63,793 bases of DNA from Sphingomonadales bacterium (GTDB taxonomy: Bacteria > Pseudomonadota > Alphaproteobacteria > Sphingomonadales > Sphingomonadaceae), in the NCBI GenBank assembly GCA_014763545.1, contig JACXVD010000010.1, forward strand, positions 1 through 63,793, written 5' to 3'. This document shows, piece after piece, positions 1 through 63,793 of this stretch. Both the position numbers and the translations under genes were made by a program. Every line of letters starts with the position of its first letter. Position 1 is the first letter of the stretch. The notes beneath the pieces are model-generated. The model was given only the letters and a program-made list of their open reading frames with translations, ran no database searches and was not told the DNA's origin.

Positions 1-436
1 ACATCGCGCCGATCGTATCCCCGTGATAGCTGTGTTCCATCACCACGATCCGGTGCCGGGCCTCGCCGCGATTGGCAAAATGCCCCAGCGCCATCTTCAG
101 CGCCACTTCGACCGCGGTGGACCCGGAATCGGAGAAGAACACGCGCGTCAGGCTGTCGGGCATGAGTTCCCGCAGCCCGCGCGCGACCTGTTCGGCCGGC
201 TCATGAGTCCAGCCGGCGAAGATCAGCTGGTCGAGCTGCTCGCTCTGTGCGCGGATCGCGGCCATGATCCGGGGGTGGCAATGGCCGTGGGTCGTTACCC
301 ACCAGCTGGAGATGGCATCCACGATCCGCCGGCCGTCGGCGGTATGCAGCACGGCGCCATCGGCGTGGGTGACCAGCGGAACCGGCTCGCCCAGCCCGTG
401 CTGGGTGAAGGGGTGCCAGATGGGCGACGCGCTCAC
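1..436 (-). CDS. bioA: Adenosylmethionine-8-amino-7-oxononanoate aminotransferase, partial (cut by window edge)
   Basis: BioA is a PLP-dependent class III aminotransferase that converts 7-keto-8-aminopelargonate to 7,8-diaminopelargonate, with S-adenosylmethionine as amino donor, in biotin synthesis. About 145 N-terminal residues are visible. They include the near N-terminal WHPFTQ motif typical of BioA, the [13 protein letters not shown] segment and [15 protein letters not shown], which lines the cofactor pocket. The GTG start at 436 overlaps the bioD stop as GTGA, so the two are translationally coupled. The PLP lysine and the C-terminus lie beyond position 1. Identification is firm; only completeness is unknown. 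Confidence 0.95.
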
Positions 437-1053
437 GCGAAATCCCCGATGGCGAAATGTTCGGCAAAAGCGGCAGCGAGCGTTGGCGCGTCGAGTTGCG
501 GCAGGCGCGGCAGGCGGCCAAGCCGGCGGACCTTGCCGATGCGGGCGATGGTCGCTTCGCTATCCTCCACGGCGTCGCCCACGAAGGCCACACCATGCAC
601 CCGGCACCCGCGCGCACGCAGGGCCTCGATGGTCAGCAGCGAATGGTTGATCGTCCCCAGCGTAGTGCGTGCGACCACCACCACCGGCAGGCCCCAGTCG
701 GCGAAAATATCGGCATAGACCAGCGATCCGCCCAGCGGCACCAGCGCCCCGCCCGCCCCTTCTGCCACCAATGGCCGCTGCGGCGGCAGTGCGAGGCGTT
801 CCGGGTCGATCGCCACACCGTCGATCTCTGCCGCGCGATGCGGCGAACAGGGCGTCGTCAGGCGATAGGCTTCGGGCAGGATCCGCTCTGTCGGCAAGCC
901 CGACAGGCGCGCGACCGTGGCCGCGTCGCTGCCGTCTTCCAGCCCGGCCTGCACCGGCTTCCAGTAATACCCCCCCAGCGCTCCGGCGAGCGCGGCGGAA
1001 AAGACCGTCTTGCCGATCTCCGTATCGGTGCCGGTGATCGCGAAACTGCTCAC
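433..1053 (-). CDS. bioD: Dethiobiotin synthetase
   Basis: This enzyme carboxylates 7,8-diaminopelargonate with CO2 and ATP to close the ureido ring of dethiobiotin. The protein is 206 residues, the usual size. The P-loop GTDTEIGKT lies at residues 8-16 and is followed by KPVQAG, a BioD signature. The motif VEGAGG is present as [11 protein letters not shown] at about residue 97. The GTG start overlaps the bioF stop by 4 nt (GTGA) and its own stop overlaps bioA. It belongs to the GNAT-bioF-bioD-bioA operon. No pimeloyl-synthesis gene (bioC, bioH, bioZ) is visible beside it. Confidence 0.95.
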
Positions 1054-2204
1054 TTCGCAAGCTGCTCCAGCGCCTGGCCCAGCACCTGAGCCAGCGCATC
1101 GACATCTGCCGTGGTGGCATTGAGGGTCAGCGAAATGCGCAGGCGGCTGGTGCCCACCGGCACGGTTGGCGGGCGGATGCCGCGCAGGTCGAAACCGGCG
1201 TGCTGCACACTGCGAGCAAGCGCCATGGTGCGCGCATCGTCACCGATCACCAGCGGCAGGATCTGCGACCCCGTCACGATTGCGCCCAATGGTTCCAGCA
1301 CCTGTTCGGCATGCCGCATGAGCGCATGCAGCGCATCGCGCCGTTCCGGCTCGTCGGCGAGGATGCACAGCGCCTCGCGCACCGCCACGGCCATCAAGGG
1401 TGACGGCGCCGTCGAAAAAACGAACCCGCGCCCGCGATTGATCAAGTGGTCGCGCATGACCAGGGGGCCGGCGAGCAGCGCGCCTTCGCAGCCCAGCGCC
1501 TTGCCGCAGGTATGCAGGGTGATGACATTGTCCCTGCCTTCCAGCGCGCTGGCCAGCCCGCGCCCCGATTCTCCGAACACGCCCGTCGCATGCGCCTCGT
1601 CCACTAGCAGCATGGCGTCGTACCGCTCGGCGATTTCGGCCAGATCGGCGAGCGGCGCACGGTCGCCGTCCATCGAGTACAGGCTCTCGACCGCGATCCA
1701 CGGGGTTCCGCGCCCCCCCGCAACCCGCCAGGCGCGGATCGTGTCGGCGAAAGCATCGGCATCATTGTGCGGAACGGCGCGGGCCACTGCGCGCGACAGG
1801 CGCAGGCCTTCATGCGCGCTGGCATGGACCAGCTCGTCATGGATGATGCAATCGCCCTTCTGCGGCAGGGTCGAAAGCAGCGCGCTGTTGGCGGCGAAGC
1901 CGGTGGCAAACCACAGTGCCGCCTCGCTGCCGAAGAATGCCGCAGCATCTGCTTCCAACGCCTCGTGCTCGGGGTGATTGCCGCGCAGCAGCCGCGATCC
2001 GCCCGAGCCGACCGGCACGCCGCGGCCGACCGCCGCTTCCACCGCTTGCGCAAGGCGGGACGAGCTTGCCAGCGCGAGATAATCGTTCGAAGCGAAATCG
2101 ACCCCGGCACGCGGCGCAAGCGTGCGCAACCTTGCCCGTTCGCCCAATATCGCAAGATCGGCCCGCTGCGCAGCGAGCGGCGGATGGCGGCGGGTGACGG
2201 TCAT
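1050..2204 (-). CDS. bioF: 8-amino-7-oxononanoate synthase
   Basis: BioF is a PLP enzyme of the alpha-oxoamine synthase family that joins a pimeloyl thioester with L-alanine to give 7-keto-8-aminopelargonate. Using the ATG at 2204 gives 384 residues, the normal length. The frame stays open 5 codons further upstream, but the 2204 start makes an ATGA overlap with the preceding acetyltransferase gene, like the other junctions of this operon. Family features visible are [30 protein letters not shown] and the cofactor-lysine region [12 protein letters not shown]. First committed biotin gene of the operon. Confidence 0.95.
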
Positions 2205-2788
2205 AATTCCCGCATCCAATATTGCATCGGCTTGGGGCTCTCCTCCGCCTCGCCATGTTCCTTCCAGGCCAGTTCGGTCACCAGCCCTGCCACCGGCGCA
2301 TAGGAGCGACCGCGCCAGAAATCGTCCAGCGGCCGGTAATCGGTGGGACGCGCATAATGATCGTCGGGGCGGATAACCGCGGCAAAGGCTGCGTGGCTTG
2401 CCCCGGCCGCCCGCGCTGCAGCCTCGCGCCAGTCGAAAAACGCGTGGCCGATGCCCTGCCCGCGATATTCGGGCAGCAAGACGCTTTCCCCGAAATAGAA
2501 CAGGCGCGAAGTATCGATGCCAAGCTTCTCGAAAGGCTCACGAAATTCTGCTTTTTGCGATCCCATCGGCGATGCCGTCGCCGCACCCACGATCCGCTGC
2601 CCGTCCCTTGCCGCGATCAGCACCGATCCCGGCGCCGCGGCAAATTCGGTGAGGTAGTCGCGCTCATATTCCTCGTCGCCATCGTAGAGATATGGCCAGG
2701 CAGCGAACACGGCGATCCGCAATTTCGCCAGATCGCCCAGCGCATCGGCCAGCGCAGCACCCTCCAGCCGTTCGATCGCCACACTCAT
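2201..2788 (-). CDS. GNAT-family N-acetyltransferase at the head of the biotin operon
   Basis: This 195-residue protein has the GNAT fold signature: the acetyl-CoA pyrophosphate loop appears as PEYRGQGIGHAFF (about residues 107-119), preceded by the beta-4 strand FYFGESVLL. An N-terminal helix-rich segment contains FAAWPYLYDGDEEYERDYL. The substrate is not recognisable. It is the first gene of an operon whose other members are all biotin-synthesis enzymes, and its stop overlaps bioF by 4 nt, so its dosage is tied to biotin synthesis. Whether it acts on a biotin intermediate is inference. It could instead be an unrelated passenger gene. Confidence 0.8.
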   Translation of the reverse strand: MSVAIERLEGAALADALGDLAKLRIAVFAAWPYLYDGDEEYERDYLTEFAAAPGSVLIAARDGQRIVGAATASPMGSQKAEFREPFEKLGIDTSRLFYFGESVLLPEYRGQGIGHAFFDWREAAARAAGASHAAFAAVIRPDDHYARPTDYRPLDDFWRGRSYAPVAGLVTELAWKEHGEAEESPKPMQYWMREL

Positions 2789-2932
2789 GCGGCAGCGCTA
2801 GCGCCATGTTGCGTGGCGGACAACGTCCCAGATGGAACCTGACCGACCAAAAAATGTGCAGATGGCAGTTTTTGTCACTGTGGCGCGGCGCATTTTTGAG
2901 GCATGTTTCCCGCGCAATCCAAGGGGAAGACG

Positions 2933-3232
2933 ATGAAAGCCTACCATATTATCGCCGCGCTCGCGGCCACCGCCATGATCGCCGGCCCTGCTGCCGCGCT
3001 GCCGAGCGATGCGGATTCCTCCAGCAAGCAGCTGGGTATCTGCCGTGACGGGACGATCATGATCATCGGCGGCAAAAGCGATGACGAGGAACTGGCCTTC
3101 TACAAGCAGAAGCTGAAGGAATATGGCTGGACCAGCGACGCGGATTATTACGAACTTCTCGGCCTGTGCAACGCGTACAAGCAGGGATTTCTCGATGGCG
3201 TCCAGGTGATGAAGAAAGCCGCCGACAAGTAA
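2933..3232 (+). CDS. Small exported protein of unknown function
   Basis: The 99-residue product starts with a clear Sec signal peptide (MKAYH, hydrophobic IIAALAATAMIAGPAAAL, probable cleavage after AAA-L at about residue 24). The mature part is about 75 residues, charged, with two cysteines (GICRDG and GLCNAYK) that could form a disulfide in the periplasm, and an EEL-YKQKLKEYGW helix. I chose the ATG at 2933 over one 30 nt upstream because GGGGAAG sits just before it and the signal peptide then begins correctly. I do not recognise the family. It appears monocistronic. Confidence 0.75.
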   Translation: MKAYHIIAALAATAMIAGPAAALPSDADSSSKQLGICRDGTIMIIGGKSDDEELAFYKQKLKEYGWTSDADYYELLGLCNAYKQGFLDGVQVMKKAADK

Positions 3233-3236
3233 TTCT

Positions 3237-3695
3237 TCAGCCGGAAGCCTGCCCGGAAACCTGCCCCGAAACCTGCCCCGAAACCTGCCCCGAAACCTGC
3301 AGCGTCCAGTCGGCAAGATTGTAATAGGTGGTGATCCGCGCGATCAGCCCGCCCTCGATCGTGACGAAAGTGCCCGCAGGCAGCACATAGTTTTGCCCAT
3401 GTGCCTCCGGCAGGCCGGGATCGGTCTGCCGGTAGGTGCCGTGGACGGTGAACTCCGCGGCCCCGCGTGCGCCGTCCTCGTCGGCCATGACCACGATACC
3501 GTCCAGCCGTTCCGAATAGCAGCGATCCATATGCGCGAGGAATTCGGCAAATGCCGCCTTGCCCCGCCGCACCTGCCCTTCGTTGACGTGGTGGGCGACA
3601 TCATCGGCCAGGCAATCGAGCATCCCCTGCCAGTCCTGCGCGTTGAAGGCGGCGTAATAGCGGGTCAACAGATCGGTCGTTTCGCGGCGCGACAT
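3237..3695 (-). CDS. SnoaL-like / NTF2-fold protein (ketosteroid-isomerase superfamily)
   Basis: The 152-residue protein looks like a SnoaL-like polyketide cyclase or ketosteroid-isomerase-related protein: [32 protein letters not shown] is the classic first helix and strand, followed by [16 protein letters not shown] and VHGTYR. Such proteins form a cone-shaped pocket but their substrates vary, so no reaction is assigned. The start is the ATG at 3695, preceded by AGGAG; the frame continues upstream without a family match. The last 20 residues are four and a half copies of VSGQ from a 12-bp DNA repeat and are probably a disordered tail. Confidence 0.85.
3243..3302. repeat. 12-bp tandem repeat at the 3' end of the SnoaL-like gene
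   Basis: Five consecutive 12-bp units (GAAACCTGCCCC-type) run from 3243 to 3302; the three central ones are almost identical and the outer two differ by one to three bases. On the minus strand they encode VSGQ repeats just before the stop codon. Because the unit is a multiple of three, copy changes lengthen or shorten the tail without a frameshift. Confidence 0.9.
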
Positions 3696-3871
3696 GGGCA
3701 GGCTCCTGCGTGTTTGCGCAGCGCCTAGGCAATGGCGCCGCGCGCGGCAATTGCTTTTCCCGCCCCCCTTATGTATGGGCGGGTTCGCGCCCCGGTCCCG
3801 CACGAAGCCCCGCTTCGTCCGCCGGGGCGCGGTGTTTCTCCGTTCCCCCTTTCGCGCCAAGGAAGCAGCCG

Positions 3872-4675
3872 ATGTCCCGTCGCCGCCAGATCTACGAAGG
3901 CAAGGCCAAGATCCTCTATGAAGGGCCCGAGCCGGGCACGCTGATCCAGTATTTCAAGGACGACGCCACCGCCTTCAACGCGCAGAAGAAGGGGACGATC
4001 AACGGCAAGGGCGTGATCAACAACCGCATCAGCGAGTATGTCTTCACGCGGCTGGGCCACATCGGCATTCCCACGCATTTCATCCGTCGGCTGAACATGC
4101 GCGAACAGCTTGTGCGGCAGGTGGAAATCGTGCCGATCGAAGTGGTCGTGCGCAATGTCGCCGCCGGGTCGATCAGCAAGCGCCTGGGCATTCCCGAAGG
4201 CGAGCCGCTGCCGCACACGCTGCTCGAATATTACTACAAGGACGATGCGCTGGGCGATCCGCTGATTGCCGAAGAACATATCGCCTGCTTCGGCTGGGCC
4301 GGTAACGAGGAGATGCAGGACATCTCCAGCATGGCGATCCGGATCAACGATTTCCTTTCGGGCATGTTCGCCGCGATCGACATTCGCCTGATCGACTTCA
4401 AGCTGGAATTCGGCCGCATCTGGGATGGCGACTACAGTCGCATCATCCTGGCCGACGAAATCAGCCCCGATGGCTGCCGCCTGTGGGACATGAAGACCGG
4501 CGAGAAGCTCGACAAGGACCGCTTCCGCCGCGACCTCGGCGGCGAGGAAGAAGCCTATCAGGAGGTCGCGCGTCGGCTCGGCCTGCTCCAGTCGGACGAC
4601 AATGTCCCCGGCGAAGTCTTCGACCTGTCGAGCCACCGCAGCAAGCTGCGCGGCGCGCCCAAGCCGAAAAAGTAA
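3872..4675 (+). CDS. purC: Phosphoribosylaminoimidazole-succinocarboxamide synthase (SAICAR synthase)
   Basis: PurC condenses CAIR with aspartate using ATP in de novo purine synthesis. The 267-residue product has [23 protein letters not shown]-type ATP-binding N-terminus, [30 protein letters not shown] and the substrate segment [14 protein letters not shown]. The start is the ATG at 3872, behind AAGGAAG; the open frame reaches back to 3710 but that part has no family match. It is the first of a plus-strand group with the M16 protease, purS and purQ. Confidence 0.97.
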
Positions 4676-4733
4676 GCCACAAGTTTGGTCGGGCGGCCTT
4701 GCATCGCCGCCCGGCTTGGTGCAGCGACCGGCG

Positions 4734-7592
4734 ATGAATTTCCGATATTTGCTGCTTCCGCTGGCGCTGCTTGCCGCGCCTTTGCCCGGGCTTGCGCAGG
4801 ATGCGGCACCGCCGCCGCCCGCGACCGATGTCGTTGCGCCCGCCCCCGCCTGGGGTTTCGAGGATAGCGACATCCCGCTCGATCCGGCCTGGCGGTTCGG
4901 CACGCTGCCCAACGGCATGCGCTATATCATCCGGCACAATGCCACTCCCGCGGGCACCGCGCTGGTGCGCCTGCAGATCGGGTCAGGCTCGCTGGAGGAA
5001 ACCGACAGCGAGCGGGGGCTTGCGCATTTCCTCGAACATATGGCCTTCAACGGTTCGAAGCGCGTGCCCGAAGGCGAGATGGTGAAGCTGCTCGAACGTG
5101 AAGGGCTGGCCTTCGGTGCGGATACGAATGCCAGTACGGGATACGAGACCACCACCTACAAGCTCGACCTCCCGCGCAATTCGCCCGAACTGCTCGACAT
5201 TGCACTGATGCTGATGCGCGAGACGGCAAGCGAGCTGACCATTGCGCAGGATGCGGTCGATCGCGAGCGCGGCGTGGTGCTGGCCGAGCGGCGCGATCGC
5301 CGCAACTTCCAGCTCGAGGATTACGAGGACCGCTCACGCTTCCTCACTCCCGGTGCGCGCTATGTCGACCGGCTGCCGATCGGCACGCTCGACGTGCTCG
5401 ACAAGGCAAGTGCCGAGGATATTCGCGGATATTACGCCCGCGAATATGTGCCGGCCAACACGGTGCTGATCGTCGTCGGCGATTACGATCCGGCACTGGT
5501 CGAGGCCGCGATCAAGAAGCATTTCGCCAGCTGGCAGGCGGCCCCGCTGGCGGCAAAGCCCAGCCCCGGCCCGGTCGATCCGGCTGCGTCCGGCGGGTTC
5601 GACATCTATCTCGACCCGGCGCTCAGCGAACGGGTGCAGGTGGCGCAGAACGTTGCCTGGGACGGCGGCGCGGACACCGCTGCCCGGCGCCGGCAGACGC
5701 TGCTATCGCGGATCGGCTACGGCATCATCAATCGCCGGCTCGATACGCTCGCGCGCAGCGAGGACCCACCCTTCCGGGGGGCCGGGTTCGGCACCGGCGA
5801 CATCTTCAAGGTGGGTCGGACGACCAATCTGGTGATCGACACGCAGGATGGCGATTGGCAGCGCGGATTGCTGGCAGCGGTCCCGGTATGGCGCCAGGCG
5901 CTGACCTACGGCTTCACCGAGGCCGAGGTCGCCGAACAGCTGGCGCAAATCCGCACCGCGCAGGAAAATGCGGCTGCCGCCGAAGCGACGCGCAGCAATG
6001 CCTCGCTGGAGGACGATGCCGAAGCCCTCGTCAACGATGGGACCGTGCCTTCGACCGCGCGCAGCTCGCTCGCCCGGTTCAACGCCTTTGCGCCCTATAT
6101 TACCCCCGCAACCGTGCTGGCGGCGCTGCGAAGCGACGCTGCGGCGCTCGATCGTCCGTTGGTGCGCTTCCGCGGTCGCACCGCGCCGGAAGGTGGTGAG
6201 GCGGCGCTCGCCGCCGCCTTGCAGCAGGCACAAGCCGTACCCATTGCACCGCCCGAGGCGAAGTCGGCCGCGCAATTCGGCTACACCGATTTCGGCCCGG
6301 CAGGGCAGGTCGTCTCCGACCGGGTCGATCCCCGGCTGGGGATTCGCGAGATTCGTTTCGCCAATGGCGTGCGGCTGAACCTGAAACGGACGAAACTGCA
6401 GGAGGACCGCGTGTCCTTCCGCCTCAGCCTCGATGGCGGGAACCTGCTCAACACGACGCAGAACCCGCTCGCGACCGCGCTGGTCCCGGTGTTGCCGGCA
6501 GGCGGCCTGGGCAAGCATAGCGAGGATGAGCTGCAATCCATCCTTGCCGGGCGCAGCGTCAGCCTGTCTATCGCCAATGGCGACGATGCCTTCACCATGG
6601 CGGGCACCACCACCCCGCGCGACCTCGGCCTGCAGCTCGAGCTGATGACCGCCGGGCTGACCGATCCCGGCTATCGCCATGCAGGCGAGGTCCGGTTCCA
6701 GCGGTCGATCGACAATTTCTTCGCCAGCAAGGATGCGACGCCCGGCAGCGCGCTGGGCAATGCCATTGGCGGAATCCTGTCGGACAACGACCCGCGTTTT
6801 ACGCTCGCCCCCAAGGCCGATTTCCAGGCCCTGAGCTTTGCCGGCCTGCGCGACGCGATTGCCGACCGGCTGGCGCATGGCGCGATCGAGATCGGCATCG
6901 TGGGCGATTTCGATGAAGACCAGGTTATTGCACAGGTCGCCCGCACGCTCGGCGCCCTGCCCGCGCGCGAGGCCGAGTTCGAACCGCGCGAAGATGCGCG
7001 GCAGCGCGGCTTCACTGCCCAGCGCGGGCAACGCGTGGTTCGCCACGATGGCGAGGCCAACCAGGCGCTGCTGTATTATGTCTGGCCGACTACCGACGAC
7101 AGCGACCTTGCACTCAAGGTGAAGCTCGAGTTGCTCGAGCGGGTCGTGCAGCTCGAACTGACGGACGAATTGCGCGAAAAACTGGGCAAGGCCTATTCGC
7201 CGTCGGCCTCCAATTCGATGTCGCCGACATGGAGGGGTTACGGTACTTTTGCCATCGCCGCGTCGGTCGATGTCGGCGATGTCGGGCCGACCGAGCAGGC
7301 CATCGCCTCGGCGATTGCCACCCTGCGCGGTACCCCGGTCGATGCCGACACGCTGGAACGCGCACGCCGGCCCCTGCTCGAGAATTACGACAATGCGTTG
7401 AAGACCAACAGTGGCTGGCTCTCGCTGGTCGACCGGGCGCAGAGCCAGAGCGAGCGGATCGATCGCTTCCTGACGATCAAGGCGCTCTATCAACAGGTCA
7501 CGCCCGACGACATCGAGGCCATGGCCCAGCAGTATCTCACGCCGGGCGAAGAGGTGGAGGTGCAGGTCCTGCCGCGCGCGAACGGTGAATGA
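4734..7592 (+). CDS. M16-family zinc metallopeptidase (pitrilysin-like, two-domain)
   Basis: A 952-residue exported protease. The signal peptide is MNFRYLLLPLALLAAPLPGLAQ. The inverted zinc motif HFLEH is at about residues 98-102, with the third ligand glutamate in RGVVLAER about 75 residues later. The pattern is tandem M16: an active N-terminal half and a second M16-type half beginning near IREIRFANGVRLNLKRT. Such proteins degrade peptides in the periplasm or on the outer membrane. It lies between purC (58 nt away) and purS (98 nt away), an unexpected neighbour for purine genes. The ATG at 4734 is set by the signal peptide. Confidence 0.93.
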   Translation: MNFRYLLLPLALLAAPLPGLAQDAAPPPPATDVVAPAPAWGFEDSDIPLDPAWRFGTLPNGMRYIIRHNATPAGTALVRLQIGSGSLEETDSERGLAHFLEHMAFNGSKRVPEGEMVKLLEREGLAFGADTNASTGYETTTYKLDLPRNSPELLDIALMLMRETASELTIAQDAVDRERGVVLAERRDRRNFQLEDYEDRSRFLTPGARYVDRLPIGTLDVLDKASAEDIRGYYAREYVPANTVLIVVGDYDPALVEAAIKKHFASWQAAPLAAKPSPGPVDPAASGGFDIYLDPALSERVQVAQNVAWDGGADTAARRRQTLLSRIGYGIINRRLDTLARSEDPPFRGAGFGTGDIFKVGRTTNLVIDTQDGDWQRGLLAAVPVWRQALTYGFTEAEVAEQLAQIRTAQENAAAAEATRSNASLEDDAEALVNDGTVPSTARSSLARFNAFAPYITPATVLAALRSDAAALDRPLVRFRGRTAPEGGEAALAAALQQAQAVPIAPPEAKSAAQFGYTDFGPAGQVVSDRVDPRLGIREIRFANGVRLNLKRTKLQEDRVSFRLSLDGGNLLNTTQNPLATALVPVLPAGGLGKHSEDELQSILAGRSVSLSIANGDDAFTMAGTTTPRDLGLQLELMTAGLTDPGYRHAGEVRFQRSIDNFFASKDATPGSALGNAIGGILSDNDPRFTLAPKADFQALSFAGLRDAIADRLAHGAIEIGIVGDFDEDQVIAQVARTLGALPAREAEFEPREDARQRGFTAQRGQRVVRHDGEANQALLYYVWPTTDDSDLALKVKLELLERVVQLELTDELREKLGKAYSPSASNSMSPTWRGYGTFAIAASVDVGDVGPTEQAIASAIATLRGTPVDADTLERARRPLLENYDNALKTNSGWLSLVDRAQSQSERIDRFLTIKALYQQVTPDDIEAMAQQYLTPGEEVEVQVLPRANGE

Positions 7593-7689
7593 CGGCGGGA
7601 AAAGCCGCGCGATCCCCTTGCCCTGACCGCCACGCGCGGCCATAGGCTGCGCGCGAGTCCCACACCGCATTCATGCGAAAGGCGCCGCC

Positions 7690-7929
7690 ATGAAAGTCCG
7701 TATCTTCGTCAGCCTCAAGCCCGGCGTGCTCGACCCCCAGGGCCGCGCGATCCATCATGCGCTCGAGGGGCTGGGCTTCACCGGCGTGAACGATGTGCGC
7801 GCGGGCCGATTGATCGAGCTCGACGTGGCCGACGATACCAGCGATGCCGCGCTTGACGATATGTGCCGCAAGCTGCTCGCCAACATGGTGATCGAGAATT
7901 ACCGCATCGAGAAGCTGGAGACGGCGTGA
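7690..7929 (+). CDS. purS: Phosphoribosylformylglycinamidine synthase subunit PurS
   Basis: PurS is the small bridging subunit of the three-part FGAM synthase (PurS-PurQ-PurL), helping ammonia pass from PurQ to PurL. The 79-residue protein contains the family pattern [21 protein letters not shown] with [14 protein letters not shown], matching PurS length. The stop TGA overlaps the purQ ATG by one base. The large subunit gene purL is not in this window. Confidence 0.95.
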
Positions 7930-8609
7930 TGAGCGGCTTCCGCGGCGCGGTCGTCACCTTTCCGGGTTCCAATTGCGACCGTGACATGGCGGTGGCGCTG
8001 GAGGAAGTCTCCGGCGAACCGGCGATCCGGGTCTGGCACGGCGATGCCGACCTGCCCGATGGTCTTGATTTCATCGCCCTGCCCGGCGGTTTTTCCTATG
8101 GCGACTATCTGCGCAGCGGGGCCATGGCGGCCCGCAGCCCGATCATGCAGGCGGTGATTGCCGCGGCGGGCCGCGGGGTGCCGGTGCTGGGCGTGTGCAA
8201 CGGTTTCCAGGTGCTGACCGAAAGCGGGCTGCTGCCGGGTGCGCTGATGCGCAATGCGGGGCAGAACTTCGTCTGCCGCACCGTGGCGCTTACCGTCGAA
8301 AACAACCAGTCGCTGTTTACCGCCGGATACGATGCCGGGGCCGAAATCCGCATCCCGGTGGCGCATCACGATGGCAATTATTTTGCTGACGAGGCCACGC
8401 TCGACCGGATCGAGGGCGAAGGGCGTGTCGCCTTCCGCTATGCCGAAGCTGTCAACGGGTCGCAGCGCAATATCGCCGGTGTGCTGAACGAAGCCGGTAA
8501 TGTACTGGGGATGATGCCGCACCCCGAACGTGCGATCGAACCCGCGCATGGCAGCAGCGATGGCCGGGCGCTGTTCGCCAGCGCAATCCGGAGCCTGGTT
8601 TCGGCCTGA
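7929..8609 (+). CDS. purQ: Phosphoribosylformylglycinamidine synthase subunit PurQ (glutaminase)
   Basis: PurQ is the class I glutamine amidotransferase subunit that releases ammonia from glutamine for FGAM synthesis. The 226-residue protein shows FPGSNCDRD at the N-terminus, the oxyanion segment [11 protein letters not shown], the nucleophile cysteine in VLGVCNGFQ and the His-Glu pair in [11 protein letters not shown]. The start ATG overlaps the purS stop (TGATG), replacing a longer frame that opens at 7863 inside purS. It is convergent with the GGDEF/EAL gene. Confidence 0.97.
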
Positions 8610-8653
8610 CGACCGCCTACGCTCGCTTGGGTGGCGCTCAGCCGGCGCGGCGC

Positions 8654-11008
8654 TCAGGCGCTGCGCAGCTTTTCCAGCGCGAAGATCTCGCGTGCTTCCG
8701 CAGACGGCATCGGCCGCCCGAAATAGAAGCCCTGGATCTTCTTGCAGCCCAGTTTGCGGATCAGTTCCAGCTCGGCTTCCGTTTCCACGCCTTCGGCCGT
8801 GGTCGACATCTCGAGCGCGTCGGCCATCGCCACAACCGCGCGGATGATAGCCAGGCTTTCGGCATTGTCCTTCGCCGCACCCTGCACGAAGCTGCGGTCG
8901 ACCTTGATGGTGGAGAAGCGCAGCTTGCGCAGGTAGCCGAGCGACGAATAGCCGGTGCCGAAATCGTCCAGCGCGACAGTGCAGCCCAGTGCCATCACCT
9001 GTTCCAGCGCCGCCCGGGCGATGGCCGCATCGCGCACGAAGATGCTTTCGGTGACTTCGATTTCCAGCCGGTTGGCTTCGAGCCCGCTGGCGGCGAGCGC
9101 GCGAACCACGGTCGCCGGGAATTCGGGCTCGATCAGCTGCTCGCCCGAAACATTGACCGCGATCCGAACATGCTTGGGCCAGTTGACCGCCTCGCGGCAG
9201 GCCTGCTCCAGCACCCACGCGCCGATCGGCACGATCAGGCGCGTATCTTCTGCCAGGGGAATGAACTTCCCGGGGCTGACAAACCCGTGTTCCGGGCTGA
9301 CCCAGCGGACCAGCGCCTCGAAGCTGACGACCGTTTCGAGCTGGGCGTCGACCACGGGCTGGAAGTGAAGCACCAGTTCGTTGTTCTCGATCGCGCGGCG
9401 CAGCGAGAATTCGAGCTGGCGCCGTTCTTCGGCCGAAGCGTGGAGCGAGGGTTCGTAAGTGCAATGTTCCCCGCCGCCTTCGTCCTTCGCCCGATAGAGC
9501 GCGAGGTCGGCGTTGCGCAGCAGTTCCTCCACGCTCTTGCCGTCACGCGGGGCGAGCGCCGACCCGACACTGGCCCCGACATAGAGCGTGTGGTTGTCTA
9601 CCTCGTAGGGCTGCGACAGCCGCTCGATGATCTTGCGCGCAACCCGATCGACATAGCCGGATTCCGAAGCATCGCGGATGACCACCGCGAATTCGTCACC
9701 CCCCAGTCGCCCGCAGGTTTCATTCTCGCTGGCAATATCCTCAAGCCGCTTCGAGACCTGGGCGAGAAGCTGGTCGCCCACCAGATGGCCCAGGGAATCG
9801 TTGACCGCCTTGAAACGGTCGAGGTCGATCATCAGGAAGGCGCAGCGCGACCGCCATTGCTTGGCATAGCGCATGGCCTCCCCCAACGCTTCGTTGAGCA
9901 TCAGGCGATTGGGCAGGCCGGTCAGCGTATCGTAGCGGGCAAGATAGGCGATCTTTTCCGAAGATTCGCGCTGTTCGGTGACGTCAGATCCGACCCCGCG
10001 GAACCCGACATACTCCCCCTTGTCGTCGAGCATCGGTGTGCCCGACAATTCCCACCAGCGGCTTTCCTGACCGATGGCGACCTTCACCAGAAGATTAGAG
10101 AAACTTTCGCGCCGCTTGAGCCGTTCGGCGAGGTCGTGAAGGCTGGGCGCGAACTGGCCACTTTCCCAACTGGCGCCGGCCACCAGTTCGACGAACGGCC
10201 TGCCCTCTGCCTCTTCCGGCGCCATCCCGAGCGCGAAAGCAAAGCGTGGCGAAATCGAACGGACCCGGCGCGAGGTGTCGACCTGCCAAAGCCAGTCCGC
10301 CTCGTTTTCCTCGAACTCGCGCAGCAGCAGCGAGACGACTTCGTCCTTTTCCGCAACGCCCGCTTCGGCAACCTTCGCACTGAGGAAGGTGCGCGCGCTC
10401 TGCAGCGTGCCGGAAATGGCGATGGCAACAAAGGCAGAGACGATGGCGGCGAAAATGTACGATCCCGATACCAGGAACCCCATCACCGCCAGCGCGCCGG
10501 CCACTGCGCTGAAACAGATCGTCCCCAGCGGTGCAGCGGACAGCACCAGCGCCGATCCTGCGATCAACATGGCGATCACGGCCCAGATACCGATCTGTTC
10601 GGCGCTGTCGCCAATGATGCCGAAATAGATCAGCGGCACTGTCCAGACCACCGCTGAAATCGCGGAGAAGCGCGCATGGCGGCGCAAATCCTCTTCAGTG
10701 ATCCCGTTCAGCGGTGCATTGATCAGTGTCCGCTCGATGCGTGCGCCGACGAAGATCACCAGCGTCACCACCAGCAGCCAGGCGACTTCGAGCCAGACGG
10801 GTGCCGCCCCGAAAGCGAGCCTGAGCACCATCAACGCCGCAAGCGCATGGATGCCTTCGCGCGCAAACAGCGTGTTGGCGGGATGGGAGAATTGCAGATG
10901 GCGCAGCCGCGACCACTCGGCGTCGGTCGGTCCCGCGCCGATTCCCAGCACCTGGCGAGCAGTAAGCGCGCCCTTCTGCCGTATCTGGTCTGCAAGCTTT
11001 TCAGTCAC
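8654..11008 (-). CDS. Membrane-anchored PAS-GGDEF-EAL cyclic-di-GMP protein
   Basis: A 784-residue signalling protein. Residues about 50-210 hold four to six membrane segments. A PAS-like domain follows (about 230-345, ending in GVGSDVTEQRESSEKI), then GGDEF (GRLGGDEFAVV, 434-443) and EAL (SFEALVRW, 562-569; DDFGTGYSS, 681-689; TAEGVET near the end). Both catalytic motifs are intact, so it may make and degrade c-di-GMP. The inhibitory RxxD site expected five residues before GGDEF is absent (SENE). The start is a GTG with a weak ribosome-binding site, so the first residues are uncertain. Which activity dominates cannot be read from sequence. Confidence 0.95.
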   Translation of the reverse strand: MTEKLADQIRQKGALTARQVLGIGAGPTDAEWSRLRHLQFSHPANTLFAREGIHALAALMVLRLAFGAAPVWLEVAWLLVVTLVIFVGARIERTLINAPLNGITEEDLRRHARFSAISAVVWTVPLIYFGIIGDSAEQIGIWAVIAMLIAGSALVLSAAPLGTICFSAVAGALAVMGFLVSGSYIFAAIVSAFVAIAISGTLQSARTFLSAKVAEAGVAEKDEVVSLLLREFEENEADWLWQVDTSRRVRSISPRFAFALGMAPEEAEGRPFVELVAGASWESGQFAPSLHDLAERLKRRESFSNLLVKVAIGQESRWWELSGTPMLDDKGEYVGFRGVGSDVTEQRESSEKIAYLARYDTLTGLPNRLMLNEALGEAMRYAKQWRSRCAFLMIDLDRFKAVNDSLGHLVGDQLLAQVSKRLEDIASENETCGRLGGDEFAVVIRDASESGYVDRVARKIIERLSQPYEVDNHTLYVGASVGSALAPRDGKSVEELLRNADLALYRAKDEGGGEHCTYEPSLHASAEERRQLEFSLRRAIENNELVLHFQPVVDAQLETVVSFEALVRWVSPEHGFVSPGKFIPLAEDTRLIVPIGAWVLEQACREAVNWPKHVRIAVNVSGEQLIEPEFPATVVRALAASGLEANRLEIEVTESIFVRDAAIARAALEQVMALGCTVALDDFGTGYSSLGYLRKLRFSTIKVDRSFVQGAAKDNAESLAIIRAVVAMADALEMSTTAEGVETEAELELIRKLGCKKIQGFYFGRPMPSAEAREIFALEKLRSA

Positions 11009-11091
11009 CCGCAGGTGATTAACGGGGAAAGGTTATGACCCGGTAAAGCATGTGCCGACCCGCCGCTGAAAGCCGGTGGGGCGCCCGTCGG

Positions 11092-11463
11092 TCATTCCTC
11101 ACGCAATTCGCGGCGCGCTTTCTCCCAGTCGCGCCCATCGAAACGCCGGATTTCCGGCGCGATCCCATGGCCCGGATCGAGGCAACGAAAATTGACGCTC
11201 CAGCAGTCGGGATGCGAACGCGGTTGATAGAAGCTCTTGATTCCACAGTGTTTGCAAAACAGGTGTTCGGCCATTCCGGTGCCGAAGCGATAGCTCACCA
11301 GCGCATCGCCGCCCTGCTCCAGCGTGAAATGCCGATGCGGGACATTGAGATGGAGATAGCCGGTCATGGAGCAAATCGAACAATTGCAATCGAGCAGCGT
11401 GACCGGTGGCTTCACCTCGATCCCAAAGCGCACGGCGCCGCAGTGGCAACCGCCGCGGATCAT
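11092..11463 (-). CDS. GFA-family (glutathione-dependent formaldehyde-activating-like) zinc protein
   Basis: The 123-residue protein has the cysteine pattern of the GFA/CENP-V family: GGCHCGAV near the N-terminus, CNCSIC at about residue 27, and CKHCG at about residue 70, which together bind zinc. The family was named for glutathione-formaldehyde adduct formation, but most members have no proven activity, so no reaction is claimed. The ATG at 11463 overlaps the stop of the upstream DUF4189-like gene as ATGA, so the two form an operon. Confidence 0.9.
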   Translation of the reverse strand: MIRGGCHCGAVRFGIEVKPPVTLLDCNCSICSMTGYLHLNVPHRHFTLEQGGDALVSYRFGTGMAEHLFCKHCGIKSFYQPRSHPDCWSVNFRCLDPGHGIAPEIRRFDGRDWEKARRELREE

Positions 11464-12134
11464 TTGCGCGCGCGCTTCTTCTTGTCTTCGGGAATGACGC
11501 CATTGACGACATAGGCGACGATCTTGGCGCATTGCCCCTGCGGCCTTACCGTCTCGCCGCAAAATTCCCAATCGCCCGGCGTGCGCTCCACGAAGCCCTG
11601 CGTGTAATGCTGGCTGTTGGACCAGGCGACATATGTGCCCCGCTGGGAACCGAAATAGGGTTCATCGGGGTAATAGACGACCGTCACATAGGGTTGCCGC
11701 AGGATCATGAGTGAGCAGCCGGAAATGGCGCGCAGCTTGCAGCGTTGCTCGACCAAAGCGCGCGCTTCGGCCTCGCTCGCATGCCCAAGTGTCAGCTCGT
11801 AGCCGTAGAGCAGATCGCCATCCACACCGCGCTGATCGATGTTGAAGGTCGCGATCGCGCCGTAAACCTGCTTCCAGCCCTTCGGCGCAGGGTGATGATA
11901 GGGCTGATAGACCGAGGGCCCGGCAGTGGCCGACGGCGACTGCCCTGCCTGGGGCCGCGCCTTGCACAAAGGCTGCGGCGCCTGGCCCGGCCTGGCATCC
12001 ATACCGATCATGATATCGGTCGCGGAATCGCCATTGCAGGGATAGATCCCGATCTGGGCGCTGGCGGAGGCGGGAAACAGCAGGAAGGCGCAAATCGCAC
12101 CAAGAATAGTCCCAATCAGTCTGTTCATCGCCAT
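11460..12134 (-). CDS. Exported DUF4189-like protein
   Basis: The 224-residue product has a signal peptide (MAMNRLIGTILGAICAFLLFPASASAQ). Its second half, from VYGAIATFNIDQRGVDGDLLYGYELTLGHASEAEARALVEQRCKL, resembles DUF4189, a small periplasmic domain with conserved cysteines (CKLRAISGCSLM) of unknown role. The C-terminus is lysine/arginine rich. I chose the ATG at 12134 because AGGAAG lies six bases before it; a GTG is directly upstream and another ATG two codons on. It is coupled to the GFA gene. Assignment to DUF4189 is by pattern only. Confidence 0.7.
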   Translation of the reverse strand: MAMNRLIGTILGAICAFLLFPASASAQIGIYPCNGDSATDIMIGMDARPGQAPQPLCKARPQAGQSPSATAGPSVYQPYHHPAPKGWKQVYGAIATFNIDQRGVDGDLLYGYELTLGHASEAEARALVEQRCKLRAISGCSLMILRQPYVTVVYYPDEPYFGSQRGTYVAWSNSQHYTQGFVERTPGDWEFCGETVRPQGQCAKIVAYVVNGVIPEDKKKRARK

Positions 12135-12204
12135 CACTCTTCCTGCAGCCTATACTGGCCCGGCCCAGGGCCAGCACCATGCCGGGCTGCCGAGTTTGCC
12201 GAAC

Positions 12205-14028
12205 CTATTCCACCGTCACCGATTTCGCCAGATTGCGCGGCTGATCGACATCGGTACCCTTTACCACGGCCACATGATAGGCGAGCAGCTGTACCGGTAC
12301 GGCATAGACCAGCGGCGCGATCAGCGGATGCACCTTGGGCATCTCGATCACCGCGAGGCACCCCTCGCCAGCCTCCGCAATACCTTCCGAGTCCGAAATC
12401 AGCACGACCTTGCCGCCGCGCGCCTGGACTTCCTGCATGTTCGACACGGTCTTTTCGAACAGCGGCCCGCTGGGGGCGATGACGATGACCGGCACGGCTT
12501 CGTCGATCAACGCGATCGGCCCGTGCTTCATTTCGCCCGAAGCATAACCTTCGGCGTGGATATAGCTGATTTCCTTGAGTTTCAGCGCGCCTTCCAGTGC
12601 CAGCGGATAGTCCTGCCCGCGCCCAAGATAGAGCACGTCGCGCGCCGGGGCGATGAGATGCGCCATCGACGCGATTTCGTCGTCATAGCCGAGCGCGGCA
12701 TTGAGCATGGCCGGGGCTTCGATCAGGTGATCCACCACGGAAGCTTCTTCGGCACGGTCCATCTTGCCGCGCTTCACCGCCATATGCGCGGCCAGCGCGG
12801 CCAGCACCGCAAGCTGGCAGGTGAACGCCTTGGTCGAGGCAACGCCGATTTCCGGCCCGGCATGCGTCGGAAGCAGCAGATCCGCCTCGCGCGCCATCGA
12901 ACTGGTCGGCACATTGACCACCACCGCGATGGTCTGGCCGTGTTCCTTGCAATGGCGCAGCGCCGCCAGCGTATCCGCCGTTTCGCCGCTTTGCGAAATG
13001 AACAGCGCCAATCCGCCCGGCTCGAGCACCGGATCGCGATAGCGAAACTCGCTCGCCACATCGATATCCACCGGCAGGCGGGCGAATTGTTCGAACCAGT
13101 ATTTGGCAACCATCCCGGCATAGAAGGACGTGCCGCAGGCGACGATGGTGATGCGGTTGATCGCCGACAGGTCGACATCCATGTCGGGCAGAGCGACCGT
13201 GCGGTCGACCTGGCGGACATAGCTTTGCAGAGTTTGCGCCACGACTGTAGGCTGGTCGAAGATCTCTTTCTGCATGAAGTGGCGATAATTGCCCTTCTCG
13301 ACTGCAGCGGCGGAGGCGCCCGAAGTGGTTACTTCGCGCGATACCTCTTTGTTGTCCTTGTCGTAGATCGTCGCCCCGGTCCGTTCGATGACCACCCAGT
13401 CGCCTTCTTCGAGATAGGTGATCTTCTGGGTCAGCGGCGCCAGTGCCAGCGCGTCCGATCCGAGGAAGGTCTCGCCCTCGCCATACCCGACGACCAGCGG
13501 CGAACCCAGCCGCGCGCCAATCAGCAGCTCGGGATGGCTGCGGAAGGCGATGGCGAGCGCAAATGCGCCGCGCAGCCGCGGCAAGACGGCGGCGACCGCA
13601 TCCTGCGGCGAAGCGCCCTGTTCGACCTGTTCGGAAATCAGATGGGCGACAACTTCGCTGTCGGTCTGGCTTTCGAACACGCGCCCGCGCGCCTGCAGTT
13701 CCTCGCGCAGGGGACGGAAGTTCTCGATGATCCCGTTGTGGACCAGCGCCACTTCGCCGGTTGCATGGGGGTGCGCATTGTTCGCGGTGGGCGCACCATG
13801 GGTTGCCCAGCGCGTGTGTGCGATGCCGACCGTTCCCGGTGCATCATGCGCCGCCAGTTCGCGCACCAGATTGGCCAGCTTGCCCTCTGCTCGCCGGCGG
13901 ACCAGCGCCCCGCCGTCAATGGTGCAGACGCCGGCACTGTCATAGCCGCGATATTCCATCCGCCTCAGCCCGTCGACCAGCCGTTCGGTCACCGCTTCCT
14001 TGCCGACGATCCCGATAATCCCACACAT
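12205..14028 (-). CDS. glmS: Glutamine-fructose-6-phosphate aminotransferase (isomerizing)
   Basis: GlmS makes glucosamine-6-phosphate from fructose-6-phosphate and glutamine, the first step towards peptidoglycan and LPS amino sugars. The 607-residue protein is full length: CGIIGIVG with the nucleophile Cys right after the initiator Met, RMEYRGYDSAG, the glutaminase domain to about residue 240, then two SIS domains (ACGTSFYAG, SQSGETADT, GRGQDYPLALEGALKLKE) and the C-terminal PRNLAKSVTVE. No glmS ribozyme-like sequence was noticed upstream; the preceding 100 nt only contain an AT-richer stretch. Confidence 0.97.
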   Translation of the reverse strand: MCGIIGIVGKEAVTERLVDGLRRMEYRGYDSAGVCTIDGGALVRRRAEGKLANLVRELAAHDAPGTVGIAHTRWATHGAPTANNAHPHATGEVALVHNGIIENFRPLREELQARGRVFESQTDSEVVAHLISEQVEQGASPQDAVAAVLPRLRGAFALAIAFRSHPELLIGARLGSPLVVGYGEGETFLGSDALALAPLTQKITYLEEGDWVVIERTGATIYDKDNKEVSREVTTSGASAAAVEKGNYRHFMQKEIFDQPTVVAQTLQSYVRQVDRTVALPDMDVDLSAINRITIVACGTSFYAGMVAKYWFEQFARLPVDIDVASEFRYRDPVLEPGGLALFISQSGETADTLAALRHCKEHGQTIAVVVNVPTSSMAREADLLLPTHAGPEIGVASTKAFTCQLAVLAALAAHMAVKRGKMDRAEEASVVDHLIEAPAMLNAALGYDDEIASMAHLIAPARDVLYLGRGQDYPLALEGALKLKEISYIHAEGYASGEMKHGPIALIDEAVPVIVIAPSGPLFEKTVSNMQEVQARGGKVVLISDSEGIAEAGEGCLAVIEMPKVHPLIAPLVYAVPVQLLAYHVAVVKGTDVDQPRNLAKSVTVE

Positions 14029-14129
14029 CGATGTGCCTGCCCTTGTTCCCGCCCGCCCAATCGGCTGGCGCCATGCCCTGATGGGCCAGATTCCTTTGCT
14101 TTGCGGTTAACCACGCAACGATTTGCGTA

Positions 14130-15029
14130 TCAATCGGTCATCGATGGTTCCTTCACCCGCCCCTGGCTCCACAAATAGAGCCCGGCACCGATGATGATCG
14201 CCCCGCCCAGCAGGGTCACCGCGTCAGGCCGGTCGCCAAAGAGCAGCCAGCCGAGCGTTGTCGCGACGATCAGCTGGACATAGGTCATCGGGGCAACCGT
14301 CGCCGCCCCGGCGCGCGTGGTGCCGAGGTAGATCAGCCAATGCGCCATGGTGGCCGAACAGGCGACCACCGCACAACGTGCGATCACCGTCCAGTCGGGC
14401 GTTCCGACATGCAGCGTGGCAATCCCGCTGAAATGGCCGATCGTGGTGGCTGCCAGCAGCAACGGCGTCGCCATCAGCGCGATATAGGCCTGCATCGCCA
14501 GCGGGCTTGCCACCCCGGCCGCTGCGCGGTTGGCAAGGAACAGCGTGCTCATCGCACTGGCGCAGAGCAACGGCAGCAAGGCGGCAATGCCCAATTCGGC
14601 GATATTGGGCCGCAGCACGATCATGACCCCGGCAAAGGCAACCGCAGACGCGACGAAGGTGGCGGCCCGAGCCTTTTCGCGCAGGAACACGGGTGCGAGC
14701 AATCCGGTAATCATCGGGCTGACGAAGGTGATAGTGGTGGTTTCCGCCAGCGGCATCAGGAACAGCGCGGAGAAGAAGCTGATCGTCGCGGTTGCCACTG
14801 CGAGCCCGCGCAGCAGCTGCAGGCCCGGGCGCGGCATGCGGAAGGCACCCGGCCCCTGCCGCGCGAGCAGGATGGCCGACAACCCCGCCGCGCCCAGCGC
14901 GTATCGCAAGGTGGCGATCGCACTCGGCGCCCATTGGCCCGCCATGGTCTTGATCACCGCATCGCCGCAGCTCAGCAGGACGAAGCCCGCCAGCGTGTAA
15001 AGCAACCCGGCGCGTTCGTTGTGTTGCAA
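14130..15029 (-). CDS. DMT-superfamily (EamA) transporter
   Basis: A ten-helix drug/metabolite transporter of two EamA repeats: GFVLLSCGDAVIKTMAG opens repeat one, LPLAETTTITFVSPMITGLLAPVFLREK ends it, and the second repeat finishes with GWLLFGDRPDAVTLLGGAIIIGAGLYLWSQGR. Substrate is unknown. The open frame begins at 15170, but the first 47 codons are polar and unlike the family. A TTG at 15029, seven bases after GGAG, gives 299 residues, the usual size, so I placed the start there. It is divergent from the membrane glycosyltransferase operon. Confidence 0.87.
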   Translation of the reverse strand: MQHNERAGLLYTLAGFVLLSCGDAVIKTMAGQWAPSAIATLRYALGAAGLSAILLARQGPGAFRMPRPGLQLLRGLAVATATISFFSALFLMPLAETTTITFVSPMITGLLAPVFLREKARAATFVASAVAFAGVMIVLRPNIAELGIAALLPLLCASAMSTLFLANRAAAGVASPLAMQAYIALMATPLLLAATTIGHFSGIATLHVGTPDWTVIARCAVVACSATMAHWLIYLGTTRAGAATVAPMTYVQLIVATTLGWLLFGDRPDAVTLLGGAIIIGAGLYLWSQGRVKEPSMTD

Positions 15030-15132
15030 GCGGAAGCTCCCGAAACGAATTCGCCCCCCTCTATCGCCGGTCGGCTCGATTTGCGAGAGGCGCGCGCCGC
15101 TCGCCCTGCCACGGTGACCTATGCTCGCGTGC

Positions 15133-15148
15133 TTAACGCCATTTTTAC
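15133..15148 (+). promoter_or_regulatory. CtrA-like box upstream of the membrane-protein operon
   Basis: The sequence TTAACGCCATTTTTAC matches the CtrA consensus TTAA-N7-TTAAC with one mismatch (TTTAC). It lies 40-55 bp before the ATG at 15188, in the gap between divergent genes. A near-identical box occurs at 34814. Binding is inference. Confidence 0.35.
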
Positions 15149-15187
15149 CATGATATTCCATTAGCCGCATCGGCTTGCGGAGGGTTT

Positions 15188-16708
15188 ATGGCAGCAACCG
15201 AAAGTTTAGCACCGCTGATCGGCAGGCGCTCCATGACGTTGCTGCTGCACGCATGGACGGCAACCGAATCGTCGGTCGAGCAGAACAAGCGGCTGTGGTT
15301 GTCTCTGGTAGCGGCGATTTTCGCCCTGCAGTCGTGGCTTGTACTCAACCATGTGCCCTGGCTCGACGAACTGCAGGCACTGCTCATTGCCCTCCAGTCG
15401 CCGAGCCTGTCGGCTCTTCTGGGCAATCTCAGCTATGAAGGCCATCCTCCGCTCTGGTACATGTTGCTGCGCACCGTGCACGCAATCGTCCCGACCGCCA
15501 GCGTCTTGGCGGCAACGTCCCTGGGGATTGCGACATTAACGCAAGCATTGATCCAGTTCCGCGCCCCATTCTCGAAAATGGAGCGACTGCTGCTTGGAAT
15601 GAGCGAGATCGTGCTGTTCGAATATGGCACCATAGCCCGGAGTATGGCGCTGGGGGGGCTCTTCGTTCTTGCCACCGCTGCGTTGTGGCAACGAAGGTCC
15701 GTCTGGCTTGCGATTGCGATCCTCCCGCTGTGCGATTTCCTGTTTGGCGTCGCCTCTTTGATGTTTGTTGTCCTGCTCGCCAAAGAACGCCGCATATGGT
15801 TGCCCGGTTTGCTTCTGTGGATGGTTTGCTCGGTGGGCGCAGCCTTGAGCGTCATTCCTGCGACGGACATGGTGCCGGCGGAATTCCACCTCTCGCCCTT
15901 CGTCGAGCTGACCGACTTCCTGCAACGGCTCGGCGGACTTGTCCTGCCATTCCAGACATTTCTGGGTCGGCTTGCCTGGGATGGCTTCCCCCCGTTCGGC
16001 CTCGGCGGACCGTTTGGCGTTATCCTGTTGATGTGGCTATGGCAGCGTTACAGCCACGATCACTGGCAGCGAGCGGTGATGTTCGGACTGATAGGCGTAT
16101 GTTTCGCCCTCAGCATGTTGGTCTACCCAATTCACTTTCGCCACTTGACCATAATCGGTTTGATGGTGATCGCGCTTACTTGGATCGGTCCTAACCAATC
16201 GCCCCGTGAACAATGGCGCTGGCGGGCCTGGTTGCTGGTCGGAGCCGTTTGCGGCGCAACAACGGCCATCGTGTCAGCGCGCATGCCCTTCGATGCCGGG
16301 CCTCAGGCCGCACGCACAGTGGCAGCTTTGGCAACTGACGACATGCCCCTGCTGGCGTTTCCCGCCAATCGTATTCCCGCCATCTTTCCGTATCTGGGCC
16401 GCGAAATCGTGCAGCCCGAGCAGGGCTGCAGCCATAGTTTCGTTCGCTGGAATGCACCCAACACCATTCGCAACGGGCGCCTTCTCAATCAGGCGCTCTA
16501 CCGCTGGGCCGATGAGTATGGACGAAGTGTGCTGATCCTCGAAAGACTGCCCAAAGGGGTATCGGCGGATATCTATCAACCAGTGGCACCACCTCTGCGC
16601 GCTTACAACGGGCAGCGATACTATGTTGGCATACTGGGGCCGAAACGAGCGGTGAAACCGCGCGTATTCCGCAGCTGCGTGCCTGGAAAGGCCGTGTGGC
16701 CGCAATGA
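15188..16708 (+). CDS. Polytopic membrane protein, GT-C glycosyltransferase-like (ArnT/PMT type)
   Basis: A 506-residue protein with about ten hydrophobic segments. The first lumenal loop has PWLDELQALL with an acidic pair and, 35 residues on, YEGHPPLWYMLL; a loop acidic residue followed by HPPL is the hallmark of GT-C enzymes such as ArnT and PMT relatives, which take sugars from polyprenyl phosphates. The C-terminal 120 residues are soluble. Substrate is unknown. The ATG at 15188 follows GGAGG. The stop overlaps the next gene by 4 nt. Codon use and GC are lower than in neighbouring genes. Confidence 0.75.
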   Translation: MAATESLAPLIGRRSMTLLLHAWTATESSVEQNKRLWLSLVAAIFALQSWLVLNHVPWLDELQALLIALQSPSLSALLGNLSYEGHPPLWYMLLRTVHAIVPTASVLAATSLGIATLTQALIQFRAPFSKMERLLLGMSEIVLFEYGTIARSMALGGLFVLATAALWQRRSVWLAIAILPLCDFLFGVASLMFVVLLAKERRIWLPGLLLWMVCSVGAALSVIPATDMVPAEFHLSPFVELTDFLQRLGGLVLPFQTFLGRLAWDGFPPFGLGGPFGVILLMWLWQRYSHDHWQRAVMFGLIGVCFALSMLVYPIHFRHLTIIGLMVIALTWIGPNQSPREQWRWRAWLLVGAVCGATTAIVSARMPFDAGPQAARTVAALATDDMPLLAFPANRIPAIFPYLGREIVQPEQGCSHSFVRWNAPNTIRNGRLLNQALYRWADEYGRSVLILERLPKGVSADIYQPVAPPLRAYNGQRYYVGILGPKRAVKPRVFRSCVPGKAVWPQ

Positions 16709-18645
16709 CCGACCTGACATTCTTCACCGCCGACCTGGTCGGATTCGCACTCGCAAGCGCCCTTGCCCTTGTTGTCTTGCTGGCTCCGGGTGCGCTTGTC
16801 GCCCGGCTTCTTGCCAAGACATGGCCAGATGCAGGCTGGCGCGACTTCACACCGGCGTTGGCGATCGCCGTCTATCCTGTGATCGACGCACTTGCGATCC
16901 GCCTGACGGGCATAGAAGGCGCAACAATCATCCGCCTCTGTCTGGTCGTTGCTGCCTTTGCCACCGCACGCGACATGATCCCGGTCCCCGGACGCGTCGC
17001 GGCGTTCGGCATCGTGCTGTGGTGGCTGTATTTGGCGGTCGTCTACGTCGACTTCGACATAAATGGTGGACTCTACCAGTCGGTAACTGTGCTCGACCTC
17101 GTCAAGCATTCTGCCGTGGTGTCCGAAATTGCCATGCATGGCTTGCCTCTTCGCGACCCGTTCTACGCCCGCGATGCAGTGGCGGGCTATTACCACTATT
17201 TCTACGATGGTGCTGCGATCATCGAATTTCTTGGCGCAGGAATAGTGGATTCACGGATGGCGTTTGTCGGCAGCGGCTTTGCTGTCGGAATTGCTACGGC
17301 AAGCTTCCTGCGCGCGCTCGTAGTGGAGCTGGGCTGGCAGCGGGCCACCAACCAGCGCCTCACGGCCATTGTGGTGCTTGTCTGCTGTCTTGGGGGCTTC
17401 GACCTCATCGGGGTGGCATTCCGCTGGTTTGCGCTCGGAAAGTTCGAGCAAAATCCCGAATGGTGGGATGACGAAATCAGCTTTCTGCCGACCACCGCCA
17501 GCTGGGTTCCGCACCATCTCGCGGCAGTTGTTGCCTGCTTCGTCGCGCTGTTGCTCTTTGCCAAACTGCTCGATGCCCACAGGAAACGCGCTGTGATCCC
17601 GGCGATGATTGCTGGTCTGGCCATGTCCAGCGCATTCGGGCTGTCAATCTGGATCACGATTGGTGCAAGCGTGATATGCCTCTTGTCACTGCGGTTCCTA
17701 CCCCGCGAGAATTGGCGGGGCTGGATCGTCTCGCTGATGTTTGCCGCAGTGTGCGCGCTCTTGCTGTCAATCCCTCAGCTTCGCGATCTGGTACAAGGCC
17801 GCTCCGGAGGCGAGTTTCCGTTGGCGACGTGGATTCGCGAACCTGCGCGCATAGGGGAGTGGATCGGCGATCCCGTAAATCCCCTGCTCGCTCTGCTGCT
17901 GGCTCCGATCGTATGGCTTGTGGAGTTTGGCCCATTCGCGGTCGGGGCTTGGCTATTTTACCGGCAGCGGGAGAACTTCTCCACCGAGCACAAATTCGCA
18001 CGCATACTGATTGCTTGTACGGTCGGTGGGCTGATGATGAACCTCCTGCTGTGCTCCGCCATTATCAACAACGATTTCGGCTGGAGGGTGATCTGGTTCG
18101 CGCAGCTGCCGACGATGCTTGCCACCATCGCCGTATTGCAAGCATGTCCGACATCGCAAAACAGCCGGAGGTTGCTCATTGCTTCACTCGCTCTGGGTAT
18201 GGCGACGACGGTGTTCGCAGCCATATTTGCGCGGATTCCCGTAACCAGGCTGCCCGAAACCTCCATCAGCTACATCAATGTCGATCCTCAGATCGACCTT
18301 GAACTGCGCCGCGCATACGCGTGGGCAAACTCACATATCCCGGCCGACGCACTCCTCCAGCATAATCCGGCCTCGGCTCCACGCGCGTTCGCCTTTGGTC
18401 TGTACAGCCGTAACCCGGTGATGACCGCAGATTACGAGGCAGACCTATTTGGCGCGACGAAAGACGAAGTGCGTGCGCGAACGTATTTTTTCGGCGAAAT
18501 CTTTGCCGGGATTCGTCCAGTCGCAGAAGCCAACAATATTCATCTCATCGTCACGGCCCGCGACCCACTTTGGCCGGAATTATCGCCGAGCACTTGCATC
18601 TACAAGACGCAGAGAGTGTGCATCACAGGTTCATCCAAACCATGA
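16705..18645 (+). CDS. Polytopic membrane protein, second GT-C-like protein
   Basis: A 646-residue integral membrane protein with at least twelve hydrophobic segments and a soluble C-terminal tail (about residues 530-646) holding LELRRAYAWANSHIPADALLQHNP, a pattern seen in the periplasmic tails of membrane glycosyltransferases. The first loop contains DPFYARDAVAGYYHYFYDG, which would fit the acidic/aromatic active-site loop of GT-C enzymes, but the match is weak. The ATG at 16705 overlaps the previous stop (ATGA); a GTG lies three codons upstream. It ends with another ATGA overlap. Function is inferred from topology and neighbours only. Confidence 0.65.
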   Translation: MTDLTFFTADLVGFALASALALVVLLAPGALVARLLAKTWPDAGWRDFTPALAIAVYPVIDALAIRLTGIEGATIIRLCLVVAAFATARDMIPVPGRVAAFGIVLWWLYLAVVYVDFDINGGLYQSVTVLDLVKHSAVVSEIAMHGLPLRDPFYARDAVAGYYHYFYDGAAIIEFLGAGIVDSRMAFVGSGFAVGIATASFLRALVVELGWQRATNQRLTAIVVLVCCLGGFDLIGVAFRWFALGKFEQNPEWWDDEISFLPTTASWVPHHLAAVVACFVALLLFAKLLDAHRKRAVIPAMIAGLAMSSAFGLSIWITIGASVICLLSLRFLPRENWRGWIVSLMFAAVCALLLSIPQLRDLVQGRSGGEFPLATWIREPARIGEWIGDPVNPLLALLLAPIVWLVEFGPFAVGAWLFYRQRENFSTEHKFARILIACTVGGLMMNLLLCSAIINNDFGWRVIWFAQLPTMLATIAVLQACPTSQNSRRLLIASLALGMATTVFAAIFARIPVTRLPETSISYINVDPQIDLELRRAYAWANSHIPADALLQHNPASAPRAFAFGLYSRNPVMTADYEADLFGATKDEVRARTYFFGEIFAGIRPVAEANNIHLIVTARDPLWPELSPSTCIYKTQRVCITGSSKP

Positions 18646-19217
18646 CCCAATATTTGAAGATTATTGCCGCCTATGCCATGGTCGGCATTGCAGGCTTTGC
18701 GATCTACATCGCGAGCTTCAGGGTGCCCCTCGGGATTGATATCCTGTTCTACCGAGGCCTTGCACTGGCTGGCTTGACCGCCGTGCTCCTGGCAGTCGCG
18801 ATCTTCGCGGCGCGACGGTGGATAAGACTTGACCCTGCAACTGCGATCGGGGCGATCTTTACCGCGACGGCATTCAACATCTGTTTCCTCGTCCTGTTTC
18901 CCGTCACAGTCGATCGCTCCATTAGTGTTTTCCTGCTCGCGAGAATTGAAGCTGAAGAACCGATCACCACCGCACAATTGCAGGACAGGTTCACCACCGA
19001 ATATCTTGGCCAGATGGAGCAGATACCACGCCGGGTTCGCGAGCAAAGCCAGTCCGGCAATCTGATCGAGGACGCGAACGGCCGGATCACGTTGACCAAA
19101 CGGGGGCGTGCATTCAACCGATTTGCTCGCTTGGCCAGCGATTGGTTCGATACGGACCGCAGGTTCGTCACTCCCAACGCTGCGCCTGCCCCTGGCGAGG
19201 CCGGACAGCAAAGGTAG
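18642..19217 (+). CDS. Small membrane protein with a soluble winged-helix-like tail, unknown function
   Basis: A 191-residue protein. Three hydrophobic segments (about residues 5-27, 38-60 and 68-92) are followed by a cytosolic-looking 95-residue tail: SVFLLARIEAEEPITTAQL, EYLGQMEQIPRRVREQ, GNLIEDANGRITLTKRG. The pattern 'short helix, DRF..., G-L-I..., GRITLTKRG' resembles a winged-helix turn where LT-x-RG forms the wing. The ATG at 18642 overlaps the preceding stop as ATGA, so it is coupled to the two GT-C-like genes and probably serves the same system. I do not recognise the family. Confidence 0.65.
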   Translation: MTQYLKIIAAYAMVGIAGFAIYIASFRVPLGIDILFYRGLALAGLTAVLLAVAIFAARRWIRLDPATAIGAIFTATAFNICFLVLFPVTVDRSISVFLLARIEAEEPITTAQLQDRFTTEYLGQMEQIPRRVREQSQSGNLIEDANGRITLTKRGRAFNRFARLASDWFDTDRRFVTPNAAPAPGEAGQQR

Positions 19218-19339
19218 GCCCACCGGGCTTAGGAAAAAATCAAGGTTTCCCGAATATTCACCAATAAATGGAAGCTTGCCTTCGCCATAAGGCGGCGATG
19301 GCTCCGGAAACGAAGAAACAAACGCCTGGAGGGCAGAAA

Positions 19340-20866
19340 ATGAGCGCTTTCGGACGGAAGAACGGACCCGGCGGGATGCAACCCGGGGGTCGTCCGTCGT
19401 TCGGTATCGCCCGCCCGATGAAGGGTGGCGGCGAGGTGCCGCGCCCAGCCGCCAAGGGCGGCGAACAATTCCCTCCCCTGCCGGGCGAAGGTGCGGGCGC
19501 ACCCATGCCAGCTGCGGATTCGTCGCCTGCGAAACAGGCCGATGCGATGACCCGCCTCGCCGATCGCGCCAATGCGGTGCACGAGCAGTCGGAAGTCGGC
19601 GGGTTCGAAGCCAGCGTCCACAAGATCAAGGAACAGGTGCTCCCGCGCCTGCTCGAACGCGTCGATCCCGAAGCGGCGGCGACCCTGAGCAAGGAAGAGC
19701 TGTCCGAAGAATTCCGCCCGATCATCATGGAGGTACTCGCCGAGCTGAAGATCACCCTCAACCGCCGCGAACAGTTCGCGCTGGAAAAGGTGCTGATCGA
19801 TGAGCTGCTCGGCTTCGGCCCGCTGGAAGAGTTGCTGAACGATCCCGATGTGTCCGACATCATGGTCAACGGCCCCGACCAGACCTACATCGAAAAGAAG
19901 GGCAAGCTGGTCATCGCCGGGATCAAGTTCCGCGACGAACAGCATCTGTTCCAGATCGCCCAGCGCATCGTGAACCAGGTCGGCCGCCGCGTCGACCAGA
20001 CCACACCGCTGGCCGACGCCCGCCTGAAAGACGGCAGCCGCGTCAACGTGATCGTGCCGCCGCTGTCCTTGCGCGGTACCGCGATCTCGATTCGTAAGTT
20101 CTCCGAAAAACCGATCACGCTCGACATGCTGATGGGCTTCGGTTCGATGAACGACAAGATGTGCACCGCGCTGAAAATCGCGGGCGCATGCCGGATGAAC
20201 ATCGTCATCTCTGGCGGTACCGGTTCGGGTAAGACGACCATGCTCAACGCCCTGTCGAAGATGATCGACCCGGGCGAACGCGTGCTGACCATCGAAGACG
20301 CGGCGGAACTTCGCCTGCAGCAGCCGCACTGGCTGCCGCTCGAAACCCGCCCGCCGAACCTCGAAGGCCAGGGTGCAATCACCATCGGCGACTTGGTCAA
20401 GAACGCCCTGCGTATGCGCCCTGACCGCATCATCCTGGGCGAAATTCGTGGCGCGGAGTGTTTCGACCTCCTCGCCGCCATGAACACCGGCCACGACGGC
20501 TCCATGTGCACGCTGCACGCCAACAGCCCGCGCGAGTGCCTGGGCCGTATGGAAAACATGATCCTGATGGGCGACATCAAGATCCCCAAGGAAGCCATTT
20601 CGCGCCAGATCGCGGAATCGGTCGACCTCATCGTACAGGTGAAGCGCCTGCGCGACGGTTCGCGCCGCACGACCAACGTGACCGAGGTGATCGGCATGGA
20701 AGGCGACGTGATCGTCACCCAGGAACTGTTCAAGTTCGAGTATCTCGACGAGAGCGAGGACGGCAAGATCCTGGGCGAATTCCGCTCGAGCGGCCTGCGT
20801 CCCTATACGCTGGAAAAGGCGCGCCAGTTCGGCTTCGACCAGGCCTATCTGGAAGCTTGCCTCTAA
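19340..20866 (+). CDS. cpaF: CpaF/TadA-family secretion ATPase
   Basis: CpaF is the hexameric ATPase that powers Tad (Flp) pilus assembly at the inner membrane. The 508-residue protein has a disordered Pro/Gly-rich N-terminus (to about 80), an N-terminal helical domain (VLIDELLGFGPLEELLNDPDVSDIMVNG), Walker A SGGTGSGKTTM near residue 292, the Asp box TIEDAAEL, Walker B DRIILGEIRGAE and the His box HDGSMCTLHAN. The ATG at 19340 follows GGAGGG by six bases. Other tad genes are not adjacent; tadE/tadG-like genes lie at 60.7-62.9 kb. Its stop overlaps the convergent phosphoesterase stop. Confidence 0.95.
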   Translation: MSAFGRKNGPGGMQPGGRPSFGIARPMKGGGEVPRPAAKGGEQFPPLPGEGAGAPMPAADSSPAKQADAMTRLADRANAVHEQSEVGGFEASVHKIKEQVLPRLLERVDPEAAATLSKEELSEEFRPIIMEVLAELKITLNRREQFALEKVLIDELLGFGPLEELLNDPDVSDIMVNGPDQTYIEKKGKLVIAGIKFRDEQHLFQIAQRIVNQVGRRVDQTTPLADARLKDGSRVNVIVPPLSLRGTAISIRKFSEKPITLDMLMGFGSMNDKMCTALKIAGACRMNIVISGGTGSGKTTMLNALSKMIDPGERVLTIEDAAELRLQQPHWLPLETRPPNLEGQGAITIGDLVKNALRMRPDRIILGEIRGAECFDLLAAMNTGHDGSMCTLHANSPRECLGRMENMILMGDIKIPKEAISRQIAESVDLIVQVKRLRDGSRRTTNVTEVIGMEGDVIVTQELFKFEYLDESEDGKILGEFRSSGLRPYTLEKARQFGFDQAYLEACL

Positions 20867-22458
20867 CGGTTCGCCTGCTTGCGTGCCTGGTCCAGCGCCT
20901 TGCGCGCCTGCGCAAGGTAGGACAACGCATCGCCGACATTGTCGATTTCCTCCGGCGCGGCGGTGAATGCCATAGCCTTGCTTTCGGTCATGGCGATGCC
21001 GCGCTGGCGCATCATTTCAGCGGTGCCGACAACGATCGAACGCTGCAGATCGCCCAGCGGCGCAGTCACATCTGCGCCGGCAAAGGCCTCCGGTAACGGC
21101 GGCCCCTCGACGACCGGCCAATCCTGCGCGGCGCGTGGCGTGCCGGCGGTGAAGACTTCGGTGAACATCGCGTCGGACTGCTGGCGATCGCTGAGCGGCG
21201 CAAGGCCCCATTTGGACTGCACCGTCGTCATGAAGCTGGTGTGCATCATCGGCGTATTGATCACGGTATTGGGCGCGATATGCGCGGATACCATGATCGT
21301 CGGCACGCGGATGCCCGAACGGTCGAAGCGAAAGCCGCCCTGTAGTTCGTAGCCCGTCAGATCGGGCGGCGTGACCGGGTCGATCGGCTGCACATGGTCG
21401 AAGCAGCCGCCATGTTCGTCGAAGGTGATGATCAGCAGCGTGTTCTGCGACGTGTTGCCGGTTCCCGAACCCGGGCGGCCCTGCGATGTGCGGATCGCAT
21501 TGTAAATGCGCGCGACCAGCCGCTCGCCCAGCAACACCGTCCCCGGACCGGTTTCGTGGTCGATAATGCCCCAGCCTGCGGACGAGGGGTGGTAATCATT
21601 GTGTTCGAGGATGAAGTCCGGCTCGAGAAACGAATAGCTCGGCAATTCGCCCCGCTCGCAATCCTCGAAAAAGCGCGACAGCGAATGGAAATGCGCCTCG
21701 TGCCACACCAGCGCGCCCGAGTGGATAATGTTGGTCAGCGAGACGAAGGGCGTGTCGTGATAGACCTTCCAGCTTAGGCTGCCCCCGGCATCGGAAATCT
21801 GGTTGAAGATGGTATCGGTGTGATTGTGTTCGAACCACGGGCCGAAGGGTGACTGGTTCACCCTGCCCCACGACGTGCCGGCGTTCCAGAAGGCGCGATT
21901 GCACCAGGTCTGGCTCGGCACCGCGCAATACCAGTGATCGAACACGCCGAATTGCTGCGCCAGGGTGGACAGGACGGGCAGCGCCTGCGGGTCGAAACAC
22001 TGCATGATCTGGCTGTATTCCGCGAAACTGGGGTCCGGGATCGGCCCGGAGACTTTCTCACCCAGCTTCTCGACGTAGTCGATCACGAAGCCTTGCATGC
22101 TCGGGTCGTCCGGCGTTCCCGAAGGGCCCGACAGCTGGACATTGATATGTTCGAATTCTTCCCCCGGATCGGGATAGGGCTGGCAATAATCGGCTGTTGC
22201 GGTGACAAACACCTGTCCGCTGCCATCGGGAGGAGGATATTTCAGGCCGGGCGGCACGGGGTTGGACATGTCCCCCTTTACCCCGGAAAAATCCCTGCCG
22301 GCCGGGGCTCCGGGCGGAACCCCATCGGGGTAGATCATTCCCAGGAGGTTATCGAACGATCGGTTCTCCAGCATGAGAACCACGACATGATCGAAAGTGT
22401 CGAGCGGTGACCCGGTATTTGCCCCGGTCGCCGTTTTTTCTTCGTGGATGTCCGACAT
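20863..22458 (-). CDS. Phosphoesterase-family protein (phospholipase C / acid phosphatase type)
   Basis: A 531-residue protein of the PF04185 phosphoesterase family, which includes bacterial phosphatidylcholine phospholipase C and acid phosphatase AcpA. The metal-binding N-terminal motif is VVVLMLENRSFDNLLG at about residue 24, with DHWYCAVPSQTWCNR and the C-terminal metal motif TFDEHGGCFDHV. Many relatives carry a Tat signal, but this one starts MSDIHEEKTATGAN with no leader, so it may be cytosolic or exported by another route. GGGAGAAGG precedes the ATG. The substrate, lipid or phosphomonoester, cannot be decided here. Confidence 0.9.
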   Translation of the reverse strand: MSDIHEEKTATGANTGSPLDTFDHVVVLMLENRSFDNLLGMIYPDGVPPGAPAGRDFSGVKGDMSNPVPPGLKYPPPDGSGQVFVTATADYCQPYPDPGEEFEHINVQLSGPSGTPDDPSMQGFVIDYVEKLGEKVSGPIPDPSFAEYSQIMQCFDPQALPVLSTLAQQFGVFDHWYCAVPSQTWCNRAFWNAGTSWGRVNQSPFGPWFEHNHTDTIFNQISDAGGSLSWKVYHDTPFVSLTNIIHSGALVWHEAHFHSLSRFFEDCERGELPSYSFLEPDFILEHNDYHPSSAGWGIIDHETGPGTVLLGERLVARIYNAIRTSQGRPGSGTGNTSQNTLLIITFDEHGGCFDHVQPIDPVTPPDLTGYELQGGFRFDRSGIRVPTIMVSAHIAPNTVINTPMMHTSFMTTVQSKWGLAPLSDRQQSDAMFTEVFTAGTPRAAQDWPVVEGPPLPEAFAGADVTAPLGDLQRSIVVGTAEMMRQRGIAMTESKAMAFTAAPEEIDNVGDALSYLAQARKALDQARKQANR

Positions 22459-22550
22459 GGCCTTCTCCCAAGCCCATCTTACATCGCCATCCTATTGCCA
22501 GTTCTTATTCCTGCAAAGCCTGCATTTCTGCTTATTCGGGTAAGCGGCTA

Positions 22551-22781
22551 TCAGCCGCGCAGCAATTGCGGCACCGACAGGGCGAGCATGCCGCCACCGA
22601 TCACCGCACAGAGCAGGAAGATGCCGGTCCACGGCATCCAGCCGACCCGGTCGATCCGCGCCCGGCGCATGCGCAGGCGCTCTCCCGCCAGCGCGACGAG
22701 CGCGAGCAGCAGGAACCCACTGCCCCACAGTGTCATCAGTTCCGCGTCGCTGGCGAAGGTGATGAAGTTTTCCCAGTCCAT
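22551..22781 (-). CDS. Small two-helix membrane protein, unknown function
   Basis: A 76-residue product from the ATG at 22781, MDWENFITFASDAELMTLWGS, with membrane segments at about residues 17-33 and 50-72 separated by a basic loop (ERLRMRRARIDR). The frame is open further upstream, but that part overlaps the divergent transporter's leader and has no coding character. No clear ribosome-binding site is visible, which lowers confidence in the start. I do not recognise the family. Confidence 0.55.
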   Translation of the reverse strand: MDWENFITFASDAELMTLWGSGFLLLALVALAGERLRMRRARIDRVGWMPWTGIFLLCAVIGGGMLALSVPQLLRG

Positions 22782-22864
22782 CGTGGGCGGGCATATGGTG
22801 GCGCCCTCGGCGACATGCAATTGCCACGCTTGCAATGCACCGGGCCGCTCGCCATGGCTGGCCG

Positions 22865-23776
22865 ATGCAGCAGCCGGAAGACCATACCCAGCGCCCGGTG
22901 ATGGCCCTGGGCTTGCGTCTGGCCGCCGCATTCGTGCTGTCGGTGATGCTGGTCTTCGTCAAGCTGGCGCATGAGAGCGGCATCCACCTGGCAGAGACCT
23001 TGTTCTGGCGGCAATTGCCGACCATCCCGATACTGCTGCTGTGGTTTGGCGCGCGCGGGCAGATCGGCAAGCTGGCGACCAAGCGGGTGGGCGTGCATGC
23101 CCGCCGGGCGATCTATGGCCTGATCGGGATGTTCCTCAATTTCGGCGCTGTCACCCTGCTGCCGCTAGCGGAGGCGACCAGTCTCAACTTCACCTCGGCC
23201 ATCTGGGCGGTGATCCTCTCGGCCCTGTTGCTGCACGAGAAGGTCGGCCCCTGGCGCTGGACAGCAGTGCTCCTGGGCTTCGCCGGAGTGCTGGTCATTG
23301 CGCAGCCCGGCGATGGGCACACGCCGCTGTTCGGTGCGGCGGTGGCGCTCGGCGCCGCCTTTATGATCGCGCTGATTTCGATCCAGATCCGCGACCTCGG
23401 GCGGACCGAAAACCCGTTGACGATCGTGTTCTATTTTGCCCTGTTTTCGGTGCCCGTGCTGGCGCTTGCCCTGCCCTTCGTCGCGACAGCGCACGATGCC
23501 TATCAGTGGAGCCTGCTGATCGGCCTCGCGCTGTTCGGGCTGCTCGGCCAGTTCTTCCTCACTGCGGCACTGCGCTATGGTGCCGTCGCCAGCGTGATCG
23601 TGATGGATTATTCGGGGCTGATCTGGGCAACCCTGTTCGGCTGGGCGATATTCGACCACCTGCCGCCCTGGACCACCTGGCTCGGCGCCCCGCTGATCAT
23701 CGGCGCGGGCGTGGTCATCGCGTGGCGCGAACACACGCTCGCCCGCCAGCGGCGCATCGCCGCGGGAAATGCCTGA
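22865..23776 (+). CDS. DMT-superfamily (EamA) transporter
   Basis: A 303-residue, ten-helix transporter of two EamA repeats: MALGLRLAAAFVLSVMLVFVKLAHE starts the first, LLPLAEATSLNFTSAIWAVILSALLLHEKVG closes it, and WATLFGWAIFDHLPPWTTWLGAPLIIGAGVVIAWRE ends the second. Substrate is unknown. Two ATG codons (22835 and 22865) are in frame and neither has a good ribosome-binding site; I took the second. It is a distant paralogue of the transporter at 14130. Confidence 0.9.
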   Translation: MQQPEDHTQRPVMALGLRLAAAFVLSVMLVFVKLAHESGIHLAETLFWRQLPTIPILLLWFGARGQIGKLATKRVGVHARRAIYGLIGMFLNFGAVTLLPLAEATSLNFTSAIWAVILSALLLHEKVGPWRWTAVLLGFAGVLVIAQPGDGHTPLFGAAVALGAAFMIALISIQIRDLGRTENPLTIVFYFALFSVPVLALALPFVATAHDAYQWSLLIGLALFGLLGQFFLTAALRYGAVASVIVMDYSGLIWATLFGWAIFDHLPPWTTWLGAPLIIGAGVVIAWREHTLARQRRIAAGNA

Positions 23777-23838
23777 CAAGGGAACTGCCCTGCCGACCGC
23801 GAGTTTGCTATGCGAGAGACTCACGAAAGGAACAGTTC

Positions 23839-23967
23839 ATGGCTCGCAAAATCCTCATCGCCCTGGGCGTTGCCGCGATCACGCTCAGCGCCACCGCCTG
23901 CAACACGGTGAAGGGCCTCGGCCGGGATATCGAATCGGTTGGCGAAGCGGGCGACCGCGCGACCTGA
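23839..23967 (+). CDS. Entericidin A/B-family lipoprotein
   Basis: A 42-residue lipoprotein: MARKILIALGVAAITLSATAC is a lipoprotein signal with the lipobox LSATAC, followed by NTVKGLGRDIESVGEAGDRAT, the typical entericidin body. Entericidins are tiny envelope lipoproteins, first described as an antidote/toxin pair in enteric bacteria, and are widespread in alphaproteobacteria with unclear roles. The start follows GAAAGGAA by about five bases. Only one copy is present, so no antidote partner is visible. Confidence 0.88.
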   Translation: MARKILIALGVAAITLSATACNTVKGLGRDIESVGEAGDRAT

Positions 23968-23982
23968 CACCTTCGGGTGTGG

Positions 23983-24576
23983 TCAGGCGCGCCGCCAGAC
24001 CAGGGTCAGATTATTGGCCGGCATCTCATAACGCGCGGAACGGCGAAAACCGTTGCGCGCGGCAAGCACGTCCATATCGGCCAGATGGCGTAGCCCCCAT
24101 TCCGGATTGCGCTGCTTCAGGCTCGCGTCGAACTCGAGATTCGAAGCAGCCGTTTCCGCACCCGCTTCGCGGAATGGCCCGTAGAGGATTAGCGGAGCGC
24201 CGCTCGGCAGGAGCCGCTTTGCGCCCGCGAACAGACCCTCACTCGCCGACCAGGGGCTGATGTGGACCATGTTGACGCACATGATCGCGTCCGCACTGTG
24301 TAGTGGCCATTCCCGTGCGGACGCGTCGAGCGCGATGGGCGCGCGAAGGTTGGCAACGCCCTCCTCATCGCGCCAGGCAGCGACCGAGGCCAGGGCTTCG
24401 GGATCCGCATCGCTGGGCTGCCAATCGAGTTGGGGAAAAAGGCGCGCCATGAACACCGCGTGCTCGCCCGATCCACTTGCAATCTCGAGCAGCAGCCCAC
24501 GCTCTGGCAGCTCGTGCCGCAAAACATCGGCCAGCGGCTCGCGGTTGCGTGCGGTGGCGGGCGCGTGGCGCTTCAC
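23983..24576 (-). CDS. DUF938-family SAM-dependent methyltransferase
   Basis: A 197-residue class I methyltransferase-like protein. The SAM-binding motif I is LLEIASGSGEHAVF (about residues 29-42), with DADPEALASV as motif II and MCVNMVHISPWSA as motif III/IV; the ending RYEMPANNLTLVWRR matches DUF938. The substrate is unknown. It starts with GTG at 24576, overlapping the upstream ABA4-like stop (GTGA); the open frame running to 25026 lies antisense-shifted through that neighbour and is not used. Third gene of the dgt operon group. Confidence 0.88.
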   Translation of the reverse strand: MKRHAPATARNREPLADVLRHELPERGLLLEIASGSGEHAVFMARLFPQLDWQPSDADPEALASVAAWRDEEGVANLRAPIALDASAREWPLHSADAIMCVNMVHISPWSASEGLFAGAKRLLPSGAPLILYGPFREAGAETAASNLEFDASLKQRNPEWGLRHLADMDVLAARNGFRRSARYEMPANNLTLVWRRA

Positions 24577-25028
24577 TTGGGCCGCCCGTGCAACTGGCGC
24601 GCGCGACGTTCGCGAATGGCAAGCCAGAACAGCAGCCCGACCGGACCGACGAGAAAGGTTGCCAGCAACACAGGCACCTGGACCAGTCGCGAAAATTCCT
24701 TCGCATCGGCGTCGCGGGCGATCCACAAGCCGGTGAACAGGTCGAAGGCAAGGTAGTGCGTCCAGCCGATCGCCACCCCCGCATCGGTGGCGAAAATCGC
24801 GCGCACCGCTTCGACCGAACCGAAACCAGCGCCGGTGCCGTTGCCCGCGCCTGGCGCAAGTGTCCCGCTGACGACCCCGGCAAGCCCCAACGTATAGACA
24901 AGGCACAGCAGGCCGACGCCGAGATACAGCACCAACGTCAACGGAAACGGCCGTCGCGGCAGGACGACCAGCACAATCCACGCGGCCAGCGCGACAATGT
25001 TGGTGAAGGCGAACACCGAATGCCACAT
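24573..25028 (-). CDS. ABA4-like (DUF4281) membrane protein
   Basis: A 151-residue protein with four hydrophobic segments (about residues 3-24, 29-52, 85-105 and 117-140). The motif IGWTHYLAFDLFTGLWIARD and the closing FLVGPVGLLFWLAIR fit the ABA4-like family, named after a plant neoxanthin-synthesis protein. Its bacterial role is not established. The ATG at 25028 comes 4 nt after the preceding oxidoreductase stop, with AAGGAAAG inside that gene as ribosome-binding site. Confidence 0.82.
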   Translation of the reverse strand: MWHSVFAFTNIVALAAWIVLVVLPRRPFPLTLVLYLGVGLLCLVYTLGLAGVVSGTLAPGAGNGTGAGFGSVEAVRAIFATDAGVAIGWTHYLAFDLFTGLWIARDADAKEFSRLVQVPVLLATFLVGPVGLLFWLAIRERRARQLHGRPK

Positions 25029-25032
25029 CGCG

Positions 25033-25743
25033 CTATGACTTTCCTTCGCTGGTCGCAATCACGGACGGCAAGCTTCGCGCCGCACGCAGGATCGCGTCAT
25101 TGTCGTGGACATATTTCCCGCGCGTATGCTTCAGCGCAAGCGACAATGAAGCGCGCGCGACGATCTGCGCATCGATGGAGCGATAGGCGCGGTATTTGCC
25201 GTGCAAGGCAAGATTCGCGAGCGGTGCAACCATCTGGCCCAACCGCTCGGCCGGGCGCGGATCGTGGTCGCGCGGGCCGACGAGCAGGCCGGGGCGCAGG
25301 ATGTCGAGCCGATCGAACCCTAGCTTGGCCAAGTCGCGCTCGACCTCGCCCTTGACCCGCAAATAGAGCTGCTTTGCGCCGATTGCCGCGCCGACCGAGC
25401 TGATTGCAACCATCCGCTTCGCCCCGGCTGCCAGGGCGGCGCGCGCGCTGTCGAGAACCAGCGCCTGGTCGACCGCACGGAAGGCAGCCTCGTCGCGACC
25501 GGCCTTGTTCCACGTTGTGCCCAGCGCACAGATCAGCACCTGCGGCCGCGCGGCCTCCAGCACCTCGCCCCAATGGGCCGGGTCGGCAACGAACAATTCC
25601 ATGCGCGCCCCGGCAGGCAGTTTGGCTTCGCGCCGGGCGATGCCGGTCAGCCGCAAATCCTCGCGCCCGACCGAAGCCGCGATCACCGCCTTGCCGACCA
25701 GCCCCGTCGCGCCGACCAGCGCGATCCGCAAGGGTTCAAACAT
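25033..25743 (-). CDS. NAD(P)-binding (SDR-like, atypical) oxidoreductase
   Basis: A 236-residue Rossmann protein: IALVGATGLVGKAV (residues 7-20) is the dinucleotide loop, and LCALGTTWNKAG, VAISSVGA and YLRVKGEVERDL give the extended/atypical SDR pattern of the NAD(P)H-binding and HTATIP2-like families, with the YxxxK motif modified to YLRVK. The reaction is unknown. The ATG at 25743 overlaps the end of dgt by 8 nt. It is followed at 4 nt by the ABA4-like gene, so these form one operon. Confidence 0.88.
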   Translation of the reverse strand: MFEPLRIALVGATGLVGKAVIAASVGREDLRLTGIARREAKLPAGARMELFVADPAHWGEVLEAARPQVLICALGTTWNKAGRDEAAFRAVDQALVLDSARAALAAGAKRMVAISSVGAAIGAKQLYLRVKGEVERDLAKLGFDRLDILRPGLLVGPRDHDPRPAERLGQMVAPLANLALHGKYRAYRSIDAQIVARASLSLALKHTRGKYVHDNDAILRAARSLPSVIATSEGKS

Positions 25744-26896
25744 TGCTGAGGCCTTGCGGACGCTGGCCGTAGATCGCCTCGCATTGGTCGATCGCATAGC
25801 GGTCCGTCATGCCAGCGATGAAATCGCCAATATGGCGACTGCGCGCCGGTTCCGTGGCGGGCAGCATCGCATGCCATTCACGGGGCAGCTTTGCCGGTTG
25901 CTGCTCGTAAGCAGCGAACAGCCGGGCGATCACACTGCGCGCCTTCTCCGCCGTGGCGAGCTGATCCGCATGGTAATAGAGCTTGTCGTAGAGGAAGGCT
26001 TTGAGGGCGCGCTCTTCCGCCGCCATACCGGATGAGAACCGGGCGAGCGCCTGCTCTGCGCCGCGCACCTCGTCCACCGAGCCCAGCCCTGCGGTCGCAC
26101 TGCGGGTTTCCTCGATCAGATCGTTGACCATCAGCCCGATCTGGCTGCGCACGAGTTCGCGCAATTGCCGATCGCGCGCAGCATGCGGAAAACGCCGCTC
26201 GATCGCGCGGAACTGGTCGGCGACGAAATCGAGCGTGAGCAATTCGTCCAGCTTCAGGAACCCGGCCCGCAAGCCATCGTCGATGTCATGATTGTCGTAG
26301 GCGATATCGTCCGCCAGTGCGGCCACCTGCGCCTCCAGCGAAGGCCAGCGGTCCAGTTCGAGCGAGAAATCGCCATCGATCTCGGTCATGGCCCAGCTCG
26401 GTTCGGCGATCGGGCCATTGTGCTTGGCAAGGCCCTCGAGCAGCTCCCACGTAAGGTTGAGCCCCTCGTGATCGCAATATGGGCTTTCGAGCCGCATCAG
26501 CACCCGCAGCGACTGGGCGTTGTGGTCGAAGCCGCCAGCGCGCGCCATCGAATCGTTCAGCGCCTTTTCCCCCGCATGGCCGAACGGCGGGTGCCCGATA
26601 TCGTGGGCAAGGCACAGCGCCTCGGTCAGGTCCTCGTCCAGCCCCAGCGTACGCGCGAGTACACGGCCGATCTGGGCGACTTCGAGGCTGTGGGTCAACC
26701 GGGTGCGGTAATGGTCGCCATCGGGCGCGATGAACACCTGCGTCTTGCTCTTGAGCCGACGGAAGGCGATCGAATGAATGATGCGGTCGCGGTCGCGCTG
26801 GAATTCGCTGCGCGGGCCGCGCGTACCTTCACGGTTCTCAGCGAACTCTCGGCCACGCGAAGCGGCGGGATCGGCGGCGAAGGGGGCGCGGGTCAT
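25736..26896 (-). CDS. dgt: Deoxyguanosinetriphosphate triphosphohydrolase-like HD protein
   Basis: A 386-residue HD-domain dNTP triphosphohydrolase, which cleaves dNTPs to nucleosides and triphosphate. The core motifs are RTRLTHSLEVAQIGR, then LAHDIGHPPFGHAGE (HD pair) and ADDIAYDNHDIDDG. The length fits the type-2 dGTPase family. The frame opens at 27010, but the natural start is the ATG at 26896 (MTRAPFAADPAASRGREF). It heads an operon with the oxidoreductase, ABA4-like and DUF938 genes. Confidence 0.92.
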   Translation of the reverse strand: MTRAPFAADPAASRGREFAENREGTRGPRSEFQRDRDRIIHSIAFRRLKSKTQVFIAPDGDHYRTRLTHSLEVAQIGRVLARTLGLDEDLTEALCLAHDIGHPPFGHAGEKALNDSMARAGGFDHNAQSLRVLMRLESPYCDHEGLNLTWELLEGLAKHNGPIAEPSWAMTEIDGDFSLELDRWPSLEAQVAALADDIAYDNHDIDDGLRAGFLKLDELLTLDFVADQFRAIERRFPHAARDRQLRELVRSQIGLMVNDLIEETRSATAGLGSVDEVRGAEQALARFSSGMAAEERALKAFLYDKLYYHADQLATAEKARSVIARLFAAYEQQPAKLPREWHAMLPATEPARSRHIGDFIAGMTDRYAIDQCEAIYGQRPQGLSNV

Positions 26897-26982
26897 CGGT
26901 GGCGCGGGATTAGGAGAGGGCGGCGGCGCGGGCAACGGGAACAATCGGGCAACATGCACCCGCCTTTGTCGATGCATCACGC

Positions 26983-27016
26983 AAAAGGGGCCGCGCGGCG
27001 CAAACCGCACGGCCCC
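26983..27016 (-). terminator. Rho-independent terminator of the subtilase gene
   Basis: Twelve-base arms GGGGCCGCGCGG and CCGCACGGCCCC pair with one mismatch around a CGCAAA loop. On the minus strand the stem is followed by TTTTGCG, about 20 nt past the protease stop. The stem sequence recurs at 28298. Confidence 0.8.
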
Positions 27017-27035
27017 GATTGAGCATTACGACCGA

Positions 27036-28160
27036 TCAGTGGACGCCGATCGTATCCGCCTGGCTATCCCGATCGTTGAGCACGGTGCCGCCGTTGCGGA
27101 TCGCACCTTGCAGCAGCAGGCCCGCGAAATGCGGGGTGGCCATCGAGGTGCCGCTGAGCGTGGCATAGCTGTCGCCCTTGTAGGTCGAATAGATGCTCAC
27201 GCCCGGTTCGGCATAGTCGACCGGCGGATTGCCGTAGTTCGAGAAGCTGGCGAAAGTATCGCCCTGGGCGAAGGCCGAAATCGTATAGACATTCGGGCCA
27301 TTGGCGCGGGCAGGCGAATGGTTGTTGGCATCGTCGGTTTCGTTGCCCGCAGCCAGTGCGAAGCGCACGCCGGTGGCGGCCGCATTGACCACTGCCGCAT
27401 CGAGCGTGGTGCTGACCCCGCCGCCCAGCGACATGTTGGCGACATCGCCCGGCGAACCATTGGCGGCGACATAGTCGATGCCCGCGATCACGCCCGAGGT
27501 CGAACCCGAACCGCGACGGTCGAGCACGCGCACGGCAACCACCGGAGCGCCCGGGGCCACGCCGATCACGCCGATGCTGTTGTCGATCGCAGCAATCGTG
27601 CCGGCGACGTGCGTGCCATGGCCGTTTTCATCGTCCGGGCTGCGACCGGTGAAGAAGGTGCTGCGGCCCACATCGACGTTGAGGTCGGGGTGCGACAGGT
27701 CGATCCCGCTGTCGATGATCCAGGCAGTGGCGAAATTGCCCGCCCCGCCGCCGTTCACACGCGTGATACCCCACGGGGTCGTCTGCGCCGGTGAGGTGCC
27801 ACCGCCGCCGGTACCCGGCTTGGCCTTGGCATCGACGGTGCCGATCGCCTGCACTTCCTGATCCTGTTCGCAATAGGCGATGTTGGGGTTCTTGGCCTGC
27901 ATGTTGGCCACGCCCTGCGCCGAAATGGTCGCTGCAAAGCCGCGGATCGCGGTGGTATAGACGTGCTTCACCGAGCCGCCTTCGGCCTTGACGGCAGCAT
28001 CCGCATTGCCGCGGACGGCGGCCTTGCCGACCTGGCTCGCCTTGAACACGCAGATATAGCTGTTGGGAATTTTCTGCGCGGTGGCGGGGGTCGCCATGGC
28101 AACGCCCGCAAGGGCAACGGCACCGCCTGCAAGCAGGCTACGGATAAGCTTGGAATTCAT
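27036..28160 (-). CDS. Exported S8 (subtilisin-like) serine peptidase with propeptide
   Basis: A 374-residue subtilase. A signal peptide (MNSKLIRSLLAGGAVALAGVAMATPATAQ) precedes an I9-type propeptide (about 30-105, YICVFKASQ...CEQDQEV), a glycine-rich linker (KPGTGGGG) and the catalytic domain. The triad is D150 (WIIDSGID), H181 (NGHGTHVAGT) and S339 (SGTSMATPHFAG), with oxyanion N273 (AAGNE). It should be secreted to the periplasm or outside and self-activated. The gene is alone, with matching GC-rich hairpins on both sides. The ribosome-binding site GGGAGGGA precedes the ATG. Confidence 0.95.
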   Translation of the reverse strand: MNSKLIRSLLAGGAVALAGVAMATPATAQKIPNSYICVFKASQVGKAAVRGNADAAVKAEGGSVKHVYTTAIRGFAATISAQGVANMQAKNPNIAYCEQDQEVQAIGTVDAKAKPGTGGGGTSPAQTTPWGITRVNGGGAGNFATAWIIDSGIDLSHPDLNVDVGRSTFFTGRSPDDENGHGTHVAGTIAAIDNSIGVIGVAPGAPVVAVRVLDRRGSGSTSGVIAGIDYVAANGSPGDVANMSLGGGVSTTLDAAVVNAAATGVRFALAAGNETDDANNHSPARANGPNVYTISAFAQGDTFASFSNYGNPPVDYAEPGVSIYSTYKGDSYATLSGTSMATPHFAGLLLQGAIRNGGTVLNDRDSQADTIGVH

Positions 28161-28511
28161 CTACAGTCCCTCCCGTGATCAGGAAATCGCAGACTGCCAA
28201 GGCGAAAGGGAATTTCAAGGCGCAATTGATACAAATCCGGTCTTAACCACAAAGATGGCTGGCACCGTTGCAAAATTTCAACGCCGCGGAAGGAAACGGG
28301 GCCGCGCGGCCTGTACCGCGCGGCCCCAGCCACGTCCGGCTTCGCGACCCGAAGGACCGGTATGGCTGTCCTGGACCGGCCCGCCAAGGAGGAATGGGGG
28401 AGGATAGGCAGATCCAGGACACCAGTGACCCGCTGCGAACCAAAATTCGGCAAGCGAGTCGACGTGGAACCTGCTTATTAGCAGTTGCTAATTAACGCAA
28501 GCTGAGTCCGC
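28161..28511. other. 351-bp intergenic region
   Basis: No credible gene is present. It holds the promoter side of the subtilase gene, a perfect 12-bp GC hairpin at 28298-28327, and an AT-rich palindrome ATTAGCA-GT-TGCTAAT at 28477-28492 just downstream of the cytochrome stop. The palindrome could be a weak terminator or an operator; I cannot decide. Confidence 0.6.
28298..28327. repeat. Perfect GC hairpin, second copy of the stem that ends the subtilase gene
   Basis: Arms GGGGCCGCGCGG and CCGCGCGGCCCC (12 bp, perfect) enclose CCTGTA. The left arm is identical to that of the terminator at 26987, so the subtilase gene is framed by two hairpins with the same stem. No T-run follows on either strand, so terminator function is doubtful. 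Confidence 0.7.
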
Positions 28512-29522
28512 TCAATCCCGCATGCCACTTATCCACCGCGAGACCACATCCACCCCGTCGCGGTCCACCGACTGCTTGCCCAGTTCGGGCATGGCCACGC
28601 CGGGTTCGGGGCTGGACATACGAAAGACCAGGATCGACTGCCCCGGATCGCCGGGCACGATGTCATAGGTGAGATCGCCCGCCCCGCGACCGGCGGCCAC
28701 CGGATGTTTCATGATCCCGATTGCCTGCGGGTCATGCTGTTCCCAGCGCAGGTCGAGCCCGGAATTGGAGGCGGTCGCGCCGGGGCGGTGGCAATGCGCG
28801 CAATTCGCCTCGAGATAGGCGCGTGCAGCCAGATCGGGCGCAACCTTGGCCCGATCTTCCCACAGCGGCAATGGCGTGACCCCATCGGGCATGCGGTCGA
28901 GATGCCCCGCCTTGTTGAAGGAGGCCAGCCATTCGGGCGCCAGATTGCGCGCCTTGGGGCCGATCGGCGTCACCACCCCGTCCAGCCCATGGCATTCCTT
29001 GCACTGGTTCTTGTTGGGCACGCGGTAGCTGATCTGTTCACCGGCGGGCGTCGTAACCGGCACCCGCGCGCCAGCCACGGCGAGGGTCGCCTCGGTCTGT
29101 TCCGCGTTCCACAGATAGGGCAGCGCAATCCACCCGTCTGCGCGGTGGAGCAGCACCCGCGTTTCCACCAGCCGCCGGTCGCTCCCCTCGCCAAAGGCGA
29201 AGGTCTTGACCAGCGCGCTGCCGACCGGGAACTGCAGCAGCCCCTCCCCATCCGCCTTCGCCTGCATCCCCGCAGGGACGTAGACGAAGCGCAGTTTTTC
29301 CGCTCCGTCGGACCACAAGGGCGTATTGAGGCGATAGGGGACCACGCCCTTGACGGGCAATTGCCGCGCCGCATCGGTGAAGAAGCCATAGTCCGACAGC
29401 TTGCGCGGCATGCCGTCGTCCACCACCGCGCTGTCGTTCACCCGCATGTCCACAGGTCGCGCGGCGATGGCGCCGGCGGCGCTGGCCAGCGCCAGCGCAA
29501 GGATGGCGTGGGCAAATTTCAT
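28512..29522 (-). CDS. SO_2930-family diheme c-type cytochrome
   Basis: A 336-residue exported protein with a short signal peptide (MKFAHAILALALASAAGAIA). Two haem-binding motifs are visible: CKECH at residues 174-178 and CAHCH at 241-245. The long N-terminal region (LSDYGFFTDAARQLPVKGVVPYRLNTPLWSDGA) is typical of the SO_2930 family, which is usually paired with the parallel beta-helix protein found here directly upstream, with a 4-nt overlap (ATGA). It acts in the periplasm; its redox partner and substrate are unknown. Confidence 0.9.
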   Translation of the reverse strand: MKFAHAILALALASAAGAIAARPVDMRVNDSAVVDDGMPRKLSDYGFFTDAARQLPVKGVVPYRLNTPLWSDGAEKLRFVYVPAGMQAKADGEGLLQFPVGSALVKTFAFGEGSDRRLVETRVLLHRADGWIALPYLWNAEQTEATLAVAGARVPVTTPAGEQISYRVPNKNQCKECHGLDGVVTPIGPKARNLAPEWLASFNKAGHLDRMPDGVTPLPLWEDRAKVAPDLAARAYLEANCAHCHRPGATASNSGLDLRWEQHDPQAIGIMKHPVAAGRGAGDLTYDIVPGDPGQSILVFRMSSPEPGVAMPELGKQSVDRDGVDVVSRWISGMRD

Positions 29523-30721
29523 CGGATGCGTGCGTCGAGTTCCGCCGGGGCGCCGATACCGCTCTCGTCGAACTTACCCTCGGGCGCAGGCGCCTGCAGC
29601 GGACCGGGCCGTGCCGATTCAACGCCCTGGCCCTGCGCTGTGAGGTTGAGCGTCCAGCCCGGCACCCCCTCTGCCAGGGCAAGCGCCGGTGTGTTGCCAT
29701 CGTGCAGCCCGTCCCACAGCACCGGCGGCAAGCTACCGCCGAACGCTGCCAGCAAGGCCTCCTTGCCGCCGATCTGCGGATCGTAACCACCGCGTTCGAA
29801 GTGATTGTGGCCCACGGTGACATAGCGCGGATAGGGGTTGTAACGCTTGTCGTCGAAGCTCTTGAGATAGGCGACGACCATCACCTGCGCCGTCGGGTTG
29901 CCGACCAGCCAGTTGTGCGCGACCAGCACATGGTCGTTGGCCATCACCAGCACCCCGGTGCCGCGCCGCACGCTGGCGACGATATTGCCCGGAGGCGCGA
30001 AATTCGGCGTATCGTTGGCGACCACCAGATTGCCGCGCACGATCACATTGCCCCCGCCTTCGACCGGCAGGTTCGGCAGGTCGAACACCAGGATCCCGCC
30101 GGTGTTGCGCGTGGCGAGATTGTTCTCGACCAGCGCATCGCGGCTGTTCTCGATCTCGATCCCGGCGACATTGGCTTCGGCGATGGAATTGCGGATGGTG
30201 ATCTTGCGGCTTTGCCCGACGTAGATCCCTGCATCCGACGCGCCCGACACCTGCACCCCGTCGATCAGCACATTGCTGCTTTCGACCGGGTAGATGCCAT
30301 AGGCGCCGTTGGTCGCCTTCGGCCCTGCGGTCCAGCGCACGCGGACGCGGTAATAGACGATATCGTCCGCCCCCTTGGACTTGATCCCGTCGCCGCGCGG
30401 ATTTTCGACCGCAAAGTCGCGCAGGGTCACCCCATCGCTGGTGACGAGCAGCCCCTCGCCAGCATCCTTCTGCCCGGTGAAGTCCAGCACCGTCTCGTCC
30501 ATCCCCGCACCGCGCAGGGTGACCCGGTCGACATCGAGGCTGAGGCCATCGTCCAGCGCGAAGCGGCCTGCACCGAGCACCACCTCATCGCCCGGCTGGG
30601 CGAGGATCAGCGCTTCCTGCAGGCGTTGCTGGGCATCCGCTCCTGCATCGACGGTGATGGTCTCTGCCCAGGCAGGCGCCGCCAGCGCCAGCGCAGCGGT
30701 ACCGATCAGAAATCGCATCAT
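29519..30721 (-). CDS. Exported parallel beta-helix domain protein
   Basis: A 400-residue secreted protein with signal peptide MMRFLIGTAALALAAPAWAE. From ITVDAGADAQQRLQEALILAQPGDEVVLGAG onward it shows the repeating beta-helix pattern (GVTLRDFAVENPRGDGIKSKG, IEIENSRDALVENNLATRNTGGILVFDLPNLP) of carbohydrate-binding or lyase-like proteins. It is the standard partner of the SO_2930-type diheme cytochrome and shares a 4-nt overlap with it. Two adjacent ATG codons exist; AGGGAGAGG favours the first (30721). No lyase catalytic residues can be assigned. Confidence 0.88.
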   Translation of the reverse strand: MMRFLIGTAALALAAPAWAETITVDAGADAQQRLQEALILAQPGDEVVLGAGRFALDDGLSLDVDRVTLRGAGMDETVLDFTGQKDAGEGLLVTSDGVTLRDFAVENPRGDGIKSKGADDIVYYRVRVRWTAGPKATNGAYGIYPVESSNVLIDGVQVSGASDAGIYVGQSRKITIRNSIAEANVAGIEIENSRDALVENNLATRNTGGILVFDLPNLPVEGGGNVIVRGNLVVANDTPNFAPPGNIVASVRRGTGVLVMANDHVLVAHNWLVGNPTAQVMVVAYLKSFDDKRYNPYPRYVTVGHNHFERGGYDPQIGGKEALLAAFGGSLPPVLWDGLHDGNTPALALAEGVPGWTLNLTAQGQGVESARPGPLQAPAPEGKFDESGIGAPAELDARIR

Positions 30722-30785
30722 AATCCTCTCCCTCTGGGTGGGCATAGTGCCGCGTGCCCGAGGGAATGCAAGCGTCTCGCGGATT

Positions 30786-31127
30786 CTATCCGATACCGGC
30801 GGCGCAAAGCCCCGCGCTGGTGGTGACGACCGCTACGGTTTCCGTGTCGGTCCCGCGGCGCAGACGCTTGATCGTTTCGCCGATGCCGCCAGGTTGTTCG
30901 GACTCGCCCGCCAGCGGAGCCATCGCCCGGTGCAATTTGTAGAGCTGCCAGAGCGACAGCCGCTTGACCATGCGGCCAGCCATGCAGTCTGCCCGCTGGT
31001 CCGACATGCCGCCTTCGACCAGCGCCGCATGCACCCGATAGCGGATCAGTGGATCGGCGAGGCCAGTCGGCACCGCCACAGCGGCGAGGATCGCCAAAGC
31101 GGCAAGCGCCGCCAGCAGTTTTCGCAT
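30786..31127 (-). CDS. Small exported protein of unknown function downstream of pntB
   Basis: A 113-residue product with signal peptide MRKLLAALAALAILAAVAVP and a mature region with two cysteine positions (RADCMAGRMVKRL and SAGLCAAGIG). The segment LVEGGMSDQRADCMAGRM resembles short conserved motifs in alphaproteobacterial periplasmic proteins but I cannot name a family. The ATG shares one base with the pntB stop (TGATG), so it is the last gene of the transhydrogenase operon. Confidence 0.72.
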   Translation of the reverse strand: MRKLLAALAALAILAAVAVPTGLADPLIRYRVHAALVEGGMSDQRADCMAGRMVKRLSLWQLYKLHRAMAPLAGESEQPGGIGETIKRLRRGTDTETVAVVTTSAGLCAAGIG

Positions 31128-32605
31128 CAATCGAGAGCCTTGACGATTTCTTCGACCATCTTCTTCGCATCGGCCAGCAGCATCATCGTCTGGTCCATGT
31201 AGAAGACGTCGTTGTCGACTCCGGCATAACCCACGCCGCCCATGCTGCGCTTGATGAAGAACACCTGCTTGGCCTTGTCCACGTCGAACACCGGCATGCC
31301 GTAGATCGGGCTCGACTTGTCGGTCTTCGCCGCCGGGTTCACGACGTCGTTCGCACCGATGATGAAGGCCACGTCGCACTGGGCGAATTCGGAATTGATG
31401 TCCTCCAGCTCGAACACCTTGTCATAGGAAACCTGCGCTTCGGCGAGCAGCACGTTCATGTGCCCGGGCATGCGCCCGGCGACCGGGTGGATGGCGAATT
31501 TCACCTCGACACCCTTTTCCTCGAGGATGTCGGTCATTTCGCGCAGCGCGTGCTGGGCCTGCGCCACAGCCATGCCGTAGCCTGGAATGACGATGACCTT
31601 TTCCGCCTGTTCGAGCATGAAGGCAGCATCTGCGGCGCTGCCCGTCTTGTAGGGGCGCTGTTCGCGTGCTTCGCCGCCACCGGCCCCTGCTTCCGCGCCG
31701 AAGCCGCCCGCGATCACGCTGATGAAACTGCGGTTCATCGCGCGGCACATGATGTAGCTGAGGATTGCACCCGACGACCCGACCAGCGCGCCGGTGATGA
31801 TCATCGCGGTGTTGTGCAGCGTGAAGCCCATCGCCGCTGCCGCCCAGCCGGAGTAGCTGTTGAGCATCGAGACGACCACCGGCATGTCCGCCCCGCCGAT
31901 CGGGATGATCAGCAGGAAGCCGATGACGAAGGCCAGTGCCGTCACCGTCGCGATCACCCACAGGCTCTGGTCCTGTGTGAAATACACGGTCAGCCCAAGG
32001 ATTGCCGCCAGCGTACCCAGATTGATGACATGGCGCAGCGGCAGGATGATCGGCGCGCCGCTCATCTTGCCCGCGAGCTTGAGGAAGGCGATGACCGAGC
32101 CGCTGAACGTGATCGCGCCGATGGCGATGCCGAGCCCCATTTCGACCCGGCTCTGAGGCTCGATGATGCCGCCGGTGGCGATGCCAAATGCATCCGGATT
32201 GAGATAGGCCGCGAGACCGACCAGCACCGCCGCCATGCCGACGAGGCTATGGAATGCCGCGACCAGCTGCGGCATGTCGGTCATCTGGATGCGCTTGGCG
32301 GTGACCCAGCCGATCAAGCCGCCGATGGCGATGGCAGCGAGGATTTCGCCGAAGGAGGCGAAGTCAGGCAGAAATATGAATGATCCGTCCGGAAAATTCG
32401 GACCCGGCGGAACCTTTTCCTCACGCACCATCGGAAAATGCACCACCAGCGTCGTCACCACCGCGATCACCATGCCGATGATGCCGTAGCGATTGCCTGC
32501 GCGGCTGGAGGCCGGACTCGAGAGACCACGCAGGGCGAGGATGAACAGCACGCCGCTCGCAAGGTACGCGAGCATGGCCCACGAAGGAGTCGTGATGTGT
32601 TCCAT
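31127..32605 (-). CDS. pntB: NAD(P) transhydrogenase subunit beta
   Basis: PntB is the membrane and NADP(H)-binding subunit of the proton-translocating transhydrogenase, which uses proton-motive force to reduce NADP+ with NADH. The 492-residue protein has about nine hydrophobic segments in the first 290 residues, then the dIII NADP domain: VIVIPGYGMAVAQAQHALREM, PVAGRMPGHMNVLLAEA, DVAFIIGANDVVNPAAKTD and IKRSMGGVGYAGVDN. The ATG overlaps the pntAB stop by one base. Confidence 0.96.
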   Translation of the reverse strand: MEHITTPSWAMLAYLASGVLFILALRGLSSPASSRAGNRYGIIGMVIAVVTTLVVHFPMVREEKVPPGPNFPDGSFIFLPDFASFGEILAAIAIGGLIGWVTAKRIQMTDMPQLVAAFHSLVGMAAVLVGLAAYLNPDAFGIATGGIIEPQSRVEMGLGIAIGAITFSGSVIAFLKLAGKMSGAPIILPLRHVINLGTLAAILGLTVYFTQDQSLWVIATVTALAFVIGFLLIIPIGGADMPVVVSMLNSYSGWAAAAMGFTLHNTAMIITGALVGSSGAILSYIMCRAMNRSFISVIAGGFGAEAGAGGGEAREQRPYKTGSAADAAFMLEQAEKVIVIPGYGMAVAQAQHALREMTDILEEKGVEVKFAIHPVAGRMPGHMNVLLAEAQVSYDKVFELEDINSEFAQCDVAFIIGANDVVNPAAKTDKSSPIYGMPVFDVDKAKQVFFIKRSMGGVGYAGVDNDVFYMDQTMMLLADAKKMVEEIVKALD

Positions 32606-32889
32606 CACTTCTTCTCCTTCTTCTTGTACATCGCCAGCATGCGCGCGGTGACGGCAAAGCCGCCGAAGATGTTCACGCTGGCGAGCGCCACCGCGATCAG
32701 CCCCAGCCACTTGGACCCCATGCTGCCCGCAGCCGCACTGGCGATCAGCGCGCCGACGATAATCACGGACGAGATCGCATTGGTCACCGCCATCAGCGGC
32801 GTATGCAGCGCCGGGGTGACCGACCAGACGACGTAATAGCCCACGAAACAGGCCATCACGAAGATCGACAGGATCGAGATGAAGTCCAC
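32605..32889 (-). CDS. pntAB: NAD(P) transhydrogenase subunit alpha, membrane part
   Basis: This 94-residue membrane subunit corresponds to the C-terminal membrane domain of enterobacterial PntA, split off as in most alphaproteobacteria. Three hydrophobic segments are visible: ISILSIFVMACFVGYYVVWSV, LMAVTNAISSVIIVGALIAS and WLGLIAVALASVNIFGGFAV. It starts with GTG at 32889 behind GGGGGAT, and its stop shares a base with pntB. The longer frame to 33384 is a shadow of the neighbouring gene. Confidence 0.93.
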   Translation of the reverse strand: MDFISILSIFVMACFVGYYVVWSVTPALHTPLMAVTNAISSVIIVGALIASAAAGSMGSKWLGLIAVALASVNIFGGFAVTARMLAMYKKKEKK

Positions 32890-32900
32890 TGTATCCCCCG

Positions 32901-33461
32901 TTATGCCGCCGCGGCGCGCGCGAAATGCGCCGCCAACTGGTCCAATGCCATTGCGAATGCCGCCATCGCGGCCGGTTCGCGGTCCGCCACGACCGACCAG
33001 CTGCCGCCCGATAGCGCTGCCGCGCCGGACAGCATCAGATTGTCCGGGTGGCCGAAATCCTCGATCGCCAGCCCTTGCGGGTCGGCATCGGCGTTCGCGT
33101 CGAGTCCCAGCGCGGTGCGCGTACGCAGCGCCGCGTCGCGCTCGCACGACGAATAGGCGAACACCGGTTTGCCCATGGCCGCGAAAAAGCCGATTTCGAA
33201 CGCCGTGCCGACATCGGCATGAATTCCGCGAAACGGCGTGCAATTGGCCAGGATCGCATCGGCCGTGCGCATCAGCTCCATATTCGCCTGCGCGATGGCC
33301 ACGCCATCCCCATGCGCGCCGCTCGCACTCGGGCTGGCGTCGACGTCCATCGGGAACAGCCCGGTAATCCCGCGCGACCGGCACGCGTCGATCTTGGCAC
33401 GCGCCACCGCGCGCGCGTCGGGCAGGAATACGTCCGGCCCGGCGAGATACACGCGAGTCAC
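32901..33461 (-). CDS. Nucleoside 2-deoxyribosyltransferase-like protein inside the pnt operon
   Basis: The 186-residue protein matches the PF05014 superfamily: VYLAGPDVFLPDA at the N-terminus, then NCTPFRGIHADVGTAFEIGFFAAMGKPVFAYS, which holds the conserved Asp and the catalytic Glu of N-glycosidic-bond enzymes. Members transfer deoxyribose between bases or hydrolyse nucleotide glycosidic bonds. The GTG start overlaps the pntAA stop (GTGA), and pntAB begins 11 nt after its end, so it sits between two subunit genes of one enzyme. A role in NAD(P) or nucleotide turnover is inference from position. Confidence 0.85.
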   Translation of the reverse strand: MTRVYLAGPDVFLPDARAVARAKIDACRSRGITGLFPMDVDASPSASGAHGDGVAIAQANMELMRTADAILANCTPFRGIHADVGTAFEIGFFAAMGKPVFAYSSCERDAALRTRTALGLDANADADPQGLAIEDFGHPDNLMLSGAAALSGGSWSVVADREPAAMAAFAMALDQLAAHFARAAAA

Positions 33462-34579
33462 CCCAGCAGCCGCGGGTTGACGACTTTGCCGCCCTGGGTC
33501 AGCCGCACGGCATTGCCGATTTCCTCGTCGAGGACCGGCTTGCCAGCTTCCTTGTCCCAGAAGGCGGAGAGGAAATTGTAGTGGTTGCGCGCGAACAGCG
33601 CGGATGCGTCCGCCGCGAGATGCGCCGGTGTGTTCGAATAACCGACGATCTTCACGCCGTGTTTCTCGACCACCTGGTCCGGCTGGCTGCCTTCGACATT
33701 GCCGCCCTGGGCCACTGCCAGATCGAAGATCACGCTGCCTTCGCGCATGGAGGCAATCTGCGCATCGCTGATCAGGCGCGGCGCGGCACGGCCCGGGATA
33801 AGCGCCGTGGTGATGACGATGTCCTGCTTGGCGATATGGCCGGAAACCAGCTCGGCCTGCGCCTTCTGGTACTCCTCGCTCATTTCGGTGGCATAGCCGC
33901 CCGCGCCCTCGCCCTCGATCCCCGCGACGCTCTCGACGAAGATCGGCTTCGCGCCGAGCGACTGGATCTGTTCCTTGGTCGCGCTGCGCACATCGGTGGC
34001 GGAAACCTGCGCGCCCAACCGCCGCGCGGTGGCGATGGCCTGCAACCCGGCAACGCCCACGCCCATCACGAAGACCTTGGCCGCCGAGATCGTGCCCGCA
34101 GCCGTCATCATCATCGGGAAGGCGCGGCCATAGACATCGGCCGCATGGATCACCGCCTTGTAGCCAGCAAGGTTCGACTGGCTGGAGAGCACATCCATGC
34201 TTTGCGCACGCGTGATGCGCGGCATGAATTCCATCGCCAACGCTTCCAGACCGGCCTGGGCATAGGCATCGACCCGCTCGCGCTGAACGAAGGGATCGAA
34301 GCTGGCCGCAACCCACGCGCCGGGCTTCGCACCGGCGAGCAGCGCCACATCGGGTGCCTGCACGCCGAGCACGATATCCGCATCCTTCACCGCAGCGTCG
34401 GCGGTGCCCACTTCGGCCCCTGCATCGCTGTATGCAGCGTCGCTGATCGCGGCGCTGGCGCCAGCGCCGGATTCCACCGCAACGGTGGCGCCCAGCGCGA
34501 TGAATTTCTTCACCGTTTCCGGCGATGCGGCGACACGCGTCTCACCGGGCGCGCGCTCTTTCAGGATCGCGATGCGCAC
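33458..34579 (-). CDS. pntAA: NAD(P) transhydrogenase subunit alpha, NAD(H)-binding part
   Basis: The 373-residue soluble dI subunit binds NAD(H). It is related to alanine dehydrogenase: ILKERAPGETRVAASPETVKK begins the protein, QAPDVALLAGAKPG and MEFMPRITRAQSMDVLSSQ follow, and KVFVMGVGVAGLQAIATARRLGAQVSATDVR is the dinucleotide fold, then VVITTALIPGRAAPRLI. The start is a GTG at 34579; the frame open to 34789 covers the next gene on the same strand in another frame. It is the first catalytic gene of the operon. Confidence 0.95.
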   Translation of the reverse strand: MRIAILKERAPGETRVAASPETVKKFIALGATVAVESGAGASAAISDAAYSDAGAEVGTADAAVKDADIVLGVQAPDVALLAGAKPGAWVAASFDPFVQRERVDAYAQAGLEALAMEFMPRITRAQSMDVLSSQSNLAGYKAVIHAADVYGRAFPMMMTAAGTISAAKVFVMGVGVAGLQAIATARRLGAQVSATDVRSATKEQIQSLGAKPIFVESVAGIEGEGAGGYATEMSEEYQKAQAELVSGHIAKQDIVITTALIPGRAAPRLISDAQIASMREGSVIFDLAVAQGGNVEGSQPDQVVEKHGVKIVGYSNTPAHLAADASALFARNHYNFLSAFWDKEAGKPVLDEEIGNAVRLTQGGKVVNPRLLG

Positions 34580-34593
34580 TGGCGATGGGCCGC

Positions 34594-34719
34594 TCAGCTG
34601 GCGATCAGGAAAACGACGAATGCGGTGATAAGTGCGATCGCCGGAACCGACCACTTGAGCAGGGCGATGAAGCCTTCGTAGGTCTTTTCCGCCGCCTTCA
34701 TGTCGTTTGCCGAAGCCAT
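34594..34719 (-). CDS. aa3-type cytochrome c oxidase subunit IV-like small membrane protein
   Basis: A 41-residue protein, MASANDMKAAEKTYEGFIAL, ending in one membrane helix (LLKWSVPAIALITAFVVFLIAS). It matches the short bacterial aa3-type oxidase subunit IV family: a soluble N-terminus with an EKTYEGF motif followed by a single helix. It ends 14 nt before pntAA, the usual place for this gene in related alphaproteobacteria. Whether it associates with the oxidase or with transhydrogenase is not known from the sequence. Confidence 0.85.
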   Translation of the reverse strand: MASANDMKAAEKTYEGFIALLKWSVPAIALITAFVVFLIAS

Positions 34720-34813
34720 TTTCGTGATTCCCCGTCTCTATGTTGGTCCGTTGTGCACGGCATCTATCGCCACCCTGCCAGCCGGACAAGCCTCGCGCAA
34801 CTTGTGCTTAGGC

Positions 34814-34829
34814 TTAACACCGCCTTTAC
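34814..34829 (+). promoter_or_regulatory. CtrA-like box between the pnt operon and the sigma-54-type activator
   Basis: TTAACACCGCCTTTAC fits TTAA-N7-TTAAC with one mismatch (TTTAC), and is flanked by C and C exactly as the box at 15133. It lies 50-65 bp before the activator start at 34880 and about 95 bp before the oxidase subunit gene on the other strand. Confidence 0.35.
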
Positions 34830-34879
34830 CCGCGCCCGTTATGGCGGCTGTTCGTATCACTACGGGACAGTCGGGGACC

Positions 34880-36298
34880 ATGGCGGACAGCGATTCGCGA
34901 CTATTGATGCTGATCGACGATGAGCCGGCCCAAAGCCGGCTGATCACCGCGCTTGCCGCGCGTGACGGCTGGCGCGTGCTCGTCGTGAAGGATTCCGAAA
35001 CCGCGATCGCCACGCTCGGCACCCGGCAGGGGATGCAGCTGAGCGCCATCATCCTCGACCAGTGGGTGCCGGGTGACGATGCCTGCTCGCTGATTGCCGA
35101 ACTCAAGAGCCGCCGCCCGGCGCTGCCGATCCTGATGCTCACCACCAGCGCCAATCCGCTGCTGGCGGTCGATGCGATGCGGGCCGGCGCGAACGATTAC
35201 CTGATCAAGCCGGTCGCGCCCGACCGGTTGATGCAGGCGCTGCGCAGCGCAACCCGGCAGGAAGCGCCGCGCGACGAATTGCAGCCGCTGACCGAGAAGA
35301 TGCCCGTCGTGCTCGATTTCGACGCGATGATCGGCACCGCGCCCAATTTCCGCGCCGCGCTGGCCAAGGCGGCCAAGGCGGCGCGCGGCCATGGCAATGT
35401 GCTGATCGAGGGTGAAAGCGGCACCGGCAAGGAAATGCTGCTGCGCGCGATGCATGCCGCCAGCCCCCGCGCCAAGGCACCCTTCCGGCTGATCAACGTG
35501 CGCGGCGTGGCCGCCAATTCGGTGGAATCGGTGCTGTTCGGGCATGAGCGCGGCGCCTTTCCCGGCGCCTTCGACCGCCAGATCGGCGCGCTGCAGCAGT
35601 GCGACGGCGGCACGCTGGTGCTCGATGAAGTCGACCGGCTCAGCGCGGATCTGCAGGCGAAGCTGGCCGAGACGCTGGCCAGCGGGATCGTCCGCCCCAT
35701 CGGCGCGCGCCACGGTTTCCGGATCGACTTGCGCGTGCTGTGCGGCAGCAATCTGCCGCTGGCGGACCTCAACGACGCCGGGCACTTCCACCCCGACCTG
35801 CTGGCGCAAATCTCGCCCACGCGGATTACCTTGCCGCCGCTGCGGGAACGGACGGGCGACATCCCCGCCCTCGCCCGGTATTTCCTCGCCAAGATCGGCG
35901 AGCAGCCGGGGCTGAAGCATCTGTCGATCAGCGAAGGCGCACTGGCCATGCTGTCGGCGTTCGACTGGCCGGGCAATGTCCGCCAGCTGCAGGCGGTGCT
36001 GTTCCGCGCAGCCGTGTTCTGCGAAGGCAACACCCTGACCCCCGACCATTTCCCGCAGCTGGCCGAAATGGTGGGCGAGATCGGGGACAGCATCAATCCG
36101 ATGCAGCAGGGGGTGGGCGTCATGCTCTACACCGAAGACGGCAATCTGCGCCCGCTCGAAGAGATCGAGGCCGATGTGATCCGCCTGGCCATCGGGCATT
36201 ATCGCGGGCGCATGACCGAAGTCGCCCGCAGGCTCGGCATCGGGCGATCGACGCTCTACCGCAAACTGTCCGACCTCGGCATCGACAACGCGGCCTGA
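34880..36298 (+). CDS. Sigma-54-type response regulator with altered GAFTGA loop
   Basis: A 472-residue NtrC-like protein. The receiver domain (1-125) is complete: acidic LIDDE (11-15), phosphoacceptor D60 (AIILDQW), T88 and K110 (YLIKP). The AAA+ domain has Walker A GESGTGKE (178-185), Walker B LVLDEVD (246-252) and arginine-finger region RERTGDIP. The loop that contacts sigma-54, normally GAFTGA, reads GAFPGA (225-230). The C-terminus is a Fis-type helix-turn-helix (EVARRLGIGRSTLYRKLSDLGI). The ATG at 34880 is set by the receiver. A 142-residue gene follows at 17 nt. No cognate kinase is adjacent. Confidence 0.92.
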   Translation: MADSDSRLLMLIDDEPAQSRLITALAARDGWRVLVVKDSETAIATLGTRQGMQLSAIILDQWVPGDDACSLIAELKSRRPALPILMLTTSANPLLAVDAMRAGANDYLIKPVAPDRLMQALRSATRQEAPRDELQPLTEKMPVVLDFDAMIGTAPNFRAALAKAAKAARGHGNVLIEGESGTGKEMLLRAMHAASPRAKAPFRLINVRGVAANSVESVLFGHERGAFPGAFDRQIGALQQCDGGTLVLDEVDRLSADLQAKLAETLASGIVRPIGARHGFRIDLRVLCGSNLPLADLNDAGHFHPDLLAQISPTRITLPPLRERTGDIPALARYFLAKIGEQPGLKHLSISEGALAMLSAFDWPGNVRQLQAVLFRAAVFCEGNTLTPDHFPQLAEMVGEIGDSINPMQQGVGVMLYTEDGNLRPLEEIEADVIRLAIGHYRGRMTEVARRLGIGRSTLYRKLSDLGIDNAA

Positions 36299-36314
36299 TC
36301 CGGAAAGCCAACCG

Positions 36315-36743
36315 ATGAACGCGCAATCCCACGACAGTTTCCGCGCGGCCTGCGACAAGCTTTCCGCCCGGATCGACGCCGAACAGTTCGAACGTTTCCG
36401 CTGGACCCGCGACGAGGCCCCTCGCCTCGCCCGGCTGGTGCAGCTGGTGAAGGATTCGGTGGCCGACCGGACCGACGTGGAAATCAACGAGGAAGGCGGG
36501 TCGCAGACCAGCAAGGGTTTCATCGTCAAGGTCCATGGCAAGCGTGTGGCCGGGGTGATGATTGCGCTGGAGCAGGGCCTTGCGGTGATGAATGCACAAA
36601 CCGCCTCGCGCAGCGACTATGTCGTCCGGGAGGGCGAAGACATTGTGCGCGACTGCGACGATGTCGACGAGGCCTGGATCAGCGAGGCGCTGGGCGCGCT
36701 GTTCGCCCGCATCCGCCCGCGCCGCAAGCCTGGCGCAGAATAG
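36315..36743 (+). CDS. Unknown 142-residue cytosolic protein
   Basis: A soluble protein without signal or membrane segment. The N-terminal half is helical and charged (FRAACDKLSARIDAEQFERFRWTRDE, ARLVQLVKDSVADRTDVEINEEGG), the middle has a strand pattern KGFIVKVHGKRVAGVMIAL, and the end is basic (RIRPRRKPGAE). I do not recognise a family. It starts 17 nt after the sigma-54-type activator on the same strand, so the two are probably co-transcribed and may be functionally linked. Confidence 0.75.
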   Translation: MNAQSHDSFRAACDKLSARIDAEQFERFRWTRDEAPRLARLVQLVKDSVADRTDVEINEEGGSQTSKGFIVKVHGKRVAGVMIALEQGLAVMNAQTASRSDYVVREGEDIVRDCDDVDEAWISEALGALFARIRPRRKPGAE

Positions 36744-36770
36744 CAGCGCGCGCCACGCATCAGACGCGCA

Positions 36771-36905
36771 TGTACCGGGTACAGGCGATGGTTTGACGCT
36801 CCCGCCACCCGGTGGTAGCTGGCAGGAACAGGCACAGGAGTTGGTCAGGTGATCAAGCGCAACCGCTGAGGCGGATAATCGAGCTGACGGGGCATCGCGA
36901 TGCCC
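36771..36905. promoter_or_regulatory. Two inverted repeats upstream of the SDR gene
   Basis: TGTACC-G-GGTACA (36771-36783) and the perfect 16-bp palindrome GGGCATCGCGATGCCC (36890-36905) lie in the 195-bp gap before the SDR gene. A third, weaker one, CCTGA-CAATT-TCAGG, abuts the start. They could be operators or a terminator for the upstream gene; no T-run follows. Confidence 0.4.
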
Positions 36906-36938
36906 GATGATTTCACCTGACAATTTCAGGATAATTCC

Positions 36939-37718
36939 ATGCAAAAACTGAACGACACGCTCTGCGTGGTAACCGGCGGTGCGCGCGGCATCGGCAAGGC
37001 TGTGTGCCACGCCTTCCTTGCCGAGGGCGCAGCGGTGGTGCTGACCGACATCGACGAACAGGCGGGCCGACAGGCCGCAAGCGAACTCGGCTGCGCGTTC
37101 CATCGGCTCGATGTCGCCAGCGAGGCGGACTGGGCCGCGCTCGAGCGGGCGTTTCCCGCCATCGACGTGCTGGTCAACAACGCCGGCATCACCGGGTTCG
37201 AGAGCGGCCCTGCCGCCCACGATCCCGAACACGCCAGCCTGGCCGACTGGCACAGGGTCCACGCGGTCAATACCGACGGCTGCTTTCTCGGTTGCCGCTA
37301 TGCCCTGCGCACGATGAAGGCGAAGGGGACCGGTTCGATCATCAACATGTCCTCCCGCTCGGGCCTCGTCGGCATCCCCGGCGCAGCGGCCTATGCGGCG
37401 AGCAAGGCGGCGGTGCGCAACCACACCAAATCGGTCGCGCTCTATGCCGCCCAGCAGGGGTGGCGCATTCGCTGCAATTCGATCCATCCCGCCGCGATCC
37501 TGACCCCGATGTGGGAACCCATGCTGGGCGACGGGCCGGACCGCGCAGCACGCATGGCCGCGCTGGTGGCCGACACTCCGCTCAAGCGGTTCGGCACGGT
37601 GGAGGAGGTCGCCGCGCTGTGCGTCCACCTCGCCAGCCCCGAAAGCGCCTATATGACCGGCAGCGAGCTTACGCTCGACGGCGGGCTGCTCGCCGGATCG
37701 GCGGCATCGCCGGGCTAG
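36939..37718 (+). CDS. Short-chain dehydrogenase/reductase
   Basis: A 259-residue classical SDR. The cofactor loop [11 protein letters not shown] is at residues 13-23, NNAG at about 84, the catalytic Ser in NMSSRSG, and the YxxxK motif as YAASKAAV. D in TDIDEQ after strand two suggests NAD(H) rather than NADP(H). The alcohol substrate cannot be told. It ends with a TAG stop shared palindromically (CTAG) with the convergent folP gene. Confidence 0.93.
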
Positions 37719-38839
37719 CCCGGTAAATCGCCGAAGTCGGTCAGCGCGGCATCGCGCAGGCCGCGCCAGACGTTGCGCGCCTGCACGGTGTCGAACACAT
37801 CGTGCACGCGCAGCAGCTGCACGCCCGCATCCATCCCGCGTGTCGCCAGCGCGATGCTGCCGCCCAGCCGTTCATGCGCGCCGACCTCGTTCGACAGCGC
37901 GCCAATCATCCGCTTGCGGCTGACGCCCAGCAGCAGCGGCTGGCCCAGCGCGTGGAACAGCGGCAGGGCATTCATCAGCGCCAGATTGTCCGCCAGCGAC
38001 TTGCCGAAACCGATTCCCGGATCGAGCACGATCTTCTCGCGGGCAATGCCTGCGTCGATCGCCCGGTCGCGCGCGGCGGCGAGCCAGTCGAACACCTCGA
38101 ATACGACATTGGCATAGTCGCCATGGTCGTGCAGCGCCGATCCTTCGCCGCTGCCGTCGCCGGGCGCATGCATCAGCACCACCGGGCACCCGCGCGCCGC
38201 GGCCAGTTCCATGCTGCGCGGATCGTGGCGCAAGGCCGAGACATCGTTGATCACATGCGCGCCCGCGTCGAGCGCGGCCTCCATCACCGCCGGGCGGCGG
38301 GTATCGACGCTGATCGCGGCGCCCATCGCGGCGCAGTACTCGACCGCCGGGACAACCCGCTTGAGCTCGTCCCCCTCCCACACGGCAGGTGCGCCGGGGC
38401 GCGTGCTTTCGCCGCCGATATCGACCAGCGCGGCGCCCTGTTGCAGCATGGTCGCCGCATGGGCCTGCCCCGCTTCGGCATCGTCGAGGAACTTGCCCCC
38501 GTCGCTGAAGCTGTCGGGGGTGACGTTGAGGATGCCCATCACCTGCGGCTGGTCGAGCCGGATGGTGCGCTCGCCCAGTTGCAGCGGCACATGCGCCATG
38601 CGCAGATTGGCCCACTGCGCCTCCGCCGCCGCGCCCACGCTGTCGGGCAATTCGCCCAGCACCCCGGCAATCGTCGCGGGCGAGCAGGTCCAGCGCGCCG
38701 CCACCTCGCCGCCGCGCCGCAGCACCACCGCGAAACGATGCGCATAGACCATCCCGCCCGCCAGGCGGACGGCATCGCCCTCCTCGCTCTGCGGGCCGGG
38801 CGTGAAGCCGATCGGGCGGATATAGACGTGCTCGCTCAT
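37715..38839 (-). CDS. folP: Dihydropteroate synthase with N-terminal extension
   Basis: FolP joins 6-hydroxymethyl-dihydropterin pyrophosphate to para-aminobenzoate in folate synthesis and is the sulfonamide target. The 374-residue protein has the core from about residue 97: [66 protein letters not shown] and GVSRKRMIG. The first 95 residues are an extension not needed for catalysis, with no recognised domain; similar extensions occur in related folP proteins. It converges on the SDR gene, with overlapping stop codons. Confidence 0.94.
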
Positions 38840-39007
38840 CGGGCAGCCTTCAGCATGATATGTTGAAACATGGACCGGGTGTTACACAGTCCTGGCGAGA
38901 AAAAACCACCCTCCTCCTACGCGCGTTGCGGCGTGGATTGGAAGGGCGGCGGGCGTGCATTTGCACGGCTCTATCGCGTTGATGGGGTGTAGGACAGGGG
39001 AGGACGC

Positions 39008-39078
39008 CATCCTTCTCCCTCGGGAGAAGGATATGCAGGCTTGGCGTAAAACGCCTAGCCGGAGTTGGATGAGGGGCC
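39008..39078 (+). repeat. About 70-bp stem-loop repeat, copy 1 (3' side of the DUF559 gene)
   Basis: The unit consists of a hairpin ATCCTTCTCCC-TC-GGGAGAAGGAT (39009-39032), a second small stem GGCGT-AAA-ACGCC (39043-39055), and a conserved tail TGGATGAGGGGCC (39066-39078). Its end lies inside the last codons of the DUF559 gene. Copies occur at 39398 (inverted) and 39443 (direct). Confidence 0.88.
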
Positions 39079-39396
39079 CGCAACTCCCGCGATGCGCTCC
39101 AGCACGCCGTCCAGATTTTCCAGAACCTCGTGGTTCCAGAACCGGATCACCCGATAGCCCTGTGCCCTCAAGAATGCAGTTCGCTCCGCATCTTCCATTT
39201 CATCGTGCTGTCCCCCGTCGATTTCGACAACCAATTGCCGGTCGCGGCACTGGAAATCGACGATGTATGGCCCGACGGGCACTTGCCGCCGGAATTTCAA
39301 ACCCGCCAGCGCGCGATTACGCAGAGCCTGCCAGATACGCTGTTCGGCATCGGTCATATTCCGGCGCAACAGGCGGGCGCGTTCGGTCTGGTTCAT
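39055..39396 (-). CDS. DUF559 (Vsr-like endonuclease fold) protein
   Basis: A 113-residue protein of the DUF559 family: RRNMTDAEQRIWQALRNRALAGLKFRRQVPVG at the start, then YIVDFQCRDRQLVVEIDGGQH, where D, E and Q-H positions match the active site of restriction-endonuclease-like folds related to very-short-patch repair nucleases, and AQGYRVIRFWNHEVLENLDGVLERI at the end. DNA substrate is unknown. The gene is bracketed by inverted copies of a stem-loop repeat, the left one coding for its last residues (GPSSNSG). The cassette lies between folP and ccrM. Confidence 0.88.
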   Translation of the reverse strand: MNQTERARLLRRNMTDAEQRIWQALRNRALAGLKFRRQVPVGPYIVDFQCRDRQLVVEIDGGQHDEMEDAERTAFLRAQGYRVIRFWNHEVLENLDGVLERIAGVAGPSSNSG

Positions 39397-39397
39397 G

Positions 39398-39468
39398 GCC
39401 CCTCATCCAGTCTCCGCTAGGCGCTGATGCGCCAAGCTACGCCATCCTTCTCCCGATGGGAGAAGGAT
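39398..39468 (-). repeat. Stem-loop repeat, inverted copy (5' side of the DUF559 gene)
   Basis: Read on the minus strand this matches copy 1 over its full length: the hairpin ATCCTTCTCCC-GAT-GGGAGAAGGAT (39444-39468), the small stem GGCGC-TGAT-GCGCC and the tail GGCCCCTCATCCA (39398-39410), which is an exact 13-bp inverted match of 39066-39078. The small stem differs from copy 1 by a compensating T-A to C-G change. Confidence 0.85.
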
Positions 39469-39515
39469 ATGAAGGCTTGCAAACTTGCTTGCTAGCCGCA
39501 GTTGGATGAGGGGCT
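39443..39515 (+). repeat. Stem-loop repeat, third copy (direct), sharing its hairpin with the inverted copy
   Basis: From the same hairpin at 39444-39468 the unit runs rightward in the orientation of copy 1: GAAGGCTTG, then CTAGCCGCAGTTGGATGAGG up to 39512. It therefore forms a back-to-back pair with the inverted copy. It ends at the ccrM stop codon region. Confidence 0.85.
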
Positions 39516-39520
39516 CGCCC

Positions 39521-40666
<1,146 letters not shown>

Positions 40667-40679
40667 TTATCCACAGGGT

Positions 40680-40831
40680 GAGTCCTCGCGGACTCCGCGT
40701 CAAGCACAGATTGTCGGCGATTATGGTTAACGCGCCGTCAACTCAGACGGAACGAAAGGTGTCCGGCACAAGATGTTGAGTCCGATGGATTCTGCCGGAC
40801 TCGATATGCTGCGGTGTGGCTGTGAGGACTC
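40680..40831. promoter_or_regulatory. GANTC cluster upstream of ccrM
   Basis: Six GANTC sites occur within 152 bp: 40680, 40691, 40778, 40788, 40798 and 40827. The middle three are exactly 10 bp apart, one helical turn. These are the target sites of the methyltransferase encoded next door, so methylation state could control its own expression, as known for Caulobacter ccrM. Confidence 0.7.
40723..40730 (-). promoter_or_regulatory. CtrA-type half-site upstream of ccrM
   Basis: On the minus strand the octamer TTAACCAT, a described CtrA half-site, lies 78 bp before the ccrM start codon and in the same orientation as the gene, between two groups of GANTC sites. CtrA activates ccrM in Caulobacter; here control is inferred. 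Confidence 0.5.
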
Positions 40832-40862
40832 ACCGCACAATTGTCTGCGGCAGAATATCGCT

Positions 40863-41444
40863 TCAGCGCGCGGCAGCCTGTTGCGCCTCGGCCATCAGCT
40901 CGGGCGTGAGGTCGGTGGTGCGCGCCGGGATCGGCTGGCCGTCGCCCAATTCGCCGTTCTTGTCGATGTCGGCGATGAGCAGCTTCATCTCCTCGATTTC
41001 CTTGACCTGGGCGCGGATGATGCCGTCTGCCAGCTTGCGCACGCGCGGGTCGGAGATATTGGCGCGGGCACTGGTCAGCACCGCAATCGAATGGTGCGGG
41101 ATCATGGCCTTCATCCATGCCTCGTCATTCACCGTGTCCTGGCTGCGCACGAGATAGAGGAATACCGCGCCGCCCAGCAGCGCACCGCCCATGACCAGCA
41201 GCTTGGTCGTGGTGGAGCGATACATGCCCCACATGAAACCCAGCATCACCACGATCATCGCCATGCCCATCATCAGCGCCATCCACATGCGCGTCTGGCT
41301 GAAGAAGTCGTGATCGACCTGCCATGAATTGAAATAGGTCATCACGAACATCGTCACCATCGAGGTGGCGATCATCGCGAAAAAGGTTGTCCAGCTGCCG
41401 TGACCTTTGGCCTGGTGGGTGTCGGATGGTGCCGCGTGGCTCAT
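40863..41444 (-). CDS. DUF305 membrane protein
   Basis: A 193-residue protein. Residues about 20-105 hold three membrane helices (TTFFAMIATSMVTMFVMTYFN, MWMALMMGMAMIVVMLGFMWG, LLVMGGALLGGAVFLYL). The C-terminal domain is DUF305, a ferritin-like helical domain with WMKAMIPHHSIAVL and QVKEIEEMKLLIADI, whose histidines and acidic residues may bind metal. Family members are often near copper-related genes, but none is adjacent here. The ribosome-binding site AGGAGGAGAAC before the ATG is very strong. Confidence 0.92.
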   Translation of the reverse strand: MSHAAPSDTHQAKGHGSWTTFFAMIATSMVTMFVMTYFNSWQVDHDFFSQTRMWMALMMGMAMIVVMLGFMWGMYRSTTTKLLVMGGALLGGAVFLYLVRSQDTVNDEAWMKAMIPHHSIAVLTSARANISDPRVRKLADGIIRAQVKEIEEMKLLIADIDKNGELGDGQPIPARTTDLTPELMAEAQQAAAR

Positions 41445-41501
41445 GTTCTCCTCCTGTTGGTTACCGAAGGAACGGGCCGGATGCGGGTTATGTTCCGGCG
41501 G

Positions 41502-42155
41502 TCATGGTCCGTCAGGGCGGGGGGCGAGCGGCAGCTCCGCCTGGGCGACGGGTGCGAAGCTGCGGCGGTGGAGCGGCGTGGTGCCGTGGGCCCGCAACGC
41601 CGCCATATGCTCCTTCGTGCCGTAGCCCATGTTGCGTTCCCACCCGTAATGCGGGTGTTCCTGCGCGGCGGCGCGCATGATCCGGTCGCGCCATTGCTTG
41701 GCCACGATGCTGGCGGCGGAAATGCAGGGTTCGGTCGCGTCGCCGCCCACGATCGGGCGGGCCTGCCAGCGCCAGTCCGCCGTGCGGCCCGCCGGGGTGA
41801 GGTTCCCGTCGACCAGCACTTCTGCGGGGTCCGTGCCCAGCACCTGCGCCAGCCGCTCCATCGCCAGCGTCATCGCCAGCATGGTCGCGCCGAAGATGTT
41901 CAGCCGGTCGATCTCCGCAGGCTCGACGATGCCGACGCCCCAGGCGCAACTGGCGCGGATCGCGGGATCGAGCCTGTCGCGGCGGGCGGCGGACAGCTTC
42001 TTGGAATCGCCCAGCCCCTGCGGCGGGCTGGCGCACAGCACCACGGCGGCGGCGACCACCGGCCCGGCGAGCGGCCCCCTTCCCGCCTCGTCCACACCCG
42101 CTATACAGGGATTTGCACCGAAACCCGGTGCCGGAGTTGCTGCCAGAATGTCCAT
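41502..42155 (-). CDS. rnhB: Ribonuclease HII
   Basis: RNase HII removes ribonucleotides from DNA and RNA-DNA hybrids. The 217-residue protein has the DEDD active-site pattern: [13 protein letters not shown] (residues 20-32), VLVDGN for the third acidic position and [17 protein letters not shown]. The ATG at 42155 overlaps the ATG of the divergent sugar dehydrogenase (CATG on both strands). The 81 codons open upstream are the mirror of the neighbour gene. If the start is right, its promoter and ribosome-binding site must lie inside the other gene's coding sequence. Confidence 0.93.
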
Positions 42156-43353
42156 GCGTTCACATCGCCTGCCACATCGCCTGCCACATCGCCTGCTCGC
42201 CCTCGCCCTATCGCCGCTCACCCTGCTGGCGACAAGCTGCGGCCACGCCGCGACGGGGGATAGCGGGTCGGCGCCAGCGGCAGTCTCGCAAGGCGAGGCG
42301 CCCTTCATCGTCTCCGAGGAATCGCATTTCGACGAGCCATGGGCGCTGGCGGTGGAGCCGGGCACGGGGCGCATCTTCGTGACCGAGAAGCGCGGCACGA
42401 TCCGTTATTACCAGCCCGCCAGCGCGGTCGAGGGCAGCGTTACCGGCGTGCCCAAGGTCGATTACGGCGGCCAGGGCGGGCTGGGCGATATCGCCTTTGC
42501 GCCCGATTACGCGACCAGCCACATGGTCTATCTCACCTGGGCCGAGGCTGGCCAAGGCGACACCCGCGGCGCGGCGGCCGGGCGCGGGCGGCTGGAATGC
42601 GGCGAGGATGACGGCGCCGATTGCGCCCTGGTCGATTTCGCGGTGATCTGGCGCCAGTCGCCCAAGGTCACCGGGCGCGGCCATTTCTCGCACCGGCTGG
42701 CCTTCTCGCCCGACGGGAAATACCTCTTCATCGCCTCGGGCGAACGGCAGAAGGGCGCGCCGGCGCAGGATCCGCAGGTCAATCTCGGCAAGATCGTGCG
42801 GCTCAACCTCGACGGCACGCCCGCGCCGGGCAATGCGCTGGCGGACGAACATGTCGCGCTGCCCGAAATCTATTCGATGGGGCATCGCAACATCCTCGGC
42901 CTCGCCTTCGATCCGCAGGGGCGGCTGTGGGATCTCGAACACGGGCCCAAGGGCGGCGACGAGCTGAATTTGGTCGAAAACGGTCGGAACTATGGCTGGC
43001 CAATCGTCTCCAATGGCGACAATTACGACGGCACGCCGATCCCCCGGCACGAAACCCGCCCCGAATTCGCCGCCCCAGCGATCAGCTGGAACCCGGTGAT
43101 CGCGCCGGGCGATATGATCTTCTATTCCGGCGGCGATTTTCCCGAATGGGACGGGCAAGTGCTGATCGCAGGCCTCGCCAGCCAGGCGATCGTGCGCGTC
43201 GCGATCGAGGGCGACGAGGCGCGCGAAGTCGCCCGCTATGCCATGGGAACCCGCATCCGCGACATCGTGCAGGGGATCGACGGATCGCTGTGGGTGGTCG
43301 AGGATGGCAAGCGCGGCCGCCTGTTGCTGCTCAGCCCGCGCCCGGTGGAATGA
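42154..43353 (+). CDS. PQQ-dependent sugar dehydrogenase-like lipoprotein (aldose dehydrogenase type)
   Basis: A 399-residue beta-propeller of the soluble PQQ glucose/sorbosone dehydrogenase family. A lipoprotein signal ([18 protein letters not shown]) places it in the periplasm or on the outer membrane. Family motifs are [100 protein letters not shown] and [12 protein letters not shown] of the GHFSHR segment and the GPKGGDE region are near the cofactor site. An ATG at 42148 is also possible. The n-region contains three HRLP repeats. Confidence 0.92.
42161..42196 (+). repeat. 12-bp tandem repeat in the signal-peptide codons of the sugar dehydrogenase
   Basis: Three perfect copies of CACATCGCCTGC run from 42161 to 42196 and encode [12 protein letters not shown] in the basic part of the lipoprotein signal. 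Copy changes would change the signal's n-region length in steps of four residues and keep the reading frame. Confidence 0.9.
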
Positions 43354-43412
43354 TGCCCGCCCGGTCGATTTGATTCGACAGCGCGGCGCGCCGACCCTAT
43401 CGGCCCGCCGCC

Positions 43413-43961
43413 ATGGCGAGCATCGTCCCCCTGTCCGCAATCGCGCCCGAACTGGTCGAGCAGCTGCTCGACGCCGCTTTCGGGCCGGAACGCCACGCGC
43501 GCACCGCCTATCGCATCCGCACCGGGATGGACTGGCTGCCCGCGCTCAGCTTCGCCGCGCTGGATGACGAGGATTATCTCGCCGGCACGATCCAGCTGTG
43601 GCCGGTCGCGCTGACCGACCCGGCGGGGCGCGCGCATCCGATGATCATGGTCGGCCCGGTTGCCGTGGTCCCCGCGCTGCAGGGTGCCGGATATGGCAAG
43701 GCGCTGATGGCCGCCGCGCTCGGCGCGATCGACGCGATGGACAGCCCGCAAAGCCCCGCACTGCCGCAGGTGATGATCGGCGACGAGCCCTATTACGGCC
43801 GCTGGGGTTTCAGCGCCGCGGCCACCGGCGGCTGGCGCTGCCCCGGCCCGTGGGACCCGGCGCGCCTGCTGGTCCGCACCGGCAATCCCGCCGTGCTGCC
43901 GGGCGAAGGCATGCTGGGGCCGTGGCTGCCCGCCGCAGCGACGCAACCCTTGGCGGATTGA
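43413..43961 (+). CDS. GNAT-family N-acetyltransferase
   Basis: A 182-residue GNAT protein similar to the YhbS type. VPALQGAGYGKALMAAALGAI holds the acetyl-CoA loop (Q-GAGYGKAL, about residues 92-100), preceded by MIMVGPVAVVP as strand 4. The C-terminus (YYGRWGFSAAATGGWRCPGPW) is typical of this subgroup, in which a WGF motif follows. Substrate is unknown. It starts 60 nt after the sugar dehydrogenase and is followed 27 nt later by the DUF1285 gene, all on the plus strand. Confidence 0.88.
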   Translation: MASIVPLSAIAPELVEQLLDAAFGPERHARTAYRIRTGMDWLPALSFAALDDEDYLAGTIQLWPVALTDPAGRAHPMIMVGPVAVVPALQGAGYGKALMAAALGAIDAMDSPQSPALPQVMIGDEPYYGRWGFSAAATGGWRCPGPWDPARLLVRTGNPAVLPGEGMLGPWLPAAATQPLAD

Positions 43962-43987
43962 CGCGCTTCTGGCATCGGGCAGCACCG

Positions 43988-44548
43988 ATGCCCTACACTC
44001 CGCCGCCCGAAATTGCCGCCCTGTCGCTCGCCGAACTGGCCGAAGCAGTGGCCGCGCGCCGTTTGCCGCCGGTGGAGCAATGGTCGCCCACCCATTCGGG
44101 CGACAGCCACATGCGCATCGCGGGCGACGGGCGCTGGTATCACGAGGGCGGCGAGATCACCCGCCCGGCGATGGTGCGCGCCTTTGCCAGCCTGCTGCTG
44201 CGCGACGCTGGCGGCCAGCACTGGCTGGTCACCCCGACGCAGAAATTGTCGATCATGGTGGAGGATGCCGCCTTCATCGCCACCGACGTGGTGCTGCGCG
44301 GCGATAGTGCCGCACCGGCGCTGGCCTTCCGCCTCAATACCGACGAGATCGTGCTCGCCGGGCCGGACCATCCGCTGCGCGCGGCGGGCGATCCCGATAC
44401 GCCCGCGCTCTACCTCGCGGTGCGCCACGGCTGCGAGGCGCGGCTCAACCGGTCGACCTATGCACAACTGGCGCAGATCGCGCTCGATGCGGGTGGCGGC
44501 TGGGTCGTGAGCAGCCAGGGCGCGGAATTTGCGCTGGTGCCGCAATGA
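43988..44548 (+). CDS. DUF1285-family protein
   Basis: A 186-residue cytosolic protein of the DUF1285 family: [60 protein letters not shown], and [17 protein letters not shown] are typical. A structure of the family shows two beta-barrel-like domains, but the function is unknown. Its stop overlaps the Nudix ATG by 4 nt (ATGA), so the two are translationally coupled. Confidence 0.9.
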
Positions 44549-45147
44549 GCGCGCTGTTCGACCGATTGGCGGACATCCACCGCGCCGCACATGCCCTGCC
44601 CTTCGCCGACGCGGTGGAGGATGCGCTCGCCCCGCCCGACGAACTGCTGCCCGCCGCGGTGCTGATCGCGGTGACCGAGCGCGACGCACCCGGCGTCCTC
44701 GTCACCCATCGCCCGCACACGATGCGCAAGCATCCAGGGCAGGCGGCCTTCCCCGGCGGGCGGATCGACGCCGGCGAAACCCCGGTCGAGGCGGCGCTGC
44801 GCGAGGCGCAGGAAGAGCTGGGCATCGACCCGCGCGATGTGCGCGTGATCGGCGAGACCGACCGTTTCCGCACTCGCACCGGCTTCGACATCACCCCGGT
44901 GCTGGCCACCGTGCCCGCCGACCTGCCGATCACGCCCAATCCGGCGGAAGTGGCGGAATGGTTCGAACCCCCCTTCCGCTTCCTGTTCGATCCTGCCAAC
45001 CAGCAACTCAAGGCGGCACAATGGGAGGGCGCGCTGCGCCATTATCACGAGATCAACTGGCAGGGGCATCGCATCTGGGGCGTGACCGCCGCGATCATCC
45101 TCAACCTCACGCGCCGCATGGCGCTGGCGGGGCCGCTCGATGTCTGA
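44545..45147 (+). CDS. Nudix hydrolase, CoA pyrophosphatase type
   Basis: A 200-residue Nudix protein. The complete Nudix box [19 protein letters not shown]...EELGI spans about residues 72-94, and the neighbouring [10 protein letters not shown] segment just before it matches the CoA-pyrophosphatase (NUDT7/8, YeaB) subfamily, which hydrolyses CoA and acyl-CoA. The C-terminus is long ([40 protein letters not shown]), also typical. The start ATG overlaps DUF1285, and the stop overlaps the cca start by 8 nt. Confidence 0.92.
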
Positions 45148-46318
45148 GGTGCTGCCCGCCGCCGCATGGACCCGGCGCCCCGAACTGGCGCAGCTGGTTG
45201 CCGCGCTGGGGGCGGAGAATATCCGCTGGGTCGGCGGCGCGGTGCGCGACACGCTGCTGGGCGCGCCGGTGAAGGATATCGACGCGGCCACCCCGTTGCT
45301 GCCCGAAGAAGTAATTGCCCGGCTGAAGGCAGCGCAGATCCGCAGCGTGCCCACCGGCATCGAACACGGCACGATTACCGCGATCCTGCCGGGCGGCCCG
45401 GTCGAGGTGACGACGCTGCGCCGTGACGTCAGCACCGACGGGCGGCGCGCCACGGTCGCCTTCGCCAGCGAATGGCGCGACGATGCGGCGCGGCGCGATT
45501 TCACCATCAATGCGCTCTATGCCGATCCGCAGACGCTGGAGATCGCGGATTATTTCGGCGGGTTGGCCGACCTTGCCGCGCGCAAGGTGCGCTTCATCGG
45601 CGACGCCCGCCAGCGCATCCGCGAAGACCATCTGCGCATCCTGCGCTATTACCGCTTCCAGGCGCGTTTCGGCGCCGATCTGGACGACGAAGCGGAAGCA
45701 GCCTGCGCGGAGCTCGCCGCCACGCTCAAGGGCCTGAGCCGCGAACGGGTGGCGATGGAACTGCTCGCCCTGCTCGGCCTGCCCGATCCCTGCGCCACGG
45801 TGGAGCGCATGTATCGGCGCGGGGTGCTGGGCGTGATCCTGCCCGAAGCGGTCAATCACCAGCAGGAATGCCTGCGTGCGCTGGTCGCGGCCGAACAGGC
45901 GGCAGGCGTCGCCCCCGATGGCGTGCGGCGGCTGGCCGCCTTGCTGCCGACGCTGCCCGAGGTGGCGAGCGACGTTGCCGCGCGGCTGCGCCTGTCGCGG
46001 GCACAGCGCGCACGGCTGGTCAGCGCGGCAGAGCGCAAGCCGGGCGAAACCATCGCCCCGCGCATCCTGGCATGGCGCGAAGGGCGCGAAAGCGCGGTCG
46101 ACCGGATCCTGCTGGCAGGCGGAAATCTGGCGCCGCTGGACGGCTGGGAGGTGCCCGAACTGCCGCTCAAGGGCGGGGAGATCGTCGCCCGCGGGGTCGG
46201 TGCCGGGCCGGAGGTGGCGCGGCTGCTGCGCGCGGTGGAATCCCGCTGGGTCGAGGAAGGCTTCCCGGGGCGCGAGCGGGTGCTGGCGCTGCTCGACGAG
46301 CAGCTGGCACAGGAATAG
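45140..46318 (+). CDS. cca: tRNA nucleotidyltransferase (CCA-adding) / poly(A)-polymerase family
   Basis: A 392-residue class II nucleotidyltransferase. The catalytic core has [24 protein letters not shown] (residues 31-54, GG and DxD motifs), [31 protein letters not shown] and [14 protein letters not shown], then a helical tRNA-binding body with [18 protein letters not shown]. It adds CCA to tRNA 3' ends. A poly(A)-polymerase role cannot be fully excluded from sequence alone. It is the last gene of the GNAT-DUF1285-Nudix-cca run and overlaps Nudix by 8 nt. Confidence 0.93.
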
Positions 46319-46340
46319 GCGGCGCAGGCACGCCCTTCAT

Positions 46341-46449
46341 GCGGCGGGAACCCGATGCAATCGGGCCAGGTTCAGGGCGGCTTCATGGTAAGCCACCTAG
46401 GGTGACCAGCGGTTGCATTCCTTCACCGATGATGGAATGAAACCGCCGC
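46341..46449 (+). ncRNA. Possible structured RNA (leader or sRNA), family not recognised
   Basis: Four nested or adjacent stems can be drawn on the plus strand: a closing stem GCGGCGG (46341) with CCGCCGC (46443), hairpin CCCGAT-GCA-ATCGGG, a stem AGGT...GGCTT-CATGGT-AAGCC-ACCT, and CATTCC...GGAATG. The pattern would suit a riboswitch-like junction upstream of the gene at 46664 or an sRNA. It does not match TPP, cobalamin, SAM, FMN, SRP, 6S or RNase P consensus I know. Strand is assumed. Confidence 0.35.
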
Positions 46450-46468
46450 CCGGCAATCTTTGCCGGGC
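46448..46468. terminator. GC-rich hairpin, possible terminator
   Basis: Arms GCCCGGCAA and TTGCCGGGC (9 bp, perfect) around TCT. No long T-run follows, so it may end transcription from cca weakly, or be part of the structured element before it. Confidence 0.45.
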
Positions 46469-46663
46469 GCTTCGGGTCGATTTCCTTCCGCCAGGCGAAG
46501 GAATGGGCTGCTCCACCCGGGCCATGCGCCCTTTCCTTGCGGAGCGGCATTTTGCGCTGGGCGCTGCGCGTCCTTGCATCAACCCGTCTTTCCATTCCGG
46601 CAGGCCTTGCGTTCCGGCGCGGGGGAACCTGTCACCGACGAAGACGCAATACGGAGTTGATCG

Positions 46664-47209
46664 ATGAAATTCACCAAGCTGGCTGCTGCGGCGGCCCTGT
46701 TCCTTGCTGCCACCCCCGTGCTGGCCGCGAATCCGCAAGTGGTCGCCGGGGCGACCGTCTACGGCCCGCAGGGCAATGTCGTGGGCACGATCGCTTCGGT
46801 CGAAGGCGGCGTGGTGACGGTCGATACCGGCACACACAAGGCTCCGCTGCCCGAAGGCGCATTCGGCGGCGGCGACAAGGGCCCGACGATCACCGTCACC
46901 AAGGACCAGCTCGACGGCATGATGGCCGAGGTCGAGGCGCAGGCCGAAGCCCAGCGCAAGCAGGAACTCGCCGCCGCCGCCGCCAAGCGTGACGAGGCGC
47001 TGGTGGCCGGTGCCGCCGTGCTGAGCAGCGACGGCCAGCCGGTCGGCACCGTCGCCTCGGTCGATGGCGACACGGTGGTTCTGAAGGCCGAAGCCGGCCC
47101 GGTGAACCTGAAGCGCGAACATTTCGGCGTGACCGACAAGGGGCTGATCACCCTGTTCACCGCTGCGCAGCTGGACGATGCGATCAACGCCGCGATGGCC
47201 GGCGGCTGA
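46664..47209 (+). CDS. Exported protein with two PRC-barrel-like repeats
   Basis: The 181-residue product has a signal peptide (MKFTKLAAAAALFLAATPVLA). The mature part contains two copies of a short barrel-like pattern: AGATVYGPQGNVVGTIASVEGGVVTVDTG and AGAAVLSSDGQPVGTVASVDGDTVVLKAE, each followed by a segment ending in KGP/KGL-ITxFT, and separated by a charged helix (EVEAQAEAQRKQELAAAAAKRDE) likely to form a coiled coil. This is a PRC-barrel-like internal repeat. Its role in the periplasm is unknown. It is monocistronic and followed by a good terminator. Confidence 0.8.
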   Translation: MKFTKLAAAAALFLAATPVLAANPQVVAGATVYGPQGNVVGTIASVEGGVVTVDTGTHKAPLPEGAFGGGDKGPTITVTKDQLDGMMAEVEAQAEAQRKQELAAAAAKRDEALVAGAAVLSSDGQPVGTVASVDGDTVVLKAEAGPVNLKREHFGVTDKGLITLFTAAQLDDAINAAMAGG

Positions 47210-47233
47210 TCGCCGCCCCAGCGGATACGAACA

Positions 47234-47266
47234 GGGCGCGGGAGGCAATGCTTCCCGCGCCCTTTT
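47234..47266 (+). terminator. Rho-independent terminator
   Basis: Arms GGGCGCGGGA (47234-47243) and TCCCGCGCCC (47253-47262) form a perfect 10-bp stem followed by TTTT. It ends the transcript of the exported protein gene 25 nt earlier. Confidence 0.9.
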
Positions 47267-47287
47267 GCTTGCGCCTGCTCCAGCTTT

Positions 47288-47319
47288 GGCGCGGCTTGGG
47301 CGCGGCTTGGGCGCGGCTA
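47288..47319. repeat. 11-bp tandem repeat at the end of the DUF924 gene
   Basis: Nearly three copies of GGCGCGGCTTG run from 47288 to 47319; the last copy includes the DUF924 stop codon (TAG on the minus strand). Confidence 0.75.
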
Positions 47320-47895
47320 GTCTTCGCTGTCGAGCGGGAAACCGCCGCCTGCCGCGATATAGCGGGCTTCCGCTTCGCTGTTGCTGCGACCGAGCGCGGC
47401 GTTGCGCATCGGGAAGCGGCCGTAACGCGCCACGACATTGCGATGGCCGCGCGCGAAGTCGAGGATATCGGCCGCATCCGCAGCCAGACGTTCGAAACAG
47501 GCGATGCTCTTTGCCTGCAATTCCATGTCCTCGGCATGCATCAGCGGCAAATAGAAGAACTGCCGTTCGGACAGGGCGAGCGCGGCGTCCATGCCCTGCT
47601 CCAGCCCGTCGAGCACCAGTTGCTGCGCCTTGGCGTCGCCGGAGAAGGCGCGCGGATCGTCGCGGTAGATGTTGCGGGTGAACTGGTCGATCAGCACGAT
47701 CAGGGCCAGCCGCCCGCGCGGATCGCTGGCCCAGTCGTCAAGCTCGCCGGCCAGCGCCTGCGCCACCTGCGGCGCAAAGCGTTCGCGCACCATCCGGTCC
47801 ACCGCATCGCCGCCGTTGAACCAGTCCGACGGAGCCAGCTCGCGGAACCAGAAATCGAGCACGGGCAACCAGGGCCGGTTCGTGCCTGCGCCCAT
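47317..47895 (-). CDS. DUF924-family protein
   Basis: A 192-residue protein of the DUF924 family (TPR-like superhelical fold): VLDFWFREL at the N-terminus, LIVLIDQFTRNIYRDDPRAFSGDAKAQ, FFYLPLMHAEDMELQ and GHRNVVARYGRFPMRNAALGR are typical signatures. The function is unknown in bacteria. The ATG shares a base with the parC stop (TGATG), so it is expressed from the parC transcript. Confidence 0.93.
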   Translation of the reverse strand: MGAGTNRPWLPVLDFWFRELAPSDWFNGGDAVDRMVRERFAPQVAQALAGELDDWASDPRGRLALIVLIDQFTRNIYRDDPRAFSGDAKAQQLVLDGLEQGMDAALALSERQFFYLPLMHAEDMELQAKSIACFERLAADAADILDFARGHRNVVARYGRFPMRNAALGRSNSEAEARYIAAGGGFPLDSED

Positions 47896-50195
47896 CAGTC
47901 GAACTTGTTATCGCGCGGGAAGCCTTGCGGCGGCAAGCGACCGGCGGCACCGCGGGCAACCTTCCACATGCCGATTTCGGTTTCGGTGCGGGTGCGGTCG
48001 CCCTTGCCGCCCATCTGCCAGCTCAGCCCCTCTGCCAGGGTGAAGGTGGTTGCATCCGACAGGCCGCCATCGCGGTAACGTTGCAGCGTCACCCCCTGCC
48101 CGCGCGCCATGACGGGCATTTCCTCGAGGCTGAAGACCACCAGCTTGCGATTGTCGCCCACCACCGCGACATGGTCGTGCTCCGGCGCGATCACCCGCAC
48201 TGCGGCGAGCTTGGTATCACCCTTGAGGTTGACCACCTGCCGCCCCTTGCGCGTTTCGGCGAGCAATTCGTCGGTCTCGGCAGCGAAACCCTTGCCGTTG
48301 CTGGCGGCGAGCAGCAGCTGCCCCTTGGGCCGATGGACGATCAGCGCGGCGATATGCGCATCGGATTCGATATCCACCATCGTGCGGATCGGTTCGCCAA
48401 AGCCGCGCGCACCGGGCAGTTTGTCGCAGCCCAGCGTGTAGAACCGGCCGTTGTCGGCGACGACCAGCAGCTTGTCGGTGGTCTGTGCATGCACGGCGAA
48501 GGCAGGTCCATCGCCTTCCTTGTATTTGAAATCGCCGCAGCCATCCTCGCCCAGCGCGACGTGGCCCTTGGCCGCGCGGATCCAGCCCTTGGCGGAAAGG
48601 ACCACCGTCACCGGTTCCTTCTCGATCATCGCGTCGGGATTGAATTCGACCGTCGGTGCGGCTTCGGCGATGGTCGTGCGGCGGCGGCCGAGCGCGGTAT
48701 CCTCGGCATAATCCTTGCGCAGCGCGGCCAGGTCGCGCTTCAGCCGCGTGCGCTGGCGTGCCGGGCTGGCGAGCAGCTTTTCGAGGTCGTCGCGCTCGGC
48801 CAGCAAATCGTCGCGTTCCTGGCGCAGCTGCATCTCCTCCAGCTTGCGCAAGCTGCGCAGCCGCATGTTGAGGATCGCCTCGGCCTGTCGGTCGGTCAGG
48901 CCGAATTCGGCCATCATCACCGGCTTGGGCTCGTCCTCGGTGCGGATGATCTCGATCACCCGGTCGAGGTTGAGGAAGGCGATGATATAGCCTTCGACCA
49001 GTTCGAGCCGCGCGGCGATCTTGTCCAGCCGGTGCTGCGCGCGGCGCTGGAGGATGTCGATCTGGCTGGCGACCCAATTGCCCAGCAGTTCCTTCAACCC
49101 CATCACCATCGGCGTGCGCGTGGCATCGAGCACGTTGAGGTTGAGGCCGAAGCGCGTTTCGAGATCGGTCAGCTTGTAAAGCGATTCCTTGAGCAATTCG
49201 GGGTCGACATTGCGGTTCTTGGGCACCAGCACGATGCGGATGTGCTCGTCGCTTTCGTCGCGCACATCTTCCAGGATCGGCAGCTTGCGGTCGGCGATCA
49301 GCTGGGCGATCTGTTCGATCAGCTTGCCCTTGGCCACCTGGAAGGGAATTTCGCTGATCACGAGCTGGTACTGCCCGCCGCCCAGCCGCTCGATCCCCGC
49401 TTGCGCGTCTTCCGCCTTCTCCGCCTCCGCCGCGTGGAAGCGCCCGCGGATGCGGAACGAGCCGCGCCCGGTTTCATAGGCGTTGGAAATGACTTCCGGG
49501 CTGTCCACGATCAGCCCGCCGGTCGGCAAATCGGGGCCATGGAACAGTTCCATCAACCGGGCGTGTTCGACATGCGGATTGTCGACCAGTTCCAGCGTCG
49601 CGTCGATGATCTCGGCGACATTGTGGCTGGGGATGTTGGTCGCCATGCCCACCGCGATCCCGCTGGCGCCATTGGCCAGAAGGTTCGGGAACAGGCCGGG
49701 CATCAGCTCGGGCTCTTCCTCTTCGCCGTTATAGGTCGGGATGAAGTTGACCGTGCCTTCGTCGAGGCCGGCCATCAGCTGCATCGCCGTCTTCGTCAGG
49801 CGTGCTTCGGTGTAGCGGTAGGCGGCGGCATTATCGCCGTCGATATTGCCGAAATTGCCCTGCCCTTCGACCAGCGGGTAACGCAGGCTGAAATCCTGCG
49901 CGAGGCGCACCATCGCGTCATAGGCGGCAGTGTCGCCATGGGGGTGATACTTGCCGATCACCTCGCCTACCACGCGCGCGCTCTTCTTGAAGCCGTTGGC
50001 GGGATCGAGCTTCAGCTGCCGCATCGTCCACAGCAGGCGGCGGTGGACCGGCTTCAGCCCGTCGCGCAGGTCGGGCAGCGACCGCGCGGTGATCGTCGAC
50101 AGCGCATAGACGAGATAACGTTCCGACAGGGCGGAATCGAACGGCGCATCGACGATCGCGTCGAACGGATCTTTATCGTCTTCAGTCACACTCAT
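47895..50195 (-). CDS. parC: DNA topoisomerase IV subunit A
   Basis: ParC is the breakage-reunion subunit of topoisomerase IV, which decatenates daughter chromosomes. The 766-residue protein carries the catalytic tyrosine Y128 in [10 protein letters not shown]. The quinolone-determining stretch [16 protein letters not shown] has Thr and Asp at the positions of E. coli Ser80 and Glu84. It continues with [15 protein letters not shown] and TNIPSHN and ends with beta-propeller blades typical of ParC rather than GyrA; the GyrA box is not evident. A 4.5-kb neighbour search for parE finds none in this window. Confidence 0.95.
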
Positions 50196-50295
50196 GCCGC
50201 TCGCCTTATCACCGGCTCAGGCTGGCCGACAGGGTGGAACCATCCAGTTTCCCCATGCGTCGATGGGTCGAACGCAATTCGAGAGGAGACAATCC

Positions 50296-50835
50296 ATGAC
50301 CAAGGTCCTGATCATCGCCACCGACGGCTTCGAACAATCCGAACTGACCGGCCCGCGCGACAATCTGCACAAGGCCGGGATCGAAACCACGCTCGCCAGC
50401 CTCGCGCCGGGAGAAATCCGCGGCTGGCAGGACAAGGACTGGGGCGACCGCGTGGCGGTTGACTGCCTGGTGGGCGAGGTTTCGGCAGACGATTTCGATG
50501 CGCTGCTGCTGCCCGGCGGGCAGATGAATCCCGATATCCTGCGCATGGACGAGCAGGTGATCGACACCGTCCGCGCCTTCTGCGACGCGGGCAAGCCGGT
50601 CGCCGCCATCTGCCACGCGCCTTGGCTGCTGGCCGAGGCCGGCGTGATCGACGGCAAGACGGTAACCGGCTGGCCCTCGATCCGCACCGATCTGGCCAAT
50701 GCCGGGGCAAATGTGGTCGATTGCGAAGTTGCCGAGGACGGAAATATCATCACGAGTCGATGCCCCGACGATATCCCGGCCTTCAGCAAGGCGCTGATCG
50801 GGCAGCTTGCACAGGTCCCCGAGCCCGCCGAATAA
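50296..50835 (+). CDS. DJ-1/PfpI-family protein (type 1 glutamine amidotransferase-like)
   Basis: A 179-residue DJ-1/PfpI superfamily protein: KVLIIATDGFEQSELTGPRD, DDFDALLLPGGQMNPD, and the nucleophile cysteine in AAICHAPWLLAEAGV. The Glu of the nucleophile-supporting dyad is in DGFEQSE. Members include deglycase/chaperone (YhbO, YajL) and protease types, so the activity is uncertain. The start ATG follows GAGAGGAGA. The upstream frame to 50194 has no family match. Confidence 0.92.
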   Translation: MTKVLIIATDGFEQSELTGPRDNLHKAGIETTLASLAPGEIRGWQDKDWGDRVAVDCLVGEVSADDFDALLLPGGQMNPDILRMDEQVIDTVRAFCDAGKPVAAICHAPWLLAEAGVIDGKTVTGWPSIRTDLANAGANVVDCEVAEDGNIITSRCPDDIPAFSKALIGQLAQVPEPAE

Positions 50836-50858
50836 ACTACTGAAACCGATATGTTTTC

Positions 50859-50893
50859 AAGGCCCTGCCGCATTCCTGCGGTGGGGCCTTTTG
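50859..50893 (+). terminator. Rho-independent terminator
   Basis: AAGGCCCTGCCGCA and TGCGGTGGGGCCTT pair with one bulge around TTCC, followed by TTTT. It lies 24 nt after the DJ-1/PfpI stop codon. Confidence 0.85.
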
Positions 50894-50962
50894 CGTTTCC
50901 GCTTGACGCTGGACGGGATCGAGGCGCAATTGTGGCTAAATTATGGCGATAAGGAGGCCAAA

Positions 50963-51907
50963 ATGCGGCGAGAAAATGCGAAGGCGAATTCGAAGGCATG
51001 GAACATCCCGATCATGGCGGCGCTTGCCCCGCTCATCCTGCTGGGTGCGTGCACCCAGCAGGAAGGCGGCCGGTCCGCCGACGAAGCGAGCGAGGCGGTC
51101 GCCAGCACCGACGTCGCCATGGCCGACGGCGCAGCGGCGCCAGACTCGGCCCGCGACACCCCCCGCTCGGCAAGCGATTCCGCCCTGCCGCAGCTCGACC
51201 CCGTCCCCGTCAACCAGCCCAAGCTGGCTTACGAATATTCCTACTCCTACCGCCTGCCCGCCGCCGACATCGGCAAGTTGCAGCGCCGCCACGCCGATCT
51301 GTGCGAACAGCAAGGGCCGGCCAGCTGCCAGATCCTGGGCATGACCAAATCGGGCGAAGACGCGGATTACGTCACCGGGGAATTGCAGCTGGCGGTCGCC
51401 ACCAAACAGGCCCGCGCCTTCGGCGCGCTGCTGGAAGACGAGGCGGAGGACAGCGGGGCCGACCAGCTTTCCGCCGAAATCGCCTCGGAGGAACCGTCGA
51501 AGAATATCGTCGATACCGAAGCGCATCTGCGCTCGCGGGTCGAATTGCGCGACCGGCTGATGGAGGTGCTGCGCACCCGCAAGGGCAAGGTTTCCGAACT
51601 GATCGAGGCCGAACGCAGCGTGGCGCAGGTCAACCAGGAAATCGACGAGGCGCGCAGCTGGCTGCGCGAGATGCAGGGCCGCGTCGCCTACAGCCGGGTG
51701 ACCGTACGTTACGAAAGCGGTGTCGCCCCGGCGCATGATTTCATGGACCCGGTGCGCGGCGCGCTCGGCTCGGTCGGCTCGATCCTGGGGGTGATGTTCG
51801 CCGCGCTGATCATGATCGCAACGGTCGGCGGGCCGGTCGCACTCGCCGTCTGGGGCGTGACGCGCTGGAACCGCAGGCGCCGCCCCACAGCCGAACCATC
51901 TGCCTGA
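50963..51907 (+). CDS. DUF4349 lipoprotein
   Basis: A 314-residue lipoprotein: a basic N-terminus (MRRENAKANSKAWN), hydrophobic IPIMAALAPLILLGAC with lipobox LGAC, and a long periplasmic region. The DUF4349 core is ELRDRLMEVLRTRKGKVSELIEAERSVAQVNQEIDEARSWLREMQGRVAYSRVTVRYE, a predicted coiled coil followed by a strand. One membrane helix (GVMFAALIMIATVGGPVALAVWGV) near the C-terminus suggests a second anchor. The ribosome-binding site AAGGAGG is excellent. Function is unknown. Confidence 0.9.
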   Translation: MRRENAKANSKAWNIPIMAALAPLILLGACTQQEGGRSADEASEAVASTDVAMADGAAAPDSARDTPRSASDSALPQLDPVPVNQPKLAYEYSYSYRLPAADIGKLQRRHADLCEQQGPASCQILGMTKSGEDADYVTGELQLAVATKQARAFGALLEDEAEDSGADQLSAEIASEEPSKNIVDTEAHLRSRVELRDRLMEVLRTRKGKVSELIEAERSVAQVNQEIDEARSWLREMQGRVAYSRVTVRYESGVAPAHDFMDPVRGALGSVGSILGVMFAALIMIATVGGPVALAVWGVTRWNRRRRPTAEPSA

Positions 51908-51969
51908 ACCGAACTCCCCCTCCACGCCCGCCAGCCCATTCCCGGCGGCGCGTTCGAGGGGGCACCGCG

Positions 51970-51996
51970 GGGCGCCGGGTCCACTCCCCGGCGCCC
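51970..51996. terminator. GC-rich hairpin, probable terminator between convergent genes
   Basis: Arms GGGCGCCGGG (51970-51979) and CCCGGCGCCC (51987-51996), perfect over 10 bp with a 7-nt loop, followed by TTGG. It sits between the convergent DUF4349 and ferredoxin genes. Confidence 0.55.
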
Positions 51997-52013
51997 TTGG
52001 CGCATCTGCCGCG

Positions 52014-52343
52014 CTACATGCGCTGCATGTCGTGGCTTTCGGCGGGGACGGAAACGACCAGCCCGTCGAGCGCGTCGGTCAGTTCGATCTGGCACGACAG
52101 GCGGCTGGTGCGCTGGACCCCGGCGGCAAGGTCGAGCATGTCCTCTTCCTCCTCGCTCGCTTCGGGCAGGCGGTCGAACCAGTCGGCGGCGACGATCACG
52201 TGGCAGGTCGAACAGGCCATCTGCCCTTCGCAGGTCCCTTCGAGCGGCAGCCCGGCGTTCTGGCCGAGGCTGAGCAGCGTATCCCCCGCCGCGCCCTGCG
52301 CTTCGACCTTTTCGCCCTTGGGACTGATGAAGATGACCTGCAC
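52014..52343 (-). CDS. 2Fe-2S ferredoxin (adrenodoxin type)
   Basis: A 109-residue plant/adrenodoxin-type [2Fe-2S] ferredoxin. The cluster cysteines are CEGQMACSTC (C-x5-C-x2-C) and the later RLSCQIELTD. The acidic patch EASEEEEDMLDL fits an electron-transfer protein for Fe-S assembly or P450/redox systems. It starts with GTG at 52343; AGGAGG lies eight bases upstream, inside the end of the upstream desulfurase-like gene. Together with the two desulfurases it forms a small operon. Confidence 0.95.
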   Translation of the reverse strand: MQVIFISPKGEKVEAQGAAGDTLLSLGQNAGLPLEGTCEGQMACSTCHVIVAADWFDRLPEASEEEEDMLDLAAGVQRTSRLSCQIELTDALDGLVVSVPAESHDMQRM

Positions 52344-52346
52344 TAA

Positions 52347-53243
52347 CTAAACCTCCTGCGCTGCGGCGGCAGCGTTGATGACTTCGGCGGCATCCTCAAG
52401 CTGGTCCATGGTCGTATAGCGCCCGAACCCGATGCGAATGGAGCTTTTCGCGGCGCGGTCGTCAAGGCCGATGGCGCGCAGCACATGGCTCGGCTTGCCC
52501 GATCCGCTGGCGCAGGCGGACCCGGCGGAGAACATGACGTTACGGCATTCGCTCATCAGCCGCGCGACATCCAGCCCCGGCTTGCGGATGCTGAGATTGC
52601 CGAACCAGCGCCGCTGGGCGCTGCCATTCAGCTCCCAGCCGCCGAACAGGTCGCGCGCACGGTCCCACAGCGCCCGCATATGTGCCGCGTCACTTTCCAT
52701 ATGGGCCGCCGCCAGCGCTGCGGCCGCGCCGAAACCCGCGCAGAGTGCCGGGCTGAGCGTGCCCGAGCGGATCTTCTCCTGCAGCCCGCCGGTGATCTGC
52801 GGGGCGAGCGCCACCCCGTCGCGCACCCACAAGGCACCGATCCCCTTGGGGCCATAGAGCTTGTGTGAACTGATCGCGATCAGATCCGCCTCGGCCAAGG
52901 CAACCTTGCCATAGGCCTGCACCGAATCGCTGAGGAACAGCGCCCCGGCAGCGCGCGCCCGCGCATACCATTCGGCGGAGCGCTGGATCGTGCCGATCCC
53001 GCGCAACGCAAGGTTGATCGCCTCGCAGGCATTGCCGGTGAAATGCACCGTGCCGCCGGGCGGAAACAGCGCCGCGACCTGGTCGCGCGCGACCTCGACC
53101 GCTGCGGCCGCCATGCGACCCATGCGATGCGGACTATGCGGATTGCCGAATGTGTCGCTGTCGGACCCGCCCAGCCAGCGCAGCATCGCCTCGCGCGCTT
53201 CGGGGGCCAGCGGTGTGGTCGCCTGGTAATCGAGATAGATCAT
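52347..53243 (-). CDS. Cysteine desulfurase-like protein lacking about 70 core residues
   Basis: A 298-residue NifS/IscS-family PLP protein. It has IYLDYQATTPLAPEAREAM at the start, the PLP lysine in ISSHKLYGPKG, QITGGLQEKIRSGT, and the catalytic cysteine loop FSAGSACASGSGKPSHVL. But between GNACEAINLALRG (residue 82) and GALFLSDSVQAYGK only about 20 residues remain, where the neighbouring paralogue has about 89. The missing part holds the PLP-stacking His (EH motif) and the Asn contact. The start is the ATG at 53243; an ATG at 53249 abuts its ribosome-binding site. Activity is doubtful; a role as a partner subunit is possible. Confidence 0.88.
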   Translation of the reverse strand: MIYLDYQATTPLAPEAREAMLRWLGGSDSDTFGNPHSPHRMGRMAAAAVEVARDQVAALFPPGGTVHFTGNACEAINLALRGIGTIQRSAEWYARARAAGALFLSDSVQAYGKVALAEADLIAISSHKLYGPKGIGALWVRDGVALAPQITGGLQEKIRSGTLSPALCAGFGAAAALAAAHMESDAAHMRALWDRARDLFGGWELNGSAQRRWFGNLSIRKPGLDVARLMSECRNVMFSAGSACASGSGKPSHVLRAIGLDDRAAKSSIRIGFGRYTTMDQLEDAAEVINAAAAAQEV

Positions 53244-53350
53244 GGCCATCCCCTAACCGTTCGGGCCGGGCTTGTCGAAGGGCCGCTGCTCCCTTTGGCC
53301 GCGCTTCGGCAGGGATATGCGATCCCTGCGACATGGGCGGCGCGAACAGG

Positions 53351-54565
53351 TCAGGTCAGGCTGCGCCAGGCCTCGACAAAAGCATCCAGTTCCGCTGCCG
53401 TGGTGTTCCATCCCACGCTGAGCCGGATCATCCGGTCGGCCAGCCCTTCCTCCAGTTCCATCGCCTCGAGCACATGGCTGCGCTTCATCGTGCCCGACGA
53501 ACAGGCGCTGCCCTGCGACACGGCAAACCCGGCCATATCGAACCGCATCAACTGTGCGCTGCCGCTGATATTCGGCATGGCGAGCGCGTGGATATAGGGC
53601 GTGGGATCGGACAGGCGATCCGCCAGCCAGCAACCGCCCGCTGCGCGCACCGTATCGGCCAGCCGGGCGACCGGCGCGAGCACCGCGGGATCGACATAGG
53701 GGTGCGTACAGGCTTCCAGCGCGGCGGCCATGCCCAGCACGCCGGGCAGGTTCTCCGTCCCCCGGCGATAGCCGCGCTCGTGCCCTCCGGTCGGCGCCAG
53801 CATGCCGTAATGCTTGACCAGCAAAGCCCCGACACCGATCGGCCCGCCGAATTTGTGCGCGGAAATGATCGCCATATCCGCCAGCTGCGGGATTTCGAAC
53901 TTGCCCGCGCTTTGCGAGCAATCGACCAGCAGCAGCGCGCCATGGCCGTGGGCGACCTCCGCCACCATGCCGATATCCTGCCGGTTGCCGGTTTCGGAAT
54001 TGATGTGCTGGACCGCGACAAGCGCGCGGTTTTCGACCAGGTCGCCCGCGACGATCCCCTGGACCACGGCCATGTCCAGCTCGCGCATGTCGAGCGCACC
54101 ATCGCTGCCGACCGGCACCACGCCGACCCCGCGGTGTTCGACGAAATTGTAGATCGCATCGTGTTCGACCGCGCTGGCAACCTCGTCGATGACGTCGGCA
54201 TTGTCGAAGGCGAGCTGCGCCGCCTCGCTTGCGCCGCTGGTGAAGATCACCTCGCCATCCCAGCCGAGCGCGGCCTTGATCCGCTGGCGCGCATCTTCCA
54301 GCGCGGCGCGCGCGCGGCGCCCTTCGGCATGCGGGCTGGAGGGATTGGCCCAGATGCGAAAGCCTTCCTCCATCGCCGCTTGCGCCTCGGGGCGCAGCGG
54401 ACTGGTAGCGGCATGGTCGAGATAAATGCGAGAGATGTGTCCGGCCCTGTAACGTCTGTGGTCAGCGCGATTGCGATTTTCGCGCGCGACCCTATATAGC
54501 CCCCCACTTCCCGCGCGCCAGACGCGCTGCAACTCCAGCCGAGTTCCACCGATGCCCTCTGTCAT
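53351..54565 (-). CDS. Cysteine desulfurase family protein (start uncertain)
   Basis: A full-length desulfurase from ISRIYLDHAATSPL on (about 362 residues). It has VEHDAI (His for PLP stacking), the lysine in ISAHKFGGPIG, GGHERGYRRGTEN, and the sulfur-carrying cysteine in SQGSACSSGTMKRSHVL. One odd feature is INSETG where families usually have NNE-G. Sulfur is handed to Fe-S or thiamine/tRNA pathways; the target is unknown. The first match to the family, at 54436, is an ATC codon and has no ATG/GTG/TTG nearby; the nearest in-frame canonical starts are TTG 54532 and ATG 54565, giving an odd 32-43 residue extension. Confidence 0.88.
   Translation of the reverse strand: MTEGIGGTRLELQRVWRAGSGGLYRVARENRNRADHRRYRAGHISRIYLDHAATSPLRPEAQAAMEEGFRIWANPSSPHAEGRRARAALEDARQRIKAALGWDGEVIFTSGASEAAQLAFDNADVIDEVASAVEHDAIYNFVEHRGVGVVPVGSDGALDMRELDMAVVQGIVAGDLVENRALVAVQHINSETGNRQDIGMVAEVAHGHGALLLVDCSQSAGKFEIPQLADMAIISAHKFGGPIGVGALLVKHYGMLAPTGGHERGYRRGTENLPGVLGMAAALEACTHPYVDPAVLAPVARLADTVRAAGGCWLADRLSDPTPYIHALAMPNISGSAQLMRFDMAGFAVSQGSACSSGTMKRSHVLEAMELEEGLADRMIRLSVGWNTTAAELDAFVEAWRSLT
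54471..54498 (+). promoter_or_regulatory. Sigma-70-like promoter for the hydrolase gene
   Basis: TTGCGA (54471-54476) and TATATA (54493-54498) are separated by 16 bp, close to the housekeeping consensus, 54 nt before the hydrolase ATG. The TATATA also suits the opposite strand, where the divergent desulfurase gene lies. Confidence 0.5.
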
Positions 54566-55208
54566 TTTTCCCGGACCCGAAGGCCGCCTCGAAGGCCGTT
54601 TCAACCCCTCGCCCCGCCCGCGTGCGCCGGTGGCGATGATCCTGCACCCGCACCCGCAGGGCGGCGGCACGATGAACGACCGCATCGTGCAGCGTCTCTA
54701 CAAGACTTTTGCCGATCGCGGCTTTGCCACCTTGCGCTTCAATTTTCGCGGCGTGGGCCGCTCGCAGGGCAGTTTCGACAATGGCATCGGCGAGCTGAGC
54801 GATGCCGCCGCCGCGCTCGACTGGGTGCAGTCGATCCACCCCGAAGCGCAGACGACCTGGGTCGCGGGCTATAGCTTCGGCGCGCTGATCGGCATGCAGT
54901 TGCTGATGCGCCGCCCCGAAGTGCGCGGCTTCATCTCGATCGCGCCGCCCGCCAACATGTATGATTTCAGCTTCCTCGCCCCCTGTCCGGCGAGCGGCAT
55001 CTTCGTGCAGGGCGCGGCCGACACGGTGGTGCAGCCCAATTCGGTAACCAAGCTGGTGGAAAAGCTGCGCACGCAGAAGCACATCACCATCCACCATGAC
55101 GAGATTCCGCGCGCCAATCACTTCTTCGAGAACGAGATCGAGGACATGATGATTTCGGTCGACAAATATCTCGATTTCCGGCTGTCGCCCGACTGCCCGA
55201 TCCGGTGA
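54552..55208 (+). CDS. Alpha/beta hydrolase, dienelactone-hydrolase-like
   Basis: A 218-residue hydrolase: MILHPHPQGGGTMNDRIVQRLYKTFADRGFATLRFNFRGVGRSQG opens the core, the nucleophile elbow reads VAGYSFGALIGMQL (GxSxG variant with Ser, about residue 104), and the Asp and His appear as QGAADTVV and RANHFFENE. The substrate is unknown. The ATG at 54552 is chosen because the family match starts there; the frame reaches back to 54471 without one. It is divergent from the desulfurase gene and ends before the TonB gene with a hairpin between. Confidence 0.92.
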   Translation: MPSVIFPGPEGRLEGRFNPSPRPRAPVAMILHPHPQGGGTMNDRIVQRLYKTFADRGFATLRFNFRGVGRSQGSFDNGIGELSDAAAALDWVQSIHPEAQTTWVAGYSFGALIGMQLLMRRPEVRGFISIAPPANMYDFSFLAPCPASGIFVQGAADTVVQPNSVTKLVEKLRTQKHITIHHDEIPRANHFFENEIEDMMISVDKYLDFRLSPDCPIR

Positions 55209-55229
55209 GCTGAGCCAAGCAGGCCGAAC

Positions 55230-55250
55230 GCCAGGCGCGCGGCGCCTGGC
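55230..55250. terminator. Perfect GC hairpin after the hydrolase gene
   Basis: GCCAGGCGC-GCG-GCGCCTGGC, a 9-bp perfect stem 22 nt past the stop codon, followed by CCAACCCC rather than T's. A terminator or attenuator is possible. Confidence 0.5.
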
Positions 55251-55314
55251 CCAACCCCATGATACAAAGTAACAATCAGTGGCGAATTGCCACGCGATAG
55301 TGCTTGGGGAATCC

Positions 55315-55331
55315 ATGTTATGATGTAACAT
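55315..55331 (+). promoter_or_regulatory. Palindrome upstream of the TonB gene
   Basis: ATGTTA-TGATG-TAACAT is a perfect 6-bp inverted repeat with a 5-bp spacer, 55 bp before the tonB ATG. A related half-site TGATACAAAGTAACA lies at 55259-55273. It contains a TATGAT hexamer that could serve as -10. It may be an operator for a repressor; no Fur consensus is evident. Confidence 0.45.
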
Positions 55332-55386
55332 TCTTCTCGGGACAGGCCCTTGGCATTCCGCGGGGCCGGGAAAAGGAGAATGCATC

Positions 55387-56076
55387 ATGGCCTATGCTGA
55401 ACCCTATGGGTCGCGGCGCGGGCTGAAGGGCAACCCCGGAGCGATCGCAGGCGTGATCGTCATCCATGCCGCCCTCGGCGTTGTGCTGGTGACCGGATTG
55501 AGCACCAAATTCGTCCCAATGATCGAAACCGGCCCCATGCCGACCACCGAATACAAGGACCCGCTGCCCCCGCCGCCGCCCGAACCGCAGCCCAAGCAGC
55601 AGCAACAGCCGGACCAGACGATCGACCAGAAGATCGTCACCCCGCTGCCACCGATCGACGTGTCGCCGCGCGATCCGATCATGGAAACAACGCCGGTGAT
55701 CCCCAAGACGATTCCCGACATCATCCCCAAGGTCGTGCCGCTACCCATGCCCAGCACCACGCCGGGCCGCGCGACGTTCGATCCGGTCGCCGCCGCGCCG
55801 CGCAACGATCCGGCCAATTGGGTCACCCAGTCCGACTATCGCAGCCGGTGGATCAATGAAGACATGGCCGGGACCACCTCCTTCCGGGTCGAAGTGGGGA
55901 CCGACGGGCGGGTGCAATCCTGCACCATCACCAAGTCGAGCGGGCACGCCGCGCTCGACCAGGCGACTTGCGACCTCGTGACACGGCGGGCGAAGTTCAA
56001 ACCGGCAAAGAACCAGTTTGGTGAACTTTCTTCGGGGACCTACGCCAGTTCGGTTCGCTGGCAGATTCCCGACTAA
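55387..56076 (+). CDS. TonB-family energy transducer
   Basis: A 229-residue TonB. One membrane helix at about residues 18-38 (GAIAGVIVIHAALGVVLVTGL) is followed by a proline-rich periplasmic linker (PLPPPPPEPQPKQQQQPDQ at about 58-76; PKTIPDIIPKVVPLPMP) and a C-terminal TonB domain (SRWINEDMAGTTSFRVEVGTDGRVQSC to SGTYASSVRWQIPD). TonB passes proton-motive force energy to outer-membrane receptors. exbB/exbD are not beside it. The gene is preceded by an inverted repeat at 55315 and stands alone. Confidence 0.93.
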   Translation: MAYAEPYGSRRGLKGNPGAIAGVIVIHAALGVVLVTGLSTKFVPMIETGPMPTTEYKDPLPPPPPEPQPKQQQQPDQTIDQKIVTPLPPIDVSPRDPIMETTPVIPKTIPDIIPKVVPLPMPSTTPGRATFDPVAAAPRNDPANWVTQSDYRSRWINEDMAGTTSFRVEVGTDGRVQSCTITKSSGHAALDQATCDLVTRRAKFKPAKNQFGELSSGTYASSVRWQIPD

Positions 56077-56300
56077 TCGCGCTGTTCCAGCCCGGCAGCC
56101 TGGTCGAGCGGTCGCTCGCCCTTGCTGTCGGGCAGGGTCCAGATGGCGATATTGAGCCCGGCGACCACCGCCAGCACCACCATCAGCCCGGCCTTGCGCC
56201 GGTCGCCCCGCCGCCACTGCAGCAGCGCGCCGCCCAGCAACACGATGATCGCCAGCATCAGCAGCGACAACACGGTCGAGAGCGAAAACATCGGCGGCAT
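56073..56300 (-). CDS. Small two-helix membrane protein (HIG1/DUF-like), unknown
   Basis: A 75-residue protein (MPPMFSLSTVLSLLMLAIIV) with two hydrophobic stretches (about 8-28 and 40-58) separated by a basic loop QWRRGDRRKAG and a polar C-terminus (SKGERPLDQAAGLEQRD). It resembles small twin-helix inner-membrane proteins but I do not assign a family. ATG codons at 56300 and 56291 are possible; AAGGGGA is close to the first. Its end overlaps the convergent tonB stop by 4 nt. Confidence 0.6.
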   Translation of the reverse strand: MPPMFSLSTVLSLLMLAIIVLLGGALLQWRRGDRRKAGLMVVLAVVAGLNIAIWTLPDSKGERPLDQAAGLEQRD

Positions 56301-56391
56301 TCCCCTTGCGGATCGGTCGGCAACAAGGCCGGTGTGCGGGACTGTTGCCCGTATCAATTGACAGCAAGCGCGCACATGGCAAGGTCGCGGC

Positions 56392-58263
56392 ATGACGATT
56401 TCATCAGAAACCACCGCCCTCCCCACTGATCCACACACGTTCGAAATTTCCCGCCGCCAGGCGATGGCCGGACTCGGGGCGTCGACCGCGATCGGGCTTG
56501 TCTCCGGCTGCGCACCGATGGCGCCGCTTGCCACCGCACCTGCGCCTGCCAGCGCGACCCAGCTGCTCGACGATATCGCGTGGCGGCTGCTGGCACACGA
56601 GCCGGAGCGCGCGACCAGCCTTGGCGTCGACACCGGCGATCACGCGCTGCTGCGCTATCGCCTCGAAGACCAGACCGCCGCCGGCCAGCAGGCCTATGCC
56701 GATACGCTGCGCGCCGACCTGCAGCTGGTGCGCTCGCAGGATCGCGTCGGTGTCGATCCCGCCACCGTCACCAGCCTCGAAGTGGTCGAGAGCGCCTATT
56801 CGGTCGCGCTCGACGGGTTTGCCCTGCCTTATGGCGATGTCGCAGTCGGCAGCTGGCGCAATGCGCCCTATGTCGTGATCCAGAATGTCGGGACCTATCT
56901 CGACATGCCGCGCTTCATGGATTCGACCCAGCCGATGCGCGACGGGGCCGATGTGGATGCCTATTGCGAGCGGATGGATGCGCTGGCGGGCGTGCTCGAC
57001 GGTGAATTGGCGCGGATGCAATCGGCCCGCGCGATGGGCGTGGTGCCGCCCGATTTCCTGCTCGCCAAGGCGATCACCGCGATGGAACAATCCATCTCCA
57101 CCGCAGCGGCGACCTACACCGCGCCGCTCGCCAAGGCGCCCGATGGCCGCGCGGACGCGGCACAGCGGCTGGTCACCGGGATGGTCGAGAGCAAGATCCT
57201 GCCCGCGCTCGATCGCCAGCTGGCCGAGCTGAAGGCCGAAGCGGCGCAGGCAACCGGCGATCCGGGGATGTACCAGCGCCCGCATGGCGAGGAATGGTAC
57301 CACTGGGCCCTGCGGGCCAGCACCACGACCACGCTGAGCCCGGACGAGGTTCACCGCGAAGGCCTCGCCCAGCTCGAACAGCTCCATGCGCGGATGGATC
57401 CGATCCTGCGCAAGATCGGTTATACCAGCGGCAGCGTGGGCGAACGGATGACCGCGCTGAGCGAGGATCCGCGCTACAAATTCCCCGAGGGCGATCCGGG
57501 GCGGAAGGAGATCATGGATTTCCTCCAGGGCCGCATCGCCTGGATCAAGTCGCAGATGCCGCGCGCCTTCCGCACGCTGGTGCCCGGCAATCTCGAAGTG
57601 CGGCGCCTGCCGCTGGCGGAAGAGCCGGGCGCGCCGGGTGCCTATGGCGGCGCGGGCAGCAAGGATGGCAGCATCCCCGGGCGCATGTGGATCAACCTGC
57701 GCACCACCGACCTGCATCGCAAATACGATCTGGCCGATCTCGCCTATCACGAAACCATCCCCGGCCATGTGTGGGAAGGCGAATATTCCAACACGCTGCC
57801 GCTGATCCGCTCGATCCTCGCCTTCAACGCCTTCTCCGAAGGCTGGGCGCTCTACGCCGAACAGTTGGCGGACGAGCTGGGAGCCTATGACGATTTCGAG
57901 GTCGGGCGACTTGGCTATCTCCAGAGCCTCGCCTTCCGCGCCTGCCGCATGGTGGTGGATACCGGGCTGCATTCCAAGCAATGGACGCGCCAGCAGGCGG
58001 TCGATTTCTTCGTCCAGCGCAACGGCTCGAAGCCGCAGGAAGTCGCCAGCGAAGTCGATCGCTATTGCAGCTGGCCCGGCCAGGCCTGCGGCTACAAGGT
58101 CGGCCACAGCGAAATCGTGCGCCAGCGCGGCATCGCCCAGCAACAGCTGGGGGCGAAATACGATCTGCGCGATTTCGACGATGCAGTGGTGCTGGGCGGT
58201 AACGCCCCGCTCGACGTGATGGCGAAGAACGTCGCCCGCTACATCGCGCGAGCCAGCGCCTGA
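56392..58263 (+). CDS. DUF885-family metallopeptidase-like lipoprotein
   Basis: A 623-residue DUF885 protein. The N-terminus has twin arginines (SRRQAMAGLGASTAIGLVSGC) and a lipobox GLVSGC, pointing to a Tat-exported lipoprotein. The zinc motif HETIPGH is at residues 453-459 (YHETIPGHVWEGEY), with a glutamate ligand in FSEGWALYAEQL about 30 residues further on. Its length of about 600 is normal for the family, which is related to M32-like peptidases. Substrate specificity is unknown. It faces the glutaminyl cyclotransferase gene tail to tail. Confidence 0.93.
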   Translation: MTISSETTALPTDPHTFEISRRQAMAGLGASTAIGLVSGCAPMAPLATAPAPASATQLLDDIAWRLLAHEPERATSLGVDTGDHALLRYRLEDQTAAGQQAYADTLRADLQLVRSQDRVGVDPATVTSLEVVESAYSVALDGFALPYGDVAVGSWRNAPYVVIQNVGTYLDMPRFMDSTQPMRDGADVDAYCERMDALAGVLDGELARMQSARAMGVVPPDFLLAKAITAMEQSISTAAATYTAPLAKAPDGRADAAQRLVTGMVESKILPALDRQLAELKAEAAQATGDPGMYQRPHGEEWYHWALRASTTTTLSPDEVHREGLAQLEQLHARMDPILRKIGYTSGSVGERMTALSEDPRYKFPEGDPGRKEIMDFLQGRIAWIKSQMPRAFRTLVPGNLEVRRLPLAEEPGAPGAYGGAGSKDGSIPGRMWINLRTTDLHRKYDLADLAYHETIPGHVWEGEYSNTLPLIRSILAFNAFSEGWALYAEQLADELGAYDDFEVGRLGYLQSLAFRACRMVVDTGLHSKQWTRQQAVDFFVQRNGSKPQEVASEVDRYCSWPGQACGYKVGHSEIVRQRGIAQQQLGAKYDLRDFDDAVVLGGNAPLDVMAKNVARYIARASA

Positions 58264-58266
58264 CGC

Positions 58267-59112
58267 CTACTCCGCCTCGGCGCTGCGCGGCACGAGGCGG
58301 ATTTCGAACAGCGTCGGCCAGTTCTTGCCGGTCACGAACAGGCGCTTGCCCTGTGCGTCCCAGGCGATCCCGTTGAGCACCGAATCGCGGTCGCTCACCG
58401 GCACTTGCTCGACGATCGGGCGCAGGTCGACCACGCGGCGCACCTCGCCATTGGCGGGGTCGATGGCGAGGATATAGGGCGTGTACCAGACATTGGCATA
58501 GATCAGCCCGTCGATCATCTCGAGCTCGTTGATGCGGCTGATCGGTCGGCCCTGCAGGGTAACCGTCACTGCGCGCCGCAGCGAGAAATCCTCCGGATCG
58601 AGGAAGCGCAGCGTTGCGCTGCCGTCCGATGCAATGAGCGATTGGCCGTCGCTCGTCAGCCCCCAGCCCTCATAGGGATAGGGTCCGCTGGAGAGCAGCG
58701 CCAGCCCGTCCTCGCTCCACCGGTGGGCGACGCCTTCCTTCCACGTCAGGCTGGTGAAGCGGCCACCCAGCAGCGCCAGCCCCTCACCGAACTGGTCGGG
58801 CGGGATATCGCGTGCTTCGAGCACTTTGCCGCTGGCGAGATCCACCTTGCGAACCTGCGACTGCCCATCGCGTCCGGTGCTTTCATAGAGCGCCCCGTCG
58901 TGCCACAGCAGCCCTTCGGTATAGGCGCCGGTATCGTGCGGATAGGTGGCGACGACTTGCGCATCATACACGTCTGCCTGCGCCGGCGCCGGTCGTGCGG
59001 GCGCCGCCTGCACCGTGCCCGGCTGCGGCGCAGGCGCTTGCTGCGCCGCACCAGGGAGTGCGGTTGCGGCAAGCGCCAGCGGCAATAGCAAGCTTCGCAA
59101 TCGGGCGATCAT
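58267..59112 (-). CDS. Exported glutaminyl-peptide cyclotransferase (beta-propeller type)
   Basis: A 281-residue glutamine cyclotransferase, which forms N-terminal pyroglutamate on peptides. The signal peptide is MIARLRSLLLPLALAATALPGAAQ, followed by a proline/alanine-rich linker (QQAPAPQPGTVQAAPARPAPAQAD). The five-bladed propeller includes AYTEGLLWHDGALYESTGRDGQS, LTWKEGVAHRW, PYPYEGWGLTSDGQSLIASDGSATLRFLDP, NELEMIDGLIYANVWYT and NGIAWDAQGKRLFVTGKNWPTLFEI. The ATG at 59112 starts the signal peptide; the frame reaches 59145. Confidence 0.93.
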   Translation of the reverse strand: MIARLRSLLLPLALAATALPGAAQQAPAPQPGTVQAAPARPAPAQADVYDAQVVATYPHDTGAYTEGLLWHDGALYESTGRDGQSQVRKVDLASGKVLEARDIPPDQFGEGLALLGGRFTSLTWKEGVAHRWSEDGLALLSSGPYPYEGWGLTSDGQSLIASDGSATLRFLDPEDFSLRRAVTVTLQGRPISRINELEMIDGLIYANVWYTPYILAIDPANGEVRRVVDLRPIVEQVPVSDRDSVLNGIAWDAQGKRLFVTGKNWPTLFEIRLVPRSAEAE

Positions 59113-59170
59113 TGGCGCCCCTTTCCAGCCTGCCGCTGTCCGCACGCTGAACCGGCTGCGGTGCGCAGGC

Positions 59171-59698
59171 TCAGCCCTTAGCCAGCCCGCTGACCAGCGC
59201 GCCCAGCAATCCGCCGAGCACGCCCGAACCGGCCCCGCCCTGCGACTGTGTGCCGCCCTGCTGGCCCTGCTTGGCGAGATAGCCGACCACCGCCATCGCC
59301 AGCAGCGGCAGCATCTTGCGCAGCAATTCCGAGGACATACCGCTGGCCCCCGCCGCCTCGTCGGCGACCGACCGGCTCACGTCCTTGGTGCCGAAAATCT
59401 GCCCGAGAATATCGTTGCCCTGCCCCACCGGCGTCGGCTGGCTGCCGAGCACGGCATCGAGCAGGCCGCCACCGCCGCCCGCCGCACCGGCCAGGCCGCC
59501 GAGAATGCTGCCGAGCCCGCCCAGCCCGGAATCCTGTGCGCGCGAACCGCCCGCGCCTACCGAGTCGCGCCCCATCCCCGCAAGGATCGCCGGAAGCAGC
59601 ACTGCCGCGCCGGTCTTCGCAGTTTGCGGATCCACGCCGAGTTCGCGCGCGATCGAATCGATAGCGCCGGTTTCGTTGAGCATCTGGCCGAGATTCAT
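59171..59698 (-). CDS. DUF937-family protein
   Basis: A 175-residue protein of the DUF937 family: LGVDPQTAKTGAAVLLPAILAGMGRD near the start, then a glycine-rich middle (GLGGLGSILGGLAGAAGGGGGLLDAVLG), and a helical C-terminal part (SSELLRKMLPLLAMAVVGYLAKQ). Function is unknown. ATG codons at 59707 and 59698 are in frame; the second has an AAGGA at a better distance. It diverges from the DUF3597 gene. Confidence 0.85.
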   Translation of the reverse strand: MNLGQMLNETGAIDSIARELGVDPQTAKTGAAVLLPAILAGMGRDSVGAGGSRAQDSGLGGLGSILGGLAGAAGGGGGLLDAVLGSQPTPVGQGNDILGQIFGTKDVSRSVADEAAGASGMSSELLRKMLPLLAMAVVGYLAKQGQQGGTQSQGGAGSGVLGGLLGALVSGLAKG

Positions 59699-59836
59699 GC
59701 TAGCCATCCTTTCTTGGGGAACTGACCGGTCTCCCGACCGTCAATCTACTGACTTCAAACGCCGTTATTGCCCTTCCCAGGGTAAACGGCAAGCACCCGG
59801 CCTGCTTGTGATGGCCGAATTTCAGAGGAGCAAGAG

Positions 59837-60208
59837 ATGGGTATCTTTTCCAAGATCAAGGACGCGATTTTCGGCCACAAGGCGCAGGCTGCGCCCGCCC
59901 CGGCCCCGACGGCAGCGCCTGCTGCGCCCGCCGCCCCGGCAGCGCCCACGCCCATCAGCGAAGTCGATGTCGAAGCCAATCTCTCGGCCATGGCCGCGGG
60001 CAAGGACCTGAACTGGCGCACCTCGATCGTCGATCTGCTCAAGCTGCTCGGGATCGAATCGAGTTACGAGAACCGCAAGGAACTCGCGCACGAGATGGGC
60101 GACATGGACTATTCGGGCACGGCCGAAGAAAACATCGCGCTGCACAAGCGCGTGATGCAGGAACTCGCCAAGAATGGCGGCAAGGTACCGGCCGAGCTGC
60201 TCGACTGA
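59837..60208 (+). CDS. DUF3597-family protein
   Basis: A 123-residue protein of the DUF3597 family. A short amphipathic N-terminus (MGIFSKIKDAIFGHKA) is followed by an Ala/Pro-rich linker (about residues 19-38) and a conserved C-terminal domain: NWRTSIVDLLKLLGIESSYENRKELAHEMG. Some relatives bear a LysM domain but none is seen here. The role is unknown. GAGCAAGAG precedes the ATG. It ends at a bidirectional terminator. Confidence 0.9.
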   Translation: MGIFSKIKDAIFGHKAQAAPAPAPTAAPAAPAAPAAPTPISEVDVEANLSAMAAGKDLNWRTSIVDLLKLLGIESSYENRKELAHEMGDMDYSGTAEENIALHKRVMQELAKNGGKVPAELLD

Positions 60209-60231
60209 ACCGGCCCCAAGGGCCAATGAAA

Positions 60232-60267
60232 AACCCTCCCCGGCACATCCGCCGGGGAGGGTTTTTT
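60232..60267. terminator. Bidirectional Rho-independent terminator
   Basis: AACCCTCCCCGGC and GCCGGGGAGGGTT form a perfect 13-bp stem around ACATCC, followed by a T-run (60262-60267) and preceded by an A-run. It ends both the DUF3597 gene and the convergent gene at 60291. Confidence 0.95.
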
Positions 60268-60290
60268 CCTGGTCTGCGGCAGGCGCGCGA

Positions 60291-60647
60291 TCAGCTCTTG
60301 CCGAACAGCCCCTTGGCCATGCCCATCACGTCGTTGATCGGGTTGCCGTCACCGTCGCGGTCGAGCAGCTTGGCGAAGCTCGACGGGTCGCTCTTGATCG
60401 CATTGGCGAATTCCATCAGCGAACCTTCGCCGCCGATCTGTTCGACGATTTGCGACAGCGTGCCGGTGTCGAGCCCGGTCTTGGCCGACGCCAATTCCAC
60501 CGTGTCGCCTTCCATCTGGTGCGAATGCCCCAACGCGGCGATCGCCTTTTCCGCCATCGCCGGATCGATCCCCACCTTTGCTGCAAGGTTGGTCACATCG
60601 TCGGGCGACCCCGCGATCTGCTTCAGTATGCCATCGAAAATGCTCAT
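60291..60647 (-). CDS. Small DUF937/YidB-like protein with an EF-hand-like motif
   Basis: A 118-residue helical, acidic protein without signal peptide: MSIFDGILKQIAGSPDDVTNLAAKVGIDPAMAEKAIAAL starts it, and helices like those of DUF937/YidB follow. Near the end, LLDRDGDGNPINDVMG fits a calcium-binding loop (D-x-D-x-D-G pattern of EF-hands/dockerins), though a partner loop is not apparent. Next to DUF937 and DUF3597 genes, it is probably part of the same small-protein group. Function is unknown. Confidence 0.72.
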   Translation of the reverse strand: MSIFDGILKQIAGSPDDVTNLAAKVGIDPAMAEKAIAALGHSHQMEGDTVELASAKTGLDTGTLSQIVEQIGGEGSLMEFANAIKSDPSSFAKLLDRDGDGNPINDVMGMAKGLFGKS

Positions 60648-60734
60648 CGCTCAGTCCTTCCATGCTGGTGGAGAGCGCATATTTTCGGACGCCGCGCCCC
60701 GCGAAGCAAGGGCAAATCCGCCTGCCTTGCAATA

Positions 60735-62415
60735 TCAGCCGACGATCGATGGCTGGCCGCAGCGCAAATAGGTCACTCCGACTTCTGCGGCGCCGATATT
60801 GACCCCCAGCGATGTCGTCAGCCCGTGCAGCGTCGCGTCAATCGCCGGGGCCAGGTCGGCCAGCCGGTCGCCCACCGTGGTCGCGATTGCCTCCCCCCCG
60901 AGCGCGCTACTGCCGAGCGGGATGCCGACGGCAGCTGTCTGTACCGTCAGGTCGAGATTGCCCAGCAGCGTATCGACCAGCACCTCGGCCAGGTCGCTGG
61001 TCGAGACGATCTTGTGTTCGCGGCGGGCAATCTCTTCCTTGTCGAAAAACAGCTGCTGCGTGGCCTCGCCCCCCATATCCGTCTTCGCGAATCCGGTAAT
61101 GTCGAGCAGTGCGGTGTCCGCCATGACTGCTTCGCCCATCGACATATCGCGACTGAAATCCGCAAACCCGGATTCATCGATGTCGGCCACTGCCAGCGTG
61201 CCAAGCGAAGGCCTGACATCCACCCCGACTCCGTCTTCCGCCGGATTACCGGTGCAGAGGATGTCGTTGATCTGCGCTTCGGCAGGCGCGAGTTCGACAT
61301 ACAGGGGAACCCGCAGCGAGACAGGCAGTCCATTTCCCGACGTCAAGCCGGTTTCGAGATAGATGCGTGTCTGGGCGGTGCGCAGGACATATTCGGAGGC
61401 TGATGCGATCGTAAGCCACGGCGAGCGCGCATAACCATAGCCCCCAGAAACGCGGATATGCGCCGGAACCCCGCCGGCTAGGTCGGTATCCAGCGACACG
61501 TCGTAACTGTCGCCATGCGACAACTGGAGTACCGAGCGAAGCAGTGAATAGGCATCGATTTCAATTGTCGACCTGCCATCGTTGACGTCGGCGGTCTTGA
61601 ACGGGCCCAGGTCGATCAGGTCGGCCATGGTCACATTCTCATTGCCCGCATTGCCGGCGACCTGCAGCAGGATCGCCCGGGTTTCCGCACCCTGGGCAGA
61701 ATTGGCCATCGCTGTCAGCACTTCGTCGAGCGGGGTCGCCAAGCCGAATGCCTCCCCAAAAGTGCGCGTCGCATCGCCCTGGCCGCCTCGCAATTGTTCG
61801 GCAAAGTCGATGACATCGATCTGGCCCGTGGCCAGCGCGGCGATATCGTCGTCCGACAATGCCAGATCCACGCCGGCCAATTGCGACAGCACCCTCCCCG
61901 GAATCCCGCCGGAAATATTCAATATCTGCGAATTCAGCTCGAACGCAGCGACATCGGTGCGCGCCGCAGTTGCGCGGGCGCGCACAATCGTCACATCGCT
62001 GTCCACCAGGAAGCTGCCAAAGAACAGCGGCACTTCGCGGCTGAGTTCGACGCGGATTGCATTGGTCGCGGGCGCCCCCGGCCTCAAACCGCTCGGCGAA
62101 ATCGAGCGAGCGATCACGGGTGTAGAAGCCCGGCGTAAAAGCTTCGACGGCGATGTCCGGAACCCCGGAATGCGCGATGACCGCATCCACCCGCGCCGTG
62201 TCGGGCGATTCGAGGTCACCGGTCACCGCAGCCGCCGCAGCAGCATCGGCTATGCCCTGCAACTGCCGTTCCGCGACGTAGAGCGAGCCGAGATCCACCG
62301 CCATCGCGGTGAAGCCGATTATTGCAGGCGCCGCGAATGCAATCAGCACGGCAGCGCTGCCATCCTCGTCGTTCAGCAAGCGCGCCAACAGGCGCGTGGA
62401 TGCGGCGATGGTCAT
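60735..62415 (-). pseudogene. TadG-like pilus-assembly protein with frameshift at a five-C run
   Basis: The gene encodes a TadG/Flp-type protein: MTIAASTRLLARLLNDEDGS, one membrane helix (AAVLIAFAAPAIIGFTAMAVDLG) and a long extracytoplasmic domain. The frame that begins at 62415 goes off-register near 62079; the remaining 440 residues continue in another frame from GAPATNAIRVELSREVPLFFG to the stop at 60735. Removing one C from the five-C run at 62075-62079 restores 559 residues without a stop. That could be a real lesion, a homopolymer sequencing error or a programmed shift. It is the partner of the tadE gene, with which it overlaps as ATGA. Confidence 0.85.
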
Positions 62416-62864
62416 GGGTTGGTTACCTCGATCGATGCGGATCGCCGGATGGTGTCCGATGGCAGCGGGATCAGGGAGCTTTCGAACAGCGGGAAATTCG
62501 ACGCGTCATAAGTCAGGGTGACGGTGTAGAATCCCTCGTTCGTATCCGTGTCGACGTGCAGCAGGCGCGCGTCGATCGCGCCGGTTTGCGCAATGCTGTT
62601 GTCGATCGAACGCTGGACCAGCTCGTCGCGCTCGCTCGTGTCCATCGCACCGAGCGTCGCGCGCGCCGCTTCATTTGCTACCTGTTGCAGGCTGTGCGCC
62701 GCCATGAACCAGAAACCGTAGGTCACGATTCCGACCAACACTACGATCAGCATGACGAGACCGAGCGCCGCTTCGATAATCACGGCACCGGCCTGGTCTC
62801 GCGCCAGCCGCTTGCCCCACGAGCCGCGCGGGTCGGCGTTCGAATATGGCATGATCCTGTTCAT
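62412..62864 (-). CDS. TadE-family pseudopilin-like protein
   Basis: A 150-residue TadE-like protein of Tad (Flp) pilus systems. The leader ends at RDQAGAVIIEAALGLVMLI: the G-A-V-I-I-E pattern gives a type IV prepilin-peptidase cleavage site with Glu at +5, followed by a membrane helix. The rest is extracytoplasmic. ATG codons at 62864 and 62852 are in frame, neither with a strong ribosome-binding site. Its stop overlaps the TadG start (ATGA). The ATPase gene of the system, cpaF, is at 19340. Confidence 0.85.
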   Translation of the reverse strand: MNRIMPYSNADPRGSWGKRLARDQAGAVIIEAALGLVMLIVVLVGIVTYGFWFMAAHSLQQVANEAARATLGAMDTSERDELVQRSIDNSIAQTGAIDARLLHVDTDTNEGFYTVTLTYDASNFPLFESSLIPLPSDTIRRSASIEVTNP

Positions 62865-63046
62865 GCCCGCATTGTGTAGGGCAGGTATAAATCGAGCCTA
62901 TAATGCAAAATTGCCAAGAATTACGAAATTTACATATAATTTTATTTCTTTCTAATGTGGCAATTTTCGGAAACAGGCGTTTGGATAATTCCGGTTTAAC
63001 GCATCACTTCGTTTGGGATGGGGAAAATTCGTAATTTCGCGCATTG
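62865..63046. other. AT-rich intergenic region upstream of tadE
   Basis: A 182-bp gap, far more AT-rich than its surroundings (for example ACGAAATTTACATATAATTT). It likely carries the tadE promoter; candidate -10 elements on the minus strand are present but no clear -35 match. It contains no reading frame of note. Confidence 0.55.
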
Positions 63047-63793
63047 TCATGCAAGGCGACAGATTATCACCGCGCCTTCTGCACCATAGGCGCCCTTGAG
63101 CGGGGCGATAGCGATGCGTGCGTCCCGCTCACCAATCCCGGCGGTGATCATCCTGACTTCGGCAAAGGCGGGGATATTTTCTCCCAGCGCCTGTTCCAGC
63201 GCAGTGCGGATCACCGGCTTGTCAGGGGCAGTCACCAGGTCGGGGAAGCTTACCCCGACCAGCCGTGCTTCGTCGATCCCGAGCATCTTGGAGAAACCGG
63301 GCCAGGCGCACACGACGACGCCGCGCAGGTTCACCTGGGCGAAGCTGAGATCGTCATGCAGACGCATCGCGGCGAGGATGGCGGATTTGACATCCGCAAG
63401 CCGATGGTGGGTCACCTCGTCGGTAATGTCGTCGAACGTGAGGACATTGACGTCCATGATCGGGAACGAGCGGACCTTCAGCCAGCCGTCCTGGCGAAAG
63501 GGCGATTGAATTTCCGCCGTATTCGCCTCGTTCGCTTCGATGGTCCGCCGCGCCAGGGAATTGAGCAGCGGAGCGTCGAACAGATCGAGCACCGCATCCA
63601 CCGGTTCGCCCACCAGATGGTCGATCGACCGGCGCAGAGCAGCGATAGCCACGCGATTTGCGTAAAGGATTCGCCCCTGGTCGTCGCTCGCGATGACGCC
63701 TTCATCGATCCATTCGCTGATCGAGGAGAGAATCTCCGCCACCTCGGCACCGCCGGACTTTGTCCGCGCCCCATCCTCGCCCGACGCCAGCGC
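63047..63793 (-). CDS. PAS-domain protein, partial (cut by window edge)
   Basis: The 3' part of a gene on the minus strand whose frame is open to the window edge; 248 codons are visible. A PAS-type fold begins at SSISEWIDEGVIASDDQGRILYANRVAIAAL, and a second similar unit may follow at VNLRGVVVCAWPGFSKMLGIDEARLVG. No histidine kinase, GGDEF or other output domain is visible before the stop, so the C-terminus ends with PAS. The missing N-terminus may carry other domains. A GTG at 63742 could also be a start, but the continuous frame argues against it. Confidence 0.75.
   Translation of the reverse strand, partial: ALASGEDGARTKSGGAEVAEILSSISEWIDEGVIASDDQGRILYANRVAIAALRRSIDHLVGEPVDAVLDLFDAPLLNSLARRTIEANEANTAEIQSPFRQDGWLKVRSFPIMDVNVLTFDDITDEVTHHRLADVKSAILAAMRLHDDLSFAQVNLRGVVVCAWPGFSKMLGIDEARLVGVSFPDLVTAPDKPVIRTALEQALGENIPAFAEVRMITAGIGERDARIAIAPLKGAYGAEGAVIICRLA

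Follow-up and report, generated by a model that had tools for sequence, protein, structure and literature searches.

The window analyzed here, a stretch of 63,793 nucleotides from a Sphingomonadales genome, contains a small gene on the minus strand (39055–39396) for a DUF559 (PF04480) nuclease of 113 aa, as judged from a profile match and the predicted structure. The gene fills the space between two palindromic structures. To the left lies a half element (39004–39077, plus strand) made up of the central hairpin, a stem and a tail, with 81% identity to the corresponding part of the full element. Its hairpin CCTTCTCCC/GGGAGAAGG was located by a sequence pattern search (39011–39030, plus), its second stem GGCGT/ACGCC from sequence and folding (39043–39055, plus), and its tail GGATGAGGGG (39067–39076, plus) is a mirror third strand of the arm GGGAGAAGG and points at the DUF559 gene. 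To the right lies a complete palindromic element of 118 bp (39397–39514, plus), delimited by folding and by the alignment of elements. It starts with the terminal repeat CCCCTCATCC, which on the minus strand is a tail GGATGAGGGG pointing at the DUF559 gene (39399–39408), and continues with the left internal stem GCT-A-GGCGC/GCGCC-A-AGC (39416–39437, plus; from folding and from pairing in the elements), the central hairpin CCTTCTCCC GAT GGGAGAAGG (39446–39466, plus), a third stem, which is the right internal stem GGCT-T-GCAA.../...TTGC-T-AGCC (39474–39497, plus; from folding), and the terminal repeat GGATGAGGGG, pointing at ccrM (39504–39513, plus). The central hairpin and both terminal repeats were found by pattern searches. 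The two sides of the window copy thus differ, half an element standing to the left of the gene and a full one to its right, and the G-rich tails GGATGAGGGG on both sides point at the gene. The DUF559 stop codon TAG (39055–39057) is located inside the CTAG of the left half element, and the ATG is 2 bp away from CCCCTCATCC of the right full element.

The single strand from 39396 to 39520 folds into a closed cloverleaf with a predicted energy of -70.3 kcal/mol (z -6.8). The sequence GGATGAGGGG occurs three times in the window (39067 plus, 39399 minus and 39504 plus), as compared to 0.16 expected, and CCTTCTCCC..GGGAGAAGG occurs twice, as compared to 0.00 expected. The original prediction had described three repeat units of about 70 bp. 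All three are real and lie where it placed them, but the second and the third overlap and represent one element of 118 bp with a single central hairpin. The 13-bp end that the units have in common reads TGGATGAGGGGCC, and the small stems GGCGT/ACGCC and GGCGC/GCGCC are both present, as had been described. A structured RNA of a known family was rejected, as an Rfam search of positions 38850–39600 gave no match with E up to 1.

The protein scored 141.9 bits against DUF559 (E = 8e-42), far above the Pfam cut-off of 20.6, which agrees with the family assignment made previously for the gene between the units. An alignment of 51 proteins, consisting of 50 of the 76 stop-free hits and the window protein, contains 14 invariant residues, among them E18, D47, E58, D60, H64 and D69, and from this conservation we infer that the invariant acidic and histidine residues may have a catalytic role. 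The predicted structure (mean pLDDT 87.6) was closest to 3hrl, an endonuclease-like protein from Neisseria (Z 16.6), followed by the catalytic domain of I-Bth0305I in structure 3r3p (Z 11.8 over 91 residues, rmsd 2.1), Vsr (Z 10.1) and TnsA (Z 6.5). The Vsr-like fold that had been expected for DUF559 is thus also seen in the predicted structure of the window protein. Matches by sequence profiles were obtained to 3hrl (E = 2e-37) and 3r3p (E = 9e-4). Sequence matches in the PDB to toxin B subunits (E 0.4–1.2) were judged to be due to chance, and a role in anti-phage defence was rejected, the PADLOC matches being weak (E 0.0013 and 0.039).

The DUF559 genes are under purifying selection, with dN/dS ratios of 0.05–0.24 in 12 of 13 pairs and saturated dS in the 13th pair. 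DUF559 was present in 253 of the 298 genomes sampled from the bacterial family of the window. The E. coli member YcjD has been assigned to the PD-(D/E)XK superfamily, according to the accessible part of PMC1189080. During experimental evolution of Legionella pneumophila, a segment encoding a transposase and a DUF559 protein is reported in three copies as a hotspot of mutation and recombination, according to the accessible part of PMC12308824.

The arrangement around DUF559 genes was analyzed in three sets of loci. A gene was considered to be framed if bracketed by an inverted repeat with a score of 13 or more. The first set contained 80 protein relatives fetched from named genomes, of which one locus was dropped due to a short flank. 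Of the 79 diverse loci that remained, 46 were framed, as compared to 4 of 474 control windows of equal geometry taken from other parts of these loci. For loci from the source genome and its family, 29 of 33 were framed, versus 0 of 330 controls, and among the best hits across the phylum, with long fused proteins included, 13 of 27 were framed, versus 5 of 270 controls. The framing is far above the controls in all three sets, which supports the original proposal that the hairpins and the DUF559 gene belong together. The other 14 phylum-wide best hits stayed below a score of 13, and several of these lie in long fused ORFs; they count against a cassette.

Removal of 43 of 154 loci with a short flank, a short domain, an ORF of more than 230 aa or a duplicate protein left 111 distinct loci, 71 of which had a bracketing score of 13 or more. 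The units have a polarity, with the hairpin outside and the tail toward the gene. Upstream of the gene, 43 tails were directed toward it and 9 away from it; downstream, the corresponding numbers were 49 and 18. A hairpin-tail unit was contained in only 2 of 1313 control windows. At three loci, in genomes of family f54, which we take to be enterics, the unit immediately follows the DUF559 gene and the 200 bp upstream of the gene contain none, which counts against a cassette. The longest bracketing inverted repeat that we observed (ungapped score 98) surrounds a DUF559 gene at locus L317 (G501:C31:46107–46412), and a second DUF559 gene is located approximately 5.7 kb from that gene in the same genome.

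The repeat classes cluster on the tree of the nuclease. This tree was built from the DUF559 domains of the 81 loci, out of 111, that have at least two class motifs. Changes of repeat class on it numbered 17, as compared to 29.6 when shuffled (0 of 200 shuffles); the tree is based on few columns, and near-copies help the result. The window protein grouped with a protein from a SAR202 Chloroflexota that has the same repeat class (support 89, with one long branch).

The tail is related to the hairpin in a specific manner: read backwards, it corresponds in many units to the purine arm of its own hairpin if T is permitted opposite A. According to the triad rules, T opposite A fits a reverse-Hoogsteen third strand. 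In the repeat family of the window, with arm GGGAGAAGG and tail GGATGAGGG, 9 of 9 triads match, so that a purine arm and a mirror third strand are both present in the sequence. The most common repeat family has the arm GGGAGAGGG and the tail GGGTGAGGG, and further pairs of arm and tail are AGGGGGAAG with GATGGGGGT and AGGGGGAGG with GGTGGGGGT. A perfect match (9/9) between the tail and its own arm was observed in 99 of 174 units, whereas permuted arms gave a mean of 31.8 and a maximum of 41 in 200 permutations. When each distinct arm was represented by a single unit, 23 of 61 were perfect, as compared to 2.9 for permuted arms (at most 9 in 300 permutations), in tests that, like the tree test, are inflated by near relatives. 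Tails of the same polarity, used as a control, were perfect in 10 of 61 cases, because several arms are near-mirrors of themselves. The matches to the own arm exceed those to permuted arms, and thus the mirror relation itself covaries. The 75 of 174 units in which the tail is not perfect count against a cassette. Since the tail mirrors the purine arm in many units, one strand of the hairpin and tail could, judging from its sequence, fold into an intrastrand triplex. The description of the units as stem-loops therefore needs to be modified: the hairpins are real, but many members consist of a hairpin with a mirror tail, of triplex type, and are not plain stem-loops.

With the window element as query, matches were found in 67 of the 298 genomes of the family, with one to four matches per genome, while a related element gave more matches in some genomes, such as 42 in G016. 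At the best place from each of 29 genomes, a match to the DUF559 domain was located 11–90 bp from the element in 8 cases, and none was found within the examined stretch in the other 21, so that solo copies are dispersed. A search for copies beside DUF559 genes had been proposed as a check of the prediction, and its counter-scenario of units scattered with no link to DUF559 did not materialize, since a link between the repeats and these genes exists. The four helices are kept in 31 full elements, in which 92.2% of the cells are paired, as compared to 83.4% after shuffling and 41–49% with slid partners. Cells changed on both sides of a helix numbered 112, as compared to 38.5 after shuffling (0 of 500 shuffles), where the shuffles leave relatedness in and some of the 31 elements come from opposite ends of the same cassette. 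The compensating change noted previously in the small stem is thus not a one-off event. The terminal inverted repeats are 11 bp long with 96.3% of the cells paired in the 31 elements, as expected for an IS or MITE. Alignment of contig C72 of genome G065 with positions 46224–46540 of the window was poor, and no such element was found in that part of the window.

The surroundings of ccrM were compared in 28 relatives, and DUF559 was present in none of the 28 fetched stretches, 11 of which included folP and one of which ended at a contig end. Hence, the arrangement in the window is not fixed among the relatives; a fixed arrangement would have spoken against the original prediction. Relative G004, with a ccrM gene 85% identical to that of the window, has a left flank that is recognisable up to GTGTAGGACAG, followed by 20 bp and the ccrM stop codon, whereas in the window the segment from GTGTAGGACAG to the ccrM stop codon measures 523 bp (38998–39520). 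G004 thus lacks the segment at the folP-ccrM junction, where a look for empty-site alleles had been proposed.

Presence and absence were also observed, among species of a single genus, for a solo element of G006. At the corresponding gene junction, G210 has this element and G161, G248 and G100 lack it, the flanks of the compared genomes being 78–97% identical. The compared solo elements are located in intergenic space. By visual inspection, G248 has about 22 bp at this site; at the position of the 115-bp element of G006 and G210, palindromes that belong to other families are seen in G161 (G161:C1:2234849–2234940) and G100 (G100:C1:473383–473508). In the solo element of G210, part of the central hairpin is present a second time, resembling a leftover of slippage or repair. 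In Sphingomonas sp. Root241, one cassette with its repeats is found twice, on two contigs, with 93% identity over 574 bp. Visual inspection of the elements and compared sites revealed neither a target-site duplication nor a clean pre-insertion allele at high identity. Two further results count against a cassette: no precise excision product was seen at the compared sites, and a search for a clean empty site for the cassette of G006, G161 and G210 showed that G100 and G248 carry other DNA there.

The source genome (an assembly of 3.07 Mb in 123 contigs) contains four DUF559 genes. Three of these are framed, and the framing sequence differs from gene to gene. The fourth, on contig C47, is unframed and counts against a cassette. 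With the window element as query, the only spot in the genome with E below 1 was that in the window itself, and with a relative's element as query three short matches were obtained on contigs C60, C81 and C120, which share one stem with that element and belong to other repeat families of the genome. The second DUF559 gene, on contig C110 (approximately 2179–2600), is framed by CCCTCTCCCC..GGGGAGAGGG TTGGGAGAGGGG and a near-inverse of it. The 22-bp unit at the 5' end of this gene has copies without mismatches on C15, C81 and C120; visual inspection indicated that those on C120 and C81 are each an arm of an inverted pair with the tails inward and no space for a gene. A reversed-pattern control is uninformative for the 22-bp unit, the pattern being its own mirror.

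The third DUF559 gene, on contig C30 (positions 1–720), has a gene-less counterpart at the end of contig C60. The first 99 bp of the two are identical and run into the hairpin CCCTCCCGCT/TGCGGGAGGG, at which C30 has approximately 408 bp of additional sequence that consists of a tail, the DUF559 gene and the hairpin sequence again. After this additional stretch, the contigs are 83% alike over 229 bp, covering a second stem, the tail GGTGGG and an inverted unit. The hairpin that C60 has in uninterrupted form is thus split in C30 by the gene and one hairpin half. The contigs part in the hairpin, and the gene therefore comes or goes at the hairpin. The difference could equally be a deletion, which counts against a cassette, and because both contigs end at the exact 99-bp overlap, the assembly may branch at this repeat.

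Dispersed units were counted with the pattern GGGAGAGG-N(2-32)-GGGTGAGGG, which covers a single repeat family and for which the source genome scores zero. A survey of 398 genomes from the phylum found the pattern in 120 of them, with up to 239 hits when counting both strands, while the reversed pattern gave 14 hits in all across the 398 genomes (counted by eye). DUF559 was present in 114 of the 398 genomes. Both were found in 85 genomes, only the pattern in 35, only DUF559 in 29 and neither in 249 (OR 21, P = 3e-33). The association also holds within families, with an odds ratio of 16.6 when a single hit sufficed and of 25 when five or more were required (P = 2-3e-12), based on 221 of the 398 genomes in 19 families, of which 183 or 181 were informative. 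The IS200/RAYT transposase domain (PF01797, Y1_Tnp) was present in 193 of the 398 genomes and showed no association with the pattern in this set (OR 0.8, P = 0.38), and a search for PF01797 in the source assembly gave no match. RAYT was therefore rejected as the general mobiliser of the repeats.

Ten or more pattern hits were obtained in 62 genomes, 9 of which lack DUF559, which counts against a cassette; candidate explanations are orphans, losses, assembly gaps or another driver. In genomes G340, G445, G465, G503, G561 and G597, two of which belong to f54, 32–148 pattern hits were found with no match to DUF559. Among 150 listed places in 19 genomes, opposite-strand pairs at most 150 bp apart had their tails inward in 15 cases and outward in 3 cases, the inward pairs having the same geometry as the units around a DUF559 gene.

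The units were also compared to known systems. I-Bth0305I, a member of the EDxHD family, resembles the window protein in the fold of its catalytic domain and by the profile match, whereas the window DUF559 is a stand-alone protein of 113 aa located beside repeats. Two types of REPs, GTAG and CGTC, have been described, the latter mostly in alphaproteobacteria and with no dedicated transposase, according to the accessible text of PMC3733652. As in GTAG REPs and REPINs with their RAYTs, palindromes frame a nuclease gene, several families occur per genome, and dispersed and orphan copies are found; here, however, the enzyme is DUF559 rather than a Y1 (HUH) transposase, and the tail is a mirror third strand. 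Membership in the REP/RAYT system was rejected since the framed gene is DUF559 and PF01797 is absent from the source assembly. A GTAG tag is not conserved beside the hairpin in the 31 elements (by eye), GTAG being confined to the left stem in a few of them. The units are palindromic like CGTC REPs but differ from them by a longer stem, another tail and no conserved CGTC tag, and were not assigned to this type, as the window stem is 11 bp (ATCCTTCTCCC) compared to the 8–9 bp given in the accessible part of PMC3733652, and CGTC is not conserved before the stem.

In tail and hairpin, the units resemble the intrastrand triplex motifs. A paper on triplex repeats by Hoyne et al. reportedly appeared in 2000. 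Such repeats are long published (Hoyne et al., cited in PMC4666352), and the motifs called PIT and TM_ECO have been reported in more than 260 genomes and linked to instability, with neither a consensus nor a function found for the flanking genes, as stated in the accessible part of PMC4666352. Like these motifs, the units consist of a hairpin with a mirror third strand and occur in many copies in many genomes, and inverted pairs are also found in E. coli. Moreover, TM motifs are located directly 3' of DUF559 in three f54 genomes. The window unit differs in that 36 nt with an extra stem separate the arm from the tail, as compared to published loops of 1–6 nt in the accessible part of PMC4666352, and for this reason it was not classified as a canonical TM. 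The same source indicates that footprinting of the E. coli repeats in vivo gave no support for a stable triplex, which counts against a cassette. In the open-licence PMC literature, we found no report of an enzyme for the triplex-type repeats, and titles and starts of abstracts did not connect DUF559, YcjD or COG2852 with such repeats.

We conclude that the DUF559 gene and the hairpin-tail repeats constitute a recurring unit with dispersed derivatives, the occurrence of which follows DUF559 and not RAYT. The window probably holds one copy of a widespread self-propagating cassette, in which a nuclease similar to Vsr and homing endonucleases is combined with its cognate repeats. Such a cassette would consist of a DUF559 gene between inverted units, each with a hairpin, an optional second stem and a G-rich tail toward the gene. 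The nuclease would recognise the hairpin-tail unit of its own family and break the DNA at or near it, and repair from another copy, with the repeats serving as homology, would spread the units and sometimes the gene in a homing-like rather than transposase-like manner. We infer that the unit is bound or cut by the nuclease and copied through repair; the solo copies and the gene-less small inverted pairs would be dispersed like non-autonomous derivatives. The homing-like route is preferred because of the homing-endonuclease fold, the breakpoint in the hairpin of C30 and C60, and the consideration that a nuclease of this fold is not known to join strands on its own. The latter point also bears on direct transposition, in which DUF559 would be a transposase, or the DNA-cutting half of one as TnsA is in Tn7, and mobilise what lies between the tails as a mini-transposon; the inverted pairs would then be MITEs. 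The compact layout with units as inverted ends, the tails-inward orientation of 15 of 18 close opposite-strand neighbours and the fold shared with TnsA fit this scheme. However, target-site duplications were not seen at the compared elements and sites, the flanks of the window copy are unequal, one being a half element and the other a full one, and the breakpoint in C60 and C30 lies inside the hairpin and not outside the units. We therefore regard direct transposition as unlikely.

It is also conceivable that DUF559 is an ordinary repair nuclease, of the very-short-patch or VsrA-like kind, or a processor of hairpins or triplexes that restrains repeats, which would gather near the gene and not be spread by it. 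This would agree with the Vsr-like fold, with the purifying selection and with VsrA of Caulobacter, which contains a DUF559 domain, shares the fold and is required for the DNA damage response in cells that lack the methyltransferase ScmA (PMC12907096, the accessible part of which makes no link to such repeats). It leaves unexplained the inverted units that bracket the gene, their orientation and the fact that paralogues within a genome are surrounded by units of differing sequence, and we consider it quite unlikely. Should the repeats instead be spread by RAYT, IS or replication slippage, DUF559 would be a passenger that landed beside them, and the repeat-rich genomes that lack DUF559 are of the kind expected. 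Such a scenario is very improbable given that the presence of repeats tracks DUF559 (also within families) and not Y1_Tnp, that the repeat class clusters on the DUF559 tree and that the source assembly has no Y1_Tnp match. Finally, the units fold well as RNA and the compared solo units are intergenic, as might be expected if they were terminators or mRNA ends belonging to a small gene and played no part at the DNA level. Units at both gene ends in mirror orientation, a mirror covariation of the tails that RNA stems do not need, and the negative Rfam search at the locus make this explanation extremely improbable. The link between DUF559 and the triplex-type repeats provides a candidate partner for the nuclease family and for the repeats alike, and it would explain both the dispersal and the mirror symmetry of the repeats. 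It would also mean that REP-like repeats can arise by a way that does not involve RAYT, through a nuclease whose evolution is coupled to that of a potential DNA triplex.

From the recurrence of the unit in many bacteria, laboratory E. coli among them, it seems that a class of bacterial repeats long regarded as orphans has an enzyme of its own. A more tentative extension, which we put forward as plausible but hold to be somewhat more doubtful than not, is that DUF559/YcjD proteins are the missing enzymes of the PIT/TM repeats. Nuclease and repeats would then represent a new class of selfish cassettes, in which a Vsr-fold nuclease recognises the three-stranded structure of its own flanking repeats and spreads them through the repair of breaks. 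Such cassettes would occur in many Proteobacteria and in some further phyla, and ycjD of E. coli would be the resident member in K-12. The question is testable in E. coli K-12 by means of a single gene, ycjD, and of the 23 triplex-type repeats mapped according to the accessible part of PMC4666352.

The ycjD gene of K-12 (NC_000913.3, 1351407–1351760) matches DUF559 with E = 1.4e-49. A hairpin-tail repeat is located approximately 180 bp off its 3' end, with the motif starting at 1351205, in agreement with TM_ECO no. 9 (1351204–1351239) in Table 1 of PMC4666352. At least 80% of the ycjD region was present in 3362 of 5426 E. coli genomes. In strain SMS-3-5, efflux genes adjoin fabI in place of the ycjD region. 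In the accessible part of PMC12817139, ycjD is reported for phylogroups A, B1 and C together with ST69 and ST182, and the eef operon for others in the same place. The gene thus alternates with the eef operon and not with an empty site, which counts against a cassette. By visual inspection of the ycjD locus (L332:1541–2330), the stop codon of ycjD is located inside an apparent decayed hairpin, CCCTCTCCC-TGAAA-GAGCGAGGG, and a long AT-rich palindrome is present at the upstream end of the gene.
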